NCBI GenBank assembly: GCA_018653605.1
Contig: JABHYY010000004.1
Coordinates: 1-62,837, forward strand
Source: an archaeon
Lineage (GTDB): Archaea; Nanobdellota; Nanobdellia; SCGC-AAA011-G17; GW2011-AR17
DNA length: 62,837 nt
Direction: 5' to 3'
In this document: positions 1 through 62,837 of the stretch, in pieces
How the letters are laid out: every line of letters starts with the position of its first letter
How positions within the stretch are numbered: position 1 is the first letter of the stretch
Notes under the pieces: generated by a model
Database searches by the model: none
Seen by the model: the letters and a program-made list of their open reading frames with translations, nothing else
Told to the model about the DNA's origin: nothing
Program-made: the position numbers and the translations under genes

Positions 1-422
1 ATGTAAAAAAACACAAAGATCTAAAATTTATAGATAAGTTAGCAGATCTAATAAATAGAAATTCAAAAAAACATCAGTTTGTTTTCATTACATTTTCAAA
101 GCACCCTTTTAGCAGATTTGAGAATGACTTAAGTGTTGCAAAAGAGCTTAAACAAAAGTTAAACAAGCAAGCTGACTTCAAAACAATAAGCAAGGATATC
201 CCTACAAGGGAACTAAAAAGCCTTGTTTCAACAATGCACTATCTAATTGGTATGAGACTACATTCAATGATCTTTGCAGTCTCAACAAAAACACCTTTGA
301 TAGGCATATGCTATTCACAAAAATGCCATTCATATTTGAATGCAAACAAAGTAAAGACACACTCACTAAACCCAGATTTCAAAGAAATAGAGAAACTAAT
401 CAAAAATGAAAAAAGACTTTAG
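1..422 (+). CDS. Polysaccharide pyruvyl transferase family protein (5' end outside window)
   Basis: The reading frame is open from the left edge (codons in phase with base 3) to the TAG at 420-422, so only the last ~139 residues are present. The segment MRLHSMIFAVSTKTPLIGI followed by CYSQK (around 250-315) is the conserved C-terminal signature of the CsaB/WcaK-like pyruvyl transferases, which add ketal pyruvate to surface sugars; the conserved R-L-H is present. An internal ATG at 234 is not a credible start because the homologous sequence continues upstream of it. The following gene starts inside its last codons (17-nt overlap), so the two are probably co-transcribed. The substrate cannot be told from this fragment. 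Confidence 0.75.
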   Translation, partial: VKKHKDLKFIDKLADLINRNSKKHQFVFITFSKHPFSRFENDLSVAKELKQKLNKQADFKTISKDIPTRELKSLVSTMHYLIGMRLHSMIFAVSTKTPLIGICYSQKCHSYLNANKVKTHSLNPDFKEIEKLIKNEKRL

Positions 423-792
423 CTATACAGGATTGGCATTTGTAACAGTAATTGCAATAATCCTGATTTTAGGCTTTATTTTCATCCCAAAGCCAGATTC
501 TAGCTTTACAGAGCTCTATTTCAATGATTATTCAGATTCTAGCCTTGAATTTACTATAAACAACCAAGAAGGTCATTCAGAACAGTATAACTACACTATA
601 TATATAGTGTACTACAACAATGGGAATTATGCTAAGCAAGAAACAGTTGAAACAGAGTATATAAGCCTAAATAATAGCCAATCTGCGACATTTAGTCATT
701 CTTTGGATATTGACCAGAGTTATGATACAGCCTTAATTATGGCAGATATAGGCTTACAGAACATATATTACACAGTGGAGATAGAACAATGA
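406..792 (+). CDS. Membrane-anchored extracellular beta-domain protein (DUF1616-like partner)
   Basis: 128 residues: one N-terminal membrane segment (about residues 10-28), then a Tyr/Asn/Ser-rich domain expected to lie outside the cell and rich in predicted beta strands. It overlaps the upstream pyruvyl transferase by 17 nt and the next gene by 4 nt (ATGA). Archaeal DUF1616 proteins combine a short multi-helix membrane part and an extracellular beta domain like this one. Here the two parts are separate genes, with the beta domain first. Position beside a polysaccharide gene suggests a cell-surface role. Function unknown. Confidence 0.6.
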   Translation: MKKDFSYTGLAFVTVIAIILILGFIFIPKPDSSFTELYFNDYSDSSLEFTINNQEGHSEQYNYTIYIVYYNNGNYAKQETVETEYISLNNSQSATFSHSLDIDQSYDTALIMADIGLQNIYYTVEIEQ

Positions 793-1043
793 TAGGAGCA
801 ATAATTGGGATAATTGTACTGATTTTACCAGGATATTTATTTACTAGGATGCTATTTGAAGATCTAGATATCTTAGAAACTAGCCTATTTACACTAGTAT
901 TTTCAATGGTTTGTATGGTATTTTTTGGTTTATTCTTGAGTGTATTTCATCAAGTAAATGCTCTTAATTTATACATGTTTTATGGAATAACAATTATCCT
1001 CTCTATATTCGGGTATATATTTAACAAACAGCAACTATTTTGA
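789..1043 (+). CDS. Small three-helix membrane protein, DUF1616-like membrane part
   Basis: 84 residues with three hydrophobic helices (about 2-20, 30-52, 58-78). The opening (LILPGY, then RMLFEDLDILE) resembles the start of the DUF1616 membrane domain, in which a Pro-Gly-Tyr helix is followed by a leader to a family-wide 'LE' motif. It starts in the ATGA overlap with the preceding gene and is probably translated by coupling. No catalytic residues can be seen. It ends 84 nt before the next gene, which has its own promoter. Confidence 0.5.
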   Translation: MIGAIIGIIVLILPGYLFTRMLFEDLDILETSLFTLVFSMVCMVFFGLFLSVFHQVNALNLYMFYGITIILSIFGYIFNKQQLF

Positions 1044-1056
1044 AGTAACAACACAT

Positions 1057-1116
1057 CGAAAGGTTTATAAAGGAGTCCTAATTCTCAAATGGTAACAAAT
1101 ATTACTCCTAGGAGGA
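1057..1116 (+). promoter_or_regulatory. Promoter and Shine-Dalgarno of the CARDB-like surface protein gene
   Basis: CGAAAG (BRE-like, 1057-1062) precedes TTTATAAA (1064-1071). A strong Shine-Dalgarno AGGAGGA lies at 1110-1116, 10 nt before the ATG at 1127. The transcript would start near 1093-1097 and carry a ~30 nt leader. Most genes in this window are leaderless, so the strong SD marks a probably highly expressed gene. Confidence 0.6.
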
Positions 1117-1126
1117 CGATATAAAA

Positions 1127-2035
1127 ATGAAAAAATTATTTATTGCATTGATGTTGGCACTGACTTTATTGACAGCGCCTGCACTAGCAGATGAAAGTTC
1201 AAATTATGATTTTTTGAACATTGGAATCTCTGGTATCTCATATGCTGAAACAGTGTACGTTGAGCGTGGCGATAGCGTCCCTGTTGAAGTTTACTTTACA
1301 GGTACCGGTGAAACTACAGACGTAAATTTAAAAGTTTGGATAGGCGGTTACGAGTATGATAATGTATTCACAGCTTCTGACATGTTTGATGTTGAAGATG
1401 GTGTTTCATATAAGAAAACCCTAAACCTACAATTACCTGATGACATGATCTCAGAGCAAGATTACACAGTTTACATCGAAATGTACGATGATGAAGACTA
1501 TGTAAGAGAAGAAGCAACTATCAGAGTAAGCAATGTTAGACACGATGTTAGAGTTCAAGACATCCTAGTTGACAATTCAGTTGATGCTGGTGAATACACT
1601 AGTGTTACAGTTAGATTGGAAAACATGGGTGACAACAAAGAAGAAGACATCAAAGTAACAGTTTCTAATGAAGCTTTAGGTTTAGAATTATCAACTTACC
1701 TTGATGAATTAACAAATACTGAAATAGATAACGAAGATGAAGAATCTTCAGGTGATGTAACTTTCACATTTGCAGTTCCTGCAGAAGCTGATGGTTTATA
1801 CACCTTGACAGTTGACGTATTATACGACAATGGTCATAATGAAGTATCTAGTGAAACTAGCTTGAGTGTTGAAGGTGCAGTAGTAGCAGAAGATGGAACA
1901 GTTGTTGTTTCAGCTGATGATGGTAATACAGTAGATTCAGATGACACAAGTTTTGTTACAGCTTTGAAACTAGGTTTCGGTATTTTAGCAGTATTAATCG
2001 TTATTTTAGCATTGATCTTGATCGTGCGAAAATAA
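1127..2035 (+). CDS. Secreted, membrane-anchored surface protein with CARDB-like domains
   Basis: 302 residues. A signal peptide (about 1-21, ending A-L-A) is followed by two Ig-like beta domains (about 30-135 and 137-250) of the CARDB/APHP type; the second has the typical V-D-A-G-E-Y...V-T-V-R-L-E-N-M-G pattern. A short acidic linker leads to a C-terminal membrane helix (about 278-300) ending in RK. The layout fits an archaeal cell-surface protein facing outwards. Expression is probably strong (good promoter, strong SD, T-rich terminator). It stands alone, divergent in function from the upstream pyruvyl transferase group. Adhesion or envelope structure is the likely role, by inference. Confidence 0.7.
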   Translation: MKKLFIALMLALTLLTAPALADESSNYDFLNIGISGISYAETVYVERGDSVPVEVYFTGTGETTDVNLKVWIGGYEYDNVFTASDMFDVEDGVSYKKTLNLQLPDDMISEQDYTVYIEMYDDEDYVREEATIRVSNVRHDVRVQDILVDNSVDAGEYTSVTVRLENMGDNKEEDIKVTVSNEALGLELSTYLDELTNTEIDNEDEESSGDVTFTFAVPAEADGLYTLTVDVLYDNGHNEVSSETSLSVEGAVVAEDGTVVVSADDGNTVDSDDTSFVTALKLGFGILAVLIVILALILIVRK

Positions 2036-2060
2036 AGATTTTTTTTCTTTTTTTAATTTA
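2036..2060 (+). terminator. T-rich terminator after the surface protein gene
   Basis: Right after the TAA (2033-2035) come two long T runs (2041-2046 and 2048-2054, separated by C, with more T upstream). Oligo-T tracts on the coding strand are the usual intrinsic terminator signal in archaea. No hairpin is needed or seen. Confidence 0.5.
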
Positions 2061-2061
2061 A

Positions 2062-2129
2062 TTTATTCTTAGTAGGGAAATTAGTTGTATTGACTGCAGT
2101 TTTTGTATTTTTATAAGATTTAGAACTTA
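2062..2129 (+). repeat. 68-bp direct repeat, copy 1 (contains AGTAGGG-N12-TTGACTGC element A)
   Basis: Matches 3992-4059 at 65 of 68 positions without gaps, in the same orientation. The two copies bracket the radical SAM gene (2149-3927), with a period of 1930 bp. The 27-nt core AGTAGGG-N12-TTGACTGC is at 2071-2097; its fixed ends recur at 5459-5485 and 7515-7541. The differences between the copies fall inside the N12 part (2083, 2084 and 2089). It may be a boundary or recombination site of an acquired cassette, or a duplicated regulatory element. Confidence 0.8.
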
Positions 2130-2148
2130 TTTTCTACCCTAAAAAACT

Positions 2149-3927
2149 TTATCTGAATTGTTCCACAAAATCTTTGAACATTTCTCTTACTTCTGGATTT
2201 TCTTCTGCTTTATATAATCTTTCAAATGAACCTCTTGTTACCTCATTTGAATGCGCAACACTATCGCCATGGTCTTTATATTGGCTAACTACTAATTGAG
2301 ATGCGAAAGAACAAATAGAATCATCCAATCTATCTCTTAATGAAAGATTGCCATTTTTTGTTGGATGTTGCCATGATTTTCTTGCCATATATAATCCATT
2401 CTTCATAGCTTGCCAGGTTGAACCTGCCATTTGTGTTGCATCATAAGCCATATAAGCAACAGTTAAAGGACTTGAACCTAAAGATTCTGGAGGAGTTCTA
2501 TTGGTTTCAGTTAAATCTGAAATACACAAAGAAACTAAATAATCCATTGTTCCTTGTTTTCCATAAATACAATTTCCATTTGCTTGGCTTTCTGAAAAAT
2601 TTCTTGAACCTGGCAAGTCAGTCAAAGAACAAGGTTGCAATCCTATATGCTGTTCCATGCAAAAATCAGCAATTTCAATCCCTGTATGATCTTGAGGACT
2701 CCTAAAGTAATCATGAGGCATCCCTAAAATAAATGCTCCATGTATTGAAATACCATAATCCTGAATTTTTCTTATTTGTTGAGCATAATAATCTCTAACA
2801 GTTAATTTTTTTCTTTTAATATCCTTAACAGCATTCTTTCCAATTGCTTCCAAATTTCTTAAATCCAAGGATTCGAGACCAATAAAAAAATGTGTTGCTC
2901 CAGATTCTCTTAATTTTGTTAGTAAGGATTCATTATTAGCTACTTCTATTGAAATTTGAGCAGCATAATTTATTTTTAAATCACTTTCAATAATTCTATC
3001 TAATATCTGATGTAATCTTTTTCCTCCCAAAAGTAAATTATCAGGTAGAAAAAAGAAAAATCTATTGCTGAAGTTAACACCATCTTTTTGGTATTCTTGC
3101 AATTCTGCAACAAAATCTTCAGAGCCCCTTGATTGGAACTTTCTTTGTTCTTTAGGTAGTGTGGATATTGAACAAAAGCTACATGAATATGGACATCCTA
3201 AATAAGGAGTTGTTGCATTAATTTTAAATTCTCTTCCTAAAACTTTACCTACTACAGGAACTTTTTTTAGTAATTCCATTTGCATTGGATCCATTTTAAC
3301 CACATTTTCAGCACCCCAAATACCATCTTCCATTGTTTCATATCCAATATATTCTGGTTTTAGTTTGCCATCTTGAATATCTTGTAAAACTGATATTAAT
3401 GTTTTGGAATCTCCTGCTCCCTTTACTTGACTAACTAAATCAGGGTTAGGAACAACATTTCTAACAAATGTATCAATATCCTCTGGACTTGTTGATACAT
3501 GAATCCCTCCTATAATTGTTGGTATTCTTGCTTGATTAAGAGGAATTATTGTAGCTACAGCTGTTGGAAAATTTGAACTCATAGAAGTCATAAAGATTGC
3601 CTCAGGTTTACCTCTTTCTTGAATTATTTTATCTAATGTTTTTCTTTTACCATCTGAAAGAACAACTTCCGAATCAGGTCTTAGTCTAGCTAATTGATTG
3701 GCAATATAATGAACAGCATAGCTTTCCATTCCAAAAGTTTCAACCATTCCCTGTCTTTCTTTTCTTAAATCAAACCTCAAGAAGTCCAAATAATTATTAG
3801 GATCTAGCTGACTTACATCTTTGCTAGTAAGATGTGCCAATAATTCATGAGTATCTTGAATATTTCCATGCAAATCCATGAGATTAAATGTTAAAGGATT
3901 ATGCATAATGTAATATTTTTCAGCCAT
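2149..3927 (-). CDS. Radical SAM protein with B12-binding-like N-terminal domain
   Basis: 592 residues. The N-terminal half (about 60-200) looks like a cobalamin-binding Rossmann domain; G-G-I-H-V-S (140-145) is the usual strand/loop signature. The radical SAM core begins with C245-P-Y-S-C249-S-F-C252, the CxxxCxxC motif that binds the [4Fe-4S] cluster and SAM. A further G-L-E-S-L motif follows in the core, as in BchE/YgiQ-type enzymes. The product is unknown; candidates include methyl transfer or ring chemistry on lipids or cofactors. The gene is alone on the minus strand between 68-bp direct repeats. A TATA-like box (about 3947-3956, minus strand) precedes it at leaderless distance. The flanking repeats suggest acquisition as a unit. 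Confidence 0.75.
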   Translation of the reverse strand: MAEKYYIMHNPLTFNLMDLHGNIQDTHELLAHLTSKDVSQLDPNNYLDFLRFDLRKERQGMVETFGMESYAVHYIANQLARLRPDSEVVLSDGKRKTLDKIIQERGKPEAIFMTSMSSNFPTAVATIIPLNQARIPTIIGGIHVSTSPEDIDTFVRNVVPNPDLVSQVKGAGDSKTLISVLQDIQDGKLKPEYIGYETMEDGIWGAENVVKMDPMQMELLKKVPVVGKVLGREFKINATTPYLGCPYSCSFCSISTLPKEQRKFQSRGSEDFVAELQEYQKDGVNFSNRFFFFLPDNLLLGGKRLHQILDRIIESDLKINYAAQISIEVANNESLLTKLRESGATHFFIGLESLDLRNLEAIGKNAVKDIKRKKLTVRDYYAQQIRKIQDYGISIHGAFILGMPHDYFRSPQDHTGIEIADFCMEQHIGLQPCSLTDLPGSRNFSESQANGNCIYGKQGTMDYLVSLCISDLTETNRTPPESLGSSPLTVAYMAYDATQMAGSTWQAMKNGLYMARKSWQHPTKNGNLSLRDRLDDSICSFASQLVVSQYKDHGDSVAHSNEVTRGSFERLYKAEENPEVREMFKDFVEQFR

Positions 3928-3991
3928 ATTGGTTGTAACTTATGAATTATTTATAAGTATTTTGATATTAAACCAAGATTATTCCCAGTTT

Positions 3992-4059
3992 TTTATTCTT
4001 AGTAGGGAAATTCTTTGTGTTGACTGCAGTTTTTGTATTTTTATAAGATTTAGAACTTA
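3992..4059 (+). repeat. 68-bp direct repeat, copy 2 (contains element B)
   Basis: Second copy of the repeat at 2062-2129 (65/68 identical, same orientation). It lies 65 bp upstream of the radical SAM start and about 100 bp before the arylsulfotransferase-like gene. The AGTAGGG-N12-TTGACTGC core is at 4001-4027. The rest of the 230-bp gap (3928-4156) holds the radical SAM promoter and an AT-rich stretch with a weak TATA (about 4125-4135) for the gene at 4157. I see no further gene there. Confidence 0.8.
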
Positions 4060-4156
4060 AAGGGTTTAATTCTAATTGGGAACAACTAAGAATGAAGATT
4101 AAATCATCCTTATAGAATCAGCAAATTATTTAACAGTTAAAAACACTATAATTTTA

Positions 4157-5425
4157 ATGAAAAAAAAGTTAATCCTAATAATCTCAATAATAAGTATAAT
4201 AATCATTACATTAATAGCTGTTTTTCTAACAAACAGCGAATCAGAAACCTGTGATGGATACACCCTTTATAGCAGTGATGGATCTGTTCTAAAAAAACAT
4301 AGTGCAACCCTAATTGACATGGATGGCAACATAATAAAAGAATGGGAAATAGCTGGTTCACCAGTAAAAATGCTACCCTCTGGATCAATAATAGGAACAA
4401 AAAACTCAAGAAATAGTTACTTTAAAACAAGTGGTCATCACGATACAATAGAATTAGTTCAATTAGATTGGGATGGAAATGAAGAATGGTCTTTCTCAAA
4501 CTGGGATGATGCCAATACTGGAATAATGATGTCAAGACAACATCATGACTACCAAAGAGAAGGCAACCCTGTAGGATATTTCTCCCCTTGTTCAGATGAA
4601 ATTCAACAAGGAAATACATTAATATTATCTCATTTAGATAAAACAATTCCAGAAATAAGTGAAAGAAAATTATTAGATGATGTAATCTATGAAGTAAACT
4701 GGCAAGGTGATCTGACTGGATTCGAATGGCATGGTACAGACCATATTAATGAAATGGGTTTTAATGAAACTGAATTAGAAGCAATAAATAAAACTGGAGG
4801 AGATTGGTTACACATAAACAGCATGTCGAGATTAGGAGAAAATATTCATGATGATTCAAGATTCGATCCTAAAAATATTATCATAAGTTCAAGAGAAGCA
4901 AACTTTATCGCTATTATAGATCATGAAACAGGAGACATAGTCTGGAAAGTAGGTCCTGACTTCAATGAAGGTCCTGAAAAAGATTTAAAACAATTTATAG
5001 GCCAACATCATGCCCACATGATTCCAAAAGGACTTCCAGGAGAAGGAAATATTTTAGTCTTTGATAACGGTGGGGAATCTGGTTATGGAGGAGACAATTT
5101 AATCCAAAAATATACAAGAGACTATTCAAGAATTGTAGAATTTAATCCAGTGACATTTGAAAAAGTTTGGCAATACAAAGAAGAAGGATTTTACAGCACA
5201 TTTATCAGTTCAGCACAAAGACTTCCAAATGGTAATACTTTAATAGATGAAGGTGAAAAAGGAAGAATATTTGAAGTAAATATTAATAATGAAATAGTCT
5301 GGGAATATAATGCTCCCAAAGTTGATGGTGAAGCATATATCTATAGGGCATACAGAATTCCTCCTGAATGGATTCCAGAAAATACTTATGAAAATTGGGA
5401 AGATATTTATTCTTTTACTTGTTAA
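4157..5425 (+). CDS. Arylsulfotransferase (ASST) family beta-propeller protein, membrane-anchored
   Basis: 422 residues: N-terminal membrane anchor (about 4-24), then a beta-propeller outside the membrane. Blade motifs of the form G-N-x-x-W-x-Y/V recur (near residues 57-63, 107-112, 258-266, and in the last third). Histidine-rich loops at 129-130 and 284-287 (HHAH) and the C-terminal Y-R-A-Y-R-I-P-P-E-W motif are characteristic of the ASST family. ASST enzymes move sulfate between phenolic esters through a catalytic histidine; archaeal members are largely uncharacterised and some may only bind ligands. The gene is isolated, between repeat copy 2 and an inverted copy of the 27-nt element. Confidence 0.7.
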   Translation: MKKKLILIISIISIIIITLIAVFLTNSESETCDGYTLYSSDGSVLKKHSATLIDMDGNIIKEWEIAGSPVKMLPSGSIIGTKNSRNSYFKTSGHHDTIELVQLDWDGNEEWSFSNWDDANTGIMMSRQHHDYQREGNPVGYFSPCSDEIQQGNTLILSHLDKTIPEISERKLLDDVIYEVNWQGDLTGFEWHGTDHINEMGFNETELEAINKTGGDWLHINSMSRLGENIHDDSRFDPKNIIISSREANFIAIIDHETGDIVWKVGPDFNEGPEKDLKQFIGQHHAHMIPKGLPGEGNILVFDNGGESGYGGDNLIQKYTRDYSRIVEFNPVTFEKVWQYKEEGFYSTFISSAQRLPNGNTLIDEGEKGRIFEVNINNEIVWEYNAPKVDGEAYIYRAYRIPPEWIPENTYENWEDIYSFTC

Positions 5426-5458
5426 CTTTCATATAGCATCCTTATGTGCAATACCAAA

Positions 5459-5485
5459 GCAGTCAAAGCTTATACTGACCCTACT
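5459..5485 (-). repeat. 27-nt element D (AGTAGGG-N12-TTGACTGC), minus strand
   Basis: Read on the minus strand, the element starts with AGTAGGG and ends with TTGACTGC at the same 12-nt spacing as in the 68-bp repeats. Its TAG is the stop codon of the orphan gene at 5481-5681. The inner part (TCAGTATAAGC) is identical to element C at 7515-7541. Positions 5460-5477 form an imperfect 18-bp palindrome around AAGCTT (14 of 18 positions symmetric). Confidence 0.65.
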
Positions 5486-5681
5486 CATTTTCTACATCAG
5501 AAAGTTCTTTCCTATAAACAGGAACTGCAAATACTTCATCAGTACAAAGATCTTCTAATCTTATAGAAGGATGTATTTCTTGAGGAGGACCAGAATGTCC
5601 ATAAAGTACCACATTACCTCCTGCATATACATGAGCAGTATTCTCTAAACCTTCTTTTGGAGGTTCATAATCATCTACCAT
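5481..5681 (-). CDS. Orphan 66-residue protein
   Basis: 66 residues, acidic and proline-rich, only two Lys. No family recognised. A TATA box (about 5703-5712, TTTATAAAAG on the minus strand) lies at leaderless distance from the ATG. Its TAG stop is the first triplet of TAGGGTCAGTATAAGC in element D; the gene at 7160-7519 ends in the same way. Belongs to the Lys-poor orphan group of this window. Function unknown. Confidence 0.5.
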   Translation of the reverse strand: MVDDYEPPKEGLENTAHVYAGGNVVLYGHSGPPQEIHPSIRLEDLCTDEVFAVPVYRKELSDVENE

Positions 5682-5743
5682 ACTCTAACAAATACACTCC
5701 TCTTTTATAAATATTATTAATATAAAAAAAATAAAATAAAAAA

Positions 5744-5956
5744 TTACTTTTTCTTCTTAGTTTTTGGTCTTAAATCACAGCATGAATCACACTGTTCTTT
5801 TAGCAAGAAAACAACACCTATTACCAAGAATAAAGCTGTCCACCAATTGATTCCAAAGAAATTCCATACACCTAAATCAACTGACAAAAATATAGCACCT
5901 AATAATAATAAAAGTACTGCACCTGCCATTGTACATTTTCTACACATAGTCAACAT
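5744..5956 (-). CDS. Small two-helix membrane protein with CxxC
   Basis: 70 residues: MCRKC near the N terminus, two hydrophobic helices (about 10-29 and 36-52, connected by a Trp-rich turn), then C-D-S-C-C and a lysine tail. The helix pair resembles the LiaI/LiaF-type membrane region (DUF5668-like). Start chosen at 5956 because GGGGTGG lies about 8 nt upstream on the minus strand; the internal ATG three codons on is an alternative. Cysteine pairs at both ends might bind metal or form disulfides. Function unknown. Confidence 0.55.
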   Translation of the reverse strand: MLTMCRKCTMAGAVLLLLLGAIFLSVDLGVWNFFGINWWTALFLVIGVVFLLKEQCDSCCDLRPKTKKKK

Positions 5957-6011
5957 AACTTTCCACCCCCTTATCCAATTTTAAGATCTCTTTATTTATA
6001 AAAATTATCAA

Positions 6012-6097
6012 GATTTCCGGAAACTTTCCATAAAACCTGAAATATTTCCGGATTTTATCCAATTGTTATTATAAAAAATGCTAATAATTGACTATAT
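6012..6097 (+). promoter_or_regulatory. Promoter with TTTCCGGA operators, shared with the HEPN gene promoter
   Basis: A perfect palindrome TTTCCGGAAA lies at 6014-6023 and a second TTTCCGGA at 6045-6052. The 28 nt from 6025 to 6052 match 42132-42159 at 27 positions. TATAAAAAAT follows at 6070-6079, exactly 25 nt after the start of TTTCCGGA and 28 nt before the ATG. Both distances are identical at the HEPN gene (42205). Repressor sites just upstream of a leaderless promoter are the simplest reading. Confidence 0.75.
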
Positions 6098-6628
6098 ATG
6101 AAATGGCAATCACTAGAAATCTTTGTAGAACACCTATACAAGAACCTAGGTAAAAAAAGAGTTAAAAGAGATGTAACCATTTCAAGAGGAGGTGTAAGAG
6201 ACCAAATTGATGTCCAATATGGCCTTTTTCTAAAAACATATGTAGAATGTAAAGATCATAAGAAGAATGTACCTTATGCAGAGTTTATGAGGTTTGTTGG
6301 AACATGTAATAGGCTAGGCAAAAGAGGTGTAATGGTTGCAACAACAGACTTTACACCAAGGTGCTACAAAGATGCATCCACATATGGCATCAAATTAATC
6401 AATGGCAAAGAACTAATGAAATTGTACAGAAAGTCTGGCCACAAACCAAAGCATCCTAATGTTAGAAGCACTGTAAGATCCCACCCTAAGAAATACAAAC
6501 CAACATTCAAAAGAAGAGCTATTAATTATTCAAAGTATGGCTTGTATTGTACACTTGCATTAGCACTCTATGAAAACCAAGACAAGTTAATGCCATTAAT
6601 AGAAGAAATAAAAAAATTTATCCCTTAA
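6098..6628 (+). CDS. Mrr-like restriction endonuclease (PD-(D/E)xK fold)
   Basis: 176 residues. The N-terminal ~115 residues fit the Mrr_cat fold: R-G-G-V-R-D-Q-I-D38 then E50-C-K52 give the D...ExK catalytic set, and V-A-T-T-D-F-T then Y-G-I-K-L-I-N-G-K-E-L match the later conserved parts of Mrr-type nucleases. A basic linker and a hydrophobic stretch (about 145-162) follow, possibly a membrane anchor. Mrr enzymes cut modified or foreign DNA. No methylase is nearby. The start is set by the TATA box 28 nt upstream (leaderless). Its promoter is the same module as that of the HEPN gene at 42205. It overlaps the convergent FKBP gene by 4 nt. Confidence 0.7.
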   Translation: MKWQSLEIFVEHLYKNLGKKRVKRDVTISRGGVRDQIDVQYGLFLKTYVECKDHKKNVPYAEFMRFVGTCNRLGKRGVMVATTDFTPRCYKDASTYGIKLINGKELMKLYRKSGHKPKHPNVRSTVRSHPKKYKPTFKRRAINYSKYGLYCTLALALYENQDKLMPLIEEIKKFIP

Positions 6629-7062
6629 GCTTTAGGGATAATTTCAACAACTTTAATTTTAAAGTTCAAAACTTTTCCAGCTAGTGGATGGTTCAAATCA
6701 ACAGTCACTTCAGCATCAGTTACTTCAGTAATCTTTGCAGGAATTTGCTGACCATTTGGTAAACCCACTCCTAAAACCATACCAACTTTAGGTTCTTGTT
6801 CTTTAGGTAATTGTTCCTTAGGTATTTTTTTAACTAGCTCTGGTTTTATATCTCCATAAGCATCAGCTGGTTGCAATGTAATTTCTTTTTCTTCATCTTT
6901 TTCCATACCAACAACTGCTGTGTCAAAACCTTTTATGATTTTACCAGATCCAACTTCAAACTCCAAAGGTGCACCATGATTTGAAGAACTATCAAAAACA
7001 CTACCATCTTCTAAAGTTCCAGTATAATCAATTTTTATTGTATCGCCATTTTTTACTGCCAT
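6625..7062 (-). CDS. FKBP-type peptidyl-prolyl isomerase (SlyD-like)
   Basis: 145 residues. FKBP core strands are clear: G-D-T-I-K-I-D-Y-T-G-T-L-E-D-G-S-V-F-D-S near the N terminus, then I-I-K-G-F-D-T-A-V-V-G-M, with an insert-in-flap domain (about 75-125) containing G-Q-Q-I-P-A-K-I and D-L-N-H-P-L-A-G-K-V-L, the standard archaeal/SlyD arrangement. It catalyses proline cis-trans isomerisation and acts as a chaperone in the cytoplasm. The metal-binding His tail of SlyD is absent. SD-like GGAGATG lies just upstream of the ATG on the minus strand, with a TATA near 7083-7092. Confidence 0.9.
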   Translation of the reverse strand: MAVKNGDTIKIDYTGTLEDGSVFDSSSNHGAPLEFEVGSGKIIKGFDTAVVGMEKDEEKEITLQPADAYGDIKPELVKKIPKEQLPKEQEPKVGMVLGVGLPNGQQIPAKITEVTDAEVTVDLNHPLAGKVLNFKIKVVEIIPKA

Positions 7063-7159
7063 ATTATCATCTCCTGATTAATTTATACAATTAAGATTTT
7101 TTTACCCTTTAAAAAATTATCCATAAACCTTATATATTGTTGATTTAAATGGTAATCCT

Positions 7160-7519
7160 ATGGCAAGTTTAGGATTCCCAAGAAAAGCAGTTACAGATGG
7201 TACATTCTTTGCAAGTGAAAGTTTTATGCTCCATTACTCTAACACTCAAGGTTTTAGTGATAGATTTAGACAAACAGCAAGGCTGGCAAGTTATGGGTGT
7301 TTCAGAGACACAATTGAAAGTGTTGTTGAGAATGATGGCCTTCTTGAATTCCGATTTGCTAGATACAAATCTCATGTAGATTTAGATCCTAATTTAGATT
7401 CTGTAGCAAGAGGTCTTTTAGGTCTTTCAGAAGAAGGCACATTAAAAGATTATCAAAAATTAGAAGTACAAGTTGTTACAAAAAAAGGTAATGTTAGAGG
7501 TTTCAGACCTAGACCATAG
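7160..7519 (+). CDS. Orphan 119-residue protein, Arg-rich
   Basis: 119 residues with 11 Arg and 6 Lys; no recognised domain. TATATAT (7131-7137) lies 28 nt before the ATG, so it is leaderless; an out-of-frame ATG at 7149 was disregarded. The stop TAG runs into GGTCAGTATAAGC of element C, exactly as the orphan gene at 5481-5681 runs into element D. Convergent with the orphan membrane gene at 7541-7903, with only the element between them. Function unknown. Confidence 0.55.
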   Translation: MASLGFPRKAVTDGTFFASESFMLHYSNTQGFSDRFRQTARLASYGCFRDTIESVVENDGLLEFRFARYKSHVDLDPNLDSVARGLLGLSEEGTLKDYQKLEVQVVTKKGNVRGFRPRP

Positions 7520-7541
7520 GGTCAGTATAAGCATTGACTAC
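7515..7541 (+). repeat. 27-nt element C, between two convergent orphan genes
   Basis: CATAGGG-N12-TTGACTAC. 23 of 25 bases from the TAG onward match element D (5459-5485, opposite orientation). It begins in the stop of the 119-residue gene and ends on the stop codon of the convergent gene at 7541. Elements C and D are inverted relative to each other, about 2.06 kb apart, and enclose the Mrr-like nuclease, FKBP and three small genes. Confidence 0.65.
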
Positions 7542-7903
7542 TATACAAGAGGATAAACATTTTCTGAAAATTTTCTAAGACCTGTTCCTACAACATAACA
7601 AGCTGTAAATGTTGCAGCAGAAAAACCAGCTCCAGAAGCACTCCAAATAAAATATTGTGCAGTTTTACTATGTTCAGCCTTTCTTGTTGAAAGCCCAGCA
7701 ACTCCACTTGTAATACTGTTTAATCCACCAGCAGCAACCAAACCACACCAAAAATCAACATTACTTTCATTTCCATCACTAAGTCCCAATGCTAAACCTC
7801 CAACTCCACTTACAGTATGTCCTGCTAAAGAAATTTGTCCTGGACTTGTTCTAAATAACCTTTGTTTTAAGGTCATATCTGTTCTTGATCTATATGATTC
7901 CAT
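7541..7903 (-). CDS. Orphan small membrane protein
   Basis: 120 residues from the ATG at 7903 (a longer form would need a TTG at 7924 with no ribosome site). Gly/Ala/Ser-rich hydrophobic segments at about 28-45, 53-70 and 88-110 suggest a small multi-helix membrane protein. Six Arg and four Lys. TTATTTAAA (about 7928-7936, minus strand) is a plausible TATA at leaderless distance. It ends at element C. No family recognised. Confidence 0.5.
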   Translation of the reverse strand: MESYRSRTDMTLKQRLFRTSPGQISLAGHTVSGVGGLALGLSDGNESNVDFWCGLVAAGGLNSITSGVAGLSTRKAEHSKTAQYFIWSASGAGFSAATFTACYVVGTGLRKFSENVYPLV

Positions 7904-7957
7904 AACAACAACAAAGCTAAACAAGTTTAAATAAATTAGAGTAAACTAACCTATACA

Positions 7958-8392
7958 TTAAAACAATCTATACAGCAAAAACAGCGCCAAACAAACCAGC
8001 AAAAAATACTCAACAAACCCACCAGTTCTAACAAAACCCTTTACTTGCCACCCAAGTGGCCAAAAAAACTTCACCCCTTGCAAAGTCATAGCATCCAACA
8101 CTAAATGCAGCAAATACCCACAGAAAAAAGCAAGCCCTAAAGAAAAATATCCAAAGAGATACAAAAGAACAAACACTACAAAAGGAATTAACCAACTATG
8201 AAAAACTCCTCTATGTCCTAACAATCCAACAAACCAAGAAAGAATACCAAAGCTTTGTCCAACTTTACTTTTAGGAGCATCAATATCAGGCAACACAGAA
8301 GCAAGAACAAAAACAACAAAAAACCACCAACCATAATCCTTCAAAAGTAAACCAACAACTACACCAACAAACAAATGTGTTACAAACATCAT
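7958..8392 (-). CDS. YdjM-like membrane-bound metal-dependent hydrolase (DUF457)
   Basis: 144 residues, four or five membrane helices. Family signatures are in order: T-H at residues 5-6, L-P-D-I-D, H-R-G-V-F-H-S, and H-L-V-L-D, which supply the His/Asp metal ligands of the YdjM/LexA-regulated hydrolase family. Its substrate is unknown (phospholipid- or undecaprenol-related roles are suspected for relatives). It overlaps the upstream wHTH membrane regulator by 4 nt, so the two form an operon. Confidence 0.8.
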   Translation of the reverse strand: MMFVTHLFVGVVVGLLLKDYGWWFFVVFVLASVLPDIDAPKSKVGQSFGILSWFVGLLGHRGVFHSWLIPFVVFVLLYLFGYFSLGLAFFCGYLLHLVLDAMTLQGVKFFWPLGWQVKGFVRTGGFVEYFLLVCLALFLLYRLF

Positions 8393-8919
8393 TTTTTCAA
8401 TTTCTTAATTAACTTAATCCTGTTAGTCATACCATAAGAAAACTTCTTAACAACCTTCTTAGTTTCTAACCTTTTCAAGATTCTATGTATCTTAACTTTA
8501 GACAGCTTTGATTCATTAACCAACTCTTTCTGTGTCATTGCATCATCATTATCTTCTAAGATATGAACAACCTTCTTTTCTTCAGGCAACAATACATCTT
8601 CACTAATTTCATTCTCAGCTTTCTTCTCAACCTCTTTCACAATATGGTGCTCTTTAACTTTCATCAAAGCCATACCTGAAAGCAAACTTATAACAAAACT
8701 ACAAAAACTCACTATAACCAAAACTAGAGAAATCCTTTGCATCATAAGCACTGGAAGAGCAGTTTTGCCTGTAACTAACATCCTTTGTAACAATACAGAA
8801 TCTCCTCCCCTAAAATACATCCAAAGAGAAAGTAGCCCTAAAATGAAAGATATTCCAGCATAAAGAAAAGCAATCACCATCACAGTGTTCTGGAACTTAG
8901 TTTCATTGTGTTTCACCAT
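8389..8919 (-). CDS. Membrane protein with C-terminal winged-helix domain
   Basis: 176 residues: two membrane helices (about 10-32 and 60-85), an acidic linker, then a winged helix-turn-helix (about 110-172) containing M-T-Q-K-E-L-V-N-E-S-K-L-S-K-V-K-I-H-R-I-L-K-R-L. This is the archaeal membrane-anchored MarR/DUF7343-like regulator type, in which a membrane sensor controls a DNA-binding domain. A paralog with the same wHTH ending lies at 43312-43764. SD GGAGGAA lies a few nt upstream of the ATG (minus strand). First gene of a two-gene operon with the YdjM-like protein. Confidence 0.75.
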   Translation of the reverse strand: MVKHNETKFQNTVMVIAFLYAGISFILGLLSLWMYFRGGDSVLLQRMLVTGKTALPVLMMQRISLVLVIVSFCSFVISLLSGMALMKVKEHHIVKEVEKKAENEISEDVLLPEEKKVVHILEDNDDAMTQKELVNESKLSKVKIHRILKRLETKKVVKKFSYGMTNRIKLIKKLKK

Positions 8920-8978
8920 TTTACAGCTTATTCCTCCAACCTATTAAGACTTGTTTCAAGTAATGGATATGTAAGAAC

Positions 8979-9000
8979 TCGAAACTTTTAAGGGTTTCGA
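8979..9000 (+). promoter_or_regulatory. Inverted repeat around the TATA box of the acidic secreted protein gene
   Basis: TCGAAAC (8979-8985) and GTTTCGA (8994-9000) form a perfect 7-bp inverted repeat, with TTTTAAG as the TATA-like core between. SD GGAGGG follows at 9003-9008. A dimeric regulator binding over the TATA would block transcription; alternatively the left arm is simply a CGAAA-type BRE. Confidence 0.4.
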
Positions 9001-9012
9001 AAGGAGGGAAAA

Positions 9013-9609
9013 ATGAATACAAAAAAATTAGGAATGGCAGGGCTTTTGATTGCCTTGTTAGTGATGTCAAGTGTATCAGTATTTGCATTTGAATCAGTAA
9101 AGACATTAGATACAGACACTATGGTTGATGCAGAACCGGTGTTAATGGAAGGAATGGAGTTTGAAGAAGATTTAAACCCTAGAAAAGAACACACAATTCA
9201 TACTTTAGCTATAAAGGCAATTAATTACTTTATGGAAAGGTTTGGATTAGATGAAAACGATTCCATTGGTGAGTTGTTAGATGCATTAGATGACAGTGTT
9301 GCTGATCTTGAAGAAGATGCAATGGACCATCTTGGTGTAGAGTCTGAAGAAGAGATCAAAGGAGCATTGCTGGAAATCAAAGTAGAAAAGCTAAGAGTGT
9401 TATTAGAACTTGATGAATCTTTAACAGATGAAGAAGTTTTAGAAGCAGCACATGAAGCAAAGATTTCAGAGATTACATCCGCACTAGGTCTTGAAGAAGA
9501 TGCAACACAAGAAGAAGTGAACGCAGCATTAGATGAGTGGAAAGAAGACAACAGGTTTTTGCTGAACACAATGAAACCAAAGTTTAGTTTTTTTAGAGGG
9601 CTTTTTTAA
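9013..9609 (+). CDS. Secreted acidic helical protein
   Basis: 198 residues: signal peptide (about 1-25, ending V-F-A-F), then a very Glu/Asp/Leu-rich helical body with repeated amphipathic blocks (for example D-E-N-D-S-I-G-E-L-L-D-A-L and G-L-E-E-D-A-T-Q-E-E-V). The repeats of about 30-40 residues resemble the EF-hand-free acidic helical domains found in DPANN secreted proteins. Ca2+ or cation binding is possible but no DxDxDG loop is seen. Strong SD and its own hairpin terminator. Its stop overlaps the convergent RPA gene by 4 nt. Confidence 0.55.
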   Translation: MNTKKLGMAGLLIALLVMSSVSVFAFESVKTLDTDTMVDAEPVLMEGMEFEEDLNPRKEHTIHTLAIKAINYFMERFGLDENDSIGELLDALDDSVADLEEDAMDHLGVESEEEIKGALLEIKVEKLRVLLELDESLTDEEVLEAAHEAKISEITSALGLEEDATQEEVNAALDEWKEDNRFLLNTMKPKFSFFRGLF

Positions 9610-9622
9610 GCCTCTTTTTTTT
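9595..9622 (+). terminator. Hairpin plus T-tract terminator
   Basis: The arms AGAGGGCTT and AAGCCTCT pair (one bulged G) around a T loop and are followed by eight T (9615-9622). It overlaps the ends of both convergent genes. On the plus strand it looks like an intrinsic terminator for the gene at 9013; on the minus strand no T tract follows. Confidence 0.45.
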
Positions 9623-10604
9623 CTTTTAATTCCATTGCCAGCTCTTGAGGATTTGCATCCTTAACAGCATTAGCAACAACTTCTAACCGATTAAAAAAAG
9701 TATTGTTAGTAACTTTACCAATAATCTCTAACTGTTTACCACCAATGTTCCTTTGTACTTCTTTAAACTTATCAGGATTTTCTTTTAGAACAGTAGCATC
9801 TTCAATATCAAGAACTTTGTTCACATTATCACCAAAACAAACAACTCGAACATTATCAGTACCATCATCAAAGAATATATTTAAGATTGGCTGAGCCTTA
9901 CTTTCAACTTTACCATGTGTAGCACACTCAAACCCTTCTTCACCATAACTCAACTTTTTCTTACAATCAGGACAAGCATCGTAAAACCTTGGCTCAAAGA
10001 TTTGAACAACAGTACCAACCAACTTAACATTGTCATTTTCTTTAATATCTTTAATATCTTTTTTAACACCATCAACTTGACCTAAACCTTTTGCTTCAAT
10101 TGTAACACCACTAGGGTTTATTTCCCAAGAACCTTGAGAACCAAGTTGCAATTCCATAAAACCTCTATTCTCTTTAACATAACCATTCATAATTTTTACA
10201 ATATCGCCTTCTTTTACTTTTTCATCTGCAATTTCTTGAATTTGATTTTCATCCCACAATGTAATTCTACAAGAACCAGTTTCATCACCAATAAACATGT
10301 TAGCCACTCTACCCTTTCTCATCCCAGTATTATATTCTCTAATTTCATACAACTTTAACACTTTCCCAACAATTTCAAATCCCTTTAACATTGGATTTAA
10401 ATCTTTAACTTGAATTTTTCTAGCACTTGCATCATACAACTTAACACCAAGTTCATTTGCAATAATGTGCGCAGCACCTTCTTTAGAAATCAGATCTGAT
10501 AACTGACTTAATTTGTCTTTAATCCTGGATTCAATATCCTCTTTAGTCAATCCTTTCTCTTTTTCAATCATTGATAAAATTTGATCATAAGTCATACTTA
10601 CCAT
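9606..10604 (-). CDS. Replication protein A (RPA), archaeal single-strand DNA-binding protein
   Basis: 332 residues. OB-folds lie at about 70-165 (G-K-V-L-K-L-Y-E-I-R-E-Y...F-I-G-D-E-T-G-S-C-R-I-T-L-W-D) and about 190-300. The second includes a zinc-ribbon insertion C211-P-D-C214 ... C227-A-T-H230, typical of euryarchaeal-type RPA41. It coats ssDNA during replication, repair and recombination. A GGGGG run 10-14 nt upstream supports the start at 10604, with an internal ATG three codons later as an alternative. Monocistronic, convergent with the gene at 9013. Confidence 0.85.
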   Translation of the reverse strand: MVSMTYDQILSMIEKEKGLTKEDIESRIKDKLSQLSDLISKEGAAHIIANELGVKLYDASARKIQVKDLNPMLKGFEIVGKVLKLYEIREYNTGMRKGRVANMFIGDETGSCRITLWDENQIQEIADEKVKEGDIVKIMNGYVKENRGFMELQLGSQGSWEINPSGVTIEAKGLGQVDGVKKDIKDIKENDNVKLVGTVVQIFEPRFYDACPDCKKKLSYGEEGFECATHGKVESKAQPILNIFFDDGTDNVRVVCFGDNVNKVLDIEDATVLKENPDKFKEVQRNIGGKQLEIIGKVTNNTFFNRLEVVANAVKDANPQELAMELKEKKEA

Positions 10605-10695
10605 ATTATTTTTCCCCCAAACAAGTTCAGAGATTTCTACTATTTAAACTTTTGTGCTAAATAGAATATAGTTAATAAAAATAAAGAAAAAAAAG

Positions 10696-11607
10696 TTATG
10701 GTTCTAACCAGATTGTTACTGCATCAATTGAATCTTCATAAGCAAATCCATCCAATGTAAACTTAATCTCACTAGGATTACTTCCAAGATTTCCAACATC
10801 AACATCGTAAACTTTACAAGTTATAATCTCTTCTTTGGTATCTCTAGACAATTTTACCTCTTCTGAACACTCAGGTCTATAAGCACCTTCAACACTCAAA
10901 GTAACATATTCTCTATAACCTGTTTCTCTGTACTGGAAACATTCATCAAGATCTTCAACAATAGTACCATCACCAGTGTTTTGAATTGTAACCTTAAACC
11001 TTAGTTCACCTGTATTAGAATCTCTGTCAACATCAACAATCTCTTGTTCAATAGCAGTAATCCTAACACTTGATGGTGGATTAGCACCAGATGGCAAGTT
11101 ATCACCAATTTCTGTTTCATCTTCTGTAAAGTATAAGAACCCTTGTACTTCAACAGGCATTTCATAACAATACTGTCCTTCAATATCTTTTGAAATTTTT
11201 GTATCTATTTCTTTTAGATAAACCAAAGGTCCAATATTAACTTCATCATCATTTGCATTACATGTGTCTTGATCAGCAGCATAAAGATCAGTATTTGTTT
11301 CAACACTAGCACCAGAAAATATAGTATCAATTGCAGCATCTCCAGTTAACCTAACTTTAACTTTGCCTTCAGAAATCTCAGTAGGCATTTTATTTTCTAA
11401 AACAACTTCAATATCAATTTGCTCACCAGGTTGGTAAGTATTTGATTCAGAGCTCATTGGCGCATAATCCGCAAAATAAGCCTCGATCATTTGGTTTTCA
11501 TCACCAAAACAAGAATAATAACCTTCTGTAGTACTTGTTGTTCCACCTTCAGAACAACCAGCTATAGCAAGTAGTAAAAGCATTAATCCAATTAATTTAT
11601 AGTTCAT
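10696..11607 (-). CDS. Surface lipoprotein with Ig-like/CARDB-type domains
   Basis: 303 residues. Lipoprotein signal L-L-A-I-A-G-C at about 12-18 gives a lipid-anchored Cys18. The mature part has two beta domains: the first with Q-I-D-I-E-V-V-L-E-N-K (CARDB-like), the second with L-R-F-K-V-T-I-Q-N-T-G-D-G-T-I. Several Cys residues may form disulfides. SD AAGGAGGG is 6-7 nt upstream of the ATG (minus strand). It is the last gene of a three-gene surface-protein group (13880 to 10696). Role unknown; binding to extracellular partners is likely. Confidence 0.6.
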   Translation of the reverse strand: MNYKLIGLMLLLLAIAGCSEGGTTSTTEGYYSCFGDENQMIEAYFADYAPMSSESNTYQPGEQIDIEVVLENKMPTEISEGKVKVRLTGDAAIDTIFSGASVETNTDLYAADQDTCNANDDEVNIGPLVYLKEIDTKISKDIEGQYCYEMPVEVQGFLYFTEDETEIGDNLPSGANPPSSVRITAIEQEIVDVDRDSNTGELRFKVTIQNTGDGTIVEDLDECFQYRETGYREYVTLSVEGAYRPECSEEVKLSRDTKEEIITCKVYDVDVGNLGSNPSEIKFTLDGFAYEDSIDAVTIWLEP

Positions 11608-11658
11608 TTCTAAACCCTCCTTTTAGTTATATAATATGATTATGATTTATTAAAGTTT

Positions 11659-12603
11659 CTATCCGAGTGGCACAACTCTAAACTCTACACTATCCATCCT
11701 AGCATATCCATATTCCAGTTCAAGATAACCTTGACTATAACGATTACTAATCTGATTACCATCTGAATCAGATAATGGAACACCACTAATAATACAAGTT
11801 GTCTGTCCTTCACCATCTTCAACCAAGATATCTGGACATGAAACAGATCCATACAACTCTTCCATGTAAGCATTAACTTTAATGATTGGATCATGTTCAG
11901 CAACAATACTACAATCATAACTAGAAGCATCTTCTTGTGCAATCAACCACTCACTTCTTCCTTCATCAACTTTAACAGCAACATTCAGTTCCAAATCAAC
12001 AGCAGAACCAGTTGGTCTTAAAACTTGATAAATTTCAGTAACAGTAACAGGCCCTTCAGAAGAAACATCCAACACATTACCATAAGCATCACAACCCTCT
12101 TCTTTAACATCACCTTTAATACAAGCTTCAAACAAACCATAAGTTGTATACTCATACTTTGTATAAAAGTTAAGAGTTTGATCCAAAACATTATCATCAA
12201 TCAATGAAGGAGAATAACTTGCAAAGTAAACTCTAGTTTCTCTATAATCACTAGAATCAGGTTCATTAACAACAACACTAAAATCTTGACACTCACAACC
12301 TGAAAAACCAAACACTTCTTGATTCAATCCAGATATACAAGCTGAACCAATAGTAACATCAGCTTCACCGTCATTAGAAATATACAACTCAGGTGCAAAC
12401 TCACTAAACTCATAAACCTCTCTATAATTTTCAGGCAAATTTGGATCTGGATTTAAAATTTCAACATCCAAAGAATCTGAACCAGAATGACAACTATAAG
12501 GACAACCAGTAGCAGTTTCTTCAATAATCTCTCCAGAATTAGTAGCAAAATCACAACCAGCCAACAAAACCAATACTAAAATAAGAAAAACTTTTTTTAC
12601 CAT
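11659..12603 (-). CDS. Surface lipoprotein, Cys-rich
   Basis: 314 residues; lipobox L-V-L-L-A-G-C gives a lipidated Cys at residue 17. The mature part contains about 10 Cys and beta-rich sequence, with a segment describing chain-like V-E-I-L-N-P-D-P-N and E-L-N-V-A-V-K-V. Its start overlaps the stop of the membrane-anchored gene upstream by 7 nt, so they are co-transcribed. No family assigned. It probably forms a surface complex with the neighbouring proteins at 10696 and 12597. Confidence 0.55.
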   Translation of the reverse strand: MVKKVFLILVLVLLAGCDFATNSGEIIEETATGCPYSCHSGSDSLDVEILNPDPNLPENYREVYEFSEFAPELYISNDGEADVTIGSACISGLNQEVFGFSGCECQDFSVVVNEPDSSDYRETRVYFASYSPSLIDDNVLDQTLNFYTKYEYTTYGLFEACIKGDVKEEGCDAYGNVLDVSSEGPVTVTEIYQVLRPTGSAVDLELNVAVKVDEGRSEWLIAQEDASSYDCSIVAEHDPIIKVNAYMEELYGSVSCPDILVEDGEGQTTCIISGVPLSDSDGNQISNRYSQGYLELEYGYARMDSVEFRVVPLG

Positions 12604-13880
12604 GAAACTGGCTCAGCCTCCTCTTGTCCTTCCATTCCATAATCTTCAACAGGACTCTCTCCTTCACCTTTAATTTCAATAGCAGTAGTTTCTTCATCTG
12701 TCATATAATAATAATCTAAAGTTACTTCATAATCCAGATCAACATAATCAGCATCACCAAAAATACTCTCTTCAATATTTAACCAACATGAAAACTTTTT
12801 CTCTTCAATCTTAGCACCCCACAAGAAATCCTGATTCAAAATATTTTCATCACCACCAGAACTTAACTTGTAAACATTTTTTCTAGTTTGTTGTCCACTG
12901 TATGTCAAAGGACAAGCAAGACTTGGGTTTTGTGTAAGGTCCTCATCAATTGTAACACCAGAAGGAAGATACAAAGTCATATCAATTAATTCTTCAACAG
13001 AACCACTCCATTCATTCTCTAAAAATAACCCTAAAGTAGGAGTTGAATAATCTCTAACAATAACTGGTTGATCATCTTCATCAATTGTAACACTAACTGG
13101 CTCTCCATTATAATAACTTTTTGTTAAATCTTTATCAATTCCATAAGCAGAAAAAAACTCTCTATCATTTTCATCTAAAAAATCAGAAACATCTTCCTGA
13201 ATAAAATAAACTTTTTGTGTAACATCTTCTGTTGCATAAGGAAAACTAAACCATCCAGCAACAGTATAAACTCCATCCAAGTTAGCAATTATAGAATTAT
13301 CAATCCTACAAAAAACATCAACACCTCTTTTCAACAAAACACTTGTTGAAGGCATAATCTCTCCATATCCCAAAATAGTATCTCCCTCTCTTAGTTCACA
13401 AAAAAACTCAGCTTCTACACCATCAGAATCAATATTATTATAATCAATATCATACTCGAGCAAGAAATAATCTATCCCCGCTGGAACAGAATCACCAGAA
13501 ACACTATCAATTCCATCCAAATCAACTCCTTTTTTAGTACTACTTGAATTAGTTGTTGACCCTCCCCAAATATCTCCTGTTTGTGCTTCACCTAACATTC
13601 CTGAATATAAAGTAAAAGGATTATTTTCCTTAACAAAATCTATTGCATTTTGCACATTAACCTGTCCTTGTGATGAGCTTGCATAATTATAAGCATAGAA
13701 TCCAATTATAGGCAATAAAAGCAAAACAACAATAATAATGAAAACAGTTTTTAGTCCTAATGAAGATTTTTCTTCACTACTACCACCAGAAGATTCTTTA
13801 GGTTTACTAGAAAATAATTTTTTTAATAATCCAGCACCTGCTTTTTTTGCAACACCACCTGCCTGACCTCTTTTATTCAT
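12597..13880 (-). CDS. Membrane-anchored surface protein with cytosolic basic head
   Basis: 427 residues: a short basic, Gly/Ser-rich cytosolic head (1-44), one membrane helix (about 45-66), then a ~360-residue extracellular beta-rich region containing several Cys. There is no signal peptide cleavage site; this is an N-in/C-out anchor. It is the first gene of the three-gene surface operon (13880-10696) and shares the symmetric TATA at 13901-13910 with the divergent gene at 13927. Function unknown. Confidence 0.55.
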   Translation of the reverse strand: MNKRGQAGGVAKKAGAGLLKKLFSSKPKESSGGSSEEKSSLGLKTVFIIIVVLLLLPIIGFYAYNYASSSQGQVNVQNAIDFVKENNPFTLYSGMLGEAQTGDIWGGSTTNSSSTKKGVDLDGIDSVSGDSVPAGIDYFLLEYDIDYNNIDSDGVEAEFFCELREGDTILGYGEIMPSTSVLLKRGVDVFCRIDNSIIANLDGVYTVAGWFSFPYATEDVTQKVYFIQEDVSDFLDENDREFFSAYGIDKDLTKSYYNGEPVSVTIDEDDQPVIVRDYSTPTLGLFLENEWSGSVEELIDMTLYLPSGVTIDEDLTQNPSLACPLTYSGQQTRKNVYKLSSGGDENILNQDFLWGAKIEEKKFSCWLNIEESIFGDADYVDLDYEVTLDYYYMTDEETTAIEIKGEGESPVEDYGMEGQEEAEPVSW

Positions 13881-13900
13881 GGTTTAAATAAATACCTTTT

Positions 13901-13910
13901 TATATATATA
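13901..13910. promoter_or_regulatory. Symmetric TATATATATA serving two divergent leaderless genes
   Basis: The start codons at 13880 (minus) and 13927 (plus) are only 46 nt apart. The single 10-bp self-complementary TATA tract lies 26 nt from one start and about 30 nt from the other, both right for leaderless transcription. No second TATA is visible in the gap. Confidence 0.5.
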
Positions 13911-13926
13911 AATCTTTGCACACAAT

Positions 13927-14529
13927 ATGGAAATTTGCATGGAGGGGATTGTAAGATTATTTTTTGTTGCACTAAAATATTTAATTTCTCATTGGGGCTT
14001 ATTATTAACTTTAATTGTACTTGCTTTTTTAATCCAAAAGGTAAGATTTTTACCAAGTATTCTTGCATTTGTGGTAAACCTGGCAACAGATGCAGTAAAT
14101 TGGATTGTTGAAGGTGTTACAAGTGGTTTAACTGCAGGGACGGGATTTCTTGTTGGTGCTCTTTTAGGATTTATATTAACAGCTGGACCTTCAGTAATAA
14201 TGGGTTTTTTGTGGGTTTCAATAATACTAGGTTCTGCAGCAAATGTTATACTTAGAGTATTAACTATTCCATTTGCATTTATATTTGGTTTTGTTTGGGG
14301 TTATTTTCCTTTACCTCTGCCAATAGAATTTGGAATGGAATCTTTAGGTTCAAAACCTGGACCTTCTAACATTCTTTGTATTGCAGTTATAATAGGTGCA
14401 ATTTTAATCCCTGTAATTTTTGGATTCCTTTTCTGGTTAATTGCTACCACATTCGGACCTTCTGGAGCATTTGCTGCATCAGATTTTTGTACTTGGATAA
14501 ATGATTTATTAGTTATGATTTCATCCTAA
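13927..14529 (+). CDS. Multi-helix membrane protein of unknown function
   Basis: 200 residues, four to six hydrophobic helices (about 8-40, 55-90, 92-125, 150-180), few charged residues, one W-G-Y-F-P-L-P-L-P loop in the middle. No transporter or enzyme motif recognised. The ATG at 13927 fits the TATA distance; a second ATG at 13939 is possible. Divergent from the surface-protein operon and sharing its TATA, so it may be co-expressed with those proteins, for example as a membrane platform. Confidence 0.5.
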   Translation: MEICMEGIVRLFFVALKYLISHWGLLLTLIVLAFLIQKVRFLPSILAFVVNLATDAVNWIVEGVTSGLTAGTGFLVGALLGFILTAGPSVIMGFLWVSIILGSAANVILRVLTIPFAFIFGFVWGYFPLPLPIEFGMESLGSKPGPSNILCIAVIIGAILIPVIFGFLFWLIATTFGPSGAFAASDFCTWINDLLVMISS

Positions 14530-14565
14530 CTCAAACTAATTATTTGAACATAAACTTCAGTAAAT

Positions 14566-15060
14566 TCAAGAATTAAATTCAAAACTATTTAAGCTAGCTT
14601 CTAAAGTAGCATATTCAGAATCAAAAACACCATCAACACTTTGCAAAGTTACAATAAAACTATTCCCATCATGTACAGCAACAACTCCTTGAGCTAATAA
14701 AGGTTGACCTAAATAATATTCATAAAAAATAGTATAAGCAAATTCACTATCCAAAGTAGTTGTCTGTTCTTGTATTGGATGTGTAGCAACCCACCATTCA
14801 GACCTTTCTAATCTATCTTTTTCATCATCCCAAACTTCTGATAAAGTCAAATCTGTTTCAGTAACTTCAACAGCAATATTTACAAAATCATCACCAGTAC
14901 TCAATAAACTTAGAACTCGACCATCCTCAGCTTCTGCAACTATCCAGCCTTCAGGAACATCAATAGAATACCATTGATTACTATAAACACCATCTTCAGA
15001 AACCTCAGATAGAGCACAACCTGATAATAAAACCAATAAGATTAGCAAAAGCCTTTTCAT
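14566..15060 (-). CDS. Lipoprotein with PsbP-like domain
   Basis: 164 residues. Lipobox V-L-L-S-G-C makes Cys15 the lipidation site. The mature part (about 28-162) has the PsbP/DcrB-like pattern: W-Y-S-I-D-V-P-E-G-W near the start, a central strand N-I-A-V-E-V-T, and a C-terminal strand set ending L-E-A-S-L-N-S-F. Domains like this occur in extracytoplasmic lipoproteins of unknown role. Monocistronic; converges with the gene at 13927. Confidence 0.55.
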   Translation of the reverse strand: MKRLLLILLVLLSGCALSEVSEDGVYSNQWYSIDVPEGWIVAEAEDGRVLSLLSTGDDFVNIAVEVTETDLTLSEVWDDEKDRLERSEWWVATHPIQEQTTTLDSEFAYTIFYEYYLGQPLLAQGVVAVHDGNSFIVTLQSVDGVFDSEYATLEASLNSFEFNS

Positions 15061-15108
15061 AACAATAATAAAACAAAACTAACTTATAAATTTATCCAAA
15101 TTTTCTAT

Positions 15109-15771
15109 TTAGACAAATGTAGCATTTAATACCTCTTTAATTTCAGAATAGCTAATATACTTTTCTTGTTTAAAATCGCCATTAATTATTAAAGTAGGTA
15201 ATTCAGTAATATTGTAATACAATTCCATAGAATCAATTGCGTTATCTTCAAAATAGGCATTAATTGAAAATACAACCACTGTGTTATTTGCATGACTAAC
15301 AACCTTATCCAACACATACCCTTGAGTTTCTGATTCAGAATCCTCTGGATCAAAGAAAAATAAGATTACATCCTGACTTAAATTACACTTATCATGTAAA
15401 CTATTAAACAAAACATAAGCTCTAATCTCTTGCAAGAAATACTGCCTAGCAAGAAGTTGATACTCTTCATCAGCAAACAAACTTTTTTGTTCATAAGCAA
15501 TAAGATTATTCCCTAATTCAGCTAACTCTTGTGACATTATACTCAATCGGATATCAACATTACCACAACCTTCACCTTCAACACTATCCCAGAATAATTG
15601 TTCAACAACATAACTTTCAGTTTCAAGCTCATTCAATTCTAGTTCAGATATAACATCAGCACTCCTTAAGCCATCTAAGTTATACCCTAACATTAAGCCA
15701 GCAACAAAGATAACAACAGTTATTGCTAAACTAGACAAAAAGATATATCTTGGAATTGTTTGTTTTACCAT
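15109..15771 (-). CDS. Membrane-anchored thioredoxin-like protein without CxxC
   Basis: 220 residues. One N-terminal membrane helix (about 10-29), a helical middle, and a C-terminal thioredoxin-like fold: strand V-I-L-F-F-F (about 130), then V-V-V-F-S-I-N-A-Y, then the cis-proline loop E-L-P-T-L-I-I-N-G-D. The redox CxxC at the helix start is missing, so it is unlikely to be an oxidoreductase; a scaffolding or substrate-binding role resembles OST3/TUSC3-type partners of oligosaccharyltransferases, though that is inference. Overlaps the GT2 gene by 7 nt. Confidence 0.6.
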   Translation of the reverse strand: MVKQTIPRYIFLSSLAITVVIFVAGLMLGYNLDGLRSADVISELELNELETESYVVEQLFWDSVEGEGCGNVDIRLSIMSQELAELGNNLIAYEQKSLFADEEYQLLARQYFLQEIRAYVLFNSLHDKCNLSQDVILFFFDPEDSESETQGYVLDKVVSHANNTVVVFSINAYFEDNAIDSMELYYNITELPTLIINGDFKQEKYISYSEIKEVLNATFV

Positions 15772-16997
15772 TTTTTCTTCGCTCTTACTGATTCTTTATA
15801 GATAGCAGTGATCCAATGCATACTCCTTAACAAAGGATATACTGAAATATATAAAGCTAATGCAAAAGGATATTTCCACTTCTCTTTTAAATTTTTATGT
15901 GCTAAATGATAAATAGCAAATGCAATAAAAAAGGAAATTACAATAGGAAAAACAAGATTTATGTCTAGATTAAATATAACTTCCTTCAATGATGGAAACT
16001 CAAATGCAATAATTTCCCATTTAATGATTAAGAATCTTTCAACATAAGATATAATTCTTCTAATCAACTCATAACTCATCATAACAACCAATAAAATAAT
16101 TGTTCCCAAAGTAAGAATGTTGACAGGATACTGAAAAGTACCCATTGAACCATACTCCTTATTCATAAACATCTTTTTGTATTTCACATTATTATAAATA
16201 AAACCTCTAAACCAACGAACTCTTTGATTCCACAAGGACTTGAAAGTATTTGGTACCTTTGTATAAGTAATACTTCCCACAGCAATTCTCACTTTATATC
16301 CAAGACTTTGTAATCTCATTGCCATTTCAAGATCTTCAGTTATGTTTTCTTCATCAAACCCTCCATGTTTATCAAAAATCTTTTTTCTATAGAGGCTAAG
16401 TGCACCAGGAGTAACATGCAAAGTTTCAATTTTAGACATTAAAGTCCTCATAAAAGTAGAAAATATGTACTCTAAGTGTTGAATTTTTTCATAAAGATTT
16501 GTTGGTTTTGTTACTTTGATTGTACTTATTACAGCACCAATTCTTTCACTATCAAATTCAGGTATTATTTCTTTTAAACATTCTTTCAATAAAATTGTAT
16601 CAGCATCAACACACCCAGCAAATTCTCCAGTTGCATGTGCCAAACCTGCATTAAAAGCATGCGCTTTTGTGTGTGAAGATTCATGTTCTTTTTTCACAAG
16701 TTTAATATTCAAATCCTTGTATCTTTTGATTAACCTTTTTGCAACATCCCAAGTATCATCTTTAGAACCATGATCAACTATAATAACTTGGATTTTGTTT
16801 TTAGGATAATCTAAGTTAGCAATAGAATGTATTGTTTTAGGTAATCCCTCTTCTTCATTATGTGCTGGAACAACTAAACTAATAGTAGGAAAATGTTTGA
16901 TTTTACTAACAATTTTATCTTTTTTAAGGATTATATGTAACCAAAATATACCTAAATATAAACCTATAAAAGATGCAACCCATATTACCCATTTCAT
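15765..16997 (-). CDS. GT2-family membrane glycosyltransferase
   Basis: 410 residues. N-terminal helix, GT-A domain (about 38-265), then three or four C-terminal membrane helices. Motifs: D75-H-G-S, D131-A-D133 (metal/sugar-nucleotide), T-E-D (220-222, catalytic base) and Q258-x-x-R261-W262. This Q-x-x-R-W set marks processive or polyprenol-linked GT2 enzymes such as cellulose/hyaluronan synthase or dolichol-phosphate types. It likely builds surface glycans at the membrane. It overlaps both neighbours (4 and 7 nt) and belongs to the operon from 20464 to 15109. Confidence 0.85.
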   Translation of the reverse strand: MKWVIWVASFIGLYLGIFWLHIILKKDKIVSKIKHFPTISLVVPAHNEEEGLPKTIHSIANLDYPKNKIQVIIVDHGSKDDTWDVAKRLIKRYKDLNIKLVKKEHESSHTKAHAFNAGLAHATGEFAGCVDADTILLKECLKEIIPEFDSERIGAVISTIKVTKPTNLYEKIQHLEYIFSTFMRTLMSKIETLHVTPGALSLYRKKIFDKHGGFDEENITEDLEMAMRLQSLGYKVRIAVGSITYTKVPNTFKSLWNQRVRWFRGFIYNNVKYKKMFMNKEYGSMGTFQYPVNILTLGTIILLVVMMSYELIRRIISYVERFLIIKWEIIAFEFPSLKEVIFNLDINLVFPIVISFFIAFAIYHLAHKNLKEKWKYPFALALYISVYPLLRSMHWITAIYKESVRAKKKW

Positions 16998-18379
16998 TCT
17001 TCTTTAGTAACTTCCCAAATTTCTACTCCTTCTCTATAATAAATCTTATTAAATTGATTTGTATACTCTAAAAGGAATAATAAACCTTGGGTATCATAAT
17101 CCCAAATTTCTTCTTTTAATTCTTCATCTACCCAAACATATTTGATATCATATTTTTCAATAAACAAACTAGCATTTTCAACATCTCTTGTGTAAAAGAA
17201 GTTTGTTGAATCTTCATATCTTTCATTAACTTCTGGAGCAAATTTATATTGAGAATCCATAACATTTGGTTGTCCAGCAGAGTTAATCCAAATACCTCTA
17301 GTATAATCTGAGAACACAACACCTTGTTCTTGTTTTTCTAAGAATTCTAAAGCCTTGACAACCCCTTCATTTGGACCTTCTTCAATTAGATTATTAAATT
17401 GTGCAAGACATGAAAAGGCAACACCACACATAATAATAATTAAAACAAATTTTTTCAAAGTATCATTGTTCCACCTCTTTATTCGAAGCATGTGGTAAAG
17501 ACCATAACCTCCAATAACAACAATAAACAAGTTCAATAAAACTAAAACATCTTGTTTAAGATAACTAAAAATAGAAAGGAATACTAAACTAGCAACAAGA
17601 AATTTATTCTCATATTTATTTTTCCAGCTAACCAATATACCAATTGCAGCAAGAGTAATAACAAAAATACCCAAACCAAAACTACTACCCAAATCAAAAA
17701 CCATTCTTTTGAAAGGATCAAAACTAAAACCTCCAAAACTCCCTGGCCATCCAGCAGAAAAGATAAAATAACCATAGTATAAAATACTAGTTATAACTCC
17801 TAATAATAACAATAAAATAAAATGATTCTGGCTCTTTTTTTCATTATATTGCATATAGAAGAATAATACAATAAGTAAGCTAGCACATAAGATAACATTA
17901 AATAAAGGCAATATTAAAACCAATGGAATAGTCCATAAACTTTTTTTCATAAACAAATAAAATGTTAACAAACAAATGAATAGAGGTAAGAATAAAGCAT
18001 TTGTAAAACTAAATAGATACACAAAACAAGGAGACAACAAAAATAACAACAAACTCATGTTTCTAACCTTTCTACTAATCTCTAATTTTTTCAATATTAA
18101 TCCAAAAATAATAAAACTAAGCAAACCAAATATAAAAGGTAAGAGATAAATAAGAATACTTGGAGCAAAACTCATTGCTAGTGGAACTCCCCAATCATAT
18201 GCAGCAAATCTTCCAGAGTAACTTAAATTATCAGTTAATCCAACGTCTTCTGCTAGTCTCAAAAATAAGAAAGGTTCCTCCCCAACAAAACTATCTCCAT
18301 TCGACCATCTAATAGCTGGAACTATAAGTAACACAATGATACAAGCTAGTATCAATCCAATATTAACATATTTTTTCAT
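16994..18379 (-). CDS. GT-C-like polytopic membrane glycosyltransferase, second of a tandem pair
   Basis: 461 residues from the ATG at 18379 (longer ORF to 18430 would overlap the upstream gene by 68 nt). About 10-11 membrane helices, with an N-terminal outside loop containing E-E-P-F-L-F-L-R and a soluble C-terminal tail with V-V-F-S-D-Y then P-N-V-M-D-S-Q. This matches the upstream gene in layout: loop acidic motif plus Arg, tail D-S-Q. The layout is that of GT-C enzymes (STT3/PMT type), which use lipid-linked sugars. Likely N- or O-glycosylation of surface proteins; exact reaction unknown. Confidence 0.6.
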   Translation of the reverse strand: MKKYVNIGLILACIIVLLIVPAIRWSNGDSFVGEEPFLFLRLAEDVGLTDNLSYSGRFAAYDWGVPLAMSFAPSILIYLLPFIFGLLSFIIFGLILKKLEISRKVRNMSLLLFLLSPCFVYLFSFTNALFLPLFICLLTFYLFMKKSLWTIPLVLILPLFNVILCASLLIVLFFYMQYNEKKSQNHFILLLLLGVITSILYYGYFIFSAGWPGSFGGFSFDPFKRMVFDLGSSFGLGIFVITLAAIGILVSWKNKYENKFLVASLVFLSIFSYLKQDVLVLLNLFIVVIGGYGLYHMLRIKRWNNDTLKKFVLIIIMCGVAFSCLAQFNNLIEEGPNEGVVKALEFLEKQEQGVVFSDYTRGIWINSAGQPNVMDSQYKFAPEVNERYEDSTNFFYTRDVENASLFIEKYDIKYVWVDEELKEEIWDYDTQGLLFLLEYTNQFNKIYYREGVEIWEVTKEE

Positions 18380-19829
18380 AGACTTTTGCTTTTTCATTTT
18401 CATATACCAGTTCAAAACAAGTTTCATCACTCACATAAGTGATTTCTTCAATACCAAACATTTCTTGTGTTTTTTCTGAAAAATAAATATAATCAACTTC
18501 ATACTTACTTAACTCCACACCAGCCTTATACAAAGATTCAGTTGTATAAATTAAATCAATATCATAATACCTATCAGGAGCTAATAAAAATTGAGAGTCA
18601 ATAACATTAGCTCTATTTGCTAACTCTAAAATTAAATTGCCTTCGAAAACATTACCTAAAACAACACTATTTTCAGGGGAATTTTCACTTATCCATGTTA
18701 AAGCATCAACTTCTTCAGATGACACACCATTATCAATAACATCATTTGCATTGATCACTGAAGGAATCATTAATGAAACAACAGTAACAAACATTATAAC
18801 AACAATAACCAATGATGAATACTTAACAACTTTTGTTAATTTAAAATACTCAATTATCTCTTTGATAGTAATAGTTGAAGCAATACAAAGTAAAATAGCT
18901 AAAAACATAACTCCTACTTCATATGGAATCAATCTTAAAATTAATAAAACAATATCTGAAAGTATAACAGCACCCAACAAGTAAATTTCTTTTTTATTCT
19001 CTTTTGAAAGTGCCAAACCCAATCCAACAAACCCTAAAACAATTGGTAAAAAACCAATATTGTAAATTAAACCTATGATATCAAAATCCTTAAAATAATT
19101 AGCATATAACTCTGCAGGGATATTCTGCCACAAAGCACCCAATGCACCGTCTATATATAGATTTTTGAATAAGATCAAATTAATTAAAATAGTCAATAGG
19201 AAGAAGAAAATAATTGATTCAGTCATTTCTTTCCTAATAATTATAGACTCAGCAATAACCAAAATTAAGAAAATTAATAGAGTTAATAGCATCAAAAAAT
19301 TCATTGGATCTAAAAGAACAACTAAGAATGAAAGAATAATAAACATAGGAATCCTTTTTCTAATATCAAAGAAAGTGTATATTAACAAAAGTGTTAGTGG
19401 AACATAAATAGAATACAAAGAAATTTGATTAAGTGTTAAAGCAATATAAGTAGGAATAAATGCAGAGATCAAAGCACCAAAGAGTGCAGCCTTAGTATTC
19501 TTAGTTAAATGTCTAGCTATAATAAACACAAAGAAAACTACAAAACTTGCTAAGAAAGCAGGTATGATTTTATACACCAGCACACTCGGTAAAAGCAGTC
19601 CTAAGAGAGCTAAAAAATAATGCCAAACATGTGTATTCAAAATATAATTCCCTTCATAACTCATCTCATCATATATCAAAGGTTTAAAATTTTCTTCTAT
19701 ATATTCAGAATGTCTTAATTCAAAATAAGCATCATCACTACTATAGTGAGAAACTTGTAAACTAAAAAATAATTGAAACCCTAAACTTACTAAAAATATT
19801 AATAATAATATCAAATATTCTTTTTTCAT
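18363..19829 (-). CDS. GT-C-like polytopic membrane glycosyltransferase, first of a tandem pair
   Basis: 488 residues starting at 19829, where TAATG joins the ScpB stop to this start. Eleven or so membrane helices. The first outside loop has S-D-D-A-Y-F-E-L-R-H, close to the D-D-x-Y-x-x-x-R loop of STT3/AglB oligosaccharyltransferases. The C-terminal soluble part has N-S-V-V-L-G-N and N-V-I-D-S-Q-F, as in the next gene. No clear WWDYG motif is seen, so it may be a GT-C relative rather than an oligosaccharyltransferase proper. In operon with ScpB upstream and GT2 downstream. Confidence 0.6.
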   Translation of the reverse strand: MKKEYLILLLIFLVSLGFQLFFSLQVSHYSSDDAYFELRHSEYIEENFKPLIYDEMSYEGNYILNTHVWHYFLALLGLLLPSVLVYKIIPAFLASFVVFFVFIIARHLTKNTKAALFGALISAFIPTYIALTLNQISLYSIYVPLTLLLIYTFFDIRKRIPMFIILSFLVVLLDPMNFLMLLTLLIFLILVIAESIIIRKEMTESIIFFFLLTILINLILFKNLYIDGALGALWQNIPAELYANYFKDFDIIGLIYNIGFLPIVLGFVGLGLALSKENKKEIYLLGAVILSDIVLLILRLIPYEVGVMFLAILLCIASTITIKEIIEYFKLTKVVKYSSLVIVVIMFVTVVSLMIPSVINANDVIDNGVSSEEVDALTWISENSPENSVVLGNVFEGNLILELANRANVIDSQFLLAPDRYYDIDLIYTTESLYKAGVELSKYEVDYIYFSEKTQEMFGIEEITYVSDETCFELVYENEKAKVYEKIC

Positions 19830-20464
19830 TATTCTACAACAATACCCCAATCATCTTTGATTTCTGGTTTAGTCTCAATCCTCTTTTGCAATCTCTTTTC
19901 CCTTCTTGCCTCTTTTCTATTTTCTTTCTCTTCCTCTTTCATCTCTTCAAATGAATGTTTTTCTAAAGCAATTTCTTTTGTTTCTTGCAATTTTTCCTTA
20001 AGAGTATCTTCAACAACATCAAAATAATCATAAAAAGTTGGTGTTAATTTTAACAGCCTGGTTCTACCTTTTTTTTCAGAACCAAGAAAACCCTTTTCTT
20101 TCAAAGCCTTAATATGGTCATAAGCAGTATTCCCTCTCATCTTAATAATATCTGATTGTAGAATAGGTTGTTTGTAAGCAATAATTGCTAATGTTGCTTG
20201 TGTTGGAGCATCTAATTCAGTCCCAGCCGCCAAATCAGTAGTCAAATAATTATAATTTTTTCTTATATTCAGTTTAAATTTACCATTTTCTTCAAAAATA
20301 TCTAGCCCAGACTCCTTACTTTCATAATATCCCTTAAGCCCTTTCAAGGCATCTTTAACAATACCCACACTACCCAAATTACAAAAATTAGCAATTTCCT
20401 CATAACTCATGAATTTACCAGTAATGAACAGTACAGCCTCTACCTTATTTTTTATATCTTGCAT
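19829..20464 (-). CDS. scpB: ScpB, chromosome segregation and condensation protein
   Basis: 211 residues. Two winged-helix domains fit ScpB: the first (about 3-75) starts I-K-N-K-V-E-A-V-L-F-I-T-G, the second (about 85-160) has A-P-T-Q-A-T-L-A-I-I-A-Y-K-Q-P-I and R-G-N-T-A-Y-D-H-I-K-A-L-K-E-K-G-F-L, the ScpB signature. A charged coiled tail follows. ScpB with ScpA forms the kleisin part of SMC complexes. ScpA and SMC are not in the window. It starts the operon with the two GT-C genes, an odd pairing. Confidence 0.85.
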   Translation of the reverse strand: MQDIKNKVEAVLFITGKFMSYEEIANFCNLGSVGIVKDALKGLKGYYESKESGLDIFEENGKFKLNIRKNYNYLTTDLAAGTELDAPTQATLAIIAYKQPILQSDIIKMRGNTAYDHIKALKEKGFLGSEKKGRTRLLKLTPTFYDYFDVVEDTLKEKLQETKEIALEKHSFEEMKEEEKENRKEARREKRLQKRIETKPEIKDDWGIVVE

Positions 20465-20517
20465 GTTAGATAATTAAAAGGAGATTTGTTTAAAAATATT
20501 GTGCTTTTCTTTATAAA

Positions 20518-21363
20518 TCAATGTTTATAGACCTCTCTATCAAGGTAATTTTTCATTACTTTTTCACTACAGAAGAATATCTTAGCTGGCAATTTTTCAA
20601 AACTAAACCATTGCCACTCAGTTATTTCATCAGGTTCCATAACCTGTGGTTCACCATCAAAATGATAACATAAAAATCCAGCTGTTACAAAATGTGCATC
20701 ATGAACTCTATCATTTGTAAAACTAATTAATCTTAAATTCTCTTTATCCACTTTAATCCCTGTTTCTTCAAGCACTTCTCTATAAGCACCATCTTCAAAA
20801 CTCTCACCAAAGTGTAACTTGCCACCAGGCATTGTCCAAGTACCTTCACCATGTAAATCACTATCAGCCTTTTCAGCAACATCATGCCTTTTACCCAAAA
20901 GCACTCTCCCTTCTTTCAACAACATAACACCAAATCCAGCACCAACTCTTTTATCTTCCTTTAATGCTAACTTAGCTTCTTTCTTTATACCTTGTATTAA
21001 ATCTAAACTATCTAACTCTTCCACTCCAACCCATTTAAACTCTTCAAAATCTCTTTGGTCCAATACAACATTAAAACTTTTGGCTTTAACTAAAAATGAA
21101 GCACCAACAACATTATGCCCATCAGGCCTTACAAAAGTAAAATCCTCTAAATACTTTTTCCAATCTTCAATTTCCAATCCAACCTCTTCATAAACCTCTC
21201 TTTTCAAAGCTTCAAGAATAGTTTGTCCTCTCTCAACCTTGCCTCCAGGAACAGTCCACTTTCCAGGAAACGCAATTTCATCATTTCTCCTTTTTACAAC
21301 TAAAATTTTATCCTTGTCTTTAATAAAAGCAGTCACTGCAACAATATGTTTTTTATCTTCCAT
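20518..21363 (-). CDS. Double Nudix hydrolase
   Basis: 281 residues: two complete Nudix domains in tandem. Nudix boxes (G-x5-E-x7-R-E-U-x-E-E-x-G-U) begin at G41 (G-K-V-E-R-G-Q-T... R-E-V-Y-E-E-V-G-L) and at G181 (G-K-L-H-F-G-E-S...R-E-V-L-E-E-T-G-I). Both keep all catalytic Glu residues, so both should be active on NDP-X substrates, perhaps damaged nucleotides or sugar nucleotides. Fusion of two Nudix domains is less common than a single domain. No operon partner; ends 54 nt before ScpB. Confidence 0.85.
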   Translation of the reverse strand: MEDKKHIVAVTAFIKDKDKILVVKRRNDEIAFPGKWTVPGGKVERGQTILEALKREVYEEVGLEIEDWKKYLEDFTFVRPDGHNVVGASFLVKAKSFNVVLDQRDFEEFKWVGVEELDSLDLIQGIKKEAKLALKEDKRVGAGFGVMLLKEGRVLLGKRHDVAEKADSDLHGEGTWTMPGGKLHFGESFEDGAYREVLEETGIKVDKENLRLISFTNDRVHDAHFVTAGFLCYHFDGEPQVMEPDEITEWQWFSFEKLPAKIFFCSEKVMKNYLDREVYKH

Positions 21364-21399
21364 TAAATAAAGAATAATTTAGAATTATTTAAAGATATA

Positions 21400-22890
21400 T
21401 TAACTCAAAGCAAACCTTAACAGAGCACCAACCTTGCCCAAATCTCTTAACTGCTTCCCTTCAGAAGTATCAGTAGAAATAACTTGCAATTCACAACCAG
21501 TTTCTTCACACTTTTCCTCAAGCATATCCATGGTTTCCTCATCCAAATCCTCAGAAGCCAACAAAATTTCAACAGCACCAAACTCTAAAGCTTTCTTAAC
21601 CTCATCGAGACCATAAGAAATTTTCTCAGGTTCAACAGACAACATTTTCAAAAACCTTTCCATCAATTTTCTCTCTTGTGCAATAGCTTCATCAGCAAGA
21701 ACATCTTGGCTTTTTTCAACTAGCTCCTTCAAACCAAACTCTCCAGTATAACTTAAATCTTGAATAGAAATAATTTTCCTTTTCAGTTGATCATTCAAAT
21801 AACCTCTATCAATAAACATTTCTTTATACTGTCCTGGCCCACCAATCAAAATTCCTTTCAACTCTTTAATAGTCAAAAAAGCTTTTTGTGCACTATCATT
21901 CACCCTGTTAAAAAATTCTTTTGTAGCTTCTTCTCTAATCCTTGCAAACCTCTGTGCAGAATTATGTACAACAACACCTTCAGCAACAAAATTTTTACTT
22001 TCAACTTCAATATCAATAAGTGTAACTGGTTTATCTTCAGATTTCACATCATTAATTGTGACAGGAGCACCCTTTGCATTCAAAAGATCCATACCAACCT
22101 CCAACTCAGAAGCAGCCTTTTCAGTTCCATCAACTAAAAAGAAAACATGGTCAGCAGAACATTTTATTTCTTCTTCAGCATAACTAATTCTATACAATTT
22201 ATCTTTAACACTTTCCCATGTTTTTACAACTTTAGAAACAATAAATTCTCTCTTTTCAAAATCAAAACTTTTAACTTCATCTCCTTCTTCAATATCACAT
22301 AACATAACAAACTGTCCATCAGCCATTTCAATAGAGGTTTCAGCATCTAAACACTGTCCTCCTGCTTTAGTTTTACCTGGAACAGCAGAACGCATAGAAT
22401 TCAACTCTTCAATTTGAGTACCTTTCAAAAAACCAACAGATGCATCTCTTCTATCCATAACAATTAAACCATAAGTTTCTGAAACATCCATCATCCCTTT
22501 GATAATTTCCAAAACAAAACTTTGGTCACAACGATAAATCCTTGTATTCAAAGGAGTAGGTGGTTCAAAACTATACACTTGAATATCAACTTTCCCCTCT
22601 TTATCAGAAACATTCCCTGAAAAAACAGCCAAACCATTTTTTGGAGTTGCCTTAAACAATTTAAGGTGCCTAATCATTCTTTCTAAAGAATCAATAACAT
22701 GCTTTTGTGTAGTTTTATCTTTAATATTTGTAGCAGTACCTTGCTCTTGCATCAAATGATTAATAATCTTAACAATATCATATCCAGCTGGAATATAAAC
22801 ACTAACTAACTCAGTGTGCCTTCCTCTAACTTTCTCTAACTTCCTTACAAATTTTTTCAGCTTTTGTTTTTCTTTTGTGGATATAGCCAT
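21400..22890 (-). CDS. prf1: Translation termination factor aRF1 with in-frame mini-intein
   Basis: 496 residues = 365-residue aRF1 plus a 131-residue intein. Release-factor motifs: N-I-K at 55-57 (NIKD here, where NIKS is usual), Y119-x-C121-x-x-x-F125 for stop-codon reading, and catalytic G177-G-Q179 for peptidyl-tRNA hydrolysis. The intein starts at Cys180 and the host sequence resumes with S-A-Q-R-F-A-R at 311. The C-terminal domain contains D-E-V-K-K-A-L-E-F-G-A-V-E-I-L-L, as in eRF1/Pelota. SD AAGGAGA precedes the ATG on the minus strand. Without splicing the GGQ loop would be blocked. Confidence 0.9.
   Translation of the reverse strand: MAISTKEKQKLKKFVRKLEKVRGRHTELVSVYIPAGYDIVKIINHLMQEQGTATNIKDKTTQKHVIDSLERMIRHLKLFKATPKNGLAVFSGNVSDKEGKVDIQVYSFEPPTPLNTRIYRCDQSFVLEIIKGMMDVSETYGLIVMDRRDASVGFLKGTQIEELNSMRSAVPGKTKAGGQCLDAETSIEMADGQFVMLCDIEEGDEVKSFDFEKREFIVSKVVKTWESVKDKLYRISYAEEEIKCSADHVFFLVDGTEKAASELEVGMDLLNAKGAPVTINDVKSEDKPVTLIDIEVESKNFVAEGVVVHNSAQRFARIREEATKEFFNRVNDSAQKAFLTIKELKGILIGGPGQYKEMFIDRGYLNDQLKRKIISIQDLSYTGEFGLKELVEKSQDVLADEAIAQERKLMERFLKMLSVEPEKISYGLDEVKKALEFGAVEILLASEDLDEETMDMLEEKCEETGCELQVISTDTSEGKQLRDLGKVGALLRFALS
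21961..22353 (-). other. Mini-intein inserted directly after GGQ of aRF1
   Basis: 131 residues (aRF1 residues 180-310). Block A: C-L-D-A-E-T-S-I with catalytic Cys1. Block B: C-S-A-D-H-V-F-F, with the His that assists the first N-S shift. Blocks F/G: V-T-L-I-D-I-E-V and the end V-V-V-H-N, penultimate His and terminal Asn for cyclisation. The +1 extein residue is Ser311. There is no room for a homing endonuclease, so this is a mini-intein and cannot home by itself. All residues needed for splicing are present. Confidence 0.9.
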
Positions 22891-22929
22891 TATTATCTCC
22901 TTATATTAACAAACTTTTAAGCTTTGTTG

Positions 22930-25305
22930 TTACAAAACGATCTTCAATTTTTCACCAAAGCTAATTTTTTCAGCTTTAGTTACAGCTTTAAGATCATCAA
23001 TAAAACCTTTAACCTCATCCTCTTTCATATCAAGGATAATCTCTTTAACAGGTTCTTTTAATGAAACTTTCTTCTCAGACTTAATCTTTCTCACTTGAGA
23101 AATAACTTCAACTAACTTATCACCAGTCTTTTCTAATTTTTCATCAACTAATTTAGAATCATGCTTTGGCCAAGAACTAATATGTATAGACTTGTCTTTT
23201 TCAATATTTTTGAAATATAATTGGTAAATCTCTTCTGTGATAAAAGGTGTAATTGGTGCCATCATTTTTAATACAGATAATAATGAATTGTAGAGTGCAT
23301 ATTGTGCACTTTTTTTGCCTTCTTCTCCTCTCTTATCTGGATTATACAACCTATCTTTAGAAATTTCTAAATAATTATCACAAAAATCATGCCAAAAGAA
23401 GTTTTCAGTTTCACTTTTACATTTAGAATATTCATACTGTTCAAAATTAGTTGTGCTCACTTTGATAACTTTTTGAAGTTTTGATAATAACCAAGAATCA
23501 AAAGCATCTAACTTAGCCTTTTTACCATCATATCCCTCCAGATGCATAATACCAAACTTTGAAGCATTCCATAATTTTGTAACAAATTTCTGACCAGTTA
23601 AAACATCCTTTTCTTGATAAGAAAGATCTTCACCTAATTTAGCAGTAGCTGACCAAAACCTAAACGCATCAGCACTATACTTTGAAATAACATCTTGTGC
23701 AACAACAAAATTATTTTTACTTTTAGACATTTTTTTACCTTTTGGATCAAGACCATGTCCAGAAATCATAACATCTGTCCAAGGAATATTATTGTGATGA
23801 TAATATGATTTAACAATTGTATAAAATGCCCAAGTCCTAATAATGTCATGAGCTTGTGGTCTCAAGGACATTGGCAAAATCCCTTTATCTTTTCCTCCCC
23901 AATCTTCATTAATTTCAGGAGTACAAGAAGAAGTCATCCAAGTATCTAAAACATCTTCCTCTGGAATAATATCATTTGATCCACATTTACATTTTCCTTT
24001 ATATTTTTGCTCCATTGGATCAACTGGCAAGTCTTTTTCATCAGCTAAAAGAACTTCACCACATTTTTTACAGTACCATATAGGGAATGGAACTCCATAA
24101 TATCTTTGCCTAGAAATTCCCCAATTCCATTGTAAGTTTTTAACCCAATGCTCATAACGAACTTTCATATGTGCTGGATACCAATTAGTTTTATTTGCAA
24201 TTTCAATTAATTCTTTTTTCTTATCTAGAACTTTAATTTGCCACTGTGGCTTTTGTAAAAATTCAATCTCAGTACCACACCTTTCGTGAACATTTACAGC
24301 ATGACTTATATCTTTTTGTCCAGTTAATAATTTATTCTCTTTAAGATCATTAATAATTTCTTTTCTTGCTTCTTTTGCTTTCATCCCTTCATACTTCCCA
24401 GCCAACTTATTCAATTTTCCATCCTCAGCAAGAACAACTCTAGTTTCCAGTTTATGTTTTAACCATTTTTCAACATCTTCTTTATCACCAAAAGTACAAA
24501 CCATCATCAATCCAGTACCTTTATCTAATTCTACAGCTTCATCACTCAAAATAGGAACTTCATAATCAAACAAAGGAACTTTAGCCTTCTTACCTTTCAA
24601 TTTTTTATACCTTTTATCATCAGGATGGAAAAATAATCCAACACAAGCTGGAACTAATTCGGGTCTTGTAGTAGAAATGACCAAATCCTGATCTCCACAT
24701 TTGAAAATAATATCATTAAAAGCAGAATTCAAATCAGAACTTTCCAAATCAGCTTGAGCAATAGTTGTTTGACAATGCACACACCAAAGAGTAGGCATAT
24801 CCGTTCTTTCTAACCTATCTTTTTTATACAAATCAATAAAAGACTTTTGAGCAACTCTTCTAGCTCTATCACCAATTGTATGATATAATAAACTCCAATC
24901 AATTGAAAATCCTAGCCTTGTAAACAAATCATAGTAAGTTTTACCTGTTTTTTCAGTCTCTTTTAAACATAATTTAATAAATTCACTTTTAGTAATTTTA
25001 GATTTGTCAACCTTATGTTTTGTTTCAACAAACCTTTCAGTAGGCAAACCATTATCATCATAACCCATTGGAAAGAAAACTTCTCTTCCAAGCATTCTTT
25101 GAAACCTTGCAACAAATTCAAACTGAGAATAATGCATTCCATGGCCAACATGCAAATGGTCTGCTGAAGCATAAGGTGGTGGTGTGTCAATTGAGTAAAC
25201 TTTCTTTTTAGAATTAGGATTATATTGGAATATTTTATTCTCTAACCAATACTTCTGCCATTTTTCCTCTTGTACTTGAGCATCATACTTTTTAGGTAGT
25301 TCCAT
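22930..25305 (-). CDS. valS: Valine--tRNA ligase
   Basis: 791 residues, class I synthetase. HIGH-type motif H52-V-G-H55 and K-M-S-K-S near residues 523-527 are intact. Zinc-type Cys pairs (C-K-K-C, then C-K-C-G) sit in the archaeal insertion near 405-435. The editing-domain segment T-T-R-P-E-L-V-P-A-C-V-G is typical of ValRS, and the anticodon-binding helical domain ends with a K/E-rich tail. A little short compared with the ~860-950 residues of many ValRS because the C-terminal coiled coil is reduced. Divergent from the Cys-rich secreted protein gene; TATA near 25319-25331. Confidence 0.9.
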   Translation of the reverse strand: MELPKKYDAQVQEEKWQKYWLENKIFQYNPNSKKKVYSIDTPPPYASADHLHVGHGMHYSQFEFVARFQRMLGREVFFPMGYDDNGLPTERFVETKHKVDKSKITKSEFIKLCLKETEKTGKTYYDLFTRLGFSIDWSLLYHTIGDRARRVAQKSFIDLYKKDRLERTDMPTLWCVHCQTTIAQADLESSDLNSAFNDIIFKCGDQDLVISTTRPELVPACVGLFFHPDDKRYKKLKGKKAKVPLFDYEVPILSDEAVELDKGTGLMMVCTFGDKEDVEKWLKHKLETRVVLAEDGKLNKLAGKYEGMKAKEARKEIINDLKENKLLTGQKDISHAVNVHERCGTEIEFLQKPQWQIKVLDKKKELIEIANKTNWYPAHMKVRYEHWVKNLQWNWGISRQRYYGVPFPIWYCKKCGEVLLADEKDLPVDPMEQKYKGKCKCGSNDIIPEEDVLDTWMTSSCTPEINEDWGGKDKGILPMSLRPQAHDIIRTWAFYTIVKSYYHHNNIPWTDVMISGHGLDPKGKKMSKSKNNFVVAQDVISKYSADAFRFWSATAKLGEDLSYQEKDVLTGQKFVTKLWNASKFGIMHLEGYDGKKAKLDAFDSWLLSKLQKVIKVSTTNFEQYEYSKCKSETENFFWHDFCDNYLEISKDRLYNPDKRGEEGKKSAQYALYNSLLSVLKMMAPITPFITEEIYQLYFKNIEKDKSIHISSWPKHDSKLVDEKLEKTGDKLVEVISQVRKIKSEKKVSLKEPVKEIILDMKEDEVKGFIDDLKAVTKAEKISFGEKLKIVL

Positions 25306-25402
25306 ACACTCCGAAGAAATTATATAAATTTAAAAGCTTTTCTAAAGACGCAACTTATATATACAATAAAAGCCTACAAATAGGCAAAAGGGGGTTATTT
25401 AA

Positions 25403-28400
25403 ATGAAAAAATTATTAACTATTCTACTAATTTTATTAGTAATACCATCAGTCGCAGGACAAACAGTTGAGGAAGAAATTGACGACCTAGTCAATTATGC
25501 CGAACAATATGAAATGGGCAACATTGATTATTTTGAACTTAGTGTTCACTCTTCTATCATAAGATCCAACATTAATGAGTTGCTTGGTGAATACAGAATG
25601 GAAGAGCATGGTCCTGGTGGAATCACTGAAGAGGCTGCAATTCAATTCTTTGGAGCACCAAGAGAATATACAAGACACGCTTGGGATATGACTGAAGACA
25701 GAGAAACAACCCTTGACGAACCAGCCCCTTGGTTTGAAAAAATAATTTTTGATGGTAAAAGAATAAAAGTTTCATTTAATGCATGGCCCCATGTTTCTTC
25801 AAAAGATGGAGAACAAATCCTTTACTACTGGACTGATTTTAGACTAAATTTCAAAAAAGATTTCAATTTAAATATTAATGAAATGGTTTCTGAAGTACAA
25901 TCCTTATCAACCTCCTACCTTGAAGGATCAACTTCAGCAGGTCAGGTTGCAGAGAAACTAGAAGAATATGAACCTATCTTATGGGAATACATTGAAGAAA
26001 ATAGAGAAAACTGTAAAGAAACAGTGGGAAAACTCTTTTCAGATTCTGATAAACAATCCGAAGAAAAAAGAGCAAGATATTATATTAATATGTTTGAGAA
26101 TGACAATGGTGTTATATACATAACAATGGACACACCAGATTGTGATTCTAATTGTGAACACCAATGGATAAACTTTTGGCCAGAAGTTCGTATGAACATG
26201 GAAATGAAAATGGATGAAGGTGAAAATAAGGATTTTTATAATTGGGAAGATTTCCAAGGTTACTCTTATGATGAATTGCAATCAATGTTTAAAGATGCAC
26301 TCTCAAATGCAGAGTCTTCAGCAAATGCATTAGGTAATGGTGATGGTTCTTGGTCAAATTTTGACACTTCAATTTCTGAAATAAGAGCAATAACAGAAGC
26401 AATGTTTCAAGTAAAAGTTTGGAACAACCATGGTAATACTGAAGGTTATAATGAAATCCTAAACTTTATTGAAGGTGCAATAAACTCTTATGATGTTGAT
26501 AAAGAAACAATCACAGAATTAAGATATGAAAACAGGCTTGTTACAAACTCAGAAACAAACACCAATGCTTGGTGTAAAGATAGTGGTTGGTATGAATGTG
26601 AATGGGACAGTGTTTGTAGCGAAGGCAGTTGTGTAACAGCAATTGGTGGAGCAGAAGACTGTCAAAATGGATTGGATGATGATGGGGACACAGTTGCAGA
26701 TTGTGATGATCCAGACTGTGCAGTTGAATGTGGCAAAGCATGTGCACCAGTTTGTGAAGATGAATGCTGGCCTTGTCAAGGACAACAGTGTGAAAGTGTT
26801 TGTAAGAACGACTGTTGGGAATGTGACTGGGAAACAGAAGATTGTGAATCAAGATGTGTAGAATGTAATTCTTGTGTGGACACAAATTGTAGGTCTCAAT
26901 CATTTTGTACTTCTTGTCAAGAATGTGAAACTAACCAAAAACCTAGGGAAGATTGTAATGCTGAATGTCAACCTTGTACAGAATGTATAGAAAACTATCC
27001 TCTTGAAGAAGCAGGTATGTGTGAAGCTGCATGTGAACCTTGTTCAGAATGTCAAAAACCAAAAAATTATGCTTGCCATGATAAATGTGAACAGATTTCA
27101 GAAAGTGGAAAAGTTCAAGCATGTCAAAAACTATGTGATGACAATGTAGATTTTTACTGTGGTGGTTCAAAACAAAAAGAACCATGCGATGATGTAACTT
27201 ATTTTTGTGATGGAAACCCTCAGGGATTCCCTTGTACAATTTACACTTGCCATGATGAAGAAGGTAACGAAAGAAAACAAACAGTTCTTTGTGGTGAAGA
27301 ACACCTTTGTGGAGAAAACCAACATGTAAAAGATGATATTTGTGTTTGTAAGGGTGGATGGAGTGACTGTGATGGTGATGGTTCTTGTGAATCAGAAGGT
27401 TCTTGTGGTGGAGAGGAATTAGAAATTTGTTATGACAATATTGACAACGATTTTGATTACTTAATTGACTGTCAAGATCTATCAGACTGTAGATTACAGA
27501 CTTGTGCTATAGATGAAAATAGAAATTGGCTATGTTATGAAGGTGAATGTACACCTGAAGATGAAATTGAAATGTGCGAAGAAAATCAAAAGATCATTGA
27601 TGGTGGATGTGTAAACGCTTGTGAAATTCAAGAAGACTGTGCAGAAGGTTTTGTTTGCCAGTATGGAGTGTGTACAGAATTAAATGCTTGTGAAACAGAC
27701 ATTGATTGTGAAGGTTACAATGAAATTTGTGAAGAAGGATTTTGTAAAGAAAAGATTGAAGAAGGTTGCGTAATCAATGAAGACTGTGGAGATGGTGAAA
27801 TTTGTCAAAACAATGTTTGTCTTTTTGTTGAATGTTCATCAGATAGTGAATGTACAAAAGAGGAAGTGTGTAGACACCAAGAGTGTGTTTCAATAGAATG
27901 TGATGCTTACACAGACTGCGTTGAAGGTTTCACTTGTGAAGATGGAGAATGTGTTTCAATAGAAGCAGAATGTACAGAAAATAAGGATTGTTTTGATCAC
28001 CAATATTGTGAAGACACTTACTGTGAAGAATTAATCTGTCAAGAAGGTACAGTTATGGGAAATCATGAATGTATTACATTAGGTGACTGTACAGTTGATC
28101 AGGATTGTTCAGCAGAAGAAATCTGTCAATCTAATTATTGTATCAAACCTGAAATAATTGAAAAGCCAGAAGAAACAGGAGAAGGTTGTACTTTAGCCTC
28201 AGACTGTGAAGGTGAGAGAGACATTTGTTCAAATGGAAAATGTAAAGAAATTCCAGAAGACAATTATAATGGTTTAGTTGATGAAGGCCTAATTGATGAT
28301 AACCAAGGTTCAGGTGATCTAGGCGAGTTTGATGAAAGTTACTTTGAAGAGCAAGAATATTATTCAGAAGGTTTTAATGAACAAGAATATTATGAAGAGG

Positions 28401-29992
28401 AATCTTATGAAGAGGAAGAGGAATACTCTGGAGAAGAAGAAAACTTTGACAACTATGAAGAGCCAGAAGTAAGCGGATTTTTTGCAAAGATAACAGGCTT
28501 TTTCTTAAGTGTAACAGGTAACTATGGTGGAGAAGAACAGGAGAGAACTTACTGTGAATCACAAGAAGATTGTGGACCTAATATGCACTGTGATGAAGGA
28601 GGTAACACTTGTTATTGTGAATATGGTTTCCATGACTGTGATGGTGATGGTACTGGCTCTGATTCAGATGGTTGTGAATCAGATGATTCAACCTGTGGTG
28701 GAGAAAGAGAAATTTGTCAAGGTGGCTGTGGTGAAAACCAATACTGTAGTGAAGATGCTGGTTGGTGTGAATGTACTGAAGGTTATTACAACTGTGATGG
28801 AACTTGGTGGGACTGTGAATCAACAACTCAATGTGAATCTTGTTCAGCAAATTCAGAATGTGCAGGAGCTCAATGTGACTTCAACAATCCTAGAGCTGTA
28901 ATTGAGTTTGGTTGCTTCCAAGGTTCTGGTTGGGAAGAAGAAAGAGGTGCCGTTTCATTTAGTGGTGGATGTGTACAACACACTGATGGACAAGTAGACT
29001 CTTACATAAACTTTGATACATGGGGAGATCCTTTTGACCAGATTAATTCTCAAAGAGAACATTCCAACAAAGGCTGGTGTGAATGGGAACTTGAAAATGG
29101 TTTAAAGCAAAGAGAAGAAATTGAAAGATCTTTTAATGAAGAATCATTAGAATGGTTCTTTGAAGATTTTGTAACTGAAAACCCTGATAGTTGGGATAAA
29201 CAAAGTAGTGCAATATATGATAGCTATTGGACAATTGTAGATAATACAAGAGAAATTGCAAGAGCTTCAGAATGTTTAGGAAAAGATTTCCCTGAATTCA
29301 ATCCTTTAGAAATTGAATACAAATCTCCAAATGGAAATGGAGAAATTAGAATTTGGGAAGAGTATGGTCATGCTGAGAGTAAAGAGTTTGAAATGGACAT
29401 CTACACACCATACATGCAAATTTGGATTTTCCCTCCTGAAGAATTCATAAAGGACGAATTCCAAAAAGCAATGGCTGAAGGTAGAATGCCTGGACCTGAT
29501 GGTGACGATGGTGGTCCAAGTCCTGAAGAATTAGCAGAAATGAGAAATGATCCTCAAACAATGGAAGAAATTAGAGACATGGTTGAACCATATGATGATG
29601 GGATATTAAATGTTTTAGTTAAAGTTACTGATGAAGATGAAGCAGTTTTCCAAATAAGTATGGAAGTTAGTGAAGAAAACTTAGTTGTTGTTAAACCTGT
29701 TGAAACATATACCTCAACAGCAGACATCACAACTGAAATAGACTTTGACTTTATGTACAGTTTAATCAGAACTGGTGAAAAACACATGGAGATTGAACAC
29801 CCTGAATGGGCAGAACCTGGATTAGATAATACTATTGAAGGTATCAAAACAGGGGCAGTAATGGGAACTAAAATTTCTTCAGGAATTGCAACTGGTAAGA
29901 TTAAAGTAAGCCCTATGTCTAAATTGCCAACTATGATGTCATTAATAGGAAAAATGTCTGGTGATGATGATGATCGTAGAGATGAGGAATAG
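25403..29992 (+). CDS. Giant secreted cysteine-rich protein with tandem Cys repeats
   Basis: 1529 residues. Signal peptide at 1-19 (ending V-A-G). Residues about 20-370: two related alpha/beta segments. Then a Cys-rich middle (about 390-1165) including Asp-rich D-D-D-G-D loops (MopE-like metal-binding style, near 425 and 680) and about eight tandem repeats of ~22 residues, C-x4-5-D-C-x5-C-x4-C (about 735-950). A Glu/Tyr-rich acidic stretch leads to a short hydrophobic F-F-A-K-I-T-G-F-F-L-S-V-T-G segment (~1025-1040). A folded C-terminal part (about 1190-1500) resembles the N-terminal segments. No C-terminal anchor. TATA at 25351-25357 and a G-rich ribosome site precede the ATG. Probably extracellular matrix or adhesion; function inferred only. 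Confidence 0.65.
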   Translation: MKKLLTILLILLVIPSVAGQTVEEEIDDLVNYAEQYEMGNIDYFELSVHSSIIRSNINELLGEYRMEEHGPGGITEEAAIQFFGAPREYTRHAWDMTEDRETTLDEPAPWFEKIIFDGKRIKVSFNAWPHVSSKDGEQILYYWTDFRLNFKKDFNLNINEMVSEVQSLSTSYLEGSTSAGQVAEKLEEYEPILWEYIEENRENCKETVGKLFSDSDKQSEEKRARYYINMFENDNGVIYITMDTPDCDSNCEHQWINFWPEVRMNMEMKMDEGENKDFYNWEDFQGYSYDELQSMFKDALSNAESSANALGNGDGSWSNFDTSISEIRAITEAMFQVKVWNNHGNTEGYNEILNFIEGAINSYDVDKETITELRYENRLVTNSETNTNAWCKDSGWYECEWDSVCSEGSCVTAIGGAEDCQNGLDDDGDTVADCDDPDCAVECGKACAPVCEDECWPCQGQQCESVCKNDCWECDWETEDCESRCVECNSCVDTNCRSQSFCTSCQECETNQKPREDCNAECQPCTECIENYPLEEAGMCEAACEPCSECQKPKNYACHDKCEQISESGKVQACQKLCDDNVDFYCGGSKQKEPCDDVTYFCDGNPQGFPCTIYTCHDEEGNERKQTVLCGEEHLCGENQHVKDDICVCKGGWSDCDGDGSCESEGSCGGEELEICYDNIDNDFDYLIDCQDLSDCRLQTCAIDENRNWLCYEGECTPEDEIEMCEENQKIIDGGCVNACEIQEDCAEGFVCQYGVCTELNACETDIDCEGYNEICEEGFCKEKIEEGCVINEDCGDGEICQNNVCLFVECSSDSECTKEEVCRHQECVSIECDAYTDCVEGFTCEDGECVSIEAECTENKDCFDHQYCEDTYCEELICQEGTVMGNHECITLGDCTVDQDCSAEEICQSNYCIKPEIIEKPEETGEGCTLASDCEGERDICSNGKCKEIPEDNYNGLVDEGLIDDNQGSGDLGEFDESYFEEQEYYSEGFNEQEYYEEESYEEEEEYSGEEENFDNYEEPEVSGFFAKITGFFLSVTGNYGGEEQERTYCESQEDCGPNMHCDEGGNTCYCEYGFHDCDGDGTGSDSDGCESDDSTCGGEREICQGGCGENQYCSEDAGWCECTEGYYNCDGTWWDCESTTQCESCSANSECAGAQCDFNNPRAVIEFGCFQGSGWEEERGAVSFSGGCVQHTDGQVDSYINFDTWGDPFDQINSQREHSNKGWCEWELENGLKQREEIERSFNEESLEWFFEDFVTENPDSWDKQSSAIYDSYWTIVDNTREIARASECLGKDFPEFNPLEIEYKSPNGNGEIRIWEEYGHAESKEFEMDIYTPYMQIWIFPPEEFIKDEFQKAMAEGRMPGPDGDDGGPSPEELAEMRNDPQTMEEIRDMVEPYDDGILNVLVKVTDEDEAVFQISMEVSEENLVVVKPVETYTSTADITTEIDFDFMYSLIRTGEKHMEIEHPEWAEPGLDNTIEGIKTGAVMGTKISSGIATGKIKVSPMSKLPTMMSLIGKMSGDDDDRRDEE

Positions 29993-30027
29993 AAACCTTT
30001 AATAACTTTTTTTCTTTTATTTATTTT

Positions 30028-31131
30028 ATGAAAGTAACACCATGGGAAGTAACAGGGAAGGTTGACTACAGTAAATTGATTAAACAGTTTGGATTACAAG
30101 AGTTTAAAAAATTGCCAAAACAATTTCAAGATTTTCTTTTGTTTAGAAGAAAGATTATATTTGCTAATAGAGACTTTGACAGAATTCAAAATGCAATCAA
30201 AGCAAAAAAACCTTTTGCGATGATGACAGGTTGTATGCCTTCAGGCAAATTTCACTTTGGTCACAAAATGGTTGCTGATCAAATAATATTTTATCAATCC
30301 TTAGGAGCAAAAGTTTACATTGCAGTTGCAGACTTAGAAGCATATGCTTCAAGAAACCCTAACATGGATGAACTAAGAAAAACTGCCATTGAAGAATACT
30401 TAACAAATTACATTGCATTAGGATTAAAACCAAAAAACTGTGACTTTTATTTCCAATCTGACAGATCAAAAGATGGAAAAAAAGCAGGTGCTTATTACAA
30501 GCTAGCAGCATTGGCATCAAGACACGCAACATTCAATGAGTTCAAAGCAATTTATGGTTCAATATCACCAGGAAAAATGACAGCTTCTTTATTACAAGCT
30601 TCAGACATGTTGCATCCTCAGTTACCTGAGTTTGAAGGTGCACCAATACCAACTGTAATTCCTGTTGGTTCAGACCAAGATCCACACTTAAGGTTAGCAA
30701 GAGATATTTCACAGAGAATAAAAACACACAAATTTTTACAATTAAGTTCAACTTATCACAAATTTATGCCAGGATTAAAAGGTGGAAAGATGTCTTCTTC
30801 AGATCCTATTACTTACATTGCTTTAGATGAAGATCCAAAGGCAGCAAAAAAGAAAGTAAACAAGTATGCATTCTCTGGTGGACAAGCAACAGTTGAAGAG
30901 CACAGAAAAAAGGGTGGAAATCCAGATGTTGATGTAGCTTTCCAAATGTTAAAGTATGGGTTAGAAACTGACGACAAAAAATTAACAAATATTTACAATG
31001 ATTACAAATCAGGCGCATTACTTTCAGGCGAATTAAAAGCCATAACAATTGAAAAATTAACAAAATTCTTAGAACAGCACCAAAAGAACAGAATCAAAGC
31101 TAAGAAACAAATAGATAAATTTCTAAAATGA
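30028..31131 (+). CDS. trpS: Tryptophan--tRNA ligase
   Basis: 367 residues, archaeal/eukaryotic-type TrpRS. HIGH-like H76-F-G-H79 preceded by T-G-C-M-P-S-G-K, and G-G-K-M-S-S-S near 252-257 complete the ATP site. A-D-L-E-A-Y-A-S-R and S-D-Q-D-P-H-L-R-L-A-R-D are hallmarks of this branch. The following GNAT gene begins in the ATGA overlap, so they form a transcription unit. It follows the Cys-rich gene by 35 nt with an intervening T-rich stretch, probably a terminator. Confidence 0.92.
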   Translation: MKVTPWEVTGKVDYSKLIKQFGLQEFKKLPKQFQDFLLFRRKIIFANRDFDRIQNAIKAKKPFAMMTGCMPSGKFHFGHKMVADQIIFYQSLGAKVYIAVADLEAYASRNPNMDELRKTAIEEYLTNYIALGLKPKNCDFYFQSDRSKDGKKAGAYYKLAALASRHATFNEFKAIYGSISPGKMTASLLQASDMLHPQLPEFEGAPIPTVIPVGSDQDPHLRLARDISQRIKTHKFLQLSSTYHKFMPGLKGGKMSSSDPITYIALDEDPKAAKKKVNKYAFSGGQATVEEHRKKGGNPDVDVAFQMLKYGLETDDKKLTNIYNDYKSGALLSGELKAITIEKLTKFLEQHQKNRIKAKKQIDKFLK

Positions 31132-31625
31132 TAAAATTAAGACATCTCACAATAGAAGATTCCAAGGATTATTGGCTTGCACATGATAAAATTTCTGAGA
31201 AGAATTTTAACTCCATACCTAAAAATATTCAACAAGCAAGAAAAGAAGTAAATAAACACATTAAACACTATTCTGTACCTGTTAATAAAAGAGAAGAAGA
31301 ATGTTTTGCAATTGAGTACAATGGTGAGTTTGCAGGCTGGATTAACATACATGACATTTCTTATGAACATAAAGCAGTAACTGGATCTTTGGTTGCTCCA
31401 CACTTTAGAAAAAAAGGAGTTGGAACAAAAGCACACAAAATTTTAATCAAACATGCTTTTAAAAAATACAAACTTAAAAGAATTTCTGGAAGATTAAGAG
31501 CATTCAATAAAGCTTCTGGCAGAATGTTAGAAAAGTCAGGATACAAGTTTGAAGGCAGAAATGTTAAAGATTATAAGAGGAATGGTAGGTACTATGACCA
31601 TTTAGTTTATGCAATAACTAGATAA
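31128..31625 (+). CDS. GNAT N-acetyltransferase (RimJ/RimL-like)
   Basis: 165 residues. Acetyl-CoA loop V-A-P-H-F-R-K-K-G-V-G-T-K (R/Q-x-x-G-x-G/A form), followed by helix A-H-K-I-L-I-K-H-A-F and the final N-K-A-S-G-R-M-L-E-K-S-G-Y-K-F-E-G motif, which fit the RimJ/RimL type that acetylates protein N termini, or small molecules. Translationally coupled to trpS. Substrate unknown. Confidence 0.8.
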   Translation: MIKLRHLTIEDSKDYWLAHDKISEKNFNSIPKNIQQARKEVNKHIKHYSVPVNKREEECFAIEYNGEFAGWINIHDISYEHKAVTGSLVAPHFRKKGVGTKAHKILIKHAFKKYKLKRISGRLRAFNKASGRMLEKSGYKFEGRNVKDYKRNGRYYDHLVYAITR

Positions 31626-31656
31626 ACTTAAATATTACAAATCCTAATAGTTATTT

Positions 31657-32154
31657 ATGGTTGAAATTAGAAAAACACTTAGCAAACTAAAACCAAAGAT
31701 TGTACATTTTATTCTTTCTATTGATAAAGAAGGAAAACCTTCAGGTATGGTTGCAGATTGGGCAACAACAGTTTCATACAACCCACCACTTATTGCAGTT
31801 GCTTTGAAAAAGAAAGGTTTTACTCATAAATTAATCCAACAAAGTAAAGAATTTGTTGTTTCTATAGCAACTAAAGATTTAGAACACGCAATTAGTTCTT
31901 TTGGTTATGTTTCAGGAGAAAAGATAGATAAATTCAAAAAAACAGATTTAAAAACACTACCTGCTAAAAAAATAAAAACTCCTATTCTCAAAGAAGCAAA
32001 ATACAACTTTGAATGCAAATTAAATAAAGAAATAGATGTTGGAGACCATTTCTTGTATGTTGGTGAAGTAGTTCAAGCCCATGAAAATTCTAAAAAAGAA
32101 ATCTTGCTTAATTTTGGAAGAAAGAATAATATAAGAATATTTGGTACCCGATAG
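31657..32154 (+). CDS. Flavin reductase-like FMN-binding protein (flavoredoxin type)
   Basis: 165 residues with the split-barrel flavin reductase-like fold. M-V-A-D-W-A-T-T-V-S-Y-N-P-P-L-I-A-V-A corresponds to the FMN-binding T-x-S/x-P-P-L/V strand pair, and H-K-L-I-Q-Q-S-K-E-F-V-V-S-I is the standard following helix/strand. D-H-F-L-Y-V-G-E-V is the later conserved G-D-H motif. It may shuttle electrons from NAD(P)H or another protein to flavin. A short gap (31 nt) separates it from the GNAT gene. Confidence 0.8.
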   Translation: MVEIRKTLSKLKPKIVHFILSIDKEGKPSGMVADWATTVSYNPPLIAVALKKKGFTHKLIQQSKEFVVSIATKDLEHAISSFGYVSGEKIDKFKKTDLKTLPAKKIKTPILKEAKYNFECKLNKEIDVGDHFLYVGEVVQAHENSKKEILLNFGRKNNIRIFGTR

Positions 32155-32186
32155 CTTTTTAATTAGACCTAATTTTCTTAAACTAC

Positions 32187-33152
32187 ATGCAAATAGAACA
32201 ATGCTACAACAAAGACTACACCTTTGTAGATGTTAGAACACCAAAGGAATTTGAAGAGGATACAGTTCCGGGTGCAATTAACATACCCTTATTCCAAAAC
32301 GATGAAAGAGCAATAGTTGGAACTATTTACAAAAAAGAAAGCAAAGAAAAAGCAATGGAAAAAGGTTTAGAAATTGTAAAAGAGAAATTAGGAGATTTTT
32401 ACAAAGAGTTTTCAAAACTAAAACAACCTTTAGTTATTTTCTGTTGGAGAGGTGGAATGAGATCCAAAAGCATTGTACAGTACTTAAAATCATTTGATAT
32501 AGAGGCACACCAGTTAGAAAGAGGATACAAAGCATACAGAGCTTTTGTAAGAGAACAACTAGAAACAATAAAAATTCCAAAATCAGTTGTACTTTATGGA
32601 TATACAGGTGCAGGAAAAACAGAAGTAATAAACAGATTAGATAATGGTTTAGACCTAGAAGGTTGCGCAAATCACAGAGGTTCAATACTTGGTGACATAA
32701 ACCTAAAACCACATTTACAAAAGAAGTTTGAATCTTTACTTCTAAAAAGATTAGAAGAACTAAAGAATAAACCATTCATAGTGATTGAATGCGAATCTAG
32801 AAAAATTGGAAAAAATACAATCCCAGAAAAAGTTTTTAAAAAAATAAAACAACCTTGGAAAACAGTATTCTTAGACAAAACAGTAGAAGAAAGAACAGAA
32901 ATTTCTTACAAAAACTACTATTTTGATAACAAAGATGAAATCATAGAAAAATTACAATTAATAAAAAACACATTAGGAGCAAAAAAATTAGAACATGTTA
33001 CAAATCTAATGAATACAAATAAAGTTAAAGAAGCTATCAAATTATTACTTGTTGATTATTATGATGGCTATTACAAAAAACTTTTTATCAAGTTTGATCA
33101 CACTGTAAAGAGTGACGAAGAATTCTTAAAGTTAACAAAAACCTTTATATAG
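32187..33152 (+). CDS. selU: tRNA 2-selenouridine synthase (SelU/MnmH type)
   Basis: 321 residues. Rhodanese domain (1-125) with V-D-V-R-T-P-K-E-F and active-site C86-W-R-G-G-M-R-S, followed by a P-loop domain with Walker A G138-Y-T-G-A-G-K-T145. This is the full SelU/YbbB arrangement that replaces the sulfur in 2-thiouridine of tRNA wobble positions by selenium via geranylation. In many archaea the two domains are separate genes; here they are fused as in bacteria. No selenophosphate synthetase is in the window. Confidence 0.85.
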   Translation: MQIEQCYNKDYTFVDVRTPKEFEEDTVPGAINIPLFQNDERAIVGTIYKKESKEKAMEKGLEIVKEKLGDFYKEFSKLKQPLVIFCWRGGMRSKSIVQYLKSFDIEAHQLERGYKAYRAFVREQLETIKIPKSVVLYGYTGAGKTEVINRLDNGLDLEGCANHRGSILGDINLKPHLQKKFESLLLKRLEELKNKPFIVIECESRKIGKNTIPEKVFKKIKQPWKTVFLDKTVEERTEISYKNYYFDNKDEIIEKLQLIKNTLGAKKLEHVTNLMNTNKVKEAIKLLLVDYYDGYYKKLFIKFDHTVKSDEEFLKLTKTFI

Positions 33153-33198
33153 TTAATAATATACATTATAAATACATTTTACAAAAGGGGTGAGGTAA

Positions 33199-34689
33199 TT
33201 GAAAACAAAAAATAAAATAATTTTTATAATATTAGCAATTCTTTTATGCGTGTATTTAGTTTTAGCAGTACCTGCTGTTACTAATAACACACCAGCAAAT
33301 GACACATACACAAGTGATAATACACCAACAATAAATTTTACAATAACAAATAATGTTGATGTAGATGATATTAATTTTACAGCAGAACTTCAATTTAATA
33401 ATACAGTTATGAGATATAATATTACAAATGCTACAAATGGTTCAGCTTACAGTTTCTTATTAACAGCAAATGCATCAATTGCAGATGGATGTTACACATG
33501 GCACATTAGTTTAAATGATACTGTGCCTATGAATGGAACAGCCAACACTTTAACCATTGATACAACAAATCCACAAATAGATGTAGGTGATGGAACTGCA
33601 ACAAATAACAGTTTCTTATCAAATGATTGGATTTACCTTAATGCATCTATTAACGAAACAAACCCAGCAAACATAACCTTTATGTTATATAACACAACAG
33701 CTCAAGTAAATAGCACAATTTGGTTTATGGGAGCTTCAAACACAAATAATACTGTGAACTGGACAAGTTTACCAGATGGAAATTATACCTACAATGCTAC
33801 AGTTGTTGATGAAGTTAATCAAAAAAATACAACAGTTACAAGGTCAATAATCGTAGATACAACAGCACCAATTGTAACAGGTATGGGTCCTGCTAATGCA
33901 ACACTTGATACTGATGGGGTAAATTTTACTTTCAATGTTTCAGATGCTCAACAAGTGAACAATTGTACTTTATATGTTGCAGGTTCAGTGGCACAAGTAG
34001 ACACTTCAATTGTAAAGAATGTTACACAAAGCTTTGTAAATCTTTCATTACCTGTATCTGACGACTTACTATGGTTCGTAAGTTGTACAGACAATTCATC
34101 AAACATAGGAAACTCATCACTTTTTAGTATGGATACAAATGGTACAGCAGCTGCAACACCTGCAGCAAGTAGTAGTTCTTCAGGAGTCAGTTCAAGCACT
34201 TATAGTGCAGGTGAACTTACTGATGAGTATGAAAAGACTTTAGACAGAGGAGAAAAAGTCTCTTTTGATATTGATGGAGAAGAGTATAAGATAAAATTAT
34301 CTAACTTTAATAATGATGGTACAGTTGGAATATACTTCTATGGGACAAGAGAAACATATGATTTAGGAGAAGGTGACTCAATAGATCTAGATGTTGATGA
34401 AGATGGTGAGTATGATGTTACAGTCACTTGTGAAACCATTGATGGTGATGATTCAGCAATAATTCTAGTCAACTTGTTTGGCGCTGAAACAGCAACTGAA
34501 ACAACTACAGAAACTGAAACAGAAGAAGAAGAAGAGGAAATAGAAGCTGTTGAAGAAGAAGCTGAGTTAGGTGCTGAAGAAGAGGCAGAAGTAGAAGAGA
34601 CAAGCTCTAAATGGTGGTTATGGACAATTATAGTAGTAATCATAGCAATCATTATTGGTGCAGTAATATTCTTCCAAAGGAAGAAATAA
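33199..34689 (+). CDS. Sequon-rich surface glycoprotein, C-terminally anchored
   Basis: 496 residues. TTG start with strong SD GGGGTGAGG at 33186-33194; no nearer ATG fits. Signal peptide about 1-23, three Ig-like beta domains (about 25-310), Ser/Ala-rich linker, a small acidic domain (340-430), a Glu-rich stalk, and a C-terminal membrane helix (about 470-490) ending R-K-K. I count about 31 N-x-S/T sequons in the first 330 residues, so it should be densely N-glycosylated. It fits an S-layer or surface-coat protein. A T-rich terminator follows. Confidence 0.7.
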   Translation: MKTKNKIIFIILAILLCVYLVLAVPAVTNNTPANDTYTSDNTPTINFTITNNVDVDDINFTAELQFNNTVMRYNITNATNGSAYSFLLTANASIADGCYTWHISLNDTVPMNGTANTLTIDTTNPQIDVGDGTATNNSFLSNDWIYLNASINETNPANITFMLYNTTAQVNSTIWFMGASNTNNTVNWTSLPDGNYTYNATVVDEVNQKNTTVTRSIIVDTTAPIVTGMGPANATLDTDGVNFTFNVSDAQQVNNCTLYVAGSVAQVDTSIVKNVTQSFVNLSLPVSDDLLWFVSCTDNSSNIGNSSLFSMDTNGTAAATPAASSSSSGVSSSTYSAGELTDEYEKTLDRGEKVSFDIDGEEYKIKLSNFNNDGTVGIYFYGTRETYDLGEGDSIDLDVDEDGEYDVTVTCETIDGDDSAIILVNLFGAETATETTTETETEEEEEEIEAVEEEAELGAEEEAEVEETSSKWWLWTIIVVIIAIIIGAVIFFQRKK

Positions 34690-34706
34690 TTTTTTTATTT
34701 TTTTTA
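34690..34706 (+). terminator. T-rich terminator after the surface glycoprotein gene
   Basis: Two T runs separated by one A begin immediately after the stop codon. Oligo-T on the coding strand is the usual archaeal intrinsic terminator. Confidence 0.5.
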
Positions 34707-34742
34707 ATTAACTTTTTAAAGTTTGAATTCTATTAAATTTAT

Positions 34743-35486
34743 ATGGGAATTTTTAAAAAAAAGCCTTCAAAGGAAAAGGGAAAAAAAAGAGAAGGGTTAA
34801 TAAAAAAATTGCCTGATATAAAAACACTAGTAACAGAACTAAACACAATCCTACATGATTTAATGAGTAACTTAGATAAAAATTTCTCAATAGAAAAATT
34901 AAACAGAATAGCAGAATTACTTCAACAAATATATGGTCAACTTAATTCTAAAAAAGCTGATATACAAAGAGAAACTCCACAACTTTATGATGATTTAATA
35001 TTGTTAATTGCAAAATCACATTTGATTTTTAATGAAGTAAATCATATTCCAAAAAGAAATAAAGAAGAAGCTGAGATATATTTAGAAGCAATTTTACAAG
35101 AAATAATATCTTTAGTAGATGATTTATTTGATCTTCTAACTAAAATTGAAACAAGACTGAGGGCTTCAAAAGTGGTTATTTGGAGAATAATAAAAACTCG
35201 TCAATACAAAAATGGTATGAAAAAGCAAGTTTATGCAACAAACGAGACATTAATAAAAGAAACAGAATCTAGGATTATAGAATATTTTAGAAAAGGTGGT
35301 CTTCCTGGGTTAAATAATCTTGCAAAAATAGATCCAATTGGATTAACTGGCCATTTACATTCCAGTATTCCAAAACCTCTAGATAATCATAGAATCTTGT
35401 ATAATGTAGATATTTCTAAAAGAAAAATTGAACTTATTAAAATAGATACTCATAAAGGATTAGGCTTTGGTGGTTCTGGATCTTAA
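34743..35486 (+). CDS. Helical protein with RelE/ParE-like C-terminal segment
   Basis: 247 residues, basic. Residues 1-175 are long helices, probably coiled coil. The end (about 190-245) reads G-L-P-G-L-N-N-L ... N-H-R-I-L-Y-N-V-D-I-S-K-R-K-I-E-L-I-K-I-D-T-H-K-G-L, with the order of strands seen in RelE/ParE toxins (R-I-x-Y-x-V-D ... I-x-L-I-x-I-x-x-H). The match is by eye only and weak. No antitoxin gene is adjacent. Overlaps the convergent orphan gene by 27 nt. Function unknown. Confidence 0.5.
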   Translation: MGIFKKKPSKEKGKKREGLIKKLPDIKTLVTELNTILHDLMSNLDKNFSIEKLNRIAELLQQIYGQLNSKKADIQRETPQLYDDLILLIAKSHLIFNEVNHIPKRNKEEAEIYLEAILQEIISLVDDLFDLLTKIETRLRASKVVIWRIIKTRQYKNGMKKQVYATNETLIKETESRIIEYFRKGGLPGLNNLAKIDPIGLTGHLHSSIPKPLDNHRILYNVDISKRKIELIKIDTHKGLGFGGSGS

Positions 35487-35768
35487 AGCAGCTAACAATT
35501 CTGGCATGTACTCATCATGATTTTGGGCAGTTAATGAATATTCACTTGAAATTTTCCCTCTTTCTACAAAATCAGTTGCCATAGATTCACAAACTGTTGA
35601 TCCTAAAGACCTATATACTGGATTTCTAGTCAAATTTTCATCTCTTATGCCAAGAGAATTCCAAGCTTTTAAGAAATTTATTGGAGTTAAAACTCTAACA
35701 GCTAATTCATCTCCATCAAAACTAAATCTTGAATGTTGTCCCCACTCTAAATATTCTGTACTATCCAT
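35460..35768 (-). CDS. Orphan 102-residue protein, Arg-rich and Lys-poor
   Basis: 102 residues, eight Arg against three Lys, in contrast to the thioredoxin next door (1 Arg, 13 Lys). No domain recognised. TTTATAAATAG (about 35792-35802, minus strand) lies at leaderless distance; the promoter resembles that of the orphan gene at 38286-38597 (TTTATAAATAGTA in both). Its 3' end overlaps the helical gene at 34743 by 27 nt. Function unknown. Confidence 0.5.
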   Translation of the reverse strand: MDSTEYLEWGQHSRFSFDGDELAVRVLTPINFLKAWNSLGIRDENLTRNPVYRSLGSTVCESMATDFVERGKISSEYSLTAQNHDEYMPELLAALRSRTTKA

Positions 35769-35826
35769 ATTCTAGAGTTTAAACCTACTATTTATAAACC
35801 TTACTAATAGAAAAAAATAAGAAAAA

Positions 35827-36135
35827 TTACTCTACAGATTCAATCTCTTTCTTCAAAGCTTCTTTTGACTGAAACCCAATAATCTCTTTAACTTGCTTAC
35901 CATCTTTAAAGATCAAAATATAGGGTATACTCCTAACTTCGTACTCTTTAGCCAATGTAGGATTATCTTCAGTATTAACTTTGCCAAACTTAACATCAGT
36001 CATTTCTTTGCTCAAATCATCAAAAATAGGCCCTAACTGTTTACAAGGTCCACACCATTCAGCAAAAAAGTCAACAACAACAACACCTTTTTTGATAAAC
36101 TCATGAAAATTTCCAGCATTTAATTCTTCACTCAT
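35827..36135 (-). CDS. trxA: Thioredoxin
   Basis: 102 residues, one thioredoxin domain. Active site W-C-G-P-C in the standard F-F-A-E-W-C-G-P-C-K context, and cis-Pro in R-S-I-P-Y-I-L-I-F. Cytoplasmic disulfide reductase; no thioredoxin reductase in the window. It ends the minus-strand stretch containing sucCD; its own upstream gap is 29 nt and could hold a weak promoter or be part of the sucCD transcript. Confidence 0.92.
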   Translation of the reverse strand: MSEELNAGNFHEFIKKGVVVVDFFAEWCGPCKQLGPIFDDLSKEMTDVKFGKVNTEDNPTLAKEYEVRSIPYILIFKDGKQVKEIIGFQSKEALKKEIESVE

Positions 36136-36164
36136 TTTAATTAACCTCCAATTAATTTAATTAT

Positions 36165-36992
36165 TTATTCCTTTAATAATTTTGTTATTTCAGAAGGAAG
36201 ATTCACCACTTTGACGCCATTGTTTCTCAGTGCTTCAACCTTGTACTCCCAAGTCCCTTTTTTGCCATAGATTATAGCACCTGCATGCCCCATTCTTTTT
36301 CCTTTTGGTGCAGTCTTTCCAGCAATGTAAGCAATAACTGGTTTAGTCATAGTTTTGATATACTCAGCAGCTCTTTCTTCCAAATCACCACCTATTTCAC
36401 CAACCAGGATTACAGCTTTAGTTTTTTCATCCTTTTCAAACTCTTTAAGAAAATCAATAAAACTCAAACCAGCAATCATATCTCCACCCATTCCAACAAC
36501 TGTGGATTGCCCAATACCACTTCTGGTAAGTTCATTAACAATTTCATAAGTCAATGTTCCTGAACGAGAAACAATTCCAACATCTCCTTGTAAAAATAAA
36601 TAGTTAGGCATGATTCCCAACTTAGTTTTTCCAACAGAACACAAACCAGGACAGTTTGGACCAATTATAAGATTGTCACCTTTATGCTTAACAATTTCAA
36701 TCATATCATTCACAGGAATACCTTCAGTAATTATACAAATGTTTAGATTGTTTTCCAAAGCTTCTATACAAGCATCTTTAGCAAACTTTGCAGGCACAAA
36801 GATAACAGACCAATCAGGAGAATGTTTTTCAACTGCCTCTTTCACAGTTTTGTAAACAGGCATTGATAACTCTTTAGGATTTGGGTTAACACCAGCAACA
36901 ATGTTAGTTCCATAGTTTAGCATTTTATCTAAATGAAACAAACCTTGTTTACCTAGGCCTTGTACAATAACCTTTGCATTGTCAATTAACAT
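36165..36992 (-). CDS. sucD: Succinyl-CoA synthetase alpha subunit (ADP-forming)
   Basis: 275 residues. CoA-binding Rossmann start G-L-G-K-Q-G, ligase core I-G-P-N-C-P-G-L, and R-M-G-H-A-G-A-I with the catalytic His that carries the phosphate. With SucC it makes ATP from succinyl-CoA, ADP and phosphate. It belongs in an operon sucC - 95-residue orphan - sucD; one nucleotide separates the orphan's TAA from this ATG. With the 2-oxoacid oxidoreductase genes downstream on the chromosome it can complete an oxidative 2-oxoglutarate route. Confidence 0.88.
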   Translation of the reverse strand: MLIDNAKVIVQGLGKQGLFHLDKMLNYGTNIVAGVNPNPKELSMPVYKTVKEAVEKHSPDWSVIFVPAKFAKDACIEALENNLNICIITEGIPVNDMIEIVKHKGDNLIIGPNCPGLCSVGKTKLGIMPNYLFLQGDVGIVSRSGTLTYEIVNELTRSGIGQSTVVGMGGDMIAGLSFIDFLKEFEKDEKTKAVILVGEIGGDLEERAAEYIKTMTKPVIAYIAGKTAPKGKRMGHAGAIIYGKKGTWEYKVEALRNNGVKVVNLPSEITKLLKE

Positions 36993-36993
36993 T

Positions 36994-37281
36994 TTAATGT
37001 AAAGTTATCCTCCTTCTGCTATTCTGAAGAATTCCACAACAATCATAACAAAGAGGGGTCCTTTTACCTTCTCTAAATCCAGCTCCACCATGTTGAACAA
37101 GAACAAGATATCTTTCATTAGGGAAAAATATATCTCTACATGAATGACAGAAATCTCTCTTTCCAGATCCTAAAAATACATCTTGAACTTCAAAGGCACC
37201 TGCATCTTCAACAACTTCAATATACCCTCCTGGTTTATGGTACAATATGTTTGCTAATGTTCTTGCAATTTCTTCACTCAT
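36994..37281 (-). CDS. Orphan zinc-ribbon-like protein inside the sucCD operon
   Basis: 95 residues. C-H-S-C and C-Y-D-C pairs about 32 residues apart form a likely zinc ribbon; nine Arg and three Lys. The start overlaps the sucC stop (ATGA) and the stop is one nucleotide from the sucD start, so the gene is seamlessly built into the operon. No recognised family. It may regulate the operon product or be an acquired orphan. See the finding on orphan genes in operons. Confidence 0.6.
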   Translation of the reverse strand: MSEEIARTLANILYHKPGGYIEVVEDAGAFEVQDVFLGSGKRDFCHSCRDIFFPNERYLVLVQHGGAGFREGKRTPLCYDCCGILQNSRRRITLH

Positions 37282-38246
37282 TTTACAATCTCCTTAACAC
37301 ACTCTTCCATTGAATCAAAAGCTTTGATACCATTTGCTAACAATATCTCTCTTCCTTTTTCTTGATTAGTCCCAACCATCCTAACCACCATTGGAATTCC
37401 AATTTTTTTATTAACAATAGCTTGCGCAACCTCATCACACCTAGAAATTCCAGCAAAAATATTAACTAACAATTTCTTAACATTCTTATTCTCAAGAACT
37501 CTATCAATAGCGTCTTCAACAACCTCAGTGCTAGAACCACCACCAACATCTAAAAAATTAGCAGGTTTTTCTCCATAGTAAGCTAAAGTATCCAAAGTCC
37601 CCATAACCAACCCAGCACCATTCCCAATAATTCCAACATCACCATCCAATTCAACATAATTCCCACCCTCTTTTTCACCTTCAAAATCTTGTCTAAACAA
37701 AGCATTATCATCAATAATAACTTTAGAGTCAGCTGCATACAACTTATGATCAGACAAAACTAAAGGATTAATTTCAACTAAAATAGCATCTTTCTCTTTT
37801 GCAATTTGTAACAGTTTTTGGAACAACTTTTGTTTTCCAGCACAAACTTTATCTTTAATATTTTCAAACTTACCTTTTACAATATCTTCTTTAGGGACAT
37901 CTTCAATATTGACACCACCTTTTGCAGATGCAACACAGATGTAACCCTTGCTATTCCTGTCAACAGTAACACTCAAGTAATGCTCTTCTTCAATGTTTAA
38001 CTTTTCTTCAATTAGAACTTGTTTTACTTCTTCACCTTTTATTTGCATTCCAAGTATTTGCTGTGAAACATCTTTAACATTAGTTTTATTTGCAAGCTTA
38101 ATACCTCCAGCTTTCCCTCTTCCACCAACCAAAACTTGTGCTTTTACAACAACATCTTGATCAACTTCATCTAATTTAAATTGTTTAGGTATGTTTATAC
38201 CATATTCTTTGAATATTTCTTTACCTTGTGATTCTAATAGTTTCAT
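37278..38246 (-). CDS. sucC: Succinyl-CoA synthetase beta subunit (ADP-forming)
   Basis: 322 residues; ATP-grasp domain then ligase domain. The start L-L-E-S-Q-G-K-E-I-F-K-E-Y-G-I, the V-K-A-Q-V-L-V-G-G-R-G-K-A-G-G nucleotide loop, E-I-N-P-L-V metal motif, and N-F-L-D-V-G-G-G-S-S and V-N-I-F-A-G-I near the C terminus are clear. Shorter than the usual ~380-390 residues, mainly in the ATP-grasp half. First gene of the sucC - orphan - sucD operon. Confidence 0.85.
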   Translation of the reverse strand: MKLLESQGKEIFKEYGINIPKQFKLDEVDQDVVVKAQVLVGGRGKAGGIKLANKTNVKDVSQQILGMQIKGEEVKQVLIEEKLNIEEEHYLSVTVDRNSKGYICVASAKGGVNIEDVPKEDIVKGKFENIKDKVCAGKQKLFQKLLQIAKEKDAILVEINPLVLSDHKLYAADSKVIIDDNALFRQDFEGEKEGGNYVELDGDVGIIGNGAGLVMGTLDTLAYYGEKPANFLDVGGGSSTEVVEDAIDRVLENKNVKKLLVNIFAGISRCDEVAQAIVNKKIGIPMVVRMVGTNQEKGREILLANGIKAFDSMEECVKEIVK

Positions 38247-38285
38247 ATTAAAGAAAAAAATCTTCTGGTTTAAAACAGTTTTGAA

Positions 38286-38597
38286 TTACTCAGCAAGAGA
38301 TTCACCATCTAAGGTATAATTTGCTGAATGTTCACTCATATAAAATGTCATAGGATTATTCATTCTAAAACCCCACTCCCTTGGAGAATCTGCGTGGGGG
38401 ACCTTATATTTGAATCCTGGCTTTGAACCAATGGTAACTAAATCATTAACTTCTAACGCTTGAGCAAGATCATGAAAAACTTGAACATCACCAATATGAA
38501 CTTCTCTTCGATCCATCCTATATTCAATATCATTATCTACAGATCTACCTATTTGTTCATGCAACCATGTTTGACATTCATCATTTGGAGTTCCCAT
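38286..38597 (-). CDS. Orphan 103-residue protein
   Basis: 103 residues, His/Asp/Met-rich, six Arg and three Lys. Central V-F-H-D-L-A-Q-A-L-E-V-N-D-L-V-T-I-G may be a small OB or barrel segment. The promoter TTTATAAATAGTA resembles that of the orphan at 35460-35768. Placed between sucC and the gamma subunit of the 2-oxoacid oxidoreductase, with its own promoter. No family recognised. Confidence 0.5.
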   Translation of the reverse strand: MGTPNDECQTWLHEQIGRSVDNDIEYRMDRREVHIGDVQVFHDLAQALEVNDLVTIGSKPGFKYKVPHADSPREWGFRMNNPMTFYMSEHSANYTLDGESLAE

Positions 38598-38633
38598 AAG
38601 AATTAGTTTTTAATTTACTATTTATAAAAATTT

Positions 38634-39146
38634 CTACTCCTTATACCTCAAACCAAACTTAACAGCCTCCAGGTTAGTAGCAAAGAACTTATCAGGTAAA
38701 ACCTTTTTCAACTCATCATCAGAAATTTTAAAACCTAATTCATTCAACACATCTCCAAAGGCAATCATGTTTACAACTCTTTTATCCTTAAACTTTTCCA
38801 AAGCATCGCCTCTAAAATCTCTTACTAAACAAGTTTCACATAAAAAACTAGAAGTATCACAATCAGGCCCACACACCTGTTTTTCAACAATAATTTTCTT
38901 AGCCTTAATCTTTTTTCTAACCTTGTCCAATAATAATAAATAATCAGCATTATCAATAACAGGACTACTAATATGTTCATCACCATAAGTTAAGTATCCA
39001 ACAATTTCTCCACCTCTCATTGCAGCATCATACTCAAAAGTTAAAACAACTTTATATCCTTTTAACACAAAGAATTCACCTAAAGCATGACCAAGGAATT
39101 TAATTCCATAACCACCAGTTCCAGCTAAGACTATTTTTTTAATCAT
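38634..39146 (-). CDS. korC: 2-Oxoacid:ferredoxin oxidoreductase gamma subunit
   Basis: 170 residues from the ATG at 39146 (longer ORF rejected; the true start overlaps the korB stop by 8 nt). I-K-K-I-V-L-A-G-T-G-G-Y-G-I, and M-R-G-G-E-I-V-G are the standard gamma-subunit motifs. An extra Cys set C-G-P-D-C-D...C-E-T-C (about 90-110) might bind a metal. Completes the heterotrimeric enzyme with the alpha (40495-41502) and beta (39139-39867) subunits. Confidence 0.82.
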   Translation of the reverse strand: MIKKIVLAGTGGYGIKFLGHALGEFFVLKGYKVVLTFEYDAAMRGGEIVGYLTYGDEHISSPVIDNADYLLLLDKVRKKIKAKKIIVEKQVCGPDCDTSSFLCETCLVRDFRGDALEKFKDKRVVNMIAFGDVLNELGFKISDDELKKVLPDKFFATNLEAVKFGLRYKE

Positions 39147-39867
39147 TGTCATAAACTCCCAAATCCTTATCATCACCAACACTATCCTTTACAACATATT
39201 CTTCTTTCAAAGCCTTAGCAACCTCACCACCATTTTTCAAACCAAGTTGTGCACCATCATTAGTAAAACAATGTGTCCTAATCTCAACAAAACTAAATCC
39301 TTTGTGTTTTATACCTTTAGAAATAACTTCTTTCATATGATCCAAATGTGCACTTGAAGTTCTAGCATAAAATACACCTTTAATACCTTTCAACAAATTA
39401 AAAACATCAATAGGCTCACAATCAGAACCATGAGGTGAAGTAACAGTAACCTTACCTTTACAACTAGTAGGAGCTAACTGTCCACCAGTCATAGCATAAA
39501 TATTATTGTTAACACAAACAACAGTCATATCAACTCCTCTTCGTGCAGTATGTATCAAATGTTGCAATCCAATTCCCAATAAATCACCATCACCAGAAAA
39601 TACCAAAACATTCATATCATTATTTCCTCTTTTCAAACCTTCAGCAACAGCAACAGCACGACCATGACAAGTATGCACTGAATCCAAAGCAAAATATCCA
39701 GCAGCTCTACCAGTACAACCTATTCCAGAAACAACACTAACATTATCTTTAGAAAAATTCATTTCATCAAAAACTTTAGCAACCTGATTCATTGCTATAA
39801 TAATTCCACACCCACCACACCAAAGTGGAGGAAACTTGTCATAATTTATAAAATCTTTAAATGTCAT
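39139..39867 (-). CDS. korB: 2-Oxoacid:ferredoxin oxidoreductase beta subunit
   Basis: 242 residues. TPP-binding subunit: W-C-G-G-C-G (16-21), G92-D-G-D95 Mg-TPP motif, and N-N-N-I-Y-A-M-T-G-G-Q. The Cys motif set and the length fit the KorB type (2-oxoglutarate) better than PorB. It takes part in the oxidative decarboxylation of a 2-oxoacid, producing acyl-CoA and reduced ferredoxin. The start overlaps the GNAT-like gene by 4 nt. Without a delta (ferredoxin) subunit here, a separate ferredoxin such as 43748-43957 may be used. Confidence 0.85.
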   Translation of the reverse strand: MTFKDFINYDKFPPLWCGGCGIIIAMNQVAKVFDEMNFSKDNVSVVSGIGCTGRAAGYFALDSVHTCHGRAVAVAEGLKRGNNDMNVLVFSGDGDLLGIGLQHLIHTARRGVDMTVVCVNNNIYAMTGGQLAPTSCKGKVTVTSPHGSDCEPIDVFNLLKGIKGVFYARTSSAHLDHMKEVISKGIKHKGFSFVEIRTHCFTNDGAQLGLKNGGEVAKALKEEYVVKDSVGDDKDLGVYDND

Positions 39868-40517
39868 GCTACCAACCTCCTTCTAATCCACCTAACTCTT
39901 TCTTCAGTAAAACTGATTCTATCACTAGTATCTTCTAAACCACTAATCTCTTCTACTAAACTATCAACCGATTGAACTAATGGTTGAAAACTCGATCTTT
40001 CAAAATCTTCAAATCCTAATTTTGTAAAAACCTTAGCAGTACTTACACCTAAATTTTCTGAAGCACACATATGAGTATAATCACTCAATCTTCTATCAAC
40101 ATAATTTACAAGTGTACTTACAATCCCTTTCCCTTGATGACCTTCCAATGTCCTACAAATAAGATAAAATGGTTTAGTAACATTAGTCCAACCTTCATCA
40201 TCACTACTTCCTCCATCTAATTCACCTCTAAGCCCAAAACCATCATGACATTCATAACCAACTAGAACAGAAACAGCTTTTGGTTTCTCACCACTAATTT
40301 TTGCACCTTGTTGAATTTGAGCTTTACCACTAACTCCCTCAGTCCAAAAACCAAAAACAATCTTTAAATCTTTTTTAGCTTTTAATTTTTCAGTAAAACT
40401 TTCTAAACTTTCATCAACTCTATCTTGTTGTTCTAGGATACCATAAGCTAAGGCAAGTGCTTCAGAACTTCTTGGGTTATTAGGAACTCTGATTTCAAAT
40501 GGAGTTGTGTAACGCAT
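39864..40517 (-). CDS. GNAT-like acetyltransferase embedded in the kor operon
   Basis: 217 residues. Central R-T-L-E-G-H-Q-G-K-G-I-V-S-T-L-V-N-Y gives the acetyl-CoA loop (Q/R-x-x-G-x-G/A, here Q-G-K-G-I-V), followed by S-E-N-L-G-V-S-T-A-K-V-F-T-K-L-G-F-E. N-terminal ~100 residues are not clearly assigned. 15 Arg and 13 Lys. Its start lies 23 nt inside the end of korA and its stop overlaps the korB start by 4 nt. A GNAT between alpha and beta subunits of this enzyme is not a standard arrangement. Confidence 0.6.
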   Translation of the reverse strand: MRYTTPFEIRVPNNPRSSEALALAYGILEQQDRVDESLESFTEKLKAKKDLKIVFGFWTEGVSGKAQIQQGAKISGEKPKAVSVLVGYECHDGFGLRGELDGGSSDDEGWTNVTKPFYLICRTLEGHQGKGIVSTLVNYVDRRLSDYTHMCASENLGVSTAKVFTKLGFEDFERSSFQPLVQSVDSLVEEISGLEDTSDRISFTEERVRWIRRRLVA

Positions 40518-41502
40518 CCTGCACCTCCTTCAAACTAATATAACCACCAACAATTCCAACCTTCTTAACTTTACCAATCTCTCTCTCCAACAAACCAGCA
40601 AACTGTCCATCATTCATCTCAATTACAATAACCTCTTCATACTTCTTAGCAACCTTTTTCAATTCATCAAGAACAGGATACAATCTAATTGGCCTAAAAA
40701 AATCATAACCTTCTAACTCCATAACAACTCTAGAAACAACACCAAAACAAACAATCAACTTATCATTTCCATTATCAACATGTTCATAATAATTATACTT
40801 CTTTACAACCTCATCTCTTTTATCTTTAACTTGTTTTAACCATTTTTTATAATAATCAGGATCTTTAGTTTTAGGATTACCTTTTTCATCAGTTAACAAA
40901 CCAGAAACATGTCCAATACCAGTCCCAATACTTTTCATATCTCTATCAACACCTTTAATTTCAATATCTTTTATATCAATATCTTCATACATGTGACTCA
41001 AAAAAGCATCACCTAAAAGAATAACAGGTTGCCTAGCTTCTTCAGCACAATTAAAAGCTTCAATAGTATAAACATACATCTCTTCAACAGAATTTGGATA
41101 GAACACTATTGGATATGTATCACCATGCGAACCATGACAGCTTTGTAACACATCACCTTGTGATGGTAGTGTTGGCATTCCAGTACTAGGACCCACTCTT
41201 TGAGAATTGAAAATCACCATTGGAAGTTCAGCTGAATAACCATAACCAATCCCTTCTTGCATTAAAGAAAAACCTGGACCAGAAGTTGCAGTCAGAACTT
41301 TCTTTCCAGCTAATGAAGCACCAATACACATGTTAACTGAAGCAATTTCATCCTCAGCATTAACAAAAGCTAAGTTTTTTTCTTTTGATAAGTAATGCAT
41401 AACTTCAGATGCAGGTGTGATTGGATAACCAGCATAAAATCCTAAGCCAGCTTTCAATGCACCCAATGCTACAGCTTCATTTCCCATTAACAACTTTTTC
41501 AT
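40495..41502 (-). CDS. korA: 2-Oxoacid:ferredoxin oxidoreductase alpha subunit
   Basis: 335 residues from the ATG at 41502; the longer ORF (to 41637) would run through the divergent gene and is rejected. Conserved alpha-subunit parts: G-N-E-A-V-A-L-G-A-L-K-A-G, F-Y-A-G-Y-P-I-T-P-A-S-E, and A-T-S-G-P-G-F-S-L-M. A minus-strand TATA (about 41523-41531) lies about 25-28 nt upstream. Supplies the N-terminal pyrimidine domain of the TPP enzyme. First gene of the operon korA - GNAT - korB - korC. Confidence 0.85.
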   Translation of the reverse strand: MKKLLMGNEAVALGALKAGLGFYAGYPITPASEVMHYLSKEKNLAFVNAEDEIASVNMCIGASLAGKKVLTATSGPGFSLMQEGIGYGYSAELPMVIFNSQRVGPSTGMPTLPSQGDVLQSCHGSHGDTYPIVFYPNSVEEMYVYTIEAFNCAEEARQPVILLGDAFLSHMYEDIDIKDIEIKGVDRDMKSIGTGIGHVSGLLTDEKGNPKTKDPDYYKKWLKQVKDKRDEVVKKYNYYEHVDNGNDKLIVCFGVVSRVVMELEGYDFFRPIRLYPVLDELKKVAKKYEEVIVIEMNDGQFAGLLEREIGKVKKVGIVGGYISLKEVQDALHNSI

Positions 41503-41590
41503 ACATGGTTTACAAAATTTCAAGTATAAAAAGATTGTGCCTCTGAGATAAACAAAAACTTTATAAACACATACTACATTTATATAACAT

Positions 41591-42127
41591 ATGCTACAAA
41601 ATTGTAATATAATAAAAACAGCATCAATCTTCTTCAAAGAACCAACTAAACAGCATTATCTAATAGAAATATCAAGAAAAACAGGAATTGCACACACTTC
41701 AACAAAACAACACTTAAAACAATTAATTAAATTAGAATTAATAAACAAAACAAAAGAAAAAAGAGGAAAAAGATACTTCCCCTTATACAAAGCAAACTTT
41801 AATGATGAAATTTTTAAGAAATATAAAACTTTTTACAATATTTACTCTTTAGAACAGTCTGGATTAATAGAATATTTAACAAGAAAATTAACTCCTGGGT
41901 GTATAGTTCTGTTTGGAAGTTATCAAAGAGGAGAAGATATAGAGAATAGTGATATAGATCTTTTTGTAGAAACAGGAGAAAAAGAGATTAATCTTAAAAA
42001 ATATGAAAAAACTCTTAATAGAGAGATACAAATTCATTTTAAAAAATCTTTTAAATTATTTCATAAAGGATTAAAAAATAATATAGCAAATGGAATAATT
42101 CTTGAAGGATTTTTAGATGCATTCTGA
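41591..42127 (+). CDS. MNT nucleotidyltransferase with N-terminal winged helix (MntA-like antitoxin)
   Basis: 178 residues. Residues 1-80 form a winged HTH. Residues 100-178 are a minimal nucleotidyltransferase: G109-S110-Y-Q-R-G ... S-D121-I-D123, the G-S-x10-D-x-D active site. MNT proteins act as antitoxins of HEPN RNases by AMP-ylating them; a fused DNA-binding domain would let this one control transcription too. Leaderless start with TTTATAAAC at 41560-41568. The HEPN gene follows after 77 nt and has its own promoter with TTTCCGGA operators. N-terminal residues L-Q-N-C-N are within the short promoter region of korA, divergent. Confidence 0.75.
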   Translation: MLQNCNIIKTASIFFKEPTKQHYLIEISRKTGIAHTSTKQHLKQLIKLELINKTKEKRGKRYFPLYKANFNDEIFKKYKTFYNIYSLEQSGLIEYLTRKLTPGCIVLFGSYQRGEDIENSDIDLFVETGEKEINLKKYEKTLNREIQIHFKKSFKLFHKGLKNNIANGIILEGFLDAF

Positions 42128-42204
42128 AAGATTTCCATAAAACCTGAAAGATTTCCGGAAAATCCAACCTCGTTTTTATAAAAAATAATAGTTTTATACA
42201 TAAT
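42124..42204 (+). promoter_or_regulatory. Promoter/operator of the HEPN gene, same module as at the Mrr-like gene
   Basis: CTGAAAGATTTCC occurs twice, 20 bp apart (42124-42136 and 42144-42156). The second continues into the perfect palindrome TTTCCGGAAA (42152-42161). TATAAAAAAT is at 42177-42186, 28 nt before the ATG at 42205. 42132-42159 matches 6025-6052 at 27 of 28 positions. The first half-site overlaps the end of the MNT gene. A 20-bp spacing of half-sites, about two helix turns, fits cooperative binding on one face. Confidence 0.75.
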
Positions 42205-42606
42205 ATGATACTGACCAATGTAAAACCTGACAAAGAAAAAGCAAAATATCTTTTACAAATAGTAAATCAAACACAAGAAAGGTTGAATCTATTTAACAAA
42301 GAAGCATTTGCTTCAAACACATTAACAGATTATTATGATATTTTACATCAGCTTATGGAAGCAATTACTTGTTTAGATGGGATTAAATTCAAAGGAGAGT
42401 CAGCTCACTACCAATTAATAAAATACATTTGTAAAAAATACAAATTATCACAAAAAAGCTCTTTTTTACAAAACATAAGAATTTATAGAAACAAAGTTTG
42501 CTATGAGGGTTTACAAATAAATAAAAACTACATCAAACTTAATCACAAACAAATAGAAAAGATAATTTCCTTCCTAAAAGAGATAATCAAACAAAAACTC
42601 AAATAA
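42205..42606 (+). CDS. HEPN-domain protein, likely toxin partner of the MNT protein
   Basis: 133 residues, all helical. The HEPN signature R95-N-K-V-C-Y100-E-G sits where RNase members have R-N-x3-4-H; here the expected His is Tyr, as in some archaeal HEPN proteins. It follows the MNT-wHTH gene by 77 nt, the usual MNT/HEPN pairing. Its RNase activity is uncertain because of the missing His. Leaderless start 28 nt downstream of TATAAAAAAT. It overlaps the convergent acdB gene by 8 nt. Confidence 0.7.
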   Translation: MILTNVKPDKEKAKYLLQIVNQTQERLNLFNKEAFASNTLTDYYDILHQLMEAITCLDGIKFKGESAHYQLIKYICKKYKLSQKSSFLQNIRIYRNKVCYEGLQINKNYIKLNHKQIEKIISFLKEIIKQKLK

Positions 42607-43237
42607 CCATACGAGCATCAACAACCTTGCCACCACGAGAACTAATCACAAAAGGATTAATATCCAACTCTTTAATCTCAGGATACTTAGAAACTATCTT
42701 AGAAACATTAACCAAGGTCTTCTTCAACAACCTAATATCAACACCTTTCTCACCACGAACACCAAAGAGCAAATCCTTCATCTTCAACTCACCAATCATT
42801 TCATTAGCATCCTGCAAACTAATCGGACAAACTCTAAAAGTAATATCTTTCATATACTCAGTATAAATCCCACCCATTCCCAAAGCAATAGCATGACCAA
42901 AAACAGGATCTTCTTTCAAACCAATTAACACAGACTGTCCTTCAATATACTCTTGAACCATAATACCTTCAAACTTTAATCTTCTAAATTTAACAATCTT
43001 AATCAAAGAATTAAACTCATCTTCCAACTCCAACCTATTCTTAACCAACCGAACACCATGAATATCAGATTTGTGCAACGCATCTTTTGAAATAATCTTC
43101 AGAACCAAAGGATATCCAACCTTTCTACAAGCTTTTTCACACTCATACCAAGTTTTCACCAATTTGTGCTTAGCAACCTTAACATACTTCTTCAAAAACT
43201 TCTCTGTTTCAAACTCAGTATACACCCCTTGTTTCAT
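42599..43237 (-). CDS. acdB: ADP-forming acyl-CoA synthetase, beta (ATP-grasp) subunit
   Basis: 212 residues, the short separate beta subunit. P-L-V-L-K-I-I-S-K-D-A-L-H-K-S-D-I-H-G-V (nucleotide loop with the characteristic H-K-T/S-D-x-G-G/V motif) and E-L-D-I-N-P-F-V. With the alpha subunit (47946-49265) it makes acid plus ATP from acyl-CoA, ADP and phosphate, the classical archaeal acetate-forming step. The two subunit genes are separated by about 4.7 kb and face opposite ways. Confidence 0.85.
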   Translation of the reverse strand: MKQGVYTEFETEKFLKKYVKVAKHKLVKTWYECEKACRKVGYPLVLKIISKDALHKSDIHGVRLVKNRLELEDEFNSLIKIVKFRRLKFEGIMVQEYIEGQSVLIGLKEDPVFGHAIALGMGGIYTEYMKDITFRVCPISLQDANEMIGELKMKDLLFGVRGEKGVDIRLLKKTLVNVSKIVSKYPEIKELDINPFVISSRGGKVVDARMVI

Positions 43238-43311
43238 ACTACATTATAGGTCCATAATATTTATAACTGTTTCCCATAGATTTATTAAAACAGAGGTTCT
43301 TTACAAATAAA

Positions 43312-43764
43312 ATGGAAGATAAACAAGTCGGATACTTAATCCTTGGATTTTGCTTTGCTATATTATTCTTAATAATATCTTATGATATTAGTTTAGCTCA
43401 GATAGTAAATGAAGGATGTTCACATGGTTCTGAATGTCCTATGTATGGAACATTACAATTACAAAGAACAATCAGTTTTACTTTACTAGGAATATTAACA
43501 TTATCAGGTTTATACTTTATATTCAATAAAAAAATATACAAAATAACAAAAGAAAGAACAAGAAACAATATTCCATTATCAAGTGAAGAGAAACAAGTAG
43601 TAGGGATATTGAAAAGCAATGACAACTCGGTCTACCAATCAGAGCTAATTAAACACACTGACAAATCAAAAGTACAGATTACAAGAATTCTTGATAGATT
43701 AGAAGCTAAGAAAGTCATTGAAAGAAAAAGAAGAGGCATGACTAACATTATAATTTTAAAGTAA
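43312..43764 (+). CDS. Membrane protein with C-terminal winged-helix domain, paralog of 8389-8919
   Basis: 150 residues: two membrane helices (about 8-28 and 50-70) linked by a loop with two Cys outside, then a winged helix with Q-S-E-L-I-K-H-T-D-K-S-K-V-Q-I-T-R-I-L-D-R-L-E-A-K-K-V-I-E-R. The same wHTH ending and the R/Y-G-M-T-N motif occur in the paralog at 8389. Lies next to the ferredoxin and copper genes; its target is unknown but the neighbouring metal genes are candidates. It overlaps the convergent ferredoxin gene by 17 nt. Confidence 0.75.
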   Translation: MEDKQVGYLILGFCFAILFLIISYDISLAQIVNEGCSHGSECPMYGTLQLQRTISFTLLGILTLSGLYFIFNKKIYKITKERTRNNIPLSSEEKQVVGILKSNDNSVYQSELIKHTDKSKVQITRILDRLEAKKVIERKRRGMTNIIILK

Positions 43765-43957
43765 TTGCTCCATGTTTACAAGCTTCAACACAAGCACCAC
43801 AACCAGTACATTTGTCTTCATGAAATTCAATAATCTGTTTTCTTTCTAAAGCTTCAGTAGGACAAACTTCAACACAACCTTCACATGTTCCCTTACATGA
43901 ACACTGTGTGCATTTACCTTCTTTCCAGCAACATTTTTCATAATCTATTTTAATCAT
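43748..43957 (-). CDS. 2x[4Fe-4S] ferredoxin
   Basis: 69 residues. Two cluster motifs: C-S-C-K-G-T-C-E-G-C-V-E-V-C-P (a somewhat unusual first set with extra Cys) and C-T-G-C-G-A-C-V-E-A-C-K. Extra Cys-Cys near the N terminus and C-T-Q-C could add ligands or bind metal. A likely electron carrier for the Por/Kor enzymes and the hydrogenase. A short gap separates it from the HMA-transporter gene upstream of it, divergent. Confidence 0.85.
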   Translation of the reverse strand: MIKIDYEKCCWKEGKCTQCSCKGTCEGCVEVCPTEALERKQIIEFHEDKCTGCGACVEACKHGAITLKL

Positions 43958-44049
43958 AATAAATAGACTAAGACTAATATTTATATAATTTTTGTTAAGA
44001 AACTAGTTTCACTACATCCTTTATAAGGGGTTTCAAACACCCAATTGGA

Positions 44050-45456
44050 ATGGAAACAAAATCTTTCAGAATTAGTGGCATGGTATGCCACAGTTGCGAG
44101 AAAGTAATCATAAATGAAGCAAAAGATTTCAAAGGAGTAAAAGACTTCAAAGTTGATTACAAAACACAAAAAGCAACAGTCACATTTGATCCAAAACAAA
44201 CCAGCCTAAATAAGATCTTCTCACAAATTGAAGAAAATGGTTATTCTTGCTCAACTAAAGGTAAGAAGAACTGGTTAGGTTGGGCATTTGGAACAATTGG
44301 AGTAATTATTCTTTTTTATTTTATATTACAATTATCAAACACATTTGAATTACCACAAATAAGTTCAGGAATGGGCTATGGCTTACTTTTCGTAGTAGGT
44401 TTACTAACAGGATTACATTGTGTTAGCATGTGCGGTGGCTTTGTACTATCTTATACAGCAAAAGATGCACAAGAAGGAAGAAAATCATATCTTTCACATT
44501 TCAGATATGGCCTAGGTAAAACAATCTCTTACACTTTAATAGGTGCAATGTTTGGTCTGTTAGGTTCAATAATAGCATTCACACCAACAATGCGAGGAAT
44601 TGCAGGTTTACTAGCAGGATTATTTTTAATCTTATTTGGATTGAAGATGTTAAACATAGTTCCTGCTTTGAGCAAGATTCAATTCACAACACCCAAATTC
44701 ATTTCTCAATTTGTTGGAAAGAATAGTAAAAACTCAAGTCCATTAGTAATTGGTCTGTTAAATGGTCTAATGATAGCTTGTGGTCCCCTTCAGGCTATAT
44801 ATATCATGGCAGCAGGAACTGGAAGTATGATCGAAGGTGCAAAACTTCTTTTCATCTTTGCATTAGGAACACTTCCAGTAATGCTTGGGTTTGGATTCTT
44901 TTCAACATTTGTTTCAAGCAAACTAACAAACAAGTTAATCAGAGCCTCAGGAATTATAGTTATAGTCTTAGGACTTTTCATGATCAACAATGGTTTAGCT
45001 TTAACAGGAACAGGTTATGATTTTAACACATTAACAACATCAGTTTCAGCAAACTTTTTAGCAGGAAATGCAAACTCAGAAAACCTTCCATCAATTGTAA
45101 ATGGTTACCAAGAGATAAGAATGGATGTAGATGGAGGTTTTATCCCTAACCAGTTCATCCTACAAGAAGACATCCCTGTGAAATGGATAATTGATGGGAT
45201 AGGAATAACTGGTTGTAATAATGCAATCCAAGTTCCAGAGTACGATTTATATTTTGATATTGTACCAGGAGAACAAACAATAGAGTTCACACCAACAGAA
45301 ACAGGAACAGTATCTTGGAGTTGTTGGATGGGAATGATCCCAGGAACTTTTATTGTTGTTGAAGACTTAGGTACAACAGAAGTAGAAGCAACATTAAACT
45401 CAGCTCCAGCACCAACCGGTGGAGGTTGTGGTGGTGGCTGTGGATGTGGAGGATAA
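44050..45456 (+). CDS. HMA - SafE/TauE-like transporter - cupredoxin fusion
   Basis: 468 residues in three parts. (1) Heavy-metal-associated domain 1-70 with C13-H-S-C16. (2) SafE/UreH-like membrane domain of about six helices (70-325), with G-L-H-C-V-S-M-C-G-G and N-G-L-M-I-A-C-G-P-L-Q, Cys/Met rich. (3) Cupredoxin-like domain (about 345-445) with C-W-M-G-M-I-P-G at the end of the fold, supplying Cys/Met ligands. A tail of the type G-G-G-C-G-G-G-C-G-C-G-G follows. All parts can bind Cu(I); the protein probably moves copper across the membrane to an outer acceptor. First gene of a three-gene copper operon. Confidence 0.8.
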   Translation: METKSFRISGMVCHSCEKVIINEAKDFKGVKDFKVDYKTQKATVTFDPKQTSLNKIFSQIEENGYSCSTKGKKNWLGWAFGTIGVIILFYFILQLSNTFELPQISSGMGYGLLFVVGLLTGLHCVSMCGGFVLSYTAKDAQEGRKSYLSHFRYGLGKTISYTLIGAMFGLLGSIIAFTPTMRGIAGLLAGLFLILFGLKMLNIVPALSKIQFTTPKFISQFVGKNSKNSSPLVIGLLNGLMIACGPLQAIYIMAAGTGSMIEGAKLLFIFALGTLPVMLGFGFFSTFVSSKLTNKLIRASGIIVIVLGLFMINNGLALTGTGYDFNTLTTSVSANFLAGNANSENLPSIVNGYQEIRMDVDGGFIPNQFILQEDIPVKWIIDGIGITGCNNAIQVPEYDLYFDIVPGEQTIEFTPTETGTVSWSCWMGMIPGTFIVVEDLGTTEVEATLNSAPAPTGGGCGGGCGCGG

Positions 45457-45458
45457 AA

Positions 45459-45758
45459 ATGAAAAAAATATTATTATTAGGAATTATCATGCTGGCACTA
45501 ATAACAGCATGTAGTCAATCACCAACAAGTAATGCAGTTGCTACAGGAGAACAAGAGTTGACATTAGAGGTTGACATACCTTGCCCTGGACATGCTTCAC
45601 TAATTACACAAGAGTTATATACAATAAATGGTGTAATAGATGTTAAGTACAGTTCACCAAACATTTATGATATAACATATGATTCAACAGTAACAAGTGA
45701 AGAAGAAATTCAAAGCTTAGATGTATTCAATGAATACCCTTGCCAAGAAATTAAATGA
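45459..45758 (+). CDS. Lipoprotein with HMA-like fold and CPGH site
   Basis: 99 residues, start ATG 45459 (the longer ORF from 45426 overlaps the previous gene and is not credible). Lipobox L-I-T-A-C gives a lipidated Cys. The rest is a ferredoxin-like HMA fold with C-P-G-H where other HMA domains have C-x-x-C, followed by A-S-L-I-T-Q-E-L-Y-T-I-N-G-V-I-D-V-K. A second Cys sits near the end (Y-P-C-Q-E). It could be a copper chaperone outside the membrane. Its stop overlaps the start of copA (ATGA). Confidence 0.7.
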   Translation: MKKILLLGIIMLALITACSQSPTSNAVATGEQELTLEVDIPCPGHASLITQELYTINGVIDVKYSSPNIYDITYDSTVTSEEEIQSLDVFNEYPCQEIK

Positions 45759-47908
45759 AAAAAACAGAACTACAAATAACTGGAATGCATTGTGCTAGCT
45801 GTGCTGCTAACATAAACAAAACTTTAGACAATTTAAAACAAGTCAAAGAAGCTAATGTTAACTTTTCAACAGCAAAAGCAACTATCATGCACAGTAACAA
45901 AATAACAAATAAACAATTAATTAAAAAAGTTGAATCCTTAGGCTTCAAAGCAAGCATAGCACAAGGCAATGCTTTTGAAAAGCAAGCAAAACAACAAAAA
46001 AAAGAAATAAAACATTATAGAAACACTTTTTTATTCTCTTTAATATTTGCAATACCAGCATTTATTATAGGAATGATTTTTATGTGGTTCAACATAAACA
46101 TTCCTTACAATGATTATATTTTATGGTTCTTAGCAACACCAATTCAATTTGGAGTTGGATATCAGTTTTACAAAGGAACCTGGAATGCAATAAAAAGTAA
46201 AACAGCAAATATGGACTCTTTGATAGCATTAGGTACAACAGCTGCATACTTATTCAGTGTATATGCAGTACTATTCAATCCTTCTTTAGGACAATACTTT
46301 GAAACTTCAGCAATACTAATCACTTTAGTTGTAATGGGAAGATGGTTTGAAGCAATTGCAAAAGGTAAAACATCAGATGCAATAAAAAAACTAATGAACT
46401 TAGCACCAAAAACAGCAACAGTAAAAAGAAAAGGTAAATACATCCAAGTTCCAGTTGAACAAATAAAACTTGGAGACATAATTATAGTAAAGCCTGGAGA
46501 AAGGATTCCAGTTGATGGTTTAGTACTTTCAGGTCATTCAACAGTAAATGAATCAATGATTACAGGAGAATCAATCCCAATTGAAAAGAAAAAAGGTGAC
46601 AAAGTAATATCTGCAACAATAAACAAACATGGAACATTGACATTCAAAGCAACTGCAGTTGGTGCAAACACAACTTTAGCACAAATTATAAAACTTATTG
46701 ACGAAGCACAAGGTCAAAAAGCACCAATCCAAAGATTTGCAGACACAATTTCTGGATACTTTGTACCAACAGTTATCGCAATAGCTTTAATCACATTCAT
46801 CTCATGGACACTATTTTTTGGTAAACCCATTTCATTTGCATTAATTACAGCAGTTGCAGTGTTAGTGATAGCATGTCCTTGTGCATTAGGTCTAGCAACA
46901 CCAACAGCAATCATGGTAGGCTCTGGAAAAGGAGCAAGAAAAGGAATTCTAATCAAAGGTGGAGAAGCACTAGAAACAGCACACAAACTAAAGTACATTA
47001 TTTTTGACAAAACTGGAACAATAACAAAAGGTGAACCAGAAGTAACAGACATCACAGGAAAATCAACTCTAAAGATTGCAGCATCACTAGAAAAAACATC
47101 AGAACATCCTTTAGCAGAAGCAATTGTAAAAAAATCAAAAACTTTTTTCAAAACAACAGCATTCAAAGCAATTCCAGGACATGGTATTACAGCAAAAATC
47201 AAATCGAAACAATACTGGTTAGGTAATAGAAGATTAATGAAAAGAAACAAAGTAAATATAACTAAGTATGAAAAACAAATAACAAAATTAGAATCACAAG
47301 GTAAAACAGTAATGATCTTAGCAGACAAGAAAGTAATAGGATTAATTGCAGTTGCAGACACAATAAGAAAAACCTCACCAAGAGCAATCAAACAATTAAA
47401 AGAGCTTGGACTAAAAGTTTACATGATCACTGGTGACAATGAAAAAACAGCAAAAGCAATTGCAAAAAAAGCAGGGATAAACAATGTTTTCGCAGAAGTT
47501 CTACCAAAAGACAAAGCAAACTATGTTAAGAAGTTACAAAGAAAAGGAAAAGTTGCAATGATTGGAGATGGTATCAATGATGCCATTGCATTAGCACAAG
47601 CAGACATAGGCATTGCAATGGGTTCAGGAACAGATGTAGCAATGGAAACAGGAAACATAGTATTAATGAAAAATGATCTTTTAGATGTACCTAGGTCAAT
47701 CAAACTAAGTAAACAAACAATGAGCAAAATCAAACAAAACATGTTTTGGGCACTTTTCTACAATTCAATGGGTATCCCTATTGCAGCAGGAGTGCTTTAC
47801 CCTTTCACAGGCTGGTTACTATCTCCAATAATAGCTGCAGGTGCAATGGCTTTGAGCTCAGTTAGCGTTGTAACAAACTCTCTCCTACTAAAAGGGAAAA
47901 AACTCTAA
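45755..47908 (+). CDS. copA: Copper-transporting P1B-type ATPase
   Basis: 717 residues. One N-terminal HMA domain (C13-A-S-C16), membrane helices, C-P-C near 374-376 in helix 6 (Cu(I)), D-K-T-G-T near 418 (phosphorylation site), and G-D-G-I-N-D in the hinge. TM7/8 carry Y-N-S-M-G and M-A-L-S-S-V-S-V. This is the Cu(I)-exporting P1B-1 class. Third gene of the copper operon, with 4-nt overlap upstream. Length is normal for one-HMA CopA. Confidence 0.93.
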   Translation: MKKTELQITGMHCASCAANINKTLDNLKQVKEANVNFSTAKATIMHSNKITNKQLIKKVESLGFKASIAQGNAFEKQAKQQKKEIKHYRNTFLFSLIFAIPAFIIGMIFMWFNINIPYNDYILWFLATPIQFGVGYQFYKGTWNAIKSKTANMDSLIALGTTAAYLFSVYAVLFNPSLGQYFETSAILITLVVMGRWFEAIAKGKTSDAIKKLMNLAPKTATVKRKGKYIQVPVEQIKLGDIIIVKPGERIPVDGLVLSGHSTVNESMITGESIPIEKKKGDKVISATINKHGTLTFKATAVGANTTLAQIIKLIDEAQGQKAPIQRFADTISGYFVPTVIAIALITFISWTLFFGKPISFALITAVAVLVIACPCALGLATPTAIMVGSGKGARKGILIKGGEALETAHKLKYIIFDKTGTITKGEPEVTDITGKSTLKIAASLEKTSEHPLAEAIVKKSKTFFKTTAFKAIPGHGITAKIKSKQYWLGNRRLMKRNKVNITKYEKQITKLESQGKTVMILADKKVIGLIAVADTIRKTSPRAIKQLKELGLKVYMITGDNEKTAKAIAKKAGINNVFAEVLPKDKANYVKKLQRKGKVAMIGDGINDAIALAQADIGIAMGSGTDVAMETGNIVLMKNDLLDVPRSIKLSKQTMSKIKQNMFWALFYNSMGIPIAAGVLYPFTGWLLSPIIAAGAMALSSVSVVTNSLLLKGKKL

Positions 47909-47945
47909 CAAAACTTATTTAAACTTTTTCACCCACAAATTAAAC

Positions 47946-49265
47946 ATGCAAAACTTTTTCACTCCAAAATCAGTAGCAGTAATTGGAGCTTCCAAAAATA
48001 AGAAGAAAATAGGTCACATTATTTTCAAACAAATTATAACTAAATATAAGGGCAAAGTATACCCTATAAATCCTAAAGAAGAAAAGATTCTAAACAAAAA
48101 ATGCTATCCTAGTGTACTTAAGGTAAGAGCAAAGATCGACCTGGCAGTAATTGCAGTACCAGCAAAAGCAGCACTCAATGTAATAGAATCCTGTGGAAAG
48201 AAAAAAATAAGAAACATAATTCTAGTAACTTCAGGTTTCAAAGAGATTGGCAACCATGACCTAGAGAAACAATTATACAATCTACTAAAAAAATACAAAA
48301 TTAAATGTGTGGGACCAAATTGTTTAGGAATATTTGATGCACACTCAAACTTAGACACTCTATTCTTGCCAGAAGAGAAGCTTACAAGGCCAAATAAAGG
48401 CTCAATTTCATTCATTTCACAATCAGGAGCATTAGGCTCAGCATTAGTTGATCTTGCAGCATACGAAGGCTATGGCTTTGCAAAGTTCATCTCATATGGT
48501 AATGCAACAAACTTAGATGAATCAGACTACTTAGAATACCTAGACAAAGATCCCAAAACAAAAGTAATCTGTTTATACATTGAAGGAATCAAAGATGGAA
48601 AAAGATTTATCAGAACTTGTAAAAGAATAAAAAAACCAATAATTGTAATCAAAGGTGGTAAAACAAAAAAAGGTTCAGAAGCAACTCTTTCACACACAGG
48701 ATCAATGGCTGGCGCTTACAACATTTACAAAGGCGCATTCAAACAATCAAACCTAATTGTAGCAGACTCTTTAGAACAAATGTTTCACATTGCTAAACTC
48801 TTTATCACCTGTCCAAAACCTAAAGGGGATAGAGTACAAGTTATCACAAATGGTGGTGGCTATGGCATTGTTACTGCAGATGGATTAGAATTAAACAACA
48901 TTCCTTTAGCAAAACTTAGCAATAGAACAACAAAAAAGTTAAAAAAATCCTTACCAGAAATTTGCACAATTTCAAACCCAATGGACTTAGTTGGAGATGC
49001 AGACACAAAAAGATACAAATTAGCAATTGGAACTTGTCTAAGAGATAAAAACAATGATATTTTACTAGTAATTTTATTACCACAAACACCTTTGATAACA
49101 AAAGATGTAATAAAAATATTCAAAAAAACAAAAAAACCAATTCTTTTGGTTATGACAGGTGGAAAACAAACTCAACAGTTCAAAAAAGTTTTAGAAGATC
49201 ATGGTTTACCAGTTTTCGATTTCCCAGATCATGCAGTCAAAGCTTTGAAAAAGTACCTTACTTAA
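47946..49265 (+). CDS. acdA: ADP-forming acyl-CoA synthetase, alpha subunit
   Basis: 439 residues. CoA-binding domain V-A-V-I-G-A-S, then G-P-N-C-L-G-I, S-Q-S-G-A-L-G and L-S-H-T-G-S-M-A-G-A, the His being in the expected position of the phosphoryl-carrying site. Ends within the third domain, as separate AcdA subunits do. Partner of acdB. Leaderless or short leader, 37 nt after copA. The product is acetate or another acid plus ATP from acetyl-CoA made by PorCDAB. Confidence 0.87.
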   Translation: MQNFFTPKSVAVIGASKNKKKIGHIIFKQIITKYKGKVYPINPKEEKILNKKCYPSVLKVRAKIDLAVIAVPAKAALNVIESCGKKKIRNIILVTSGFKEIGNHDLEKQLYNLLKKYKIKCVGPNCLGIFDAHSNLDTLFLPEEKLTRPNKGSISFISQSGALGSALVDLAAYEGYGFAKFISYGNATNLDESDYLEYLDKDPKTKVICLYIEGIKDGKRFIRTCKRIKKPIIVIKGGKTKKGSEATLSHTGSMAGAYNIYKGAFKQSNLIVADSLEQMFHIAKLFITCPKPKGDRVQVITNGGGYGIVTADGLELNNIPLAKLSNRTTKKLKKSLPEICTISNPMDLVGDADTKRYKLAIGTCLRDKNNDILLVILLPQTPLITKDVIKIFKKTKKPILLVMTGGKQTQQFKKVLEDHGLPVFDFPDHAVKALKKYLT

Positions 49266-49269
49266 TTTT

Positions 49270-49566
49270 CTACTTATTTCTATAAATTATTACTTGATAA
49301 ACAATCATTCCTGTGGTTATAATTCCAACACCTTGTCCTAATATAAGCACCCAATCTCCTTGAAGTGCACCATGCAAAGTCCATAATATATACGATACAA
49401 ATGCAAGTACTATAAAGATTGTAGATAAACCTCTGGTAGATTTTCTTTTAAAGTTTTTTCTGAATTGATCAGGAAAACCAATTATTTTCACAAGAATTCC
49501 TATAACAACAGTCAATACACCAATTATTACAGCAAAAGTAATTTCAAAAGGTAACATAATAATCAT
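49270..49566 (-). CDS. SemiSWEET-like PQ-loop membrane protein
   Basis: 98 residues, three helices. G-F-P-D-Q-F-R-K-N-F-K-R-K-S-T-R-G-L-S contains the P-x-Q and the K-S-T-x-G-L-S motif of SemiSWEET/PQ-loop proteins, followed by two helices with W-T-L-H-G-A and G-Q-G-V-G-I. These work as dimers in sugar movement. Start at 49566 or at 49557 (three codons later, M-L-P-F). The stop is four bases from the acdA stop, convergent. Confidence 0.75.
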   Translation of the reverse strand: MIIMLPFEITFAVIIGVLTVVIGILVKIIGFPDQFRKNFKRKSTRGLSTIFIVLAFVSYILWTLHGALQGDWVLILGQGVGIITTGMIVYQVIIYRNK

Positions 49567-49614
49567 CTATATTTTATAACTATTTAAAGATATTGTAGAG
49601 CTTTAAAGAAATTC

Positions 49615-49722
49615 TTACTTACTAACAGCTCTCTCAGAACCACCCTTCTTATACACTCTAAACTTTCTCTTCAATTTACCTTCTTTCTTTGTTTTCCTAT
49701 GATCAGAAGTATATTCACCCAT
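49615..49722 (-). CDS. 35-residue basic protein (short ORF)
   Basis: 35 residues, highly basic (seven Lys, five Arg), beginning M-G-E-Y-T-S-D-H-R-K-T-K. It has the makeup of a small ribosomal or nucleic-acid-binding protein, but I do not recognise it. A TATA-like CTTTATAACTT (about 49745-49755, minus strand) lies about 25-28 nt upstream of the ATG, a canonical leaderless promoter, which supports it being real. It sits alone in a 250-bp gap. Comparison with other archaeal genomes would test conservation. Confidence 0.5.
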   Translation of the reverse strand: MGEYTSDHRKTKKEGKLKRKFRVYKKGGSERAVSK

Positions 49723-49812
49723 AAAATAAGCCAATCTAAGCTAAGTTATAAAGATTAACACACTACTAACAGGTAACGAAACCTTTAAATATCACCTTAA
49801 AATCCCATTTTT

Positions 49813-50631
49813 ATGGATAATGTAATAGCTAGTGATGTTGATGGAACTTTAGCCTTTGGAGAAAAAAGTCATGGAATAAGGGTTCTTGAAGAAAATGATA
49901 AAACATATGTAGTTACAACTCCAGATTCATCTACAACTCACCAAGCTTATAGTGTTTCAACAGATAAGTATAAGGTTTATTTAGCACTAGAAACAAGAAG
50001 CCTTCTAAGAACATTAGCAGGAAGACATGACATTGTCCTTGCAACAGCTGCAAGACCTTCTACAGTTTATACAAGAAGAGAATCTTTTGATTTTGTAAAA
50101 ACAGTAGTACTAGAAAATGGTGGAATGATTTTAGATTCAAATTATGAAATTGATAGGGGATGGGAAGCAGAACTTGAACCACAGAGAAAATATTTAAGAG
50201 AAGTACAAGCACAATTAGAAGGTAAAGGTTGGGTTCTTGATCATGAAGGAAGAACATCAGCATTGAGAGTAAGACCAAGAGATAATCCCCACAAAGGAGA
50301 AGATGAATTTGAAGAACTTCGTAGAGAAATACAACTTCCTTTTGAATTAAAAAAAACAGCAAATTTTGGTTGTCTTGATATTATTTTAGAGGGTGCAGGA
50401 AAAGAAAATGCATTAAGATACTTATTTGATAGAGAAGGTTATACAGAAACAAGAGGTATTGGAGATGATATTAATGACATGAGTTTCCTAGATATAACCA
50501 ATGAAAGATTTGTTCTTAGAAATGCAGAACAAGAAGTATTAGACTTAGCAAGAAAGAGAGAATGGTTTGTTTCTAAAAAACCTTATTTTGAAGGAATTAA
50601 TGAAATATTACAACACATTCTTATGAGTTAA
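49813..50631 (+). CDS. HAD-superfamily phosphatase (Cof/sucrose-phosphatase type)
   Basis: 272 residues. HAD motif I D-V-D-G-T-L near the start, motif II around A-T-A-A-R-P, and motif IV G-I-G-D-D-I-N-D-M-S-F-L are clear. C2-type cap (about 85-200) fits the Cof/SPP class acting on sugar phosphates. 23 Arg and 14 Lys, so it shares the Arg-over-Lys bias of the orphan genes. CGAAACCTTTAAAT promoter precedes it. Converges with porB, sharing 4 nt. Confidence 0.8.
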   Translation: MDNVIASDVDGTLAFGEKSHGIRVLEENDKTYVVTTPDSSTTHQAYSVSTDKYKVYLALETRSLLRTLAGRHDIVLATAARPSTVYTRRESFDFVKTVVLENGGMILDSNYEIDRGWEAELEPQRKYLREVQAQLEGKGWVLDHEGRTSALRVRPRDNPHKGEDEFEELRREIQLPFELKKTANFGCLDIILEGAGKENALRYLFDREGYTETRGIGDDINDMSFLDITNERFVLRNAEQEVLDLARKREWFVSKKPYFEGINEILQHILMS

Positions 50632-51530
50632 TAATCATTACTTTCCCAAAACTTACCAGAATTAATAGTTTCCCACTCTTTTTTAACTTTTTTCTGAATA
50701 TAATTTATCATAGAAGCATTCAGATGTTTATACCTACCCTGCATTTTCAAAACATCTTTAACAGGAGTCATTGCTGGTTTAATATTAATTGTAACTTTTT
50801 TGTTTTCAATTTCATAAACAGGCCACATACCTGAATCAACTATCATCTTTCCAACTTTAAACATTTCATTAGTCTTAACTAACCAACCTGGTTCACAAGG
50901 TGTTAACAGATCAATAAATTTGAAACCCTTAATCTTAGAAGCTTTTTGCAATTTTTCAATAAAATCATGTGGATAACTAGTTGAAGCAGTAGCAGAATAA
51001 ACAGCACCATTTTGTGCCATCAACTTAGCCAAACTTTTCCTAGGCAATAAATTACCAAATTTGTTTTTCTTACCAATGGGACTAGTAAGGGTACGAGCAT
51101 ACTCAGGTGTTTCAGCAGAAACTTGATGTCCTGTATTAGCATAGTTTCCATTGTTATAACAAATGTAAATTATATTATCATTTCTATAAGCAGCACCAGA
51201 AACAGCACCAAATCCAATTTCAGAAGTTGAACCATCACCAGCATAACAAACAACATTAACTTTTTTACCCTGCGCTTCAAACCCTTTTGCAACACCAGTT
51301 GCAGTAGAAGCAGCATTCTCAATAGCATTAAACAACCAAGGTGTTTTATAACAAGTGTAAGGATGAGTTGCAGTCAGTGTCATACATCCTGCAGCATTAA
51401 TAATAACAGTATCTTTACCAAGAGCCATTCCAACCAACCTCAAACCATAAATAGCCTGGCAACCAGTACAAGCAAAAGTTCCTCCAGTAATCAACTCTTT
51501 TTTCTTTGCTAACTGTTTTACATTAACCAT
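50628..51530 (-). CDS. porB: Pyruvate:ferredoxin oxidoreductase beta subunit
   Basis: 300 residues. TPP-binding subunit with C-T-G-C-Q-A-I-Y-G-L-R near the N terminus, Y-A-G-D-G-S-T-S-E-I-G (Mg-TPP), and Y-N-N-G-N-Y-A-N-T-G-H-Q. Cys residues supply a [4Fe-4S] cluster. The last gene of porCDAB. Pyruvate is oxidised to acetyl-CoA with reduced ferredoxin. The 13-nt overlap with porA fits translational coupling. Confidence 0.88.
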   Translation of the reverse strand: MVNVKQLAKKKELITGGTFACTGCQAIYGLRLVGMALGKDTVIINAAGCMTLTATHPYTCYKTPWLFNAIENAASTATGVAKGFEAQGKKVNVVCYAGDGSTSEIGFGAVSGAAYRNDNIIYICYNNGNYANTGHQVSAETPEYARTLTSPIGKKNKFGNLLPRKSLAKLMAQNGAVYSATASTSYPHDFIEKLQKASKIKGFKFIDLLTPCEPGWLVKTNEMFKVGKMIVDSGMWPVYEIENKKVTINIKPAMTPVKDVLKMQGRYKHLNASMINYIQKKVKKEWETINSGKFWESNDY

Positions 51531-52642
51531 TTCCTCACCTCTTTACCTTTTTTCAAATCATCAAATATTTCAATAAACTCTTTATCACTAACATCTTTCC
51601 CACCCAAACCACCAATATAATTGCTAACCTTTACACTTGGCAACATACCACGAACCTCTGAGAACAAAATCCCTGACAAACCAGGTGCAATGCTTTGGTC
51701 AACAACACCAACATGTTTAACTCCCTTCAACATTTTCTTAAATAAGATCTCATTAAATGGTCTCAAAACCCTAATTCTTAACAAACCAACCTTTCTACCT
51801 TTCTTTCTTAATTGATCAACTGCATTCTTAGCAATAGTTGTATAACTTCCCATCATAACAATAACCTCTTTAGCACCACTCAATTTATACCCTTCAAAGA
51901 AATCATACTTCCTGCCAGTTAACTTGTACCAATCAGAATGAACTTTCTTAATAACACTAACAGAATCCAACATTGCTCTGTGCACTTGTGACCTAAAATA
52001 CATATAACCATGTAAAACAGGAACAGCCATTGATTTTGGATTTCTAACATCTAACTTAATTTTCAAATCTTGTTTAGGAATAAACTTATCAACCATTTTT
52101 TGTTTAGGTATAACCACTTGTTCTCTGGTAAAAGAATGAACAAACCCATCCATGTTAACTAAAACAGGTAATACAATTTTTTTATCTTCACTAATTTTAT
52201 AACTCATAATTACAGAATCTAAAACTTCTTGATTTGTTTCACAAACCAACATAATCCAACCAAAATCACGAACAGACAAAACATCACTGTGATCACACCA
52301 AAGCGATATTGGAGCGCTAACAGCACGAGAAACATTCACATAAACCATAGGCAACCTAGTTCCAGAAATGTTTGGAAAAATTTCATGAGCTAACAACAAC
52401 CCTTGCGAAGAAGAAGCAGTAAAAGTTCTAGCACCAGTTGCAGCACTACCTAAAGCAGCACTCAACACAGAATGCTCTGAATCAACTTGCTCAAAAAGTC
52501 CTTTAAACTCCCCATCAGCTTTCCACTGTGCAATTGTTTCAATTATTTCAGTTTGAGGAGTAATAGGATAACAAGGAACATACTGTACTCTAGCTAAACG
52601 AGCTCCCCATGCAGCACATTGGTTTCCATCTAATAATTCCAT
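51518..52642 (-). CDS. porA: Pyruvate:ferredoxin oxidoreductase alpha subunit
   Basis: 374 residues. Y-P-I-T-P-Q-T-E-I-I-E and the T-A-S-S-S-Q-G-L-L-L-A-H-E segment identify the alpha subunit; C-terminal I-G-G-L-G-G-K-D-V is the usual conserved tail. Provides the N-terminal part of the pyruvate enzyme. Joined to porD by 1 nt and to porB by overlap. Length is normal (about 380). Confidence 0.88.
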   Translation of the reverse strand: MELLDGNQCAAWGARLARVQYVPCYPITPQTEIIETIAQWKADGEFKGLFEQVDSEHSVLSAALGSAATGARTFTASSSQGLLLAHEIFPNISGTRLPMVYVNVSRAVSAPISLWCDHSDVLSVRDFGWIMLVCETNQEVLDSVIMSYKISEDKKIVLPVLVNMDGFVHSFTREQVVIPKQKMVDKFIPKQDLKIKLDVRNPKSMAVPVLHGYMYFRSQVHRAMLDSVSVIKKVHSDWYKLTGRKYDFFEGYKLSGAKEVIVMMGSYTTIAKNAVDQLRKKGRKVGLLRIRVLRPFNEILFKKMLKGVKHVGVVDQSIAPGLSGILFSEVRGMLPSVKVSNYIGGLGGKDVSDKEFIEIFDDLKKGKEVRKWLM

Positions 52643-52643
52643 T

Positions 52644-52916
52644 TTATTTTTTCACCATCCTAATACATTTAACAGGGCAATGCTCAGCACATATGCCACA
52701 ACCTTTACAATTTTTACTAATCAATTTAGGACTTCCTTTAACAACTTTGTAAGCAACATCAGGACATTGCATCCAACAGGTTAAACATTTAATACATTTT
52801 GAATAATCAATAACAGGAGTGACAACTCTCCAAGTAGACATATCTTTAACAACACCAACTTTACAATGAGGAACTCCTTTTTCTCTCTCATTTTTCAACT
52901 GATTTTCACTTAACAT
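52644..52916 (-). CDS. porD: Pyruvate:ferredoxin oxidoreductase delta (ferredoxin) subunit
   Basis: 90 residues. Two 4Fe-4S motifs: C-I-K-C-L-T-C-W-M-Q-C-P and C-K-G-C-G-I-C-A-E-H-C-P, plus the typical start with T-W-R-V-V-T-P-V-I-D-Y-S. Moves electrons from the TPP site to external ferredoxin. Starts inside the porC stop (7-nt overlap), and ends one base before porA. Confidence 0.88.
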   Translation of the reverse strand: MLSENQLKNEREKGVPHCKVGVVKDMSTWRVVTPVIDYSKCIKCLTCWMQCPDVAYKVVKGSPKLISKNCKGCGICAEHCPVKCIRMVKK

Positions 52917-53419
52917 CTTACTTTTTCATAACACTCCTTTGCAGCCAACATATTTTTCTTAACAATCTCTTTACCTTTTTTACCTAACTCAATACTAACA
53001 GCTTTTTCTAAATCCTTCAGACTAAACAGTTTAGAAACTTTACAAAAAGCACCTAATAATGCAATATTAGGAACATTCCTTCCAAGATGTTTCATTGCAA
53101 TCTCAGAAGCATTAACATTACAATATGCAGTACCATTAACAACAACTTTAGTACTTTTTTTCTTCCCATCCATCACAACTTTATCATCAATACTCTCATC
53201 AAGAACAATAATATAATCAGGTTCATGGATATAACCTCTTGTACCAATTTTTTTCTTATCTAGTCTAACAAAACTTACAACAGGAGCACCTCTTCTTTCA
53301 GCACCATAAAGTGCAAAATCTTGTGTTAAATTCCCTTTCAAGAAAGCAGCCCTAGCAAGAATTTGTGCACTCTTCTTAATACCTTGACCACCTCTTCCAT
53401 GAATTCTAATCTCTATCAT
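52910..53419 (-). CDS. porC: Pyruvate:ferredoxin oxidoreductase gamma subunit
   Basis: 169 residues. I-E-I-R-I-H-G-R-G-G-Q-G (standard N-terminal motif), then A-E-R-R-G-A-P-V-V-S-F-V-R. The first gene of the operon porCDAB. TTATTTAAAC (about 53447-53456, minus strand) lies about 28-30 nt upstream and is a good TATA. It supplies the gamma domain of the four-subunit pyruvate oxidoreductase. Confidence 0.87.
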   Translation of the reverse strand: MIEIRIHGRGGQGIKKSAQILARAAFLKGNLTQDFALYGAERRGAPVVSFVRLDKKKIGTRGYIHEPDYIIVLDESIDDKVVMDGKKKSTKVVVNGTAYCNVNASEIAMKHLGRNVPNIALLGAFCKVSKLFSLKDLEKAVSIELGKKGKEIVKKNMLAAKECYEKVRC

Positions 53420-53466
53420 TGATTCACTATAATAAGAAGTATATTTGTTTAAATAACTTTCTTAAA

Positions 53467-53781
53467 CTAAATTCTATCTAATATAGGTTCAGTAGGAGTT
53501 CCTACAGGATCAAACTCTCCTTCTTCACATCTTGCTAATAATTCATTTATGTAAGGGACATCATTCTCAGGAGAAATTCCACGACTAAATCTCATAAAAT
53601 AATCTCCCTCCTCAAGCATCCTTACATCATCAACATAGCAACTGCCATCATCCTCTCTTCCAATATCATAATTACCTACAGTTTGCAAAAATTGACCAGA
53701 TCTCATATAAGCACATCCATTTAATGTACCTAAGGAAAATGCAAACAATACTAACTTATTAACAGTTGACGCCAAATTCAT
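53467..53781 (-). CDS. Orphan lipoprotein-like protein, Lys-poor
   Basis: 104 residues; hydrophobic start with G-T-L-N-G-C giving a lipobox-like Cys23. Seven Arg against a single Lys, acidic overall. Two or three further Cys. The 62-nt divergent region to the hydrogenase gene holds separate TATA boxes for each side (TTTTTAAATAG for this gene at about 53804-53814). No domain recognised. It belongs to the Arg-rich orphan group. Confidence 0.5.
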   Translation of the reverse strand: MNLASTVNKLVLFAFSLGTLNGCAYMRSGQFLQTVGNYDIGREDDGSCYVDDVRMLEEGDYFMRFSRGISPENDVPYINELLARCEEGEFDPVGTPTEPILDRI

Positions 53782-53843
53782 AGAAAACAGTAATTTGTCT
53801 CTATTTAAAAAACTTTTTAAACCCTTTAAGCATAAGCATATAC

Positions 53844-54623
53844 ATGCCCTGGAGATTATTTAAAAGAGGAGAAAAACCGAAAGTAGGCTTTGTTTCCTTT
53901 ACTGGTTGTCAAGGTTGCCAATTTTCAATATTATTCATAGATAATATATTAAAGATATTAAAAAAGTTTGACATAAAATATTTTCATTTATTAAAAGAAA
54001 AAAATAAAGAATCAGATTTTGATCTAATATTTGTAGAAGGTGCAATCTCAACAAAAAGTCAAGTAAAGAAATTAAAAGAGATTAGAAAGAAATCAAAATA
54101 CTTGGTAGCCTTTGGAACATGTGCAACCTGTGGTGGGATTCCAGCAATGAGAAATTTCTTAGAGGCAGATGAATTAAAAAAACATGTTTACAATCAAAAA
54201 TTATCCAAAGATTCAATAGATGCAGGTCCAGTAGAAAAACATGTTAAGGTGGACTATCATATGTATGGTTGCCCTGTTATTAAAAAAGAATTTGTTAATT
54301 TTATAAAAACTTTCTTAAAGAAAAAAGAAGTTAAAGAATGTGAAACACCAGTATGCTTAGAATGCCCTAGAAAAGGAAAAAATTGTTATCTGTTAGAAAA
54401 GGTTCCTTGTTTAGGTGCTGTAACACATGGTGGTTGCAATGCATTGTGCATTAGAAACAATCATCAATGTATTGCTTGCAGAGGACCACTAAAAACTGCA
54501 AACTTTGCAGCAGAAGTAAAACTATTTGAAAATCTTGGATTATCAGAAAAAGACATAAAGAACAAACTACACAAATTCATAAACAATGAAAAAAATAACA
54601 CTAAACCACATAACAAAGATTGA
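53844..54623 (+). CDS. [NiFe]-hydrogenase small (electron transfer) subunit, group 3-like
   Basis: 259 residues. Proximal cluster Cys: T-G-C22-Q-G-C25, then G-T-C-A-T-C-G-G, Y-G-C-P-V. The C-terminal part carries extra Cys-rich runs (C-E-T-P-V-C-L-E-C-P and C-I-R-N-N-H-Q-C-I-A-C), which host medial and distal clusters. No Tat signal, so the enzyme is cytosolic, like the delta subunits of group 3b/3c. TATA at 53812-53820, leaderless. The large-subunit gene starts 38 nt before this stop. Confidence 0.85.
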   Translation: MPWRLFKRGEKPKVGFVSFTGCQGCQFSILFIDNILKILKKFDIKYFHLLKEKNKESDFDLIFVEGAISTKSQVKKLKEIRKKSKYLVAFGTCATCGGIPAMRNFLEADELKKHVYNQKLSKDSIDAGPVEKHVKVDYHMYGCPVIKKEFVNFIKTFLKKKEVKECETPVCLECPRKGKNCYLLEKVPCLGAVTHGGCNALCIRNNHQCIACRGPLKTANFAAEVKLFENLGLSEKDIKNKLHKFINNEKNNTKPHNKD

Positions 54624-55860
54624 AGGCCATGCTAAGCTAAATCTTGAAATAGAAAAAGGCAAAGTTAAAACTTGCGAACTATCTATTTTTGAAGGTTCAA
54701 GATTTTTTGAAGGTATACTAAAAACTCAGGATTACTCAGAATTACCAGACATAACTTCAAGAATTTGTGGTATCTGCTCAATATTTCATACAATTGCGTC
54801 AATCAGAACAGTAGAGTCAGCATTTAACATTAAAGTTTCAGAACAAACAGATTTGTTGAGAGAACTTCTTTTAATTGGTGGTATGATACAGAGCCATATT
54901 TTACACTTGTACTTCTTAGTTCTCCCTGACTACCATGGTTGCAAAAATGCTTTGGAGTTAGCTGCAAAAGATAAATCCTTGATTAGAAGAGCATTAGAAA
55001 TTAAAAAAGTTTCAAACTTAATTGTGAATACAATCGGTGCAAGGGAAATTCATCCCATATCAGCAATAATTGGTGGGTTCACAAGACTTCCAAAAGAAAA
55101 AGAATTAAAAAAAATATTAAAAGAATTAAAAAAGTGTAAAAGGGAAGCAGAACAAACAGTAAAAATATTTCAAAACCTAAAATATCCAGAGTTTGACTTC
55201 AAATCAGACACATTTGCTCTAACTGATGGTTCTTACTTCTGTTCAGATAAAATAATCTCTTGTGAAGGAAAAGCCTGTGTTCCAACAAATGATTATGAAA
55301 AACATTTTAAAGAATATTTCAAAGAAGGTTCAACTGCAGAGTTTGCAAAAACAGATGATGGGAGTTACAGAGTTGGTGCTTTAGCAAGATTAATGTTAAA
55401 TAAACACCTTTTATCAGAGAAATCAAAATCTTTTGTAACACAAATTAAAAGTAAAGATAATCCTTTTATGAACAATGTAGCACAAGCAATAGAAATTTAT
55501 GAAGGTTTTGAACAAGCAATAAACATTTTAGAAAATCTTAAGATTAAAGAAGAAGAATTGCCAGAAGTTAAAATTAAAGCAACAACAGGAGTTTCAGCAT
55601 TAGAAGCACCAAGAGGGATTTTGTTCCACAAGTATAAGTTTGATAAGAAAGGAAAGTGCACCTTTGCAAACATTACAACACCAACAACACAGAATTTACA
55701 AAATATTGAAGATGCAATAAGAGTTTATGTTCCTGAATTGCTAAAACAAGATATGAATGAAGAACAAATTAAACTAGAGATTGAGAAATTAATAAGAGCT
55801 TATGATCCTTGTATATCTTGTTCTACTCATTTTTTAGAATTTAATTTTAAGAAAGATTAA
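54586..55860 (+). CDS. [NiFe]-hydrogenase large (catalytic) subunit, group 3-like
   Basis: 424 residues. L1 motif R-I-C61-G-I-C64-S-I-F-H68 and L2 motif D-P-C409-I-S-C412-S-T-H415 provide the four Ni-binding Cys. Nine residues (F-L-E-F-N-F-K-K-D) follow H415, a short tail for removal by the maturation protease (59357-59704). No diaphorase subunits are present, so NAD(P) coupling as in group 3b complexes is missing here; ferredoxin is the likely partner. It ends exactly where the 1160-residue convergent gene ends. Confidence 0.85.
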   Translation: MKKITLNHITKIEGHAKLNLEIEKGKVKTCELSIFEGSRFFEGILKTQDYSELPDITSRICGICSIFHTIASIRTVESAFNIKVSEQTDLLRELLLIGGMIQSHILHLYFLVLPDYHGCKNALELAAKDKSLIRRALEIKKVSNLIVNTIGAREIHPISAIIGGFTRLPKEKELKKILKELKKCKREAEQTVKIFQNLKYPEFDFKSDTFALTDGSYFCSDKIISCEGKACVPTNDYEKHFKEYFKEGSTAEFAKTDDGSYRVGALARLMLNKHLLSEKSKSFVTQIKSKDNPFMNNVAQAIEIYEGFEQAINILENLKIKEEELPEVKIKATTGVSALEAPRGILFHKYKFDKKGKCTFANITTPTTQNLQNIEDAIRVYVPELLKQDMNEEQIKLEIEKLIRAYDPCISCSTHFLEFNFKKD

Positions 55861-58800
55861 GCAGCAATTTCAACTTCAGGATCAACATACCATTTTTTGG
55901 TATTAAGATTTATTACTTTTTTTGAATCTCCATTCAAACCATATCCACACTTTTTAGAAAGATCAATGATATAATCATTAAAAAATGGATCCAAATCAAT
56001 ATTAGTTGCATAGTAGGTTGGAAACCTCACAATATTTTGATTAGAATCAACAGCAATCAACACTCTTGCTAATACCTCTCCCTTTGAATCTTTTGCCCAT
56101 AAAACTCTTTTATTTACATCAATAGCATTAACAACAGTACTCCAATAATTAGCTCCACCTGTGGATAAACAAGATCCATTAATATAATTGCCCATTTGTA
56201 AAATTTCTAAAGGATCAAATTCAGGTTGTATAATTATTTGTTTTGAAAAATTCTCATGCATCCTTTTAACACCTCTAGTAGATTTAATCCCATCAATTTG
56301 TGTTCTTAAATCAGAGATCAAATTCTCATCATACTTGTCTTTCTTTTCTGCAAGGATTTTATATATTTTTTCAACATTTTCAAAATTCAATTCTCCAAAG
56401 TCTATCTTTAATTCATTCAAGATTCTAGAACATTCATTCAAATGGTTTTTAATCCTCTCTTCTGTATTATCTTTTTTCAAATCTTCTTTAGTAATTTTAT
56501 ATTTTTTCCTAAAATCCTTATACCAATATTTATTTTTAACATTTTTTCTTAGCCAGGTTTGATTTTTTTCCAAACTAAAAGGATAGGATTTCAAAATCCT
56601 TTTTTTAGGGTAGGTATTATTTAACAATGCATTTTTTATAAGGTAAAAACAATGATTAGAAAATTCTTCTAAATCCTCTCTCTTCTCTAATCTATTCAGG
56701 ACTAATAAAGAATTAAGAAAACTCTGATTTTTTATATTCTCTTTTATTGTTCTAGCTCCCATATTGAATTTCCTCTCTAAATTTAATAATATTTTATCTT
56801 CACTAACATCTATATACAAATGATTTACCATGTCAAAAAACATTTGTCCTACCTTTCCAAAATTCTCTGATAATCTTTTAGGAGCAATTCCTTTTAAATC
56901 ATAAATAGTTTTATTATTTGAGATTATATTTAATATGTTTTTTTCATGTTTTCTTAATTTGAATATACTTTTTTTCAACTTCCTTAGTTTTAATTCTGGA
57001 TTTCGCGCAAATTTAAGATAAATATAAACTAATTCCATATAAGAATATTCATTGATGTCCCCTAATCCTTCAGTGCTATTAAAAGATTTAACAAAATCAG
57101 CATTCATTCCTTGGAATGTTATAAAATTTTTATTTAATTTACCTAAAAAGAACTTTTTTATTCTTGGAGGTAAGCTACCTATAGGAACAACGATTATTTT
57201 AACCTTATCTAATTCCTTTGTCTTAAACATCAAAGGATTAGCAATACTTAAAAATAATTGCAGTTCTTCTTTAAATCCCATTTTTAATGCTTTTATCAAT
57301 GAATAATTCCTAATAACATCTACAACTTTGTTGGGATTATTTACCATTAAATATTCAAAAAATACAATCATTTCTTCTTCAAAATCTTCAGGTAGTGCAG
57401 AGATTAACCCCGTTAATTCAATTAATTTACCTTTAGATTTACCCATCTGAACGGAGAAATCCATAAAAAGATCCCAATTATTTTTATTGATTATTCTTAT
57501 GAAAAAGGCTGGATGACTATATATTAAAGCAAACCCTATTCCATCTTTTTGAATACTACCTAATTTACAAAAGCCATCTACAATTTGATTCCAACTAATA
57601 TTCTTATTCTCCATTAATTCTTTTGCAGAAAGAAATATAAATTCTCCAATAATGTTAAAAATTTCTTTTTTACAAGATTTTTGTATTTTTAATACTCCTT
57701 CATAAATTTCTATCCAAGTTAATTTATTTGATCTTAAAGATTCTTCAGTTGCTTTAAATATGGAATTTATTACTTTTTTACAATAACTCTCTCCCAATGT
57801 TTGTCCCAAGGATGGAAATGTTTGAATTATATCTTCCCAAGTAATAAGTCCTTCCATTAAGGGCTGTAAAATTTCACCAAAACCTTCTTTGTAATAAGCA
57901 GCATCTCCCATTCTTATAAATCCATTCACTATTTCTTTCCAACTATAACCCTTTCCCAAAAGAACTCTAACAAAAAACACACCATATTGAAACATATCTT
58001 CAGTACGATGTTTACAACTATTTCCTAATGTAATATATCCCTCAACAAAATCTCTCCAATTAATTTCAGTATTAATCAAATCTGAAACTTCTCTTTGAAA
58101 AAGATGATTAAATGTTCCTAAATCCTCTATAACAACACCAGAAGCTATAGGAATACCATATTTTAAAACATGCACTTCATTTTTTGTTTCTGAATTAATC
58201 CTTAATAAACCTTCAATAGCATCTTGTAAACTAAGTTTTCCACTACAAATTGTTTTCTCTAAAGAACCTAAAGAAAAAACAAGTATTCTTCTTAATTGTC
58301 CTTGATTTAATTCCATGTCAGTAAGTTTTTTAATAATATTTAATGCTTCTCTTAGTGTTGCTCCTTTTCGATGCACAATTTTAAACAAAATACGAGTATA
58401 ATCACTAATAATATGATCCACATATATATCTTTCTTCACTTGTAAAAACCAATTAAATTCTTTAATAGCTTCATCCCAAGTAACCACTCCATCTTGTATA
58501 GAAGGAATTATTTGATAAAATGTTCCAAGAACTCCATCATCATTCTCCCATTTTTTGGATTTTATCACTAATTTTTCAAAATCTAAAACAATTCTTTCCC
58601 ATGGAACTTTTTTGCTTGTAACTAATCCTTCTACAAAATCTAAATACTGTACATAATAATCACCTTTTGAACTTAAATATCTTAAATCAGAAGGGTGTTG
58701 CTGTAAGAATTTTTTGTAATCTGGATCAGGTTCTTTAAAAAAACTATGGTGACTCATACTTCCTTTTCCCACTTCTTCAATAACATTTCCAGGATTTTCT

Positions 58801-59339
58801 TCATGATATCTTTTCAACAAATTATTTGCTTTTCTAAAAGCACTATCCAAACTAGTTATCATAGCATTGATTTCTTTAGTTTCTTCTATTAAATGATTAA
58901 AAATCTCTTGAAAATGGCTTGGAGCACCCTGGTCTTCAGACAATTGTAATTTTAATTGTGCAGGAGACATATTTTCTAGCAAAGCAGTATATTCTTTTCC
59001 TATTTGTAAAAGAACATCTCTTTCATCCATCCAGAATCTCTCTATTTTTTCATTAACTCTCATTAACAAACTATATTTTTCTGCAATTTGAGGATCTATA
59101 CTCATCAGTTTTTCAATAATTCCATCTGGAGTTGTCCACCTTCCAGCTATTTTATTAATTCTCTCTTCATATGCATACAAATAATCTAAAAGACCAACTG
59201 CTTTTTTTAGATCAAGAAGCCTTTTCCTTCCTTTTTCACTCCTAATTCTTTCAAATGTTCTTTGGAGTTCTAACAAATGTTTTTCTTCAGAAGCAAACCA
59301 TTCGATTACTAAAATAAGACTATCTTCAATATCATCCAT
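55857..59339 (-). CDS. 1160-residue helical-repeat protein inside the hydrogenase locus
   Basis: Nearly all alpha-helical. Residues 1-210 look like coiled coil. Then at least seven copies of a W-x-x-I/V-x-x-G/F-F motif of the form S/T-W-x-E-I-V-x-G-F-x-x-L/M-G (near 240, 285, 445, 475, 515, 560, 605 by eye), suggesting an alpha-solenoid. A different, mixed alpha/beta C-terminal domain (about 1030-1155) contains G-S-C-L-S-T-G-G-A-N-Y-W-S, D-V-N-K-R-V-L-W-A-K-D and R-V-L-I-A-V-D-S, which I do not recognise. No signal peptide or membrane helix. It lies convergent to the hydrogenase large subunit and beside the maturation protease. It may be a scaffold or an effector; unknown. Confidence 0.6.
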   Translation of the reverse strand: MDDIEDSLILVIEWFASEEKHLLELQRTFERIRSEKGRKRLLDLKKAVGLLDYLYAYEERINKIAGRWTTPDGIIEKLMSIDPQIAEKYSLLMRVNEKIERFWMDERDVLLQIGKEYTALLENMSPAQLKLQLSEDQGAPSHFQEIFNHLIEETKEINAMITSLDSAFRKANNLLKRYHEENPGNVIEEVGKGSMSHHSFFKEPDPDYKKFLQQHPSDLRYLSSKGDYYVQYLDFVEGLVTSKKVPWERIVLDFEKLVIKSKKWENDDGVLGTFYQIIPSIQDGVVTWDEAIKEFNWFLQVKKDIYVDHIISDYTRILFKIVHRKGATLREALNIIKKLTDMELNQGQLRRILVFSLGSLEKTICSGKLSLQDAIEGLLRINSETKNEVHVLKYGIPIASGVVIEDLGTFNHLFQREVSDLINTEINWRDFVEGYITLGNSCKHRTEDMFQYGVFFVRVLLGKGYSWKEIVNGFIRMGDAAYYKEGFGEILQPLMEGLITWEDIIQTFPSLGQTLGESYCKKVINSIFKATEESLRSNKLTWIEIYEGVLKIQKSCKKEIFNIIGEFIFLSAKELMENKNISWNQIVDGFCKLGSIQKDGIGFALIYSHPAFFIRIINKNNWDLFMDFSVQMGKSKGKLIELTGLISALPEDFEEEMIVFFEYLMVNNPNKVVDVIRNYSLIKALKMGFKEELQLFLSIANPLMFKTKELDKVKIIVVPIGSLPPRIKKFFLGKLNKNFITFQGMNADFVKSFNSTEGLGDINEYSYMELVYIYLKFARNPELKLRKLKKSIFKLRKHEKNILNIISNNKTIYDLKGIAPKRLSENFGKVGQMFFDMVNHLYIDVSEDKILLNLERKFNMGARTIKENIKNQSFLNSLLVLNRLEKREDLEEFSNHCFYLIKNALLNNTYPKKRILKSYPFSLEKNQTWLRKNVKNKYWYKDFRKKYKITKEDLKKDNTEERIKNHLNECSRILNELKIDFGELNFENVEKIYKILAEKKDKYDENLISDLRTQIDGIKSTRGVKRMHENFSKQIIIQPEFDPLEILQMGNYINGSCLSTGGANYWSTVVNAIDVNKRVLWAKDSKGEVLARVLIAVDSNQNIVRFPTYYATNIDLDPFFNDYIIDLSKKCGYGLNGDSKKVINLNTKKWYVDPEVEIAA

Positions 59340-59356
59340 AATAATGCTTTGTCTTT

Positions 59357-59704
59357 TTATTTAATATAAGTTTTGTTTTTCAACCCATCACAAACCTGAT
59401 CATAACTCCAACCAAAAGGCAAACAAATAACTTTAACTTCTTTAATCTCACCAACAGCCATTCGCAAACGAAGCTCAGTTCCATAATCAAAATCATGCAC
59501 AGTAACAGGATTTCGAGCCAAAAACTCATCCAAACCCAATACAACAATCTCAGAAACACCCTTAACAACATCCATAACAACCATTTCTTCACAAACTTCA
59601 CCAGAATATTTAACAAAATCAAAACCAGAAATCCTTTTGCCAACAAACTGCAAAGCCAACTCATCTCCAGAAATACTAGACCCCAGACAATACACTTTTA
59701 CCAT
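59357..59704 (-). CDS. Hydrogenase maturation protease (HyaD/HycI family)
   Basis: 115 residues. L-G-S-S-I-S-G-D-E-L-A (family G-N-x-x-x-G-D-D/E-G), then V-V-M-D-V-V-K-G and V-T-V-H-D-F-D-Y-G-T-E-L-R-L, which match the substrate- and nickel-binding Asp/His positions of the hydrogenase-processing protease. It removes the C-terminal tail of the large subunit after nickel insertion. Slightly short (family about 150), but both acidic sites are there. Divergent from the EamA gene with interleaved promoters. Confidence 0.75.
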   Translation of the reverse strand: MVKVYCLGSSISGDELALQFVGKRISGFDFVKYSGEVCEEMVVMDVVKGVSEIVVLGLDEFLARNPVTVHDFDYGTELRLRMAVGEIKEVKVICLPFGWSYDQVCDGLKNKTYIK

Positions 59705-59737
59705 AATCTTTTTAAAACTACAAACCTTTAAAATTTT
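59705..59737. promoter_or_regulatory. Interleaved divergent promoters, protease gene and EamA gene
   Basis: The starts at 59704 (minus) and 59738 (plus) are 33 nt apart. CTTTTTAAAAC (59708-59718) is the TATA of the plus-strand gene and sits on the first bases before the minus-strand start. CCTTTAAAATTTT (59725-59737) on the other strand supplies TTTTAAAG for the minus-strand gene. Each TATA lies in the other gene's start region, so simultaneous initiation is unlikely. Confidence 0.45.
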
Positions 59738-60664
59738 ATGGATAAAAAAAGAGGAATATTACTAGTCCTATTAACAGCAATTATCAGTGGATTTTCAATC
59801 TTCATAAACAAACTAGGAGTGCAAGGAATAGATCCTTATATATTTACATTTCTAAAAAATACATTAGTAGCAGTATTCCTTTTCTCAATAATAATCCTAG
59901 CTTACCAATACAAAAAACTAAAACAATTAAAGCTAAAGCAGTGGTTTCAACTTGCACTAGTAGGCCTTTTAGGAGGATCAATACCTTTCCTACTTTTCTT
60001 CAAAGGACTAACATTAACATCTGGTGCAACAGGAGCATTTATACACAAAATAATGTTTGTTTTCGTAGCAATCCTAGCAGTAACTTTACTTAAAGAAAAA
60101 CTAAATAAAGCACTATTCATAGCAGCAATTTTACTTCTAACAGGAAATTTACTTTTACTAAAACTAACAGCACTAACTTTTACAAGTGGAGAACTGCTAA
60201 TCCTAATAGCAACACTTTTCTGGGCAGCGGAATTTACATTCTCAAAGCACTTACTAAAAAATATAGAACCTAACCTTGTAGCTTTTGGCAGAATGTTTTT
60301 CGGATCAATATTCATAATAGCCTTTTTAGCAACAACTAGCAAGCTTACTCTAATAACAACATTAACCTTAAACCAATTTTCTTGGATACTAATAACAGCA
60401 GTCTTCTTACTCCTTTATGTTTTCACTTGGTATAATGGATTAAAACATGTAAAAGTTACAACAGCAACATGCATACTATTATTAGGCTCACCAATAACAA
60501 CAATACTATCAGCTATATTTTTACAAACAACAATAACATTCACACAAATACTAGGAATAACATTAATTTCAGCAGGTGTAATAATAACAATCTACTTCTT
60601 AGAAGCCATTTCTGCAGCATACCCAAAATGGATAAAAACAAAATCACCAATTAAAGCATCTTGA
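59738..60664 (+). CDS. EamA/DMT-family transporter
   Basis: 308 residues, ten membrane helices in two EamA repeats of five. The first repeat begins with L-L-T-A-I-I-S-G-F-S-I-F-I-N-K, the second with L-I-A-T-L-F-W-A-A-E-F-T-F-S-K; both carry the usual G-x3-P-x-L-L-F/ A-T-x-I-x-L-G-S-P ends. The DMT superfamily exports metabolites such as amino acids or purines; substrate unknown. 73 nt overlap at the 3' end with the convergent HypC-like gene. Confidence 0.85.
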   Translation: MDKKRGILLVLLTAIISGFSIFINKLGVQGIDPYIFTFLKNTLVAVFLFSIIILAYQYKKLKQLKLKQWFQLALVGLLGGSIPFLLFFKGLTLTSGATGAFIHKIMFVFVAILAVTLLKEKLNKALFIAAILLLTGNLLLLKLTALTFTSGELLILIATLFWAAEFTFSKHLLKNIEPNLVAFGRMFFGSIFIIAFLATTSKLTLITTLTLNQFSWILITAVFLLLYVFTWYNGLKHVKVTTATCILLLGSPITTILSAIFLQTTITFTQILGITLISAGVIITIYFLEAISAAYPKWIKTKSPIKAS

Positions 60665-61062
60665 ACAAAATCATTAAACACCCTTCTCTTACCATTCTCA
60701 TACTCAACTAACAAAGTACCATTCTTAACTTCTAACACTTTAGCTTTAAACACTTTAGACAAATTCTTAAAACTTTCAGGTGCAGTTGCATAAGTTCCAA
60801 CACCTTCAGCAATTTCTTGGTTATGCCTCTCATGCCAATACTTTTTCATAACATCCATATGCCAATAATCTTCACCATGCCAATCTTTAATTTTTTCAAA
60901 AGCTCGAAAAAAAACTTTTTCTAACAAGGCTCTTTCAACAGGTTTGTTATTAATAGAAATATCTTTCAACTCATCAAACTGTTCTTGAGTAATCTCTTTC
61001 CAATCTAACAAAATATGAGCACAAGGAAATGCGTACCTCAAAAAATAATGTTCAACATCCAT
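60592..61062 (-). CDS. HypC-like OB-fold protein with extra N-terminal domain
   Basis: 156 residues from the ATG at 61062 (a TTG three codons upstream was rejected). The last ~50 residues (A-K-V-L-E-V-K-N-G-T ... V-E-Y-E-N-G-K-R-R-V-F ... I-G-D-F-V-F-I-H-F-G-Y-A-A-E) fit HypC/HupF. The first ~100 residues are helical, H-Y-F-L-R-Y-A-F-P-C-A-H, unassigned. Usual N-terminal Met-Cys of HypC is absent. It overlaps hypC by 11 nt and belongs in the operon hypA - hypC - this gene. A role in Fe(CN)2CO transfer or hydrogenase assembly is likely. Confidence 0.65.
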   Translation of the reverse strand: MDVEHYFLRYAFPCAHILLDWKEITQEQFDELKDISINNKPVERALLEKVFFRAFEKIKDWHGEDYWHMDVMKKYWHERHNQEIAEGVGTYATAPESFKNLSKVFKAKVLEVKNGTLLVEYENGKRRVFNDFVQDALIGDFVFIHFGYAAEMASKK

Positions 61063-61246
61063 GCTTCTCAAAAAACTCCCTAGCTTTCCGATCTACAACC
61101 TCAACAACAATTCCATTCTGTACTAAAACATAATCACCTTGCTTAATTTCATCCATTGCAAGAACTTTCTTAAACTCTCCACCCCAATCTACAACAACCT
61201 CATCTTTGTTAACTTCCACCACCTCAACTGGATATTTTAAACACAT
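61052..61246 (-). CDS. hypC: Hydrogenase assembly chaperone HypC
   Basis: 64 residues. Starts Met-Cys2-L-K-Y-P-V-E-V-V, the HypC hallmark; the Cys binds the iron cofactor with HypD. Then V-V-D-W-G-G-E-F-K-K-V and K-Q-G-D-Y-V-L-V-Q-N-G-I-V-V-E-V-V, the beta barrel. The start overlaps the hypA stop by 10 nt. HypB, D, E and F, also needed, are not in this window. Confidence 0.85.
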   Translation of the reverse strand: MCLKYPVEVVEVNKDEVVVDWGGEFKKVLAMDEIKQGDYVLVQNGIVVEVVDRKAREFFEKHGC

Positions 61247-61542
61247 ATCTCTTTTACTATAACATTCTTACCTTTTAAAATTTTAGGAACTTTACCACAA
61301 GATGGACACTCAAAAAAGACAAAATCATGCTCCTTTTCTAATATTTTAGGTTCACCTTCAAAACCACACTCACATTTTACTACTCCTTTTTTCTCTAAAA
61401 CTTCACAATCAATTCTAATTTCTAAAGCTTTTTTTATCTCTTCAACAGTATATCCACTTAATTCTCCAACAATAACCTTCACTTTCTTAGCATTACCAAC
61501 TTCTCTTAAAATACTTTCAATAATTTTGCTTTCATGATGCAT
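61237..61542 (-). CDS. hypA: Hydrogenase nickel-insertion protein HypA
   Basis: 101 residues from the ATG at 61542 (starts M-H-H-E-S, fitting the required M-H-E; the longer ORF adds unlike sequence). The N-terminal His is the nickel ligand. Zn site: C-E-C-G-F ... C-P-S-C-G (two C-x1-2-C pairs). It delivers nickel to the large subunit. A TTTTATTTA TATA (about 61565-61575, minus strand) lies at the right distance. Overlaps hypC. Confidence 0.85.
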   Translation of the reverse strand: MHHESKIIESILREVGNAKKVKVIVGELSGYTVEEIKKALEIRIDCEVLEKKGVVKCECGFEGEPKILEKEHDFVFFECPSCGKVPKILKGKNVIVKEICV

Positions 61543-61640
61543 AGGCTTTGGAGGATTAATGTAAATAAAAAGGTTATGGGAGTTACTTAACAGTAACAAC
61601 AAACCGAAACCTTTAAAAATGGTGATTTAGCTATAATATT

Positions 61641-62150
61641 ATGGCAGAATGGATTTATTATGCAAGATCTCAAAGAGATGCAGATATATTAATTGGATTA
61701 CAAGAGATTGCACAACCTTATACTGTAGAAGGTCGTACTGAGGAAGAAGGCCGTGTTTGGAGAAAATTATATCTCGAATTTAATGATAGGAATCCAGAAA
61801 CAGTAAGAGTTCTTTTTAAAAGAGGAAAGACAGGCCTTGTGGCGCTTATTCCAGAAAAGCCTGAGCCAGTTGAACAAAGAGTAGAAAGATCTTGTCCAAG
61901 ATATATTGATTTAAACCCCTTAGAAAGTTGGTTTGTAGATTCTGTTGTTGAAAGTGAAGGGAATTTGGGCCATGGAGAAAAAGAAAGATTATTGCTTCAA
62001 TGTTTTGCTAAGAGATATGGTCCTGGTGCAGAATTTGATTTAGAGAAATTTCCAGATCCTGATGCCAGAGAGAAAATTGTAAGAGTATACTTTATATCAA
62101 GAGAAAGGCAATATAGAAGTGCAATTAATTGGAGATCAAAACAACTTTAA
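61641..62150 (+). CDS. Orphan 169-residue protein, Arg-rich
   Basis: 169 residues, 19 Arg and 9 Lys; pattern resembles the other orphan genes. No recognised domain. N-terminal half looks alpha/beta (W-I-Y-Y-A-R-S-Q-R-D-A-D-I-L-I-G-L-Q-E), C-terminal half helical. The promoter CGAAACCTTTAAAA (about 61604-61618) matches that of the HAD gene at 49813. Convergent overlap of 4 nt with the aminotransferase gene. Function unknown. Confidence 0.5.
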   Translation: MAEWIYYARSQRDADILIGLQEIAQPYTVEGRTEEEGRVWRKLYLEFNDRNPETVRVLFKRGKTGLVALIPEKPEPVEQRVERSCPRYIDLNPLESWFVDSVVESEGNLGHGEKERLLLQCFAKRYGPGAEFDLEKFPDPDAREKIVRVYFISRERQYRSAINWRSKQL

Positions 62151-62837
62151 TTCAAAACTTTCTCAATCCGATCCATAGCTTTCTTAATTAATTTCAAATC
62201 AGTAGCATAACTAAACCTAACAAACCCTTCACCATACCTACCAAACTCAGTTCCAGGCACAACAGCAACTTTAGCTTTCTTCAGTAACATGTCAGCAAAC
62301 TTAACACTATTATTAGAATACTTTCTTATATTAGCAAAAGCATAAAAAGTTCCACCTGGCATTGTAGTTCTCAAACCCATTCCATTTAACCTGTGAACAA
62401 TATACTTTCTTCTTTTGTCATACTCTTTATTCATGTTGTTAACATATCTATCACTAATTTTCAAAGCTTCAATACCTAATCTTTGAGAAATATGTGGTGC
62501 AGAAATAGTCATGTAATGTATTGAAGTTCCCATTGCCTTTATTACTTTTTTAGGACCATGACAATAACCCAGCCTAAACCCACACATTGCATAACTTTTT
62601 GAAAATGTAAAAAAACTCACAACATAATCTCTCATACCATTAAAAGAACCAATTGAAACATGTTTATTATCATCATAAACTAATTTTTCATAAGCTTCAT
62701 CAGAAAAAACATACAGGTCCTTATCAACAGCAATATCAGCAATCTCTTCCAACAACTTTTTACTCAAAACAGTTCCAGTAGGATTTGAAGGTGTATTAAG
62801 CATAATAGCTCTAGTTTTACGAGTGATTTTTTTCTTA
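62147..62837 (-). CDS. Class I/II aminotransferase (5' end beyond window)
   Basis: The frame is open to the right edge; the visible 229 residues are the C-terminal two thirds. M-L-N-T-P-S-N-P-T-G-T-V, S-D-E-A-Y-E-K-L and F-S-K-S-Y-A-M-C-G-F-R-L-G-Y (PLP-binding Lys in S-K) are family hallmarks; the C-terminal R-F-S-Y-A-T is the substrate-carboxylate Arg region. Transfers amino groups between amino acids and 2-oxoacids, perhaps linked to the Kor/Por enzymes by making 2-oxoacids. An internal ATG at 62803 is not the true start. Confidence 0.88.
   Translation of the reverse strand, partial: KKKITRKTRAIMLNTPSNPTGTVLSKKLLEEIADIAVDKDLYVFSDEAYEKLVYDDNKHVSIGSFNGMRDYVVSFFTFSKSYAMCGFRLGYCHGPKKVIKAMGTSIHYMTISAPHISQRLGIEALKISDRYVNNMNKEYDKRRKYIVHRLNGMGLRTTMPGGTFYAFANIRKYSNNSVKFADMLLKKAKVAVVPGTEFGRYGEGFVRFSYATDLKLIKKAMDRIEKVLN

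What the first reader, a model, noticed from the sequence alone, without database searches (positions are those of the whole stretch)
6012..6097. Same operator-promoter module at an Mrr-like nuclease and at an MNT/HEPN locus 36 kb away
6025-6052 and 42132-42159 match at 27 of 28 bases. TATAAAAAAT follows at the same distance (25 nt from TTTCCGGA), and the ATG at the same distance (28 nt from TATA), an ungapped 76-bp register. TTTCCGGAAA palindromes stand at both places. This goes beyond a general promoter consensus: no other gene here has it. The MNT protein has a winged-helix domain and could be the repressor, making a two-locus defence regulon (DNA cutting plus RNA cutting or abortive response).
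Basis: partly seen in the sequence, partly recalled or inferred. Interest (0 to 1): 0.78.

Follow-up and report, generated by a model that had tools for sequence, protein, structure and literature searches.

The report
Archaeal regulon: DNA-uptake and toxin genes
The repeated stretch is the docking site of a genome-wide genetic switch, probably an Lrp/FL11-type protein, that in these small archaea sits in front of genes for DNA uptake, DNA cutting, recombination and self-poisoning toxins, so it offers a first concrete handle on how archaea may control uptake of foreign DNA.

Summary
The shared element is a tandem 15-bp palindrome (consensus CTGAAAGATTTTCAG, 20-bp spacing) placed 17 nt upstream of the TATA box. 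At least 11 transcription units of this 0.96-Mb genome carry it in the same geometry, and two more carry weaker copies. It recurs in 37 of 103 genomes of the order and in 12 sampled genomes of other orders.

Targets are toxin and defence modules (HEPN next to MNT, RelE, VapBC, MazEF, HicAB, Mrr, R-M), recombinase, TnpA/TnpB and homing endonucleases. In this genome they also include a TctA-like membrane protein, a single-TM OB-fold protein and a secreted thermonuclease. Homologues of those three are essential for natural transformation in Methanococcus maripaludis.

Size, symmetry, phasing and position fit an archaeal Lrp-family activator. A conserved Lrp ('Lrp-A', nearest solved structure FL11/PH1519) tracks the motif across genomes: 12 of 12 motif-positive genomes outside the order have it, against 48 of 211 overall. 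In at least two other lineages the motif sits directly upstream of an Lrp-A gene.

Lrp-A binding, activation versus repression, and the competence reading are inferred and untested.

The parts
6037..6051 (+). promoter-proximal palindrome CTGAAATATTTCCGG (Lrp-type dimer site) of the Mrr promoter
   Evidence: sequence; consensus from 11 own sites; leave-out matrix score 58.4 bits
6017..6031 (+). distal palindrome CCGGAAACTTTCCAT, centre 20 bp upstream of the proximal one
   Evidence: sequence; 20-bp period in all aligned sites
6070..6079 (+). TATA box TATAAAAAAT, 17 nt after TTTCCGGA, 28 nt before ATG (leaderless start inferred)
6098..6628 (+). Mrr-type restriction endonuclease (PF04471)
   Evidence: Pfam E 1.7e-12
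5744..5956 (-). divergent 70-aa membrane protein (weak LiaF-TM match) that may share the Mrr operator
   Evidence: reverse-strand match to the module at 5988-6051, 26.5-32.9 bits; Pfam below cut-off
42144..42158 (+). promoter-proximal palindrome CTGAAAGATTTCCGG of the HEPN promoter
42124..42138 (+). distal palindrome CTGAAAGATTTCCAT; overlaps the stop codon of the MNT gene
42177..42186 (+). TATA box TATAAAAAAT of the HEPN promoter
42205..42606 (+). HEPN-like protein (no Pfam hit; related to the HEPN-like proteins at C31 and in G007)
   Evidence: BLASTP E 3e-6 and 3e-10 to those
41591..42127 (+). winged-helix + nucleotidyltransferase (MNT) protein, with its own ordinary BRE/TATA promoter
   Evidence: Pfam NTP_transf_2 E 3.6e-9; upstream sequence

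Best explanation
The module is the regulated promoter of a genome-wide, lineage-conserved archaeal regulon. SHOWN BY SEQUENCE: one to three copies of a 15-bp palindrome (consensus C-TGAAA-NNN-TTTCA-G) at 20-bp spacing, the proximal one at a fixed distance (17 nt) upstream of the TATA box. SHOWN BY SEQUENCE: targets are (i) DNA-uptake-type genes (TctA-like membrane protein, single-TM OB-fold protein, secreted thermonuclease), (ii) recombinase and nuclease genes, and (iii) toxin-antitoxin, HEPN (beside MNT), R-M and selfish genes. INFERRED: the binder is an FL11-like Lrp-family protein ('Lrp-A', here G000:C20:5509-5982) that binds as dimers on one face of the helix and, as described for Ptr2 and LysM, contacts TBP to activate promoters whose BRE is weak. 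INFERRED: the regulon is switched on together, probably by nutritional state sensed through the Lrp ligand domain, as a competence/starvation programme in which imported DNA is taken up, cut or recombined while RNA-targeting toxins slow growth or the selfish modules profit from the promoter.
For: Operator: 11 strong own sites, all with the same operator-TATA spacing; leave-out control 58-62 bits against at most 16 in shuffles. Conservation: 17/18 family, 37/103 order and 12 further class genomes. Start codon mode 27-29 nt from TATA. Lrp architecture: 13-17 bp inverted repeat, AT-rich centre, 2-3 helical turns between centres, and a proximal site just upstream of BRE at a constrained position in activators (PMC2995911). 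Weak BRE here: purine fraction 0.33 against 0.57 in other window promoters. Lrp-A: nearest solved structures are FL11/PH1519, including the FL11-DNA complex 2e1c (E 5e-23; top two fold matches). Co-occurrence: 32 both, 5 motif only, 16 Lrp-A only, 50 neither (p 6e-10); outside the order 12 of 12 motif genomes have Lrp-A against 48/211 (p 6e-9). Autoregulation: motif directly upstream of Lrp-A genes in G038 and G247 and of a more distant Lrp relative in G131. Operators are genome-typical whatever the gene (0/2000 permutations), as one trans-acting factor per genome predicts. Uptake genes: own OB-fold and TctA, own thermonuclease, G009 TctA on a locus fetched for another reason, G230 TctA, G273 OB. 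Homologues of all three are essential for transformation in M. maripaludis (PMC10133366).
Against: No binding or expression data exist. Own Lrp-A is the most divergent member (36-47% identity to other family members; no AsnC_trans_reg hit), and the family's Lrp-A genes do not carry the motif themselves. 16 Lrp-A genomes lack detectable motif and 5 motif genomes lack Lrp-A (some incomplete). The co-occurrence test is not corrected for phylogeny. R2 was trained partly on the family hits, so family counts are partly circular. The own thermonuclease and C42 sites are weak (17-22 bits). Type IV pilus genes, also needed for transformation, were not seen in the regulon. Some relatives' sites precede housekeeping genes (e.g. 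an ArgRS in G002) and may be false.
Confidence: 0.63

Rival explanations
1. Same operator and regulon, but Lrp-A (or another factor) acts as a repressor or silencer of foreign and toxic genes (xenogeneic silencing), not as a competence-type activator.
For: Most targets are mobile or toxic genes; Lrp proteins can wrap DNA and repress (PMC2995911); tandem phased sites suit wrapping.
Against: The proximal site lies upstream of BRE at a fixed 17 nt from TATA, the layout described for Lrp activators; repression by P. furiosus LrpA uses sites downstream of TATA. Weak BRE in own promoters. Targets include OB/TctA/SNase, TrmI-like and tRNA-Leu genes, which are not foreign-looking.
Confidence: 0.2
2. 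One reading: the wHTH-MNT protein encoded beside HEPN represses Mrr and HEPN, a two-locus defence regulon.
For: The MNT protein has a winged helix (weak Pfam hits), and three MNT loci carry the motif nearby.
Against: Eleven or more targets; paralogues only 34-38% identical; the motif is present in genomes and loci without that MNT; MNT genes of C13 and C31 have their own motif-free promoter.
Confidence: 0.03
3. The element is a core promoter of an alternative TFB/TBP pair, like a sigma-factor promoter.
For: Fixed spacing to TATA; promoter sequences differ from other window promoters.
Against: Palindromic, present in one to three phased copies and in either orientation; the TATA/BRE part differs between genomes while the palindrome layout stays.
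Confidence: 0.05
4. A cassette recombination site (attC-like) that travels with mobile genes and only looks like a promoter element.
For: Targets resemble integron cargo; tandem sites one gene apart in G009:C2, G011:C21 and G044:C17; a tyrosine recombinase is itself a target.
Against: One site per transcription unit at a fixed TATA distance; site variants are typical of the genome, not of the gene family; sites also precede tRNA and Lrp genes.
Confidence: 0.05

Closest known systems
Archaeal Lrp/FFRP regulators: FL11 (P. horikoshii PH1519) for the protein, Ptr2 (M. jannaschii) and LysM/Ss-LrpB (Sulfolobus) for the promoter layout
   Same: Protein fold and sequence (E 5e-23 to FL11); 15-bp palindrome TGAAA-N3-TTTCA (FL11's own consensus is recalled, not checked here); sites two helical turns apart; proximal site just upstream of BRE at a constrained distance.
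   Different: Known targets are amino-acid, energy and redox genes; here they are DNA-uptake, recombinase, nuclease and toxin genes. Ligand and sign of regulation unknown.
Transformation genes of Methanococcus maripaludis (TctA-like MMJJ_13030, OB-fold MMJJ_13020, thermonuclease MMJJ_16440)
   Same: Same three protein types; OB-fold and TctA genes neighbours here too; single TM before the OB-fold; lipoprotein-like thermonuclease.
   Different: No shared operator or regulator has been described there; transformation has not been shown in these uncultured archaea.
Bacterial competence regulons, e.g. CRP-S/Sxy of Haemophilus influenzae with its toxTA operon
   Same: One regulated promoter class drives DNA-uptake genes and a toxin-antitoxin operon (PMC6957337); RadC-type genes also appear among targets here.
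   Different: Different regulator family and basal machinery; here toxin, defence and selfish genes outnumber uptake genes.
Sulfolobus UV/DNA-damage regulon (ANTTTC hexamer, Orc1-2/TFB3)
   Same: Archaeal multi-gene regulon with a TTTC-containing box upstream of the promoter.
   Different: No tandem 15-bp palindrome; different targets; regulator is an Orc1 homologue (PMC9738581 abstract).

Membership tests
Lrp/AsnC (FFRP) operator | 13-17 bp imperfect inverted repeat with AT-rich centre | tested here: met
   CTGAAAGATTTTCAG from 11 own sites
Lrp/AsnC (FFRP) operator | multiple sites spaced two or three helical turns | tested here: met
   20-bp centre spacing in own sites
Lrp-type activator promoter (Ptr2-like) | dimer site just upstream of BRE at a constrained distance | tested here: met
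   17 nt between TTTYCRGA and TATA in all 11 own sites and in most relatives' sites
Lrp-type activator promoter (Ptr2-like) | transcription rises when the Lrp protein binds | not testable with these tools
   needs in vitro transcription or a mutant
Lrp/AsnC protein (Lrp-A) | AsnC-type winged helix plus RAM domain | tested here: met
   profile best PDB hits PH1519/FL11 E 5e-23; fold search top hits 2cyy and 2e1c. Own copy alone is below Pfam cut-offs for PF01037
Lrp-A as the binder of this operator | regulator present where operators are | tested here: met
   Fisher p 6e-10 in the order; 12/12 outside the order, p 6e-9; 5 exceptions in the order; phylogeny not corrected
Lrp-A as the binder of this operator | operator at the regulator's own gene | tested here: inconclusive
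   yes in G038 and G247, and at a distant Lrp relative in G131; not in the window's genome or family
Archaeal natural-transformation gene set | TctA-like, single-TM OB-fold and secreted thermonuclease genes | tested here: met
   direct comparison with the M. maripaludis proteins was not made
Archaeal natural-transformation gene set | type IV-like pilus genes in the same regulon | tested here: inconclusive
   none seen among the targets read; no dedicated search made
MNT/HEPN toxin-antitoxin | adjacent nucleotidyltransferase and HEPN genes | tested here: met
   C13, C31, C3 and G007, G011; the window HEPN has no Pfam hit by itself

The most novel reading that the evidence does not exclude
An FL11-like Lrp protein is the master regulator of natural competence in a large group of small, probably host-dependent archaea, switching on DNA uptake in response to amino-acid or nucleotide shortage. 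Mobile, toxin and restriction modules have repeatedly acquired the competence promoter, so that they are expressed just when foreign DNA enters the cell.
Probability: 0.38. Interest if true: 0.87.

Novelty: new variant of a known kind. Interest (0 to 1): 0.72.

Why it matters
As far as the papers searched here show, how archaea regulate DNA uptake is unknown, and no archaeal competence box has been described. This gives an operator, a candidate regulator and a target list that can be tested. It would also explain coordinated control of dozens of unrelated toxin, defence and selfish modules in tiny genomes, with a bacterial parallel (competence-regulated toxTA in Haemophilus), and would give functions to conserved unknown proteins in the regulon (lamin-tail, 59-aa and 104-108-aa proteins).

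Tried and rejected
Pattern with a loose half-site plus TATA and 3 mismatches: background-level, useless on its own. Two-locus idea dropped. Sulfolobus ANTTTC/Orc1-2 damage box considered and set aside for the better Lrp fit. Integron attC-like site considered and rejected. Alternative TFB promoter considered and rejected. The second Lrp of this genome (C31:46627) is patchy in the family and has no link to the motif. FL11's consensus TGAAA-WWW-TTTCA could not be found in the papers held; it is quoted from memory only. ARAGORN without introns missed the tRNA-like leaders; with introns it found 11. Organism: a relative's record is only titled 'archaeon', so no lineage name is claimed.

Full report
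OBSERVATION. The two stretches match as described: 27 of 28 bases, TATA 25 nt after the start of TTTCCGGA, ATG 28 nt further. In the window the module occurs only there. A weight matrix trained on nine sites from other contigs, leaving the window's two out, gives them 62.3 and 58.4 bits; 60 dinucleotide shuffles of the window never exceed 16.3.

THE MODULE IN THE GENOME. The 18-base core is found 17 times with up to 3 mismatches against 4 for the reversed pattern. Reading each place gives 11 units with one geometry: [TTTYCAKAAAACCTGAAA, either orientation]-2 nt-TTTYCRGA-17 nt-TATA, and in most cases a start codon about 28 nt later. Targets: tyrosine recombinase (C4), Mrr (C13), HEPN beside MNT (C13), HEPN beside MNT (C31), a 102-aa protein followed by wHTH-MNT and a HEPN-like protein (C3), a RelE-like protein (C31; no Pfam hit itself, 33% identical to a ParE/RelE-like protein of G014), ORF6N (C33), lamin-tail protein (C31), a 59-aa protein (C28), single-TM OB-fold protein and TctA-like protein (both C32). 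Two weaker sites precede a secreted thermonuclease (C25; PF00565, E 1.8e-20) and a 105-aa protein (C42), with R2 scores of 20 and 17 bits. The information content shows a 15-bp palindrome CTGAAA-GA-TTTTCAG repeated with 20-bp spacing.

RELATIVES. A sequence-only model of the 11 sites (R1) and one of 32 sites from the family (R2) find the module in 17 of 18 family genomes at E<=1e-3, 37 of 103 order genomes at E<=1e-5 and 36 of 281 class genomes, 12 of those outside the order. R2 was trained partly on family sites, so the family count is partly circular; the counts outside the family are not. Downstream genes in relatives: PIN/VapBC, MazE/PemK, HicAB, RelE/ParE, HEPN beside MNT, YhcG (DUF1016), IS200 transposase, TnpB, LAGLIDADG; a Dcm-like methyltransferase in G044 was recognised by eye only. 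The same odd non-toxin targets as in this genome recur far away: TctA (G230), OB-fold (G273), Xer recombinase (G288), lamin-tail (G131, G001, G004, G009, G015, G016) and RadC (G225). In G009 the TctA promoter carries the module although that locus was fetched for another reason.

WHAT BINDS IT. Archaeal Lrp proteins bind 13-17 bp inverted repeats with AT-rich centres, spaced two or three turns; Lrp-type activators have a dimer site just upstream of BRE at a constrained position, with further sites upstream (PMC2995911). The module is exactly that. In this genome the motif promoters also have a weak BRE (purine fraction 0.33 in the 6 nt before TATA, against 0.57 in 23 other window promoters). 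One Lrp group, here called Lrp-A, is conserved in the family. Its profile matches FL11/PH1519 best among solved structures (E 5e-23), and a fold search with the model of the window organism's copy (mean pLDDT 73.7) puts PH1519 and the PH1519-DNA complex first. Over 103 order genomes Lrp-A and motif co-occur (32/5/16/50, p 6e-10; by family 9/1/0/10, p 6e-5). Outside the order all 12 motif-positive genomes, from 10 families, have Lrp-A, against 48 of 211 overall (p 6e-9). These tests ignore phylogeny. The motif lies directly upstream of an Lrp-A gene in G038 and G247 and of a more distant Lrp relative in G131. Operators are genome-typical across unrelated genes (within-genome identity 0.74, between 0.64; 0 of 2000 permutations). 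G009 and G011 use CCGGAA/TTCCGG half-sites, and only they and G003 among the aligned Lrp-A proteins have Asp instead of Glu in the recognition-helix stretch STIY(D/E)K. That is suggestive only, because few genomes are involved.

WHAT IT DOES. In Methanococcus maripaludis the OB-fold protein with one TM helix, the TctA-like protein and a secreted thermonuclease are each essential for natural transformation, and the TctA-like protein also in Methanoculleus thermophilus (PMC10133366). All three types are in this regulon here, OB-fold and TctA as neighbours. With recombinase, RadC (in G225) and nucleases this points to a competence programme. Toxin operons under competence control have a precedent in Haemophilus (PMC6957337). 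At C13, C31 and in G007 the operator lies between the MNT gene and the HEPN gene, so the presumed toxin has a promoter of its own. Activation, ligand and competence are inferences.

A two-locus regulon repressed by the wHTH-MNT protein does not fit: there are too many targets, the MNT paralogues are divergent, and MNT genes have motif-free promoters.

VERDICT. Observation confirmed. The module is one promoter class of a large, previously undescribed archaeal regulon, as far as the searches made here can tell. Lrp-A is the most likely regulator. The competence reading is plausible but needs tests.

Noticed in passing
L181, L188, L180, L196, L259, L271, L294 and others (genus g5: G015, G016, G004, G009, G013), 28-42 nt after the TATA box: At 11 motif promoters an intron-bearing class-II tRNA gene of about 120 nt (mostly tRNA-Leu CAA/UAA; ~32-nt intron) begins where the transcript should start, followed by a protein gene. 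A nine-sequence alignment shows a cloverleaf with 18 of 35 pairs changed on both sides. Why so many Leu-type tRNAs sit behind this promoter is unexplained.
   Followed up: partly
window 42124-42204; L110:3101-3176; L207 (G007:C85): The operator lies between the MNT gene and the HEPN gene at three loci, giving the presumed toxin a promoter separate from its partner.
   Followed up: partly
window 5744-5956 (-) and operator 5988-6051 (-): The Mrr operator also scores on the reverse strand (26.5-32.9 bits) before a divergent 70-aa membrane protein.
   Followed up: partly
L272:113-1501:-, L288:872-2260:+ (G008, G001): A 462-aa protein with a sigma-70 region 2 match (E 2.5e-8) follows a conserved 104-aa regulon protein in archaeal genomes.
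   Followed up: no
L259:675-1424:+, L310:588-1337:+, L311:571-1320:+: A 249-aa methyltransferase (GCD14/TrmI-like among Pfam matches) is a motif target in three genomes; at least in G015 it follows a tRNA-Leu.
   Followed up: no
L256, L258, L199, L187 (leaders before SD-type starts): Several regulon genes with long leaders share a short AGCGAGAGCT-like hairpin just before AGGAGG.
   Followed up: no
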